DNA of 23,376 bases. It comes from a virus. The notes below the pieces were generated by a model. The model ran no database searches, was not told the DNA's origin, and saw only the letters and a list, made by a program, of their open reading frames with translations. Within the stretch, counting starts at the first letter, position 1; each line of letters starts with the position of its first letter. Shown here one piece after another: positions 1-23,376 of the stretch. A program made the translations under genes and the position numbers. The stretch spans positions 1 to 23,376 of IMG/VR virus record IMGVR_UViG_3300015371_000185; one strand, given 5' to 3'.

Positions 1-221
1 CTCGATTGCGTGCAAAACCATATCAGGAATTTCCGGGTCAAGGGGTTTTGCGTGGCGCGGTCCCGGCGGGTTCCCCGGAACGGGCGCGAACTTCCCCGCG
101 CCTAACTAATGGGGAAAAGGGCCCCGGCGCCGCCCTGGGGACCGCTGCGGGCGGGAATAGCCACCCGGCCGCGCCGGAACGCCCGGTTTTACGCAACAAA
201 AATAGTTAGAGGTCGCACGCT
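1..221. other. Noncoding leader upstream of small terminase
   Basis: No convincing gene is seen here. A 67-codon frame runs through it but has no good ribosome binding site and a composition that looks like untranslated DNA. The stretch holds short G/C dyads, for example GTTCC-CC-GGAAC at 70-81, and turns A/T-rich at about 186-208 just before the terminase gene. A cos or pac packaging site often lies next to the small terminase gene, so this is a natural place for one, but I see no diagnostic sequence. The segment may be truncated at the window edge. Confidence 0.5.
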
Positions 222-680
222 ATGTCCCGCAGGCCTACCGCCACGATTTTGAAATTGATACAAGGCGACGCGCACAAAGCGCGGCACCGCGACGACGCGC
301 CGAAAATTGCCGCGCTGCCGGTCGTCCCGCCCGGGTGCGTACTCGCGCCCGAGGAAAAAGAAATGTGGTCGTGGTTAATGGAACACGTAGCCGTGCCCGG
401 GGTGCACGGCACCGGCGACGGCGCCGCATTCGTAAAGATTGCGCGCCTATGGGCCCGGGTTAATCAGGTCGACAGTCGCCTAACTAACCAAGGGCTGATA
501 ATGAAATCGCCGCAGGGCAAGCCAGAACTACAACCGTACACGCGCCTTAGCCGCGATCTATGGCAGCAGCTAGGCCTAGCGTTAGCCGAGGTCGGCGCAA
601 CGCCTGCAGGCCGCGTCCGAATTTCAGGACCGCGCGAACTTTCCGCGCCGGGGGTCACCTCATGGGACGAAATAGACTAG
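222..680 (+). CDS. terS: Terminase small subunit, P27 family
   Basis: This 152 aa protein is the DNA-recognition subunit of the packaging motor. The N-terminus (RPTATILKLIQGDAHKAR, residues 4-21) matches the family opening in which an 'RPT..LKL.QGN..K' motif precedes a proline-rich stretch. The C-terminal half has the family pattern 'YTRLSRDLWQQLGLALAEVGATPAGRVRI', where a leucine-rich helix leads to the conserved 'G.TP..R.R' turn. ATG 222 follows GAGG at 209-212 with acceptable spacing. The length is usual for P27-type small subunits. The gene overlaps the next by 19 bp. The large terminase partner is not adjacent: six genes separate them, which is unusual. Confidence 0.88.
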   Translation: MSRRPTATILKLIQGDAHKARHRDDAPKIAALPVVPPGCVLAPEEKEMWSWLMEHVAVPGVHGTGDGAAFVKIARLWARVNQVDSRLTNQGLIMKSPQGKPELQPYTRLSRDLWQQLGLALAEVGATPAGRVRISGPRELSAPGVTSWDEID

Positions 681-988
681 CGCCGCCGCCGACCTCGTCC
701 GACCTCTACCTAGACGGCTATCTATTGGTCCGGATCACGGCGCCGCACTTTTGCGCCGGGCTGCGGGTGCTGCGCGCGGGCAATGTTTGCGCGCCGATCC
801 TGCGTTACATGCGGGACTGGTCCGTACGGCAAATAATGGATTACTGCAGGCATATGGGGTGGCGGTTCGAAATAATCGACCTACGCGGACCGGACACGCT
901 GGCCCCGGCGAACTTCGAACCGCCGCCCGACATTGCCGACGTTATCGACGTGGAAAAAACGCCTACACCGAAAAGGGGGGAACCGTGA
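662..988 (+). CDS. Conserved phage protein, about 108 aa
   Basis: A reading frame extends upstream to 560, but ATG 662, preceded by a G-run at 650-654, is the better start and gives 108 aa. The core reads 'LVRITAPHFCAGL', then 'APILRYMRDWS' and 'YCRHMGWRFEIIDL'. This resembles a small protein family seen in many proteobacterial phages, in which an 'I.APHF.AG' motif is followed by a helix and a 'GW' strand. I cannot assign a function. It ends in TGA at 986-988, sharing four bases (GTGA) with the start of the following pectate-lyase-like gene, so translation is probably coupled. The C-terminal 20 residues are acidic and proline-rich. Confidence 0.72.
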   Translation: MGRNRLAPPPTSSDLYLDGYLLVRITAPHFCAGLRVLRAGNVCAPILRYMRDWSVRQIMDYCRHMGWRFEIIDLRGPDTLAPANFEPPPDIADVIDVEKTPTPKRGEP

Positions 989-2502
989 ATACATGGCCTT
1001 ATCAGTCGACACCCTATCTATCCGCGCTGCCCGGTGTTGGCGGGCCGGGGCTGGACGTGAGCGCGGGCGACCTCCCCTCCAAACTCTACTTTGTGACGTC
1101 GACCGAGAATAAAAAAGAGGGCGGGCCCGATCCGCGCGGGCCTAACTGCTACTCGGGAACCTTCTGGTATTGCTGGTATGCAGACCAGGGCGAGGGGTTT
1201 TCTAAATTCACGTTTCCATTTCGCGGCGGTTATTGCTACCTGGGGCGCGCCATGAATGGCCCGGAGCGCGCGAACTTCGATTACGTCGGGCACGCGGCCC
1301 CGGGCGCCGGGCTATTCGTGCAGACCGCCGACCTACGCGTACGCGGGTCTAACTCCCGCGTGTGGCATCTACCCTCATGGGTCGGCGATCTGCCCTCGGT
1401 CGACGGGCCCGACGAATTTAAGGCGGACATGCGCGACGCCTTGGGGGCGAGTTCTAACAATGTCGATATCAACCGCGTGGCATTTATCAATTGCGAAGCG
1501 CGCTTCAGCATGGACGAGGGGATAGAGGTCTGGTACGAGGCGCAAGGGACCTCCTGCATTCGCTGCGCGATTTTCGATCCGCTGCATATACCCCCGGATT
1601 TCGCAATGGGCGAGGGTTCGCACCACGAGGCGGGCACGGACCACGGTTACGGGCATCTAGTCGGCGGGCGGGCTGACTACTCTCTAGCTATGCAAAACCT
1701 CTACGCGCATACGACCGGGCGTAATCCCCTGGTCGCAGCGCCTAACCACGCGCATATAAACAATTTGCACTATAACCACGGGCGCCCATACGTCGGGCGC
1801 GGCGAGGCGCTGCAAATCGACGACAACGGCGAACACAACGCCGACGCGGGTCAGTCGATGCAATGTAACTGTGTCGGTAACGTGACGGTGCGCGGCCCGG
1901 AACAAGGCGACTCGTTAACCCTCGCGAGGGTCGACGATGTAACGCCCGGGTCTACTGGTCATTCGTCTAACAATGTTTGTTACGGCTGGCCTAGCCCCGA
2001 GTCGCAGAATGGCTTTTTTTTCGAAGCACCGGACGGCTATCTGCAGGCGACGCTGCGGCGCGGCGCGTGGCCCCTGGGACTCGGGAACAATCTAAACGGA
2101 GTGCGTAAACCTTGCCGCGATCCGCTGCACCCGACGGTGCAGGAGGGGCTGGGTTTCGCGCAACTGATCCGCGAAACCGTCGGGTGTATGCCCGCGCGCC
2201 GCTACCTGTACAAGGGCGGCGTTAACAAGGTCTGCGATCAGATAGACGCGGCTATCCGGGGACTAGCTAGCGGGCCGCAATATATAAACACGGTCGACGA
2301 GGCGGGCGGGTGGCCCGAGGTCCCAACGCTTTCCGTCGACCCATTAGACCCCGGCGACGAATGGCACGCGCCGCTGCCGTTAGGCGCGGACCGCGACGAG
2401 GTCCTATTAGACGGGACCTTTTCGGACGGCAGTTCGAAAATCGGCTACAGCCGACTTCGGGCGTGGATCATAGAGGAATATTTGCGCAAGCTAGGTAGAT
2501 AG
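985..2502 (+). CDS. Pectate-lyase-like right-handed beta-helix protein
   Basis: The frame is open from 751, but GTG 985 (GTGA overlap with the previous gene, G-rich stretch 974-980) is preferred and gives 505 aa. The middle (about residues 165-300) resembles polysaccharide lyase family 1: an acidic 'MDEGIEVWY' strand, 'SHHEAGTDHGYGHLVGG', then 'NLYAHTTGRNPL' (about 236-248) and 'HINNLHYNHG' (about 256-265). In family 1 lyases the 'HN.F....R.P' and 'NN.YN' segments form the active-site helix turns, so the Arg near residue 245 is the candidate catalytic residue. There is no signal peptide and no recognisable tail-attachment domain. About a dozen cysteines are spread along it. It may be a virion-associated or released depolymerase, or a protein using the fold for binding. 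Its place between terminase genes gives no direct clue. Confidence 0.7.
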   Translation: MNTWPYQSTPYLSALPGVGGPGLDVSAGDLPSKLYFVTSTENKKEGGPDPRGPNCYSGTFWYCWYADQGEGFSKFTFPFRGGYCYLGRAMNGPERANFDYVGHAAPGAGLFVQTADLRVRGSNSRVWHLPSWVGDLPSVDGPDEFKADMRDALGASSNNVDINRVAFINCEARFSMDEGIEVWYEAQGTSCIRCAIFDPLHIPPDFAMGEGSHHEAGTDHGYGHLVGGRADYSLAMQNLYAHTTGRNPLVAAPNHAHINNLHYNHGRPYVGRGEALQIDDNGEHNADAGQSMQCNCVGNVTVRGPEQGDSLTLARVDDVTPGSTGHSSNNVCYGWPSPESQNGFFFEAPDGYLQATLRRGAWPLGLGNNLNGVRKPCRDPLHPTVQEGLGFAQLIRETVGCMPARRYLYKGGVNKVCDQIDAAIRGLASGPQYINTVDEAGGWPEVPTLSVDPLDPGDEWHAPLPLGADRDEVLLDGTFSDGSSKIGYSRLRAWIIEEYLRKLGR

Positions 2503-2510
2503 GAGGTTGC

Positions 2511-2993
2511 ATGTATATTTTCGAAGGGGTGGCTATTAACTGGCGTAACGTGTGGTATGCGCTGCCCCTCGGGGGCGCGGGCGACAAGGACCCTAACGTT
2601 CAGCGCTGGCGCATGTACTTTTCCGACGAGCACTATCTAGATATTACCGTGCGTGGCGACCCGGACGACCAGTTAGGCGAGGTCGCTATCGTGCCAGCCG
2701 CGCCGGGGTTTTTCGTGGTGGAGCCCGTCTACTCCGACTTTGCGGACGGCGAGCCTAAAGAGTCGCAGCAGTCGCCCGTAATTGCGTGGCGGATTTTCAA
2801 CGGCAAGACCGAAGCGGTAACGGTCGAAAACAATTTTGGTACGCACGGGATTTTGCAGCCCGATGGAACGGTAGTCGAACCGGACGAAACCACGTTCGAA
2901 ACATTGGCGGCATGGATGACGGAAATTCGGCGCCGCGAGTCGCAAAAGCGCCAAATCCGCGACGCCGATCCGGAAACCGAGAGTATTCAGTAG
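2511..2993 (+). CDS. Hypothetical phage protein, 160 aa
   Basis: I do not recognise this protein. It is acidic, rich in aromatic residues and beta-prone, for example 'WRMYFSDEHYLDITVRG' and 'VAIVPAAPGFFVVEPVYSD', and ends in a charged helix (about residues 130-160). There is no signal peptide or membrane segment. The start is well defined: ATG 2511 follows a perfect AGGAGG at 2501-2506 with a 4-base spacer, among the strongest ribosome binding sites in the window. That site overlaps the stop of the pectate-lyase-like gene, suggesting the two are translated together. A binding or virion accessory role alongside that gene is possible but not shown. Confidence 0.7.
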   Translation: MYIFEGVAINWRNVWYALPLGGAGDKDPNVQRWRMYFSDEHYLDITVRGDPDDQLGEVAIVPAAPGFFVVEPVYSDFADGEPKESQQSPVIAWRIFNGKTEAVTVENNFGTHGILQPDGTVVEPDETTFETLAAWMTEIRRRESQKRQIRDADPETESIQ

Positions 2994-3005
2994 ATAGGAG
3001 GCTTT

Positions 3006-3143
3006 ATGCTTACTGTAATGATAATCCTGGTATTGGGCGCCCTGGTCGCGGCGATTGTGTCCGCAATGGGAAAGGCGCCGTTATGGGTGGCGGTTGTGTT
3101 GTTAGCCGTGGCAATGGCGCTACAGGTGTTGCCGGTTCGATAG
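3006..3143 (+). CDS. Small two-helix membrane protein, 45 aa
   Basis: A 45-codon gene starts at ATG 3006, 4 bases after a perfect AGGAGG (2996-3001), and ends at TAG 3141-3143. The product opens MLTVMIILVLGALVAAIVSA, followed by a short turn with Lys and Pro and a second hydrophobic run (about residues 26-43), ending VLPVR. It therefore looks like two short transmembrane segments joined by a tight loop. Size and topology would suit a holin-like protein or other small phage membrane protein, but no lysin is present nearby, so I assign no function. It is easily missed because of its length, but its RBS is as strong as that of the gene before it. Confidence 0.72.
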   Translation: MLTVMIILVLGALVAAIVSAMGKAPLWVAVVLLAVAMALQVLPVR

Positions 3144-3175
3144 TTGTTACTCACTAACCAGCGAAGGGGTTAGAC

Positions 3176-3463
3176 ATGACGCGCATCTTTGCCGACACGG
3201 GCGGGAGTGGGGAATTCATTATACAAACCACGGCGCTAGATTTAGACGCCTATCTAGCGGAGTTCTCCGAAGCATTGGCCGAGGCGTTGAAACTTTCCAA
3301 AGACGAGGGCGACTTAGCCGCGTTCGGCATACTTAAAAACGCAATGCCGATTGCCTTTAAGTTATCCGGCTATCGGGCGGACACGGTTAACGAGTCGCGC
3401 ACGCTCGCGTGCGGCACTATCGACCCGCATAAGTGTAAGGTAGTTAGTAGTGCTGGACGATAA
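3176..3463 (+). CDS. Hypothetical phage protein, 95 aa
   Basis: I do not recognise this gene. ATG 3176 follows GAAGGGG at 3163-3169. After a short N-terminal stretch the protein is strongly helical (about residues 25-65; 'LAEFSEALAEALKLSKDEG'), acidic, and ends with a small basic Cys-containing tail. It overlaps the start of the next gene by 14 bases. Its position in a run of small genes between the two terminase genes suggests an accessory protein, possibly acting with the following 190 aa protein. Confidence 0.6.
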   Translation: MTRIFADTGGSGEFIIQTTALDLDAYLAEFSEALAEALKLSKDEGDLAAFGILKNAMPIAFKLSGYRADTVNESRTLACGTIDPHKCKVVSSAGR

Positions 3464-4022
3464 CTACCACGACGCGCTACCCATCATTAAGCGCTTACGC
3501 TCGCACGGTCTAGAGGACACGGGATTTACCACGGACCGCAGCGACGGTAAATGCTACCGGTACATGCGCCGGATGTTAGCGGGCGCCTGGACTAATAGCG
3601 GGCTATCGCGCGAGGGCTATCTAATCTCAAAACGCCACGTCGACGCTATCGGGTTCGCGGCCCTATGGGCGGCACAAACGGAGTCGGACCTTATGAACGT
3701 AATAGACGAACTGCACACTAACTACGACGCCGCCGCGAAACTATGGGACGCGTATAAAGATCGCCTGCACGAGTTCCGCAGCGCGGTAAAAAACGACGTC
3801 GCGAGCCTTGAGGCGGCGGCGCGCAAGACAGCGGACGCCGCCGTGCGGATTAACAAGTCCTACGCGGAAGTATTCGCGCAATTGAATGGGGACGAAATGG
3901 CGCGCGCGATTGACAACGCCGAACGACTAGCTAGGGCGCTGGACGCAATCGCGCACCTGCAGGGCCATAGACTCATGTTCGCCGTGGTCGACCAGGGGGG
4001 CGCTAACGGCGTCGGTGTATAG
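3450..4022 (+). CDS. Hypothetical helical phage protein, 190 aa
   Basis: The start is GTG 3450, inside the last codons of the previous gene; TAAGG at 3436-3440 is a possible ribosome binding site. The product has a basic N-terminal third ('RSDGKCYRYMRRML', 'SKRHVDAIGFAALWAAQ') and a long helical, likely coiled-coil, stretch from about residue 85 to 170 rich in Ala, Asp, Lys and Arg. There are no membrane segments. I do not recognise the family. Such a helical protein just ahead of the large terminase could be structural or DNA-associated, but this is speculation. Confidence 0.62.
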   Translation: MLDDNYHDALPIIKRLRSHGLEDTGFTTDRSDGKCYRYMRRMLAGAWTNSGLSREGYLISKRHVDAIGFAALWAAQTESDLMNVIDELHTNYDAAAKLWDAYKDRLHEFRSAVKNDVASLEAAARKTADAAVRINKSYAEVFAQLNGDEMARAIDNAERLARALDAIAHLQGHRLMFAVVDQGGANGVGV

Positions 4023-4025
4023 TTG

Positions 4026-4047
4026 CGCCCGGCAATGATTGCGGGCG
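4026..4047. promoter_or_regulatory. Near-perfect dyad before large terminase
   Basis: Two arms, CGCCCGGCAAT and ATTGCGGGCG, lie head to head around a single G, with one unpaired base in the left arm. A one-base loop is too tight for an RNA hairpin, so the dyad would suit a dimeric DNA-binding protein. The right arm runs into the first copy of the three-copy leader element. Function is inferred only. Confidence 0.4.
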
Positions 4048-4067
4048 ACGGTTGCATCCGGTCCCGC
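4041..4067 (+). repeat. Leader element copy 1, upstream of terL
   Basis: The core CGGGCGACGGTTGCATCCGG is shared with two further copies at 6285-6309 and 6448-6474. In all three a CGGG arm at the left and a CCCGC arm at the right can pair around the core. The element ends 16 bases before the GTG start of the large terminase, so it lies in the leader of that gene. It could be a promoter part, an operator or an RNA element. See the finding on the three copies. Confidence 0.7.
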
Positions 4068-4083
4068 GCGTCAGGGGTGGCGC

Positions 4084-6018
4084 GTGGATCAGATAGACCT
4101 ACCGGATTTAGAGCCTAAGAAAAAACGCGGGCGTCCGCACAAATACGCAGACCCCGAGGCGCGCCGCGCGGCGCGGGTTGCCGCCCGGCGCGAGGCGCGC
4201 CGCATTGCAAAGGAAAAGCTAAAGGGCCACGGCGCCGACGTGCGCGCGCGCGCGGTGCAGCTACGCCTGCAGGCCCTCGCGCCGAAGTCCGCCGACCTAG
4301 ACGTTAGGGACGACGATCTAAAGGACATTGCCGCCACCCTGCCGAACGTCGCCGAGGCGCTGCAATACGTGCGCGACATTCTAACTAGCCGCATCCCCGC
4401 GTGTTCCTGGGTTCGTATGGCGTGCGAACGGCACGAACGCGACGAGGCGCGTATAGAGTCCGACGCGTTCCCTTTTACGTTCGACGCGCGCAAGGCGGAA
4501 AGGGCGCTGCGCGCTATTCAGATGTTCCGGGAAATTCGCGGGCCGCGCGCCGGTAAGTGTTTCCGGTTCGGTCCGTGGCAGAAGTTCCTGGTCGCCTCTA
4601 TGTTCGGCTGGACTAACAAGGCTACCCGTATGCGCCGATTCCGCTACGTGTTCGTCGCGGTCCCCAAGGGCAACGGCAAGAGTTCGTTAGCCGCGACCAT
4701 TGCGCTTTTTATGCTAGCCGTCGACGGCGAGGGCGGCGCCGAAGTCTACGCGGCGGCGGTGACGCGCGATCAGGCGCGAATTGTTTTCAACCTCGCGCAG
4801 CATATGGCGCGGCAGGACGGCGCCTTTCGCGCTAAGTACGGGGTAGAGGTCGGCGCGCACGCCATTACGCAGACCGCGACCGCGTCTATCTGCCGTCCGC
4901 TATCGCGCGACGCGAACGCCCTGGACGGGCTCAATATTCACCTTGCGGTGTTAGACGAACTCGCGGCGCACAAGTCCCGCGAGGTGCACGATGTTTTAGT
5001 AACCGCAACCGGCAAGCGGTCGCAACCGATGATTCTATCTATTACCACGGCGGGAAATAACCAGTCAGGCATCGGGTTCGAACAATGGCGCTACGCGCAG
5101 CGCGTGTTAGCGCAGGAAACTGTCGACGAATCGTTTTTCGGATTGATCTACACGATAGACGATGCGGACGACTGGCAAAGCCCCGAGTCCTGGGCGAAGG
5201 CTAACCCGAACTTTGGGACCAGCGTGCACCCCGACGTAATAGCTAGTCTCGCGCACCGCGCCTCACAAATAGCTAGCCAGCAAAACGCCTTCAAGCAAAA
5301 GCATTTAAACCTATGGACTAACGCGGCGGTCGCCTGGGCTAACATGATTGCATGGGACCAGTGCGCCGACCCTGCCCTAACCGAAAACGATTTCAAGGGC
5401 GAGCAATGCGTTATAGGTCTGGACCTCGCGGCAAAGATAGACCTAGCCGCGCGCGTTAAATTGTTCGCGCGCACAATCGACGGGGTTACGCATTACTACG
5501 TGTTCGCGCAGTTCTATCTACCCGAGGCGACGATATTTGACGGGCGTAATGCATCCTATGGAACGTGGCACGCGGACAACTGGATAACCGGGACGCCCGG
5601 CGAGGTTATAGATTTCGAACGCATACAATCCGACATCCTGCAGGATGCGACCGACCACGTAATATTAGACGTCGCCTACGATCCCTGGCAGGCGTTGAAA
5701 CTAGCTAGTGAGTTAGCCGCCAAGGACGTGCCCGTTATCGAGTACCGCCCGACCGTCGCGAACTTCTCGCCCGCCATGAAAGAGATAGACGCCCTTATCC
5801 GGCAGCGGCGCCTGCACCACAACGGTAACCCGGTACTACGTTGGAACGTGTCATGTTGCGAGGTGGCGGAAGATTTCAAAGGAAACATTTTCCCGCGCAA
5901 GGACCGCGACAACCCCCTGCAGAAAATCGACGGACTGATAGCGCTACTCATGGCAATGGGTCGGCGCATGGTTTTGGAGTCCGAAGGCTCTAGCGAACCG
6001 ACGCTAACCTTTGTCTGA
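4084..6018 (+). CDS. terL: Terminase large subunit
   Basis: This is the ATPase/nuclease of the DNA packaging motor. Starting at GTG 4084 (after AGGGG, 4073-4077) it has 644 aa; an upstream TTG at 4039 would translate the leader element and is rejected. Seen motifs: Walker A VPKGNGKS (about 193-200), Walker B 'LAVLDE' (about 287-292), a coupling-like 'SITTAGNN', then the RNase-H-like nuclease with acidic residues in GLDLA (Asp ~447), 'DVAYDPWQA' (~530-538) and 'KIDG' (Asp ~616). These place it in the Terminase_1 type. The first ~45 residues are an extra, very basic region beginning 'KKKRGRPHKY', which resembles an AT-hook, followed by an Arg/Ala-rich helix. Gene context (prohead protease next) fits. 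The partner small subunit is 3.4 kb upstream. Confidence 0.95.
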   Translation: MDQIDLPDLEPKKKRGRPHKYADPEARRAARVAARREARRIAKEKLKGHGADVRARAVQLRLQALAPKSADLDVRDDDLKDIAATLPNVAEALQYVRDILTSRIPACSWVRMACERHERDEARIESDAFPFTFDARKAERALRAIQMFREIRGPRAGKCFRFGPWQKFLVASMFGWTNKATRMRRFRYVFVAVPKGNGKSSLAATIALFMLAVDGEGGAEVYAAAVTRDQARIVFNLAQHMARQDGAFRAKYGVEVGAHAITQTATASICRPLSRDANALDGLNIHLAVLDELAAHKSREVHDVLVTATGKRSQPMILSITTAGNNQSGIGFEQWRYAQRVLAQETVDESFFGLIYTIDDADDWQSPESWAKANPNFGTSVHPDVIASLAHRASQIASQQNAFKQKHLNLWTNAAVAWANMIAWDQCADPALTENDFKGEQCVIGLDLAAKIDLAARVKLFARTIDGVTHYYVFAQFYLPEATIFDGRNASYGTWHADNWITGTPGEVIDFERIQSDILQDATDHVILDVAYDPWQALKLASELAAKDVPVIEYRPTVANFSPAMKEIDALIRQRRLHHNGNPVLRWNVSCCEVAEDFKGNIFPRKDRDNPLQKIDGLIALLMAMGRRMVLESEGSSEPTLTFV

Positions 6019-6030
6019 CGCGCCGGGCGC

Positions 6031-6064
6031 CGCGAACGCAGGCACACGCCCTGCCGCGTTCGCG
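6031..6064 (+). terminator. Inverted repeat downstream of terL
   Basis: CGCGAACGC (6031-6039) and GCGTTCGCG (6056-6064) are perfectly complementary around a 16-base spacer that can add a short AGG/CCT pairing. It begins 12 bases after the terL stop codon. There is no T-run after it, so it does not look like a classic intrinsic terminator. It could be a partial terminator, an mRNA 3' stabiliser or a protein-binding dyad. Confidence 0.4.
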
Positions 6065-6153
6065 CCGTCGGCGGTGTCAGCGGTGCGGGTCCTGGGGCGC
6101 GCCCGCCTACGGGCCCGAGAATTCGTTTAAACAAATGCGTTACCGGCGCGCGA

Positions 6154-6181
6154 TTGCATATCGCGCAAACACAAATAGTAT
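6154..6181 (+). promoter_or_regulatory. Weak promoter-like pair in AT-rich patch
   Basis: TTGCAT (6154-6159) and TAGTAT (6176-6181) are separated by 16 bases and lie in the most AT-rich stretch of the intergenic region, ahead of the capsid genes. They match the sigma-70 consensus at only 3 and 4 of 6 positions, so this is a candidate placed mainly by context. Confidence 0.25.
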
Positions 6182-6227
6182 TCGCGCGCTGGTAATAGTT
6201 AGGCGGACCGTAGTTAGGGCGCGGGCC

Positions 6228-6243
6228 CGTTCCACGTGGAACA
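6228..6243. promoter_or_regulatory. parS-like ParB binding site
   Basis: The 14-bp perfect palindrome GTTCCACGTGGAAC (6229-6242), read with its flanks as CGTTCCACGTGGAACA, matches the bacterial chromosomal parS variant TGTTCCACGTGGAACA at 15 of 16 positions; only the first base differs. In bacteria ParB dimers load at such sites as CTP-dependent clamps and spread along DNA. No parA or parB gene is in the window, so a host ParB would be the likely partner. It lies in the long intergenic region between terL and the capsid genes. I noticed no second CACGTG core in the window. Confidence 0.75.
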
Positions 6244-6284
6244 TTTGACGCGCGCGCCCGCTACCCCTATCGTCCCGCGCCATT

Positions 6285-6309
6285 CGGGCGACGGTTGCAT
6301 CCGGCCCGC
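6285..6309 (+). repeat. Leader element copy 2
   Basis: The same 20-base core as copy 1, CGGGCGACGGTTGCATCCGG, is followed by CCCGC, which can pair with the left arm. It ends 20 bases before ATG 6330 of a possible 34-codon ORF and starts 42 bases after the parS-like palindrome. A CCCG lies 7 bases upstream of the left CGGG and could compete for pairing, as in the other copies. Confidence 0.7.
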
Positions 6310-6329
6310 AGGCAAGCAAAAGGGAAACC

Positions 6330-6434
6330 ATGCAGCCCGCGCGCCTCCCCGACGATATCCGACACCGGCCCGGCAGCAAAAACCGCGACCGTTCCCCGCG
6401 CCCTGCAATCCCGCCCGCCCCGCCGCGACGCTAA
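6330..6434 (+). CDS. Possible mini-ORF, 34 aa, basic and proline-rich
   Basis: ATG 6330 follows an AAAGGGAAA stretch (6318-6326), which makes a fair ribosome binding site, and the frame closes at TAA 6432-6434. The product starts MQPARLPDDIRHRPGSKNRD and is basic with many Pro and Arg residues. It could be a leader peptide tied to the repeated element before it, or chance, since Pro/Arg-rich frames are easily generated in GC-rich noncoding DNA. The placement of a leader element before it, as before two genuine genes, is the main argument for it. Confidence 0.3.
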   Translation: MQPARLPDDIRHRPGSKNRDRSPRPAIPPAPPRR

Positions 6435-6447
6435 CTAGTCCCGAATC

Positions 6448-6474
6448 GCGGGCGACGGTTGCACCCGGCCCGCG
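6448..6474 (+). repeat. Leader element copy 3, upstream of protease
   Basis: The core differs from copies 1 and 2 at one base (CAC instead of CAT) and is flanked by perfectly complementary arms, GCGGGC and GCCCGC. It ends 21 bases before the protease ATG, about the same distance seen for copies 1 and 2 from their downstream starts. Confidence 0.7.
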
Positions 6475-6492
6475 TTACTCCCCGAGGGTAAC
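6474..6492 (+). promoter_or_regulatory. Hairpin covering the protease ribosome binding site
   Basis: GTTAC (6474-6478) pairs with GTAAC (6488-6492), with the stem extended inward by T-G and C-G pairs. The GAGGG (6484-6488), the only Shine-Dalgarno-like sequence before ATG 6496, lies in the 3' side of this structure, so translation of the protease could be limited by folding. Confidence 0.35.
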
Positions 6493-6495
6493 GCC

Positions 6496-7143
6496 ATGCA
6501 AGCAACCGAAGTCCTGGCCCGCCGCACCAGCGCAGCCGAACCGTTCGTTCGTGGATTCACCGAAGCGCTAACCGAGGTCGCCGACGACGAACGGACCGCG
6601 ACCTTTGTCGCGTCCGACGAAACCGTAGACCGCTACGGGGACATTGTTAGCGTCAAAGGCTGGGACCTCGCGAACTTCAAACGGAACCCGGTGTTCCTTT
6701 GGATGCATTCGCAATTTCAGCCGATAGGCAAGGTTAAAAAGATCGGCGTAGAGGGCGACAAACTACTTGCGACCGTGCGCTTTTTCGATCCCGGCGACAG
6801 TAAGACGGCGGACGATCTTTGGCGCCTCGTAAAAAAGCGCTTGCTTCGCGCGGTGTCGGTCGGGTTTACGGTCAAGTCCGACCAGGACATAGAGCCTATT
6901 CGCGACGATAACGACCGGATAACCGGGTTCCGATTCCTGCGGCAGGAATTGTTAGAGCTATCCCTAGTTAGCGTGCCCGCAAATCCGAACGCGTTGCAGC
7001 TTGCACGCAGTTACGGACTTGCCCCCGAACTCATTTCGCAGGCCTTACCCCTGGACGCGTTAGTCCGCGACGAACAAGTAAAGGCCCGCCAACGCCTCGC
7101 GCGTATTCGCCTGGGCGTAACTTCCGCAACCGCGCCGCGTTAG
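6496..7143 (+). CDS. HK97-type prohead maturation protease
   Basis: This 215 aa protein belongs to the HK97 prohead protease (S78/U35) family, which trims the capsid protein's scaffolding region during head maturation. Seen: 'ATFVASDETVDRYGDIV' (about 35-51), the catalytic His in 'FLWMHSQFQPIGKV' (His71), the catalytic Ser in 'LLRAVSVGF' (Ser121), and the conserved 'ELLELSLVSVPANPNA' (151-166). Length is typical. ATG 6496 is preceded by GAGGG and by the third leader element. The family is normally found between portal and capsid genes; here it follows the large terminase directly and the portal lies downstream of the capsid. The C-terminal 40 residues are basic and poorly conserved in type. 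Confidence 0.93.
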   Translation: MQATEVLARRTSAAEPFVRGFTEALTEVADDERTATFVASDETVDRYGDIVSVKGWDLANFKRNPVFLWMHSQFQPIGKVKKIGVEGDKLLATVRFFDPGDSKTADDLWRLVKKRLLRAVSVGFTVKSDQDIEPIRDDNDRITGFRFLRQELLELSLVSVPANPNALQLARSYGLAPELISQALPLDALVRDEQVKARQRLARIRLGVTSATAPR

Positions 7144-7177
7144 GCACTAACTACCCATATCCACGGAGTTTAGTTCC

Positions 7178-8563
7178 ATGAAAATTTCCGACCGAATCGC
7201 CGAACACGTTAAGCAGCGTGCGGCAAAGGCGCAGGCGTTGCAGGACTTGTTAGAAAAGTCCGAAACCGACGGACGCGCCATGACGGACGACGAACGAACC
7301 GCGTTCGACGAAACCGAAAAGGACGTGAAGGCTATCGACGAAACAATGATTCGCCTGCGCGAACTCGAATCCATACAGGCGCGCAGCGCGCAGCCCGTGC
7401 TGCAGCCGCGTATCGAAGTAGTTAGCGCCGAAAAAGGTATTCGATTCGCGCGCATGTGTCAGGCGATTGCAGTCTCGCGCGGCAATCTTTCGCAGGCGCA
7501 TGAAATCGCCAAAATGCAATGGCCCGATGACAAGGACATGCACGGCGTTTTGCGCGCGCAGTCTCTCGGGATCACGCGCGCCGCTGTCGCGGCGGCGACC
7601 ACGACCGACGCCGCCTGGGCCGGAGCACTAGTTAGTGCGCAGACCATGTCCGGCGAACTGATCGAACTGGTAGAAAAGGAAACCGTGATAGGGCAAATGT
7701 CGCAGGTTCGCCGCGTGCCCTTTAACGTGCGCATCCCGCGACAGCTAACCGCCGTCGGTACTGCAAAATGGGTCGGGCAAGGTGCTAGCAAACCCCTCGG
7801 GAAAGGCACCTACGATTTCGTAACAATCCCGTGGGCAAAGGCCGCGCTTATCGTGGTGATTACCGAGGAACTTGCTAGGTTCTCAAATCCTGCGGCGGAA
7901 GGCCTTATGCGGGATTCGTTAGTTAGGGCGATTACCGATTTCCTTAACGACCAGTTCGTAGGGTCGGGAATCGCGGCGGTTGCCAACGTATCCCCCGGCG
8001 GCATTACAAACGGGCTCCCCGTCGGGCAGACGTTCCCGAGTTCCGGCGAAACACTGGCGCACGTTCAATACGACCTTACGCACGCGGTCTCACTACTGCA
8101 TGAGAACAACGCCCCGCGCGCGCCGACGTGGATCATGCACCCGCAGAACCTTATCTATATTGGCGCGTTGCTCAATTCGTTTGGGGCGCCCGCGTTCCCG
8201 AGCGCGGCGGGTAAGACTCTCATGGGTTACCCGGTGATTACGTCCTCGCACCTGGATACGGACGAAATCATTTTGCTGGATCAGGCGGGAGTCTTGTTAG
8301 CCAGCGACAATAGCGTAACGGTCGACGTATCGCGCGAGGCGTCCGTTCAAATGGACGACGCCCCGGCGACACCGGCGACACCGCTTGTTAGCTTCTGGCA
8401 GCAGAACTTGATAGGTCTGCGCGGCGAAATGTATAGCTACTGGCAGCGCGCACGCGATCAGGACGTTGTCCTTATCACGGCGGTAGGCTACGGGCAGACA
8501 CCGCCCGTTATGGCGGGGACCGCGTCCGCGCCTAGCAAGGCGCCGACGAAACAGGCGGCGTAA
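7178..8563 (+). CDS. Major capsid protein, HK97 fold
   Basis: This 461 aa protein forms the icosahedral shell. The first ~75-100 residues are highly charged and helical ('AEHVKQRAAKAQALQDLLEK', 'DDERTAFDETEKDVKAIDET'), as in the delta (scaffolding) domain that the neighbouring protease removes. The rest shows HK97-family features: 'SGELIELVEKETVIGQMSQVRRVPFNVRIPRQ', 'KWVGQGASKPLG' and 'TWIMHPQNLIYIGAL', followed by a C-terminal Ala/Pro/Thr tail. ATG 7178 has a GGAG about ten bases upstream. A strong hairpin follows its stop codon. Whether the Lys/Asn crosslinking chemistry of HK97 itself occurs cannot be told from sequence. Confidence 0.93.
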   Translation: MKISDRIAEHVKQRAAKAQALQDLLEKSETDGRAMTDDERTAFDETEKDVKAIDETMIRLRELESIQARSAQPVLQPRIEVVSAEKGIRFARMCQAIAVSRGNLSQAHEIAKMQWPDDKDMHGVLRAQSLGITRAAVAAATTTDAAWAGALVSAQTMSGELIELVEKETVIGQMSQVRRVPFNVRIPRQLTAVGTAKWVGQGASKPLGKGTYDFVTIPWAKAALIVVITEELARFSNPAAEGLMRDSLVRAITDFLNDQFVGSGIAAVANVSPGGITNGLPVGQTFPSSGETLAHVQYDLTHAVSLLHENNAPRAPTWIMHPQNLIYIGALLNSFGAPAFPSAAGKTLMGYPVITSSHLDTDEIILLDQAGVLLASDNSVTVDVSREASVQMDDAPATPATPLVSFWQQNLIGLRGEMYSYWQRARDQDVVLITAVGYGQTPPVMAGTASAPSKAPTKQAA

Positions 8564-8569
8564 CGAGAC

Positions 8570-8602
8570 GCGGACCAGGACGCCGCGCGCGCCCTGGTCC
8601 GC
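8570..8602 (+). terminator. Perfect 10-bp hairpin between capsid and portal genes
   Basis: GCGGACCAGG (8570-8579) and CCTGGTCCGC (8593-8602) pair perfectly around a 13-base G/C-rich loop. The structure starts 6 bases after the capsid stop and ends 11 bases before the portal GTG. No T-run follows, so it is not a standard intrinsic terminator. It probably tunes expression by partial termination, mRNA end protection, or by reducing access to the portal start, which has no clear Shine-Dalgarno. Confidence 0.6.
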
Positions 8603-8613
8603 AACTGCCCGCC

Positions 8614-10032
8614 GTGAACATCCTGGACCGCACGCTAACGAGCCTTATCAGGTGGCGCACGCGTGGCGCTATGACTAGCCTCCCCGCGCCCCCGGGCTAC
8701 GGCGGAAATTCTCTACCGCCGCTATCGCACGGCTACGTGCACGAACCGTATAGCGGCGCTTGGCAAGCTAACAAAGAGTGTTTCGGCCCCTACGGAATTT
8801 TTAGCGCGGTCTACGCCTGTATTGCAATCATTGCGGGCGACCTCGCCAAACTACCGCCGCGCGTGCGGACCCTGAAACCTAACGGGCAAAAGGTCGATAA
8901 CGATAGGCACCCCGCCGCCTTGGTCCTGAATACGCCTAACACGTATCAGACCCGGGTCGACTTCTGGGGCCAATTCATGTCAAGCGCGCTTTTCACCGGG
9001 AATACTTACGTGTTCCTGGCGCGCGACCCTAACAACGTTATCCGGCAAATGCATATTCTGGACCCGCGCCGGGTGTCGGTAATGCTCGCCGAGGACGGTA
9101 GCGTGTTCTATCGGATCGGGCAGGAACGGTTAGCCGAATTGTTAGGCGGTGACACGGTCCCGGCGCGCGACATTCTGCACCACAGACTATTAACCCTCAC
9201 GCATCCGTTAGTCGGCCTTACCCCCTTGTACGCGGCGGGCGTGTCGGCCATGACAGGGCAAACTATTCAGCAGAATAGCTATAGCTTTTTCGCGAACATG
9301 TCGCGCGCCTCGGGTGTCCTAACTTCCCCGGGTAAGATTTCGCAGGAACTCGCCAATCGCCTTAAGACCGAATGGGACCAGAACTTTAAAGGCGGCAGCA
9401 TGGGGCGCACCGCCGTCCTAGGCGAGGGCATGAAATGGGAGCCCCTAACTATCAGCGCGGCGGACGCGCAGCTAATCGAGCAACTGCGCTGGTCGATAGA
9501 GGACGTCGCGCGGTGTTTCCGCGTGCCGTCCTACATGCTGACCGACGCTAGCAAGGTCTCGTTTAAGAACGCCGAACAGTTAGCCCGGCAGTATTACGGG
9601 CAGACGTTGCAATATCACATCGAGTCGATAGAGGCGCGCATAGATTCGGCTTTCGAACTCTCGGGCAATACGTATTGCGAGTTCGATCTAGCGGCCATGA
9701 TGCGAATGGAATTCGACGCACGTATGTCCGCGTATCAAACCGGCATAACCTCAGGCGTCCTAACTATTAACGAGGCGCGGAAACTAGAAGAGTTAGAGCC
9801 AATGGAAGGCGGCGACGAACCGTTAGTACAAATGCAGTACCGCCCGCTATCGCAGGCGGGGCAACCGATGGGGCCCGCCGTGCCCGCACCCGCCGAACCG
9901 GACCCGCCGCCCGACCCGGACGCGGGCGACGAAACCGACGCAACCGACGCGACCGACGCGGACGCGGAGTTAAGCGCGCTTGCGCTGCGCGTCGCGGCGC
10001 GTTCGCGCGCCCGCCTGAGGTTAGCCGCATGA
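8614..10032 (+). CDS. Portal protein, HK97 family
   Basis: This 472 aa protein makes the dodecameric ring at the unique head vertex. The N-terminus 'MNILDRTLTSLIRW' is a typical short amphipathic start for the family, which supports GTG 8614 over the internal ATG at 8671. Seen: 'VYACIAIIAGDLAKLP' (about 67-82), 'NTPNTYQTRVDFWGQFMSSALFTGNTYVF' (about 108-136), 'HHRLLTLTHPLVGLTPL' and 'FRVPSYMLTDASKVSFKNAEQLARQYYGQTL'. The C-terminus is Pro/Asp-rich with a short Asp-Ala-Thr repeat (about 430-450) and a basic tail. No good ribosome binding site precedes GTG 8614; a hairpin occupies that region. The stop shares ATGA with the next gene. Confidence 0.93.
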   Translation: MNILDRTLTSLIRWRTRGAMTSLPAPPGYGGNSLPPLSHGYVHEPYSGAWQANKECFGPYGIFSAVYACIAIIAGDLAKLPPRVRTLKPNGQKVDNDRHPAALVLNTPNTYQTRVDFWGQFMSSALFTGNTYVFLARDPNNVIRQMHILDPRRVSVMLAEDGSVFYRIGQERLAELLGGDTVPARDILHHRLLTLTHPLVGLTPLYAAGVSAMTGQTIQQNSYSFFANMSRASGVLTSPGKISQELANRLKTEWDQNFKGGSMGRTAVLGEGMKWEPLTISAADAQLIEQLRWSIEDVARCFRVPSYMLTDASKVSFKNAEQLARQYYGQTLQYHIESIEARIDSAFELSGNTYCEFDLAAMMRMEFDARMSAYQTGITSGVLTINEARKLEELEPMEGGDEPLVQMQYRPLSQAGQPMGPAVPAPAEPDPPPDPDAGDETDATDATDADAELSALALRVAARSRARLRLAA

Positions 10033-10928
10033 ATACGCGCGCCCTGGTCGAACTGATAACCGACGCGGTAACCGACGCGGTCCGCGAGGCGTTGCCGCGC
10101 ATGATTGCGGACGCGGTGGACCGGCGAGTTACCGAGTCGATAGCGCCCGAGGTCGACCGGCAGGCGCGCGCCCTGGTCGACCTCGCGGACAAGCTGCAGG
10201 AACGGGTAACCGAGGTGCAAGCGGATTTCGCTACGCGTGCGATTGCGCAGGCCGACGCCCTAACTACGTCGACGGGTGCCCGGATTGACGCGCTACGCGG
10301 GTCAATCGCGGAACTGGTAACCCGCGCGGTAACCGAGGTCCCTTCGCACCCCGGCCCGCGCGGGGAACCAGGACCGCCCGGACGGGATGCGACCTTTACG
10401 CCCCCGGTGCACTGGACCCCTGAGACCGGCTTTACTCGCGGCGCCGTGGTCATGCATCGCGCGGGACTCTGGTTCGCGAACCAGGACACCGCCGCCGAAC
10501 CCGGTTCCGGTGTCGACGGGTACAGCCTCATGTTTGACGGGCACGAACTAGAGGGCTACGAACATGACGCGCGCGGCTATCAGGTCGCGGTCTACCGCTA
10601 TGCGTCGGGCAAGGTGCGCCGGGTCGAAACAGGCGAGCGCCCGTTTAGCTACTGCGGCGTGTACGACCACGGCACTAACTATTACCGGAACGACTGCGTA
10701 ACCGCGTCGGGCTGCATGTGGATTCACAAAGCGCCCGAATCCTGCGGGCTGCGGCCCGGCAGCGACGAGGCGCGCGCCGCGTGGCAGCTTGCCGTTAAAA
10801 GCGGACGCGACGGGCGCGACGGGCGCGACGGCGGACCAGGACCCAAGGGGGACAAGGGCGACCAGGGCCCGCCCGGCGCGACCGTAATCCGCGCGCCGAA
10901 GCAAAAAGCTAACGGGGTGCCGACGTGA
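10029..10928 (+). CDS. Coiled-coil protein with two collagen-like segments
   Basis: This 299 aa protein starts at the ATGA overlap with the portal gene. Residues 1-105 look like a long coiled coil (heptad-like 'ALVDLADKLQERVTEVQADF'). A short Gly-X-Y run, GPRGEPGPPGRD (109-120), is followed by a beta-rich domain with Trp/Tyr/Cys motifs ('GVVMHRAGLWFA'-like and 'YCGVYDHGTNYYRNDCVTASGCMWIHKA', 208-235). A second Gly-X-Y run (about 259-283) begins with three GRD repeats. The paired 'G.Y..G..Y...D.V...G..W' motif resembles carbohydrate-binding modules of the CBM5/12 kind and recurs in phage proteins next to 'WQLAVKSGRDG'. It is likely a trimeric surface fibre or decoration protein; attachment to the head is inferred from gene position only. 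Confidence 0.68.
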   Translation: MNTRALVELITDAVTDAVREALPRMIADAVDRRVTESIAPEVDRQARALVDLADKLQERVTEVQADFATRAIAQADALTTSTGARIDALRGSIAELVTRAVTEVPSHPGPRGEPGPPGRDATFTPPVHWTPETGFTRGAVVMHRAGLWFANQDTAAEPGSGVDGYSLMFDGHELEGYEHDARGYQVAVYRYASGKVRRVETGERPFSYCGVYDHGTNYYRNDCVTASGCMWIHKAPESCGLRPGSDEARAAWQLAVKSGRDGRDGRDGGPGPKGDKGDQGPPGATVIRAPKQKANGVPT

Positions 10929-11641
10929 CGGCGCCGGAGAAGTCCGACCCGCGCCCGATAACGGCACGCATACGCGCGCAGCTTGCCGACGGCGCGAGTT
11001 CGCGCGGTGCGACTATGCCGACGCTGGACGAACTCAAGGACCTGTTAGGGATTCCGCCCGGCGATACGTCGCTGGACGACGAAATAACGGACGGGTTCGC
11101 CGCGACCATTGCGATAGTTGAGGCGTACTTAGGGCGCGGCGTGGCGTTCGCCGCCGAACTGCAACCGTTCGAACCGGTCGACACGCGTAACCCCCGGCTA
11201 ATGCTCTATCGGTTTCCGGTAACCGAGGTGCGCGCCGTCCTGGTCGACGGGTCGGCGGTGACCGGGTGGCGCGTGTTCCCTGCGTCCGGGATTCTCGAAT
11301 GGCGCGGGCGCGGCTGCAGCTACTACCCGTGCACGCCGGAACCGCTAGTTAGTGTCGACTACTCGGGCGGATATGCAGACGATGCGTGGCCCGCCGATCT
11401 AATGGACGCAATACTACGTGCGTTCTTTGCAAGGTGGCACGCGACGGGCGACACGGGGAATATGGCGGACGCGTCGACGCGCGGCGCTATCACGTCTATC
11501 TCTGTCGACGGGTCCGCCGTCGCCTACGGTGAACCGGGCGTTAACGCGGCCGAGTTCGGCGGCAAGCCGTGGCCCCCGGAACTGCAGGGCGTGGTCGCGA
11601 TTTTGGAACCGTACCGGCAGCGGTCCGTCACCGGGGTCTAA
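10925..11641 (+). CDS. Head-tail connector protein (gp6-like)
   Basis: This 238 aa protein starts at GTG 10925 in a GTGA overlap; an internal ATG at 11015 opens the segment 'MPTLDELKDLLGIPPGD', where the family's usual sequence begins, so the true start may be there (208 aa). The helical pattern 'LDELKDLLGI...SLDDEITDGFAATIAIVEAYLGR' and 'PADLMDAILRAFFARWHATGDTG' matches HK97 gp6/SPP1 gp15-type connectors that form a ring beneath the portal. The middle beta-rich part ('LMLYRFPVTEVRAVLVDG', 'PLVSVDYSGGY') is also family-like. Context, after portal and before head closure and tail terminator genes, agrees. Confidence 0.8.
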   Translation: MTAPEKSDPRPITARIRAQLADGASSRGATMPTLDELKDLLGIPPGDTSLDDEITDGFAATIAIVEAYLGRGVAFAAELQPFEPVDTRNPRLMLYRFPVTEVRAVLVDGSAVTGWRVFPASGILEWRGRGCSYYPCTPEPLVSVDYSGGYADDAWPADLMDAILRAFFARWHATGDTGNMADASTRGAITSISVDGSAVAYGEPGVNAAEFGGKPWPPELQGVVAILEPYRQRSVTGV

Positions 11642-11643
11642 CT

Positions 11644-11970
11644 ATGTTGCCCCCTCTTCCGGACTACGCAATCCGCGCCCTGCAGGACACTATCCAACTG
11701 CTAGGCAAACCGGTGCAGTTCTTTGAGGCGGGCGCCGCGACCGGCCGCACCGTGCGCGCGCGCGTCGTGTACCAGGGCGCCGGGGAACTGGCGAACGCAA
11801 TAGAGCAATATCCCTTTAGGGTAACCGTCGACGCGCGGGACTTTGTTAGCCGCCCGCCGCAAAAGGGTGACACGTTCTTTATCGACGACGCGCGGCGCGG
11901 CGTCGAACAGGTTAGCGAATCGCACATAGGCGAGACGCTGGTTAAATATATATGCGGGGTGCGCGGATGA
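11644..11970 (+). CDS. Probable head closure (head-tail joining) protein
   Basis: ATG 11644, 2 bases after the connector's TAA, gives 108 aa; the frame extends upstream but only inside the connector gene. The protein is mostly beta: 'QFFEAGAATGRTVRARVVYQ', 'FRVTVDARDFVSRPPQKGDTFFIDDARRGVEQVSES', ending 'LVKYICGVRG'. The turn 'PPQKGDTF' followed by a strand resembles the 'GD.....Y.V' part of lambda FII/SPP1 gp16-type adaptors. The assignment rests mainly on size, fold type and gene order (connector, this gene, tail terminator). Confidence 0.6.
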   Translation: MLPPLPDYAIRALQDTIQLLGKPVQFFEAGAATGRTVRARVVYQGAGELANAIEQYPFRVTVDARDFVSRPPQKGDTFFIDDARRGVEQVSESHIGETLVKYICGVRG

Positions 11971-12389
11971 GTGCCGCCGCAGTTCGCGACGCGTTCCGCG
12001 CGCAGGTCTCGGGGTTGTTAGCCCCCGACGGTTTCGAGTTCGTCGAAAGTATTAACCACGCCGAGACCACAAAATCCCTGCCGTCTAACTGGTATACGCT
12101 GGACTTTTTGCCCGCGTCGGATAGCCGCATATCCCTGGGCGTGCCCGCGTTGTTTCGTGAGTCGGGCCGCGTGGCGGTCGCGATCTTTACCCCGCACCAA
12201 ACGTTAGACCAGTCGGCAGTAGACGCCGCCGAAACCGTGCGCGCCGCTATGGCGAACTGGACCGACCCGACCGGGTTTATTCGAGTGTTAGCCGCGCAGC
12301 CCCCGACGGACTTAGACGGCGGGGACTTTCGCGGCAGCTATTACGGAATCACGGTAGACCTTCTCTACCAATACGACCGAATGCAATAG
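11967..12389 (+). CDS. Tail terminator protein (gpU-like)
   Basis: ATG 11967 shares ATGA with the previous stop and follows GGGG, giving 140 aa; an in-frame ATG at 11952 is less well placed. The sequence 'MSAAAVRDAFRAQVSGLLAP' then 'NWYTLDFLPASDSRISLG', 'GRVAVAIFTPHQT' and the ending 'YYGITVDLLYQYDRMQ' resembles the DUF4128/minor tail U-like family, which caps the tail tube. Its position directly before the tail tube gene is the expected one. Confidence 0.72.
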   Translation: MSAAAVRDAFRAQVSGLLAPDGFEFVESINHAETTKSLPSNWYTLDFLPASDSRISLGVPALFRESGRVAVAIFTPHQTLDQSAVDAAETVRAAMANWTDPTGFIRVLAAQPPTDLDGGDFRGSYYGITVDLLYQYDRMQ

Positions 12390-12401
12390 GAGTAGTTAGC
12401 T

Positions 12402-13403
12402 ATGGCTAGTGCAGACCTTACAAGGCTCGCAATTGTGCGGGAAGCAACGCCGGGCGTTACTCCTGCCACCCCGGCATTTCAATTGCTGCGGATAACGAGC
12501 GAATCCCTTACCTACACGGCAGAGACCGCGTTATCCAACGAACTGAACCCCGACCGCCAAGTTAGTGACGTCCTAACTACCGGCGGGCAAAGCGGCGGTG
12601 ATATTTCCTTTGAGGTTTCCAGTAACCCGGGTTTCGAAATCCTGTTAGAGGGTTGTTTGTGCAACACCTTTGCGGCGGACGAATTGACCGTAGGGAAATT
12701 GTTGCTTACGCATACGCTTGAAAAACGCTTCACGATTAACGAGGCGGACCCCGACCCATTGAACCGCTACGAATACAACCGGTTCGTTAGGTCGCTGGTC
12801 GATTCCATGTCGCTAACCTTTTCCCCTGGCGGCGCCGCGACCGGTTCCGTTGCGATGTTGGGCGGTGCCATGTCGCGCGACGCGGTCGACCTCACGGGCG
12901 CGACCTACCTGGACTCCGGGCAGTTGCCGGTAATTGTCGGCGCGGGCGTGTTACCGGTGCAGTTCACGGTAGAGGGCACCGATTATGCGGCGTGGTGCGT
13001 GTCGAACCTCGTTATCAACATGCGCAACAACGGGCGCGCCATTGCATGTCTCGGGCAGGAGGCGGCGTCCGAGGTCGTGTTAGGTCGGTTCGAATGCGAA
13101 ATTACGGCGGACATCTATCTAGCCTTTGATACCGACGTCCTTATGGACGCCTTCTTAGAACGCACGGAAATTGAATTCGAAGTAACCGCAACCGACGCAC
13201 AGGGAAACGCCTATAAGTTTGCGTTTTCGCGCGTGCGCGTGTCGGCATGTACCGAGGTCGCGGGCGGTACGAATCAGGACGTAATCATGTCGGTCACCCT
13301 GCAGGCCCTCGTCGACGAGGTCACAACGGCGGGCGGGCCCGAGGACTCGTGCGTTCTGATTACGCGTACCCATAACACTACACCGTGGCCCGAGGGGACC
13401 TAA
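12402..13403 (+). CDS. Major tail tube protein
   Basis: This 333 aa protein is the building block of the noncontractile tail tube. It opens 'MASADLTRLAIVREATPGVTPATPAFQLLRITSESL', a typical start of tail tube subunits in which 'E.T.GVTPA.P' is followed by the first strand. It continues with 'SDVLTTGGQSGGDISFEVS' and alternating beta strands. Residues beyond about 200, with 'EFEVTATDAQGNAYKFAFSRVRVSACTEVAGG', form a second beta-rich part. ATG 12402 follows AGGAG at 12388-12392. The next gene starts 2 bases after its stop in a TAACTATG junction. Confidence 0.88.
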   Translation: MASADLTRLAIVREATPGVTPATPAFQLLRITSESLTYTAETALSNELNPDRQVSDVLTTGGQSGGDISFEVSSNPGFEILLEGCLCNTFAADELTVGKLLLTHTLEKRFTINEADPDPLNRYEYNRFVRSLVDSMSLTFSPGGAATGSVAMLGGAMSRDAVDLTGATYLDSGQLPVIVGAGVLPVQFTVEGTDYAAWCVSNLVINMRNNGRAIACLGQEAASEVVLGRFECEITADIYLAFDTDVLMDAFLERTEIEFEVTATDAQGNAYKFAFSRVRVSACTEVAGGTNQDVIMSVTLQALVDEVTTAGGPEDSCVLITRTHNTTPWPEGT

Positions 13404-13405
13404 CT

Positions 13406-13849
13406 ATGCAAAACGGTAAGAGCGAAGGCTGGCGATTCGCGGGGCTAGAGGACTGGCGCACCGATCCGGACAAAGCGCGTAACGGCGTGCCGTTCGATAT
13501 GGGGTTAGGGCGTGCGCTGATAGTTAGGCGGGCTAATCTATTCGACCGGGAAATACAGGCGTTGTTCGAAGGCGTCGACCCCAAAGACTCGCGTGCGTTG
13601 CAAAAGGTATTCGCCGCGCACCTCGTCGCGGACTGGCGCGGAATCGTCGACCCGGACGGGGTGCCGATTCCGTTTAGCCCCGAGGCGTGCGCGGCACTAT
13701 TCGAATACGCGTCCGACTTGTTCGACGATCTGCAGCGCTTCGCACTCAATCGGGCTAACTACCGATACAGCGAAACGCAGGAGGATAACGAGGCTTTAAA
13801 AGGTTCTCGCGCTGGCGCGCAGGTGCAGGCGCCTACCGCGAACAACTAG
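13406..13849 (+). CDS. Tail assembly chaperone (G-like)
   Basis: This 147 aa protein starts at ATG 13406, two bases after the tube gene's TAA and just downstream of a GAGGGG sequence. Its place between tail tube and tape measure genes and its helical, acidic C-terminal half ('EACAALFEYASDLFDDLQRF') fit the G-type tail assembly chaperone that binds the tape measure protein. A TTTAAAA slippery heptamer in the correct phase lies at 13795-13801, 16 codons from its end, and leads into an open downstream frame. Most ribosomes would give this shorter product. Confidence 0.78.
   Translation: MQNGKSEGWRFAGLEDWRTDPDKARNGVPFDMGLGRALIVRRANLFDREIQALFEGVDPKDSRALQKVFAAHLVADWRGIVDPDGVPIPFSPEACAALFEYASDLFDDLQRFALNRANYRYSETQEDNEALKGSRAGAQVQAPTANN
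13795..13801 (+). other. Programmed -1 frameshift site TTTAAAA
   Basis: In the G-like frame the codons read GCT TTA AAA GGT, so the heptamer T TTA AAA has the X XXY YYZ form needed for a -1 shift. After slipping, reading resumes at AGG (13801-13803) in a frame open to 14160. A hairpin GGCGC-N10-GCGCC (13814-13833) begins 12 bases downstream and could stimulate pausing. The site lies where lambda G/GT-type shifts occur. Confidence 0.85.
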
Positions 13850-14160
13850 ACGCACTCGCGGCGCGCGGGGTGGCGGTCAAGCTACGCCGCGACCCGCCGC
13901 CGCTAACGACACGGCAGCAGCTAGCGCAACGGGCCTTTTATGATTTGATCGGCGAGCGCGCACTAAGCGCGGAAATTATGGGGCCTATCTACTGGCGAGC
14001 TATCGCGGCATGGGCCGACCGCTACGGGGTGCAGGACGCCGAGGCGTTTATAGAATTAGTGCAGGCAATCGACCGGGATTATCTCAATGCGGAAACTACC
14101 AGTAATAGACCTCACAGAAATCCCGCGAACGCGAAAGGTCGGCACGCGCACGGAACTTAA
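13801..14160 (+). CDS. T domain of frameshifted GT tail chaperone
   Basis: This is the second part of the predicted fusion: 132 residues from the G-like frame joined to 119 residues from this frame, about 251 aa in total. The stretch opens at the slippery site as 'RFSRWRAGAGAYREQLDALAARG' and continues 'QQLAQRAFYDLIGERALSAEIMGPIYWRAIAAWADRYGV', ending in a basic tail. There is an ATG-less, RBS-less beginning, so independent translation is unlikely (an in-frame GTG at 13870 lacks a clear Shine-Dalgarno). In lambda, GT carries the tape measure to the tube subunits. The 3' end overlaps the next gene by 74 bases. Confidence 0.8.
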   Translation, partial: RFSRWRAGAGAYREQLDALAARGVAVKLRRDPPPLTTRQQLAQRAFYDLIGERALSAEIMGPIYWRAIAAWADRYGVQDAEAFIELVQAIDRDYLNAETTSNRPHRNPANAKGRHAHGT

Positions 14161-14932
14161 ACAGTACCTCATAAAAGACGCGCGCTACTTCGACGCGCAG
14201 GCTAAGACCTGGGTCCACGACACCGCCGCCACAGCGCATAAGGACATAGTCGACGCGGGGAACCCCTCGTTCCATATGGTAGAGGTTAACGGCACGACCG
14301 GCAGCACCGGCAAGCAACGCAGCGGTTTCACGCCGGGCACGCTAGCTAGCGCTACCCGTTCGGTCCGAATCCGCTACATCGGGCAGGCACTCGCGGACGT
14401 CGCGAACGGGTTACGCCCGATCCTAACTAATGCCATTCGCAAACGGTTCCCGACCTCGCGCCTCGCACGCCTGCAGAGGGATTGGGTCTGGTATGTCGCG
14501 CGCGATGGGCTAGTCCCGGGCGGGCGCGCCACGCCGGAACTTTTAGGCGGGTCCGTTAACGTCGCGATTGATCTTTACGACGTTCTGTTTTTGGTGCCCG
14601 AGGGGTCGGAGCCCGCTAGCTACGCGTGGCACGCGTTACACGAGTCCGTCATTAACGAGGACGTCGGCAAGCGCTTACGCCGCAAGCGCGGCGAAAAGAA
14701 ATCTGCGGGCTACAAAGACCGGCGCGGCAACATATCGCGGCGCCTGGGCTACCTCGGGTCCGCCGTGCACGCAATGCGCGGGCGGAAAGTTCCCGGCATT
14801 AGCATTCGCGGCCTAGCTATTGAAAAGGGCTTCACCGCGCATCATTCGACGTTCCGGAAAAAGACTCTTATCCCGGCGGTTCGCGTGGCGTTTTATCCGC
14901 GCATCCTGCAGGCGGTCGGCGTGGATATCTGA
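14087..14932 (+). CDS. Basic protein of unknown function, 281 aa
   Basis: I do not recognise this protein. It sits between the chaperone and tape measure genes, where most lambda-like phages have nothing, and starts at ATG 14087 inside the T frame. It is strongly basic ('KRLRRKRGEKKSAGYKDRRGNISRR', about residues 199-223) with a helical middle ('LADVANGLRPILTNAIRKRFPTSRLARLQRDWVWYVARDG') and beta-like segments near 'VNVAIDLYDVLFLVPEG'. No signal peptide or membrane segment is seen. It ends 9 bases before the tape measure ATG. A tail completion or tape-associated role is possible from context only. Confidence 0.7.
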   Translation: MRKLPVIDLTEIPRTRKVGTRTELKQYLIKDARYFDAQAKTWVHDTAATAHKDIVDAGNPSFHMVEVNGTTGSTGKQRSGFTPGTLASATRSVRIRYIGQALADVANGLRPILTNAIRKRFPTSRLARLQRDWVWYVARDGLVPGGRATPELLGGSVNVAIDLYDVLFLVPEGSEPASYAWHALHESVINEDVGKRLRRKRGEKKSAGYKDRRGNISRRLGYLGSAVHAMRGRKVPGISIRGLAIEKGFTAHHSTFRKKTLIPAVRVAFYPRILQAVGVDI

Positions 14933-14941
14933 GGGGGCAGC

Positions 14942-16996
14942 ATGGCCGACGAAAAACGCAGCCTAATATACGAACTACTCGTAGAGGCAAAGGGCGCCGA
15001 CAAGTTAGAGGGCGAGCTATCGAAAGTAGATAAAGGCTTTGCCGGGATTGCTAACGTTGCCAAGGGCGCGGGCGCAATCCTCGCGGGCGTGTTCGCATTA
15101 AAGGGAATCGCGCAGGCGCTAGACGAACTAACACAGTTCCGCGCCGTTATGGGAACGTTAGGCCTAACTGCCACAGAGACCTCCGCCGCCCTGCAGTCTG
15201 TGCAATCGACCGCGCTTATAACGGGTAAGTCTATCCAGGAGGTAAGCAAGGTCTACGGCGAGGCGATCCAACTGAATGACGCGCTAGGCCGCAGTCACGA
15301 GGACGCCGCACGCAGCGCGGACGCCTTTACCCGCGTTGCAGTTGCCGAAGGTAAAAGCGCAAGCGCCGCCGCCGCGCAAATCAATACGCTGTCGTTCGCG
15401 CTGGAAAAGGGGGCAATCGGTGCCAAAGAATTCGCGACCATGCTTAAGGACTCGCCGACCTTTTCGCGCGCTGCGCAAGAGGCGTTAGGCCTAACTACGC
15501 AGCAGCTAATCGAACTCGCCAAAGAGGGCGAGCTAACTAATGAGATGCTGACAAAGATCATTCTACAAATGGAACAGTTAGGCGAGCAGACGAACGCCGC
15601 TGTAACCCTGGGCGGCATAGTAGAGGCACTTAAAACAATTTCGACTAGCTTTATACAAGCTATCGCCGACGCTGCCGGGTTTAACGCGACCCTCAGCGGA
15701 CAAGGCGTGACCGGGTTGCAGATGTTCCTAGACATAGTTACCGGCATAGGCCAAACAATCGGCGGCGTTATCCGTCTCGTCGCGAACTTTATTCAGGAAC
15801 TAATCAGCGTCGCGCGCGTATTCACGCAGATAGCGGCTGACCCTCTGTCCTTTATGGACGTTATCGACCGTTGGAGTAAGGACCTCGGGCAGGATATTGA
15901 GGACCAGAAGGCCGCGTTGTCCGATATCGGCAAGGGCCTAACTAAAGCCGTCGGGCAAAACCCCGACTACGACCCGGCAAACATTGCAAAGAAAAAGGCC
16001 GAACAAGACGCACGCGACGCGCAGGCGATAGCGCTACAGCAAATGCGCGACCGCGTAGCACTCTACAAAAAATATCGGGACGAGGTCGACGCCTACGACA
16101 AGGCGCAAGAGGAAAAGCGCGCGCGCGAGGCGACGCAAGCGGCGGCAAAACGCGAACGCGACGCGGCGAAGCTAGCCGAGGACATAAAGAAACACCGCGA
16201 CGACGTTAAGGACAAGGCCGCCAAGGATTACCAGAACATAGCCAAGGACGGGGACAAAGCAATAGACGAGTATCTAGCGAAGTTCGGCGAGGATCGGTTA
16301 GACCAGTTGTTAGCCGACATACGCGACAACGTTCCGAAAATTACGCTGACCGTGCTAGAACAATTCGACCAGATAGAAGAGGCGGCGGCGGTTGTAGAGG
16401 ACGCGTTTGCGCAGCTATTTAGCGGCGGCATAACGAACGCGCGGGACTTTTTCGCGACCGTCTCGCAGGGCCTAGCTAATATCTTTGCGCAGCTTGCCGC
16501 CGCGCAAGCAACCGAGGCGTTGCAGGGATTTCTTAACGACCTCCTGCGCGGCATTGGCAAGACCCCTGCCAAGGTCGGCGAGGTCGGCGACTGGATGACA
16601 ACGGGCGCCGCAAAAGGAAAAGCATTCGAGCACGGGCACGTTATCCCTCTCGCCTCGGGCGGTGTCGTTAGCGCCCCTACCACGTTCGGTCTGTCGGGCG
16701 GTGCAACCGGAATCATGGGCGAGGCGGGGCCGGAAGCGGTAATGCCATTACGCCGCACGGCGGGCGGGAAGTTAGGCGTCGCGGGCAGCGTGCCTAACAT
16801 TACGATAGTTAATCAACTAGGCGTTCCCGCCGCCGCGCGAATGCAGCGAAGTAACGACCGAATGACGCTAATCCTAGAGGCGGCAACAATGGGCGCGAAC
16901 CTTGCCGAGGCGCGTGTTAATCGTTCCTTGCGCAGCGGCTACGGGCAGACCGCGCAAAGTATCCAGGGGACCTATGGGCTACGGCGGCGGACCTAA
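14942..16996 (+). CDS. Tail tape measure protein
   Basis: This 684 aa protein sets tail length. The N-terminal ~230 residues match the tape measure N-terminal domain ('LTQFRAVMGTLGLTATETSAALQSVQSTALITGKSIQEVSKVYGEA', 'QINTLSFALEKGAIGAKEFATMLKDSP'). A hydrophobic stretch lies near 260-298 ('LQMFLDIVTGIGQTIGGVIRLVANFI'). A charged coiled coil follows at about 345-430. The C-terminus has the lambda-H-type signature 'SGGVVSAPTTFGLSGGATGIMGEAGPEAVMPLRR'. ATG 14942 is preceded by GAGGGGG. By the usual relation of about 0.15 nm per residue, the tail would be roughly 100 nm, a short siphovirus tail. Confidence 0.93.
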   Translation: MADEKRSLIYELLVEAKGADKLEGELSKVDKGFAGIANVAKGAGAILAGVFALKGIAQALDELTQFRAVMGTLGLTATETSAALQSVQSTALITGKSIQEVSKVYGEAIQLNDALGRSHEDAARSADAFTRVAVAEGKSASAAAAQINTLSFALEKGAIGAKEFATMLKDSPTFSRAAQEALGLTTQQLIELAKEGELTNEMLTKIILQMEQLGEQTNAAVTLGGIVEALKTISTSFIQAIADAAGFNATLSGQGVTGLQMFLDIVTGIGQTIGGVIRLVANFIQELISVARVFTQIAADPLSFMDVIDRWSKDLGQDIEDQKAALSDIGKGLTKAVGQNPDYDPANIAKKKAEQDARDAQAIALQQMRDRVALYKKYRDEVDAYDKAQEEKRAREATQAAAKRERDAAKLAEDIKKHRDDVKDKAAKDYQNIAKDGDKAIDEYLAKFGEDRLDQLLADIRDNVPKITLTVLEQFDQIEEAAAVVEDAFAQLFSGGITNARDFFATVSQGLANIFAQLAAAQATEALQGFLNDLLRGIGKTPAKVGEVGDWMTTGAAKGKAFEHGHVIPLASGGVVSAPTTFGLSGGATGIMGEAGPEAVMPLRRTAGGKLGVAGSVPNITIVNQLGVPAAARMQRSNDRMTLILEAATMGANLAEARVNRSLRSGYGQTAQSIQGTYGLRRRT

Positions 16997-16999
16997 CTA

Positions 17000-17401
17000 A
17001 TGTCAGCGCTACCGGAATGGAACGCGGCGCTATTCGGTTGTCTTACCAGGGATAACACGAACGTTGAAAGCGTAATGCGGACGCAGGTATCCGCGTCGCT
17101 GCCCGAACCGTTCGCGTCCCGCAAGGCGGACACAAGCGCCCCCGTTAACGTGTCGTTCGGTATCGACGTGACCGAGGCGGGTTGGCGCGCGTGGCAACAA
17201 TGGTTTACTTACGACCTTGCCGACGGCGCCCTTTCGTTCTACATCTATCTACCTTGGGGAACGGTAACTCCGCAGGTGCGCGCCCGACTCATAGGCCAAT
17301 GGCGCGCCCAGCGCGACGGCGGCGGGCGCTGGCAGATTTCCGGGGTAATGGAGTTAGAACGCTGGACGCTGCCGCGATTCTCGGGGGGCGCCAATGCCTG
17401 A
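17000..17401 (+). CDS. Distal tail protein A, 133 aa
   Basis: ATG 17000 lies three bases after the tape measure stop (CTAACTAATG junction). The product has a beta-rich core 'PVNVSFGIDVTEAGWRAWQQWFTYDLADGALSFYIYLPWG', then 'GQWRAQRDGGGRWQISGVMELERWTLP'. The next gene's product shares this pattern, so the two appear related. Such proteins sit where lambda has M- and L-type minor tail genes, between tape measure and the K-like protein. A tail tip or baseplate-ring role is inferred from position. Confidence 0.68.
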   Translation: MSALPEWNAALFGCLTRDNTNVESVMRTQVSASLPEPFASRKADTSAPVNVSFGIDVTEAGWRAWQQWFTYDLADGALSFYIYLPWGTVTPQVRARLIGQWRAQRDGGGRWQISGVMELERWTLPRFSGGANA

Positions 17402-17930
17402 ACCTCGCGCAGCTACGCCGCGCGTCGCAGGTCCCGTGCCGGTTTGGCCCGCTACCCTGCCCGGTCCGGTCGCCGACGGCTTTACGGTTAACGGGCCTAC
17501 GCGCGTTGAAATCGCCGACGTCCTAACAGGGGTTACGCGTCTCGCCGTTAAGTCCCGCACCGCCCCGGCTAGTTGGGAATTTTCCGTAAACCTTTCCCCC
17601 GCGCAGTTCGAAATATGGGAGGCGTTCTACCGTGACGTTATCGAAAACTACGACGGCGAATTTTATGCGCCGTGGATCGGCGGGGATCGCGTGGTCGCGC
17701 TCGTGTCTAACTATACGCTTGTGCCCCTCGGTCGCGGCTGGACCTTGCAAGCTGTCGCAATCCGTACACGTATCGACCACACCGCCTGCGACGCAATCCT
17801 TAACGACGTCTTTAGCAACGTCTACCGCGCCGACCTTGCGGCCGCCGATATCTACCAAGCGGACCTAACAGCGGTCGACGTCTACCAGGATCAATTCGAC
17901 CTCAGCCTTATTGCTGATAACGAGTGTTAG
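17394..17930 (+). CDS. Distal tail protein B, 178 aa, with decapeptide repeats
   Basis: The gene overlaps the previous one by 8 bases and has a GGGGGG upstream of ATG 17394. After a proline-rich start ending 'WPATLPGPVADGF', the core 'SRTAPASWEFSVNLSPAQFEIWEAFYRDVIENYDGEFYAPWIGG' and 'GRGWTLQAVAIRTRI' parallels the preceding protein. The C-terminus carries three degenerate ten-residue repeats: NVYRADLAAA, DIYQADLTAV and DVYQDQFDLS (about 142-171). A WPxxLP opening followed by this beta core is common in minor tail proteins of this gene position. The role in the tail tip is inferred. Confidence 0.68.
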   Translation: MPEPRAATPRVAGPVPVWPATLPGPVADGFTVNGPTRVEIADVLTGVTRLAVKSRTAPASWEFSVNLSPAQFEIWEAFYRDVIENYDGEFYAPWIGGDRVVALVSNYTLVPLGRGWTLQAVAIRTRIDHTACDAILNDVFSNVYRADLAAADIYQADLTAVDVYQDQFDLSLIADNEC

Positions 17931-17933
17931 GAC

Positions 17934-18464
17934 ATGCCCGCTACATTCGACTCTGAATTTGCGAAGTGGCTAACGCAGCACGGGAACGAACGCGCGACGG
18001 CGGTTAATGTCCTGGAATTTCGGCACACGGCATGGGGACCGGGCGGCGGCGAGGTCGGGTCGATATGGGTTAGCGATTACGGCGAGGATTTCACCGCGAC
18101 CACGGAACCGCCCGCCGTCACATTCACCGCGCAGCCGTTAGGCTTTATCGCGGAAATTGCAGCGGACAACATTAGCACCGAACAACGCGTAACGATTCGT
18201 CTAGACAACGCTAACGGACTGGTCGCGCAGGAACTCCGCGCGCTTACCGACGACGATTTACAGGAGGCGGTACAAGTAGTTTACCGGGCCTATCTAGACA
18301 CGGACCGCAGCGCACCCGCGATTGATCCGCTAACCCTATTCGTGGTTAGCGTCAACATGACTCGGCTAGCTATCGAATGCGAGGCGAGCGCGGAAGTTCT
18401 GCCGAACGTCGGCGCGGGCACGCGTTATACCCTGGACCTATTTCCCTCTCTGGCGTTCCTATGA
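17934..18464 (+). CDS. DUF1833-like tail protein
   Basis: This 176 aa protein begins 'MPATFDSEFAKWLTQHGNERATAVNVLEFRH' and continues with 'GFIAEIAADNISTEQRVTIRLDNANGLVAQEL', 'VVYRAYLDTDRSAPAIDPLTLFVVSVNMTRLAIECEAS' and a 'YTLDLFPSLAF' ending. The '[VY]YR.YL..D...P' motif followed by a strand and the 'Y....FP.L' end are characteristic of the DUF1833 tail family found just before K-like peptidase genes in many siphoviruses. It probably belongs to the tip complex. The stop overlaps the next gene's ATGA. Confidence 0.72.
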   Translation: MPATFDSEFAKWLTQHGNERATAVNVLEFRHTAWGPGGGEVGSIWVSDYGEDFTATTEPPAVTFTAQPLGFIAEIAADNISTEQRVTIRLDNANGLVAQELRALTDDDLQEAVQVVYRAYLDTDRSAPAIDPLTLFVVSVNMTRLAIECEASAEVLPNVGAGTRYTLDLFPSLAFL

Positions 18465-18886
18465 GTTCCACGCAACGCGCCTTACTACTGGTCGGCACGC
18501 CTTACAAGCGCGATGGGGCGAGTCCGACCGAGGGCTTCGACTGTTTCACGTTGCTCGAATACGTGCGCCGGGTTTACTACCGCCGCGCGACGCCGCACGC
18601 CGGAATACCCGCGCCTGATATCCCGTCCGCGCAGGCGGCGGCGCTGGCTATCTACCGCGCCACGGGCGGACGGGAACATATGGGAAGCCCCTGGATAGAG
18701 TCCGACGGCGCCCAAGGCTGCGCCGTTGCGTTAGGGCGGTCGCGGTTCGGGCGCCTGCATCATTGCGGCGTAATGCTGGACGGCGGCGTTCTGCACGCGC
18801 TTGAAACCGTCGGGGTTGCATTCATGCCGCTGGAACGGGTCGGGTTGCTCTATGCCCGCGTGGAATTCTACGAATGCCGCAGCTAA
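18461..18886 (+). CDS. NlpC/P60-like tail cysteine peptidase (K-like)
   Basis: Starting at the ATGA overlap (18461), the product is 141 aa. A longer upstream frame exists but only inside the previous gene. Seen: 'GTPYKRDGASPTEGFDCFTLLEYVRRVYY' with candidate nucleophile Cys28, and 'GRLHHCGVMLDGGVLHALE' with candidate His100/101. These are the Cys and His boxes of NlpC/P60 peptidases, which cut peptidoglycan peptides. In lambda-like phages the K protein sits in the tail tip before I/J. The lack of a separate I-like gene suggests that the next protein's N-terminus covers that role. Confidence 0.8.
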   Translation: MSSTQRALLLVGTPYKRDGASPTEGFDCFTLLEYVRRVYYRRATPHAGIPAPDIPSAQAAALAIYRATGGREHMGSPWIESDGAQGCAVALGRSRFGRLHHCGVMLDGGVLHALETVGVAFMPLERVGLLYARVEFYECRS

Positions 18887-21735
18887 TCGTTATCCGCGAC
18901 AGCTTAAGCGGCGAACGTGAGACGTTCGACCTCGTTAGCGGTGCCACGCTGGCGGCGAACCTGCGGCGCCTGTACCCGCGCGGATTAGCGGGACCTTGGC
19001 GCGTGTACCGGGACACGGTGCACGAGGACCACGAAATAGCGGCGGTTAATCTGCCGGGCGAGGTCGTGCAACCTTTCGCGGTGTATATCCTCGCGCGCGG
19101 TGTCGCCGCCGATCCGGTGTCGTTCTTTATTAACCTCGCGATTTCCCTCGCGCTTTCCTATATCGCCAAACTACTCGCGCCGCGCGTGATACCCCGCCGC
19201 GAGTCGGACCCGGACACTAGCGGCAACAATGCGTTAGCCGGACAAAGCAACCGAATGCGAGTCGGCGGGCGCGTGCCGGATATCTTAGGCACGGTGCGCA
19301 GTTACCCGGACCTACTCTGCAACCCTATCGAGACGTGGTGGAAACGCACGCAGACTATTCAGCAGTTCTTTGTAGTCGGCGCCGGGCGCTATGACATACC
19401 ACTAGCTACCGTAAAGTTAGGCGAGACGCCGATAACGGATATAACCGGCGCGTCCTTCACAATGATAGACCCCGAGGACCCCGACCCGGCCAAGCGCGTA
19501 ACGCCACAGATGCGAATGGTTCGGGAGTCCCCCGAGGTGCGCGGAATATCCCTCATGTCAGAGGGCGCGGGCACCGTCGCGACGACCGGCGTGGAGTTCG
19601 ACGCGACCGCAAAGACAATGGTTACGGACGTCTATCTAGCTATCCCGGCGGACACGCCGATACGGATAGACGGCACGAACTTTAATGACGCGTTTTTTTG
19701 GGTCGACACGGTGCCGGACCCGGCGAGCGCCGCGCCTTATACCTACGTCCTAACGGGTCCGGTTGTCGACGAGACCGGCGCGGGCCCCTCTATTGTTATT
19801 TACGAACCGGCGTCGACGCAAACTAGCGCAGTCTATTACGGCACCTCGTCGACATGGTTCCCGACGCCGACCGGCGAGGACGCGCGCCTATACGGCGGTT
19901 ACATCGGCGGGTTGCCGGTTGGGTCCGTCGTTAAGTTCGTGGCGGCGAGCGCGACCTATCGCGGGACGGTTGTCTATTCGGCGCCGCAGCTAGTGCTAAT
20001 CGGCGGTCTGCCGACGTTCCGGCAGGACTTGATAGTTCGAATAGAGGACCCCGACGGCGTTACCTACACGTTCCCTAATGCCTGGGAGTCGACGCATATA
20101 ACGCACTATCTACCCGGTAGTGAGACCGGCGCCGAGGGCAGCGGCACTCCTGAGACGACAACCCCTGAGCCTACCAACTGGTTCACGGTGCCAATGGAGG
20201 ACCCTACCGAAATATGGATAGACATAGCCTTTAAGCAAGGTCTCGCACATTTTGCTTCCGGGTATCGCGACACGTTGTTAGTTAGCGTGCAGGCAGAATT
20301 CCGGCGCAAGGGGCAGACCGAACCGCCGATAGCTATAGCCCCGTTCGTATACACCGAAGGGACCTCGTCCCCTTTGCGCTTTACGCAAGCCGTCAGCGTC
20401 GCCGCCCTTACCACGGCGGGACTTCCGGCCGGTTCCCCCTGGATACAGGTACGCCTGACTAAAACGACGAACAATCATATCGACGACGACACCAACCAAT
20501 ACCTAGAACAGACATTTTGGGAACGGCTGGCGGCGATGCGCTATCTACCGGCGACGCACTACGATGGGTTTACGGTTGTGCTCTTAGCTATGGCGAATTC
20601 GCGCAGCGCGGTGTCGATGGGCGAGACTACTTTTAACTGCGTCGCAACCCGCGTGTTGCCGACTTGGGACGGCAGCGCGTGGACCGAGGCGGCGCCCACT
20701 GACAAATGGGCCGACAATTTCGTAGCGCGCTGCAAGGCGACGGACGGGGCTAACAAGACCGATGCGCAAATAGATATAGCCGGAATCTACGAATTGCAGG
20801 CGCAGTTAGACGACATGGACGGCGGCGCGCAAGGTCGCATATCCATGACGCTAGATCAGATGCAGGATATCGACTCCGAACTAGTGCGCATTGCCGACGT
20901 GGTGCGCGCGGTCGTGTACCGGGTCGGGAAAAAAATCTACGCGTCCCGCGATCAGGCGACGGCTACGCGGATTGCGCTCTTTAACGGGCGCACCAAAAAC
21001 CCCGATGGCGAGTCGGTGTCTATGCGCATGACTAATGACGGCGAGAACGATTCGGTGACAGTTAACTGGTTAGACGTGTCGGCCGGTTACAAGGTGCGCG
21101 AGTACACCTATTCACCTATCGCCGAACCGGTTAACCCGTTGCAGGTGTCAGCCTTCTGCGCTAATTGGCCGCAGGCGTGGCGCCGCGCCCGCTACGAAAT
21201 GAATCGCATTAGATACCGCCGCGAACAAATCGCGGTAAGCGTGACCGAGGACGGGCGCATATGCAGACCCGGCGACGTGGTCAATATCACGGACGATATA
21301 GCGAACCTCGCGGCAAGCGCGGGCGAGGTCCTGATAGTTGACGGCGGCGAGTTAACACTAGATAGGGACGTTGCCTTTAGCGTCGGGCATACCTACTCGA
21401 TTCTGTTACGCGACCTTGAGGGGCAAACGGTCGACACGATACCGGTAACCGAGGTCGCCGGGGTGCCTAACAAGGTGCAACTATCGCGCGACCCGGTGCC
21501 CGAGGTAACGATTAAAGGGCGCGACAGTTCGACCGGCACCCTGTACGCGTTTTTCGACGACGCAGCGGCGAACGTCCGCCCCTGGTTACTGACGGGCGTT
21601 AGTGCCAGTGGTCCCTACGTGCAACTGCAGGGGACTAACTATAACCCCCTCGTGTACCAGGACGACACGACCGAACTAGAAGATCCGCCGTTATTGCTGC
21701 CGGAATCGTTCGACATTATCGGGGGCGAACCATGA
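18874..21735 (+). CDS. Tail tip / host specificity protein (J-like)
   Basis: This 953 aa protein closes the tail tip. The N-terminus (1-80; 'MPQLIVIRDSLSGERETFDLVSGATLAANL') looks like the ubiquitin-like I/J start, followed by a hydrophobic segment 'VSFFINLAISLALSYIAKLLA' (about 82-102) typical of these proteins, then 'GQSNRMRVGGRVPDILGTVRSYPDLL' and 'QFFVVGAGRYDIPLATVKLGETPI', the conserved J-type core. Further motifs near the C-terminus, such as 'ANWPQAWRRARYEMNRIRYRREQIAVSVTEDGRICRPGDVV', match the tip attachment domains. It overlaps the K-like gene by 13 bases. Receptor binding probably involves this protein and the downstream fibre. Confidence 0.88.
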   Translation: MPQLIVIRDSLSGERETFDLVSGATLAANLRRLYPRGLAGPWRVYRDTVHEDHEIAAVNLPGEVVQPFAVYILARGVAADPVSFFINLAISLALSYIAKLLAPRVIPRRESDPDTSGNNALAGQSNRMRVGGRVPDILGTVRSYPDLLCNPIETWWKRTQTIQQFFVVGAGRYDIPLATVKLGETPITDITGASFTMIDPEDPDPAKRVTPQMRMVRESPEVRGISLMSEGAGTVATTGVEFDATAKTMVTDVYLAIPADTPIRIDGTNFNDAFFWVDTVPDPASAAPYTYVLTGPVVDETGAGPSIVIYEPASTQTSAVYYGTSSTWFPTPTGEDARLYGGYIGGLPVGSVVKFVAASATYRGTVVYSAPQLVLIGGLPTFRQDLIVRIEDPDGVTYTFPNAWESTHITHYLPGSETGAEGSGTPETTTPEPTNWFTVPMEDPTEIWIDIAFKQGLAHFASGYRDTLLVSVQAEFRRKGQTEPPIAIAPFVYTEGTSSPLRFTQAVSVAALTTAGLPAGSPWIQVRLTKTTNNHIDDDTNQYLEQTFWERLAAMRYLPATHYDGFTVVLLAMANSRSAVSMGETTFNCVATRVLPTWDGSAWTEAAPTDKWADNFVARCKATDGANKTDAQIDIAGIYELQAQLDDMDGGAQGRISMTLDQMQDIDSELVRIADVVRAVVYRVGKKIYASRDQATATRIALFNGRTKNPDGESVSMRMTNDGENDSVTVNWLDVSAGYKVREYTYSPIAEPVNPLQVSAFCANWPQAWRRARYEMNRIRYRREQIAVSVTEDGRICRPGDVVNITDDIANLAASAGEVLIVDGGELTLDRDVAFSVGHTYSILLRDLEGQTVDTIPVTEVAGVPNKVQLSRDPVPEVTIKGRDSSTGTLYAFFDDAAANVRPWLLTGVSASGPYVQLQGTNYNPLVYQDDTTELEDPPLLLPESFDIIGGEP

Positions 21736-21941
21736 ATACCGAAACACTAGTACGCCGCGCGCCCGGGGCGCACGCGTGCTGCGATCCTGCCGGGCGTATT
21801 TGCGCAATTGCGCACCGCGCCTTACCGCTGCGCGACCTCGTGCGCATTGCCGTTGCACGCGGCGAGGGTAGCGAACCCGTGATACGCGAACGCATAACGG
21901 ACATGTTAGCCGTGGGGCTATTGATCGAATTGGAGGGCTAA
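21732..21941 (+). CDS. Small conserved-looking protein, 69 aa
   Basis: The gene starts at the ATGA overlap with the J-like stop (ATG 21732). Its product, opening MNTETLVRRAPGAHACCDPA, has a Cys-rich start, a predicted helix 'PLRDLVRIAVARGEGSEPVIRERITDMLAVGLLIELEG', and no membrane segment. It has the look of a small helix-turn-helix or adaptor protein, but I do not recognise it. The GGAGG inside its last codons serves the tail fibre gene that begins two bases after its stop. Confidence 0.62.
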   Translation: MNTETLVRRAPGAHACCDPAGRICAIAHRALPLRDLVRIAVARGEGSEPVIRERITDMLAVGLLIELEG

Positions 21942-21943
21942 CT

Positions 21944-23376
21944 ATGGCGACCTATCTAGGCCGATTCCAAAACCTCGCAAAGCCTACAGTCGACTGGACG
22001 CTAGCCGATCCGGTCCTATTGTTAGGGGAGTTCGGTGTAGAAAATCCGGGCAGCAGCGACCCGCAACTAAAATGCGGCGACGGGGTGCGCCCCTGGTCCG
22101 CATTGCCCGCGATCCGGGGCGAGGCGGGCCCGCCCGGAACCACGGACTTTGCGAACCCGACGGCGAGCGTAGGCCTTAGCATTATTAACGGTAGTGCCGA
22201 CACCGCGATGCGTTCCGACGCGGCGCCCGCGCTAGATCAATCTATCGCGCCGACCTGGACGGGCGTGCACGCCTTTACCGGGACGCATTCGCTATTCGGC
22301 ACGGCGGCCCCGGCGCCGATGTTAGGCGCGTCGGTGCGGGTGCAGACGTTCGGTAATACCGGGCTAGGGTCCGGGCACACACAAACACGCGGCAGTAACG
22401 ACCCGACCGGCGTTCAATATGTTTGGGCGAAAACGCGCTCTAACACTTATGACGGTCTAACACCCGTGCAGGCCAATGACGTGTTAGCCGCGCTGCATTT
22501 TGCCGGGGCCGACGGCACGGACTTTGCGATAGCCGCGTCTATCGTGGCGACGGTCGCGGGCACGGTCGCGGCGGATTCCGTGCCGGGCGAATTGCGTTTC
22601 CATACCTCGGGCCCGGGCGCAGTCAGCGGCGAACGGTTCCGCATTAGCAGCGCGGGCGCCCTCGGCATTGCCGGGGCTAACTACGGTGTAGCTGGGCAGG
22701 TCCTAACTTCCGGGGGCCCCGCCGCCGCGCCCGCGTGGACCGACGCGGGGCTAGACGCGGCGGACTTTGCGAACCCGTCTAACGCCATTGGTCTAAGTGT
22801 TATCAACGGGTCGGCACTCACGGCGATGCGGTCCGATGCGGCGCCCGCGCTGTCGCAGGCAATCGCGCCAACCTGGACGAATGAGCACCGGTTTTCCGGC
22901 ACGGTGACTGCAGGTTTACCGACAACCCTTAACGGCATCGCGCTTGCGCTTACCTCTACCGGCAATCCGGCTATCTGGTTCCGCAACCCGGGCGCGGGAA
23001 CCAATGCGAAAAACTGGGCGGTAGTTACATCCCCGGGCGCAATGGTCTTTGCGGTCTACGATGACGCGGGTATTAATCCGCACAGCATTGCGCAGTTTGC
23101 GCGGACTGCCGGGGCGGTTACGACACTTGAGCTTGGCAACGCTACGGACAACCCCGCGTTCAATTTTCTCGGCACGGGTGCGGGCGCCGTTGGTGGTACG
23201 TGGACCTTTTCGCTAACCCCGGTAGTGCCTAACGATTCCTGGACCTACGCGAAATTGCAAAACGTATCGGCGACCTCTCGTGTTCTCGGTCGTATTACGG
23301 CGGGCGCAGGCGACATAGAGGAATTAACCGGCGCGAATCTAACTAGCATTATCGGCGGCGCCGCGCTGACCAAAGC
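21944..23376 (+). CDS. Tail fibre protein, 5' part (truncated by window)
   Basis: ATG 21944 follows GGAGG (21932-21936) and the frame stays open to the window edge (477 full codons). The N-terminus 'DPVLLLGEFGVENPGSSDPQLKCGDGVRPWSALPAIRG' is the typical 'GE.GVE.....K.GDG...W..L' fibre start, followed by a short Gly-Pro-rich linker. Two copies of a 46-residue module start at residues 68 and 274 ('DFANP', 'LS.INGSA', 'MRSDAAPAL.Q.IAPTWT'). Between them lies 'VQYVWAKTRS...DVLAALHFAGADGTDF', as in many siphovirus fibres, and the end seen here, 'YAKLQNVSATSRVLGRITAGAGDIEELTG', is a common fibre module. The receptor-binding tip lies beyond the window. Confidence 0.85.
   Translation, partial: MATYLGRFQNLAKPTVDWTLADPVLLLGEFGVENPGSSDPQLKCGDGVRPWSALPAIRGEAGPPGTTDFANPTASVGLSIINGSADTAMRSDAAPALDQSIAPTWTGVHAFTGTHSLFGTAAPAPMLGASVRVQTFGNTGLGSGHTQTRGSNDPTGVQYVWAKTRSNTYDGLTPVQANDVLAALHFAGADGTDFAIAASIVATVAGTVAADSVPGELRFHTSGPGAVSGERFRISSAGALGIAGANYGVAGQVLTSGGPAAAPAWTDAGLDAADFANPSNAIGLSVINGSALTAMRSDAAPALSQAIAPTWTNEHRFSGTVTAGLPTTLNGIALALTSTGNPAIWFRNPGAGTNAKNWAVVTSPGAMVFAVYDDAGINPHSIAQFARTAGAVTTLELGNATDNPAFNFLGTGAGAVGGTWTFSLTPVVPNDSWTYAKLQNVSATSRVLGRITAGAGDIEELTGANLTSIIGGAALTK

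Follow-up and report, generated by a model that had tools for sequence, protein, structure and literature searches.

A PL1-type polysaccharide lyase gene in the packaging region of a siphovirus-like phage, probably carried as soluble accessory cargo

The window analysed here is the whole 23,376-nucleotide stretch of IMG/VR virus record IMGVR_UViG_3300015371_000185, from a phage that is represented by metagenome sequence only. A first-pass annotation of this DNA had placed a 505-aa ORF between the genes for the small and large terminase subunits (TerS and TerL), and our study agrees with that placement, as both terminase genes were clear by Pfam and PHROG (Table 1). The TerS–TerL interval consists of the lyase gene and four smaller ORFs, one 5′ and three 3′ of the lyase, all on the + strand. 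The lyase gene begins with GTG, and this codon shares bases with the TGA that ends the 108-aa gene before it (GTGA, 985–988). A homologue of the 108-aa protein with 68% identity is encoded immediately 5′ of the lyase in L009, another contig. The 160-aa protein encoded on the 3′ side is 25% identical to one encoded 5′ of the lyase in L021 (1892–2503) and is possibly a travelling partner. As a portal gene (8614–10032) and a gpJ-like tail gene (18874–21735) lie downstream, the lyase locus represents the packaging end of a siphovirus-like late block. The product of the ORF after the portal gene (10029–10928) has a collagen-like run of Gly-X-Y close to the C-terminus and matched portal-associated and tail-fibre families.

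Table 1. Positions of the genes and active-site codons at the lyase locus of the window
Feature	Position	Strand	Basis or remark
Terminase small subunit (TerS)	222..680	+	Pfam PF05119 (Terminase_4) E 4e-6; PHROG 83 E 1e-10
108-aa protein, no assigned function, 5′ of lyase	662..988	+	Sequence
PL1-type (PelZ-like) polysaccharide lyase, 505 aa, without signal peptide	985..2502	+	hhalign, AlphaFold2, structure match
D151 codon	1435..1437	+	Aligns with Asp of the DAI-type Ca-site motif of PL1
D177-E178 codons, acidic pair	1513..1518	+	Invariant in 86/86 rows
R246 codon, catalytic Arg position	1720..1722	+	Invariant in 86/86 rows
A251 codon, substrate-binding Arg/Lys position of pectate lyases	1735..1737	+	Basic residue lost
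160-aa protein, no assigned function, 3′ of lyase	2511..2993	+	25% homologue beside lyase in L021
95-aa ORF between TerS and TerL	3176..3463	+	No family match (Pfam, PHROG)
190-aa ORF between TerS and TerL	3450..4022	+	DUF1759 match weak, under cut-off
Terminase large subunit (TerL, HK97-type)	4084..6018	+	Pfam TerL_ATPase and TerL_nuclease; PHROG 9 E 3e-151

Homologues of the lyase were found in about 20 IMG/VR contigs at 55–99% identity, and dN/dS values of about 0.17–0.23 between close pairs showed that the gene is under purifying selection. Together, this conservation and the dN/dS values led us to reject the explanation of a spurious ORF. The start region (M..WPYQSTPYLSALPG) was also conserved among the relatives. 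The two motifs quoted in the first-pass annotation correspond to lyase residues 238–249 and 259–266 (NNLHYNHG being the second). A two-motif scan for members of the phage subfamily in 84,980 genomes, which covers only copies with the motifs used in it, returned no relative.

As a single sequence, the lyase had no Pfam family match and no PDB sequence match, and it reached models named 'pectate lyase' weakly (NF041900 PelZ, E 0.011; PHROG 27797, E 0.5). Its score of 14.6 bits on NF041900 lies under the 840-bit PelZ equivalog cut-off, and it had no match at the gathering threshold of Pfam PF00544, although the PelZ-like cellular lyases that we tested were also below this threshold or missed. PHROG 27797 was reached by 2 of 17 members of the phage subfamily (best E 0.012), and tblastn against plasmids recovered haloarchaeal and bacterial pectate lyases (best E 1e-8, haloarchaeal). 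Comparison of 17 phage sequences with nine proteins of cellular-lyase type using hhalign gave a probability of 99.5% and an E value of 4e-22 over 357 columns. This match includes a C-terminal extension, in which the phage VGCMPARR... / INTVDEAGGWP corresponds to the cellular AGARPxDR... / IDSQEEVGGYP. The phage HMM scored 9 of 10 cellular-type proteins over threshold, and the nine-protein cellular profile reached 9BUJ (E 2e-80), VexL, 3ZSC (the Thermotoga maritima pectate lyase), pectin lyases and PelC; PelZ of Dickeya and of Pectobacterium belongs to the wider cellular group. We place the phage lyases in a branch specific to phages and sister to the secreted pectate lyases of PelZ-like type.

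AlphaFold2, supplied with an alignment of 86 rows (16 phage and 70 cellular-type), returned a model with a pLDDT of 91.4 and a pTM of 0.93, with high confidence throughout; as cellular PL1 sequences are part of this alignment, the model does not count as evidence separate from the homology. It superseded a run with seven phage sequences only (pLDDT 28). The best solved structure for the model was PfPL1 (9BUJ; Z 32.8 over 375 residues), followed by VexL (Z 25.4) and other pectate and pectin lyases (Z 22–26), with phage tailspikes lower (Z 17–19). The predicted structure confirmed a right-handed parallel beta-helix with PL1 topology. The first-pass annotation had described a beta-helix protein with family 1 lyase-like motifs, and both parts of this description are borne out by the profile comparison and by a confident model whose top matches are PL1 enzymes.

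The alignment indicates that the catalytic core of PL1 enzymes is retained in the phage branch and that the substrate-facing basic set is altered. The position of D151 is occupied by Asp in 16 of 16 phage and 67 of 70 cellular rows, and D177 is the counterpart of the first DGAVD Asp in 3ZSC. Residue 181 corresponds to the second DGAVD Asp and the third Ca-ligand position; the window has E there, 13 of the 16 phage copies have Q, and the cellular rows have S. At the position of R246, 9BUJ (SRTPR), VexL (QRNPR) and pectin lyase (GRMPK) also have their Arg, and H220 is invariant in all 86 rows. Comparison with PL1 active sites had been proposed as a check on the original reading, and it found the catalytic Arg in place, as well as two Ca-type acidic residues, D151 and D177, with the third position variable. 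Pectate lyases have a carboxylate-binding Arg at catalytic Arg +5, as in PelC (R218/R223). At this position (residue 251) the phage copies have A (10), S (5) or G (1), and the cellular rows have K in 69 of 70. Residue 216, the HxKG Lys of cellular enzymes, is P, A, E or T in phage copies, and the equivalent of cellular R132 is W. Four other residues (R150, R193, H201 and H265) are invariant across the phage branch, and at the positions of R150, R193 and H265 most cellular rows show P, N and P, respectively; the PelC K190 equivalent has two candidate positions, the HxKG Lys (residue 216) and H201.

As the equivalents of K251 and K216 are replaced in every phage copy, substrate specificity has probably shifted. 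Cleavage of plain polygalacturonate should not be assumed when these pectate-lyase basic residues are replaced, and their loss leans away from it as the substrate. With the core kept and the basic set changed, we named the protein a PL1-type lyase rather than a pectate lyase. Replacement of residues that are conserved in 62–70 of 70 cellular relatives could also be expected of a catalytically dead PL1 derivative that now serves as a polysaccharide-binding or structural protein. We regard such a loss of activity as unlikely, since no phage copy has changed the catalytic Arg or the acidic pair despite long divergence, dN/dS is low in the close pairs, and the phage-invariant R150, R193, H201 and H265 could form a remodelled site.

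The hydropathy of the N-terminus ranged from 0.88 to 1.53 in 16 phage copies. For 53 cellular relatives the median was 2.47, and values above 1.6 were seen in 50 of them. All phage copies begin a few residues ahead of WPYQS, and their N-terminus corresponds to the region that comes next after the signal peptide in the cellular enzymes. No N-terminal virion-binding domain was found in the lyase, in which the first beta-strands of the helix start from about residue 32. These observations uphold two further statements of the first-pass annotation, that the protein has no signal peptide and no tail-attachment domain.

The roughly 20 contigs with the lyase subfamily represent three or more phage backgrounds that are unrelated to one another, and the place of the gene varies between them. 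It lies between TerS and TerL in the window, L016, L019, L020 and L045, 3′ of TerS and several kb ahead of TerL in L009, and 5′ of TerS in L021, and it is divergent from TerL and the structural operon in G007 (L018/L162). In L003, L005, L006, L012, L013, L017 and L022 the gene is close to large tail-fibre-type genes; in L046 it immediately follows the portal gene, and the terminase of L046 matches different PHROGs. Between the window and L016, TerL is 86% identical and the lyase 64%, and the window lyase shares 76–77% identity with copies from contigs in which nothing matched the window TerL. Forcing the eight siphovirus-type lyases into one clade was rejected (AU p 2.4e-6), as was grouping the window lyase with those of L016, L019 and L020 (AU p 1.8e-51), and co-descent of the lyase with the siphovirus terminase was ruled out on these two tests. 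In L156–L160 and L165 (TerL about 71% identical) and in L163, L164 and L167 (TerL 54% identical), TerS and TerL are adjacent or separated by a short spacer and the locus contains no lyase, and a profile search of records G010 (41,163 bases), G012 (40,505), G011 (55,963) and G013 (15.8 kb) found no PL1; these lyase-lacking records are contigs and perhaps incomplete, with the TerS–TerL locus itself covered. Given the tree conflict with the terminase and the absence from close relatives, the lyase gene is a maintained, mobile and optional accessory cargo gene and not a core virion gene.

Two other features were seen in these contigs. An HNH-like-looking ORF, homologous to L009:348–1052, lies 5′ of TerS in L158, L159 and L165 and is present in many relatives. 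In another lyase-carrying phage background, G001 (L027:8612–18907) and G002 (L031:3829–13434) contain ORFs of about 3,200–3,400 aa.

The variable setting of the gene also bears upon a virion-associated depolymerase, either a short tail spike or a protein bound to a tail or head protein, which would digest surface polysaccharide at adsorption. The contigs with nearby tail-fibre-type genes and the position after the portal in L046 would suit such a protein, as would the phage tailspikes among the structural neighbours, albeit at lower Z, and the strong conservation of the N-terminal 20 residues. We consider this role unlikely, however, as the copies start just ahead of WPYQS with no head- or tail-binding domain, the carrier phages have unrelated packaging and head genes, close relatives do without the gene, and the nearest structures are cellular PL1 enzymes, not tailspikes. 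Furthermore, the gene is divergent in G007, which speaks against both a structural role and a strict co-expression with structural genes. The first-pass annotation had raised three options, a soluble depolymerase, an accessory cargo gene or a virion protein that binds polysaccharide. Its PL1-type fold and its soluble or accessory option are supported, the latter being the best of the three given the absence of the gene from close relatives and its movement between unrelated phages, and the virion protein is not supported, owing to the missing N-terminal attachment domain and the orientation in G007.

Taken together, this evidence makes it probable that the gene encodes a soluble, catalytically competent PL1-type beta-helix lyase, carried as accessory cargo (a 'moron') in the packaging region and freed at lysis. 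The overlapping GTGA start inside the same-strand packaging block favours this reading. The lyase would probably be made late, together with the packaging genes, although late co-expression is not general, as the lyase is divergent from TerL in G007/L162. Having no signal peptide, it would build up in the cytoplasm until lysis of the host cell set it free. The freed enzyme could then beta-eliminate a uronic-acid polysaccharide around cells, candidate substrates being bacterial exopolysaccharide or biofilm, or plant pectin, and the benefit may be that progeny reach new hosts, that the matrix is loosened, or both.

The first-pass annotation also hinted at a host with a pectin-like or uronic-acid-rich surface, or one living on plants, and we treat this as a possibility. 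Several of the IMG sample numbers may be those of rhizosphere samples, a lead only; a literature search with these numbers returned no habitat. A reading that differs from the one above in substrate and benefit is that of an auxiliary metabolic gene, whose product cuts plant homogalacturonan and feeds the infected host or its neighbours. We hold this to be plausible but less than probable, and our confidence in the two readings overlaps, as most steps of the pectin reading are also those of the soluble, lysis-released lyase. It draws upon a cellular sister group that holds PelZ of two genera, upon PHROG 27797, which labels such genes pectate lyase or auxiliary metabolic, and upon viral pectate lyases reported from soil viromes (PL3, PMC6460857; family unspecified, PMC8985318). 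However, feeding of a living host is not expected of an enzyme without a signal peptide, and both the +5 Arg/Lys of pectate lyases and the HxKG Lys are lost. More tentatively, the phage lyases may be a phage-exclusive subfamily with a rebuilt active site that cuts a polysaccharide outside the known PL1 range, acting as a free lysis-released enzyme and travelling as a mobile cassette among unrelated phages; we think this version rather unlikely as a whole.

Discussion of phage depolymerases usually concerns tail spikes. The PL1-type lyase stands alone, has no signal peptide, moves between siphovirus-like and other phage backgrounds, is missing from close relatives and has lost basic residues of pectate lyases. 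It thus offers a clean test of whether phages carry soluble, matrix-degrading enzymes that are released at lysis, and this phage branch is currently missed by the profile libraries (Pfam, PHROGs and NCBIfam). Viral pectate lyases are already known, and the phage-only PL1-type branch is a new variant. Other phage contigs (L136–L152) carry PL1 domains much nearer cellular enzymes, and in L136–L139, L142 and L143 the domain lies within proteins of 1,100–1,600 aa that may be tail spikes. Record MT835984.1 ('Bacteriophage sp.', human faeces, UNVERIFIED) encodes two tandem pectate lyases (L047:14–3564), one with an apparent signal peptide, and resembles a bacterial polysaccharide-use locus rather than a phage.

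In comparison with known systems, the phage lyase is closest to the PelZ-type PL1 enzymes (NF041900) of Dickeya, Pectobacterium, haloarchaea, planctomycetes and others, with which it shares the beta-helix core, the C-terminal extension (GARPxDR...IDSQEEVGGYP in the cellular enzymes) and D151, D177-E178, H220 and R246. It differs from them in an identity of about 20–26%, in having no signal peptide, in the replacement of the K216, K251 and R132 equivalents and in the phage-specific invariant R150, R193 and H265. PfPL1 of Pseudoalteromonas fuliginea, the top structure match, is 18% identical, yet it is a cellular PelZ-like enzyme with the HxKG Lys and an RxPR motif, both missing from the phage branch. 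VexL (6FI2), the Vi-polysaccharide depolymerase, has a PL1-like fold and an RNP motif at the catalytic Arg, but it is periplasmic and acts on a bacterial capsule, and its sequence match stops before the C-terminal extension. The phage 'pectate lyase' genes of PHROG 27797 (L136–L146) also encode a PL1 domain on phage contigs, but they are far closer to cellular enzymes, some of them within the large proteins noted above, and the window lyase scarcely reaches their family. Phage tailspikes, such as CBA120 TSP2, the Klebsiella K1/K2 capsule depolymerases and Pam1, share the right-handed beta-helix, whereas they match the model at lower Z and are trimeric virion proteins with attachment domains.
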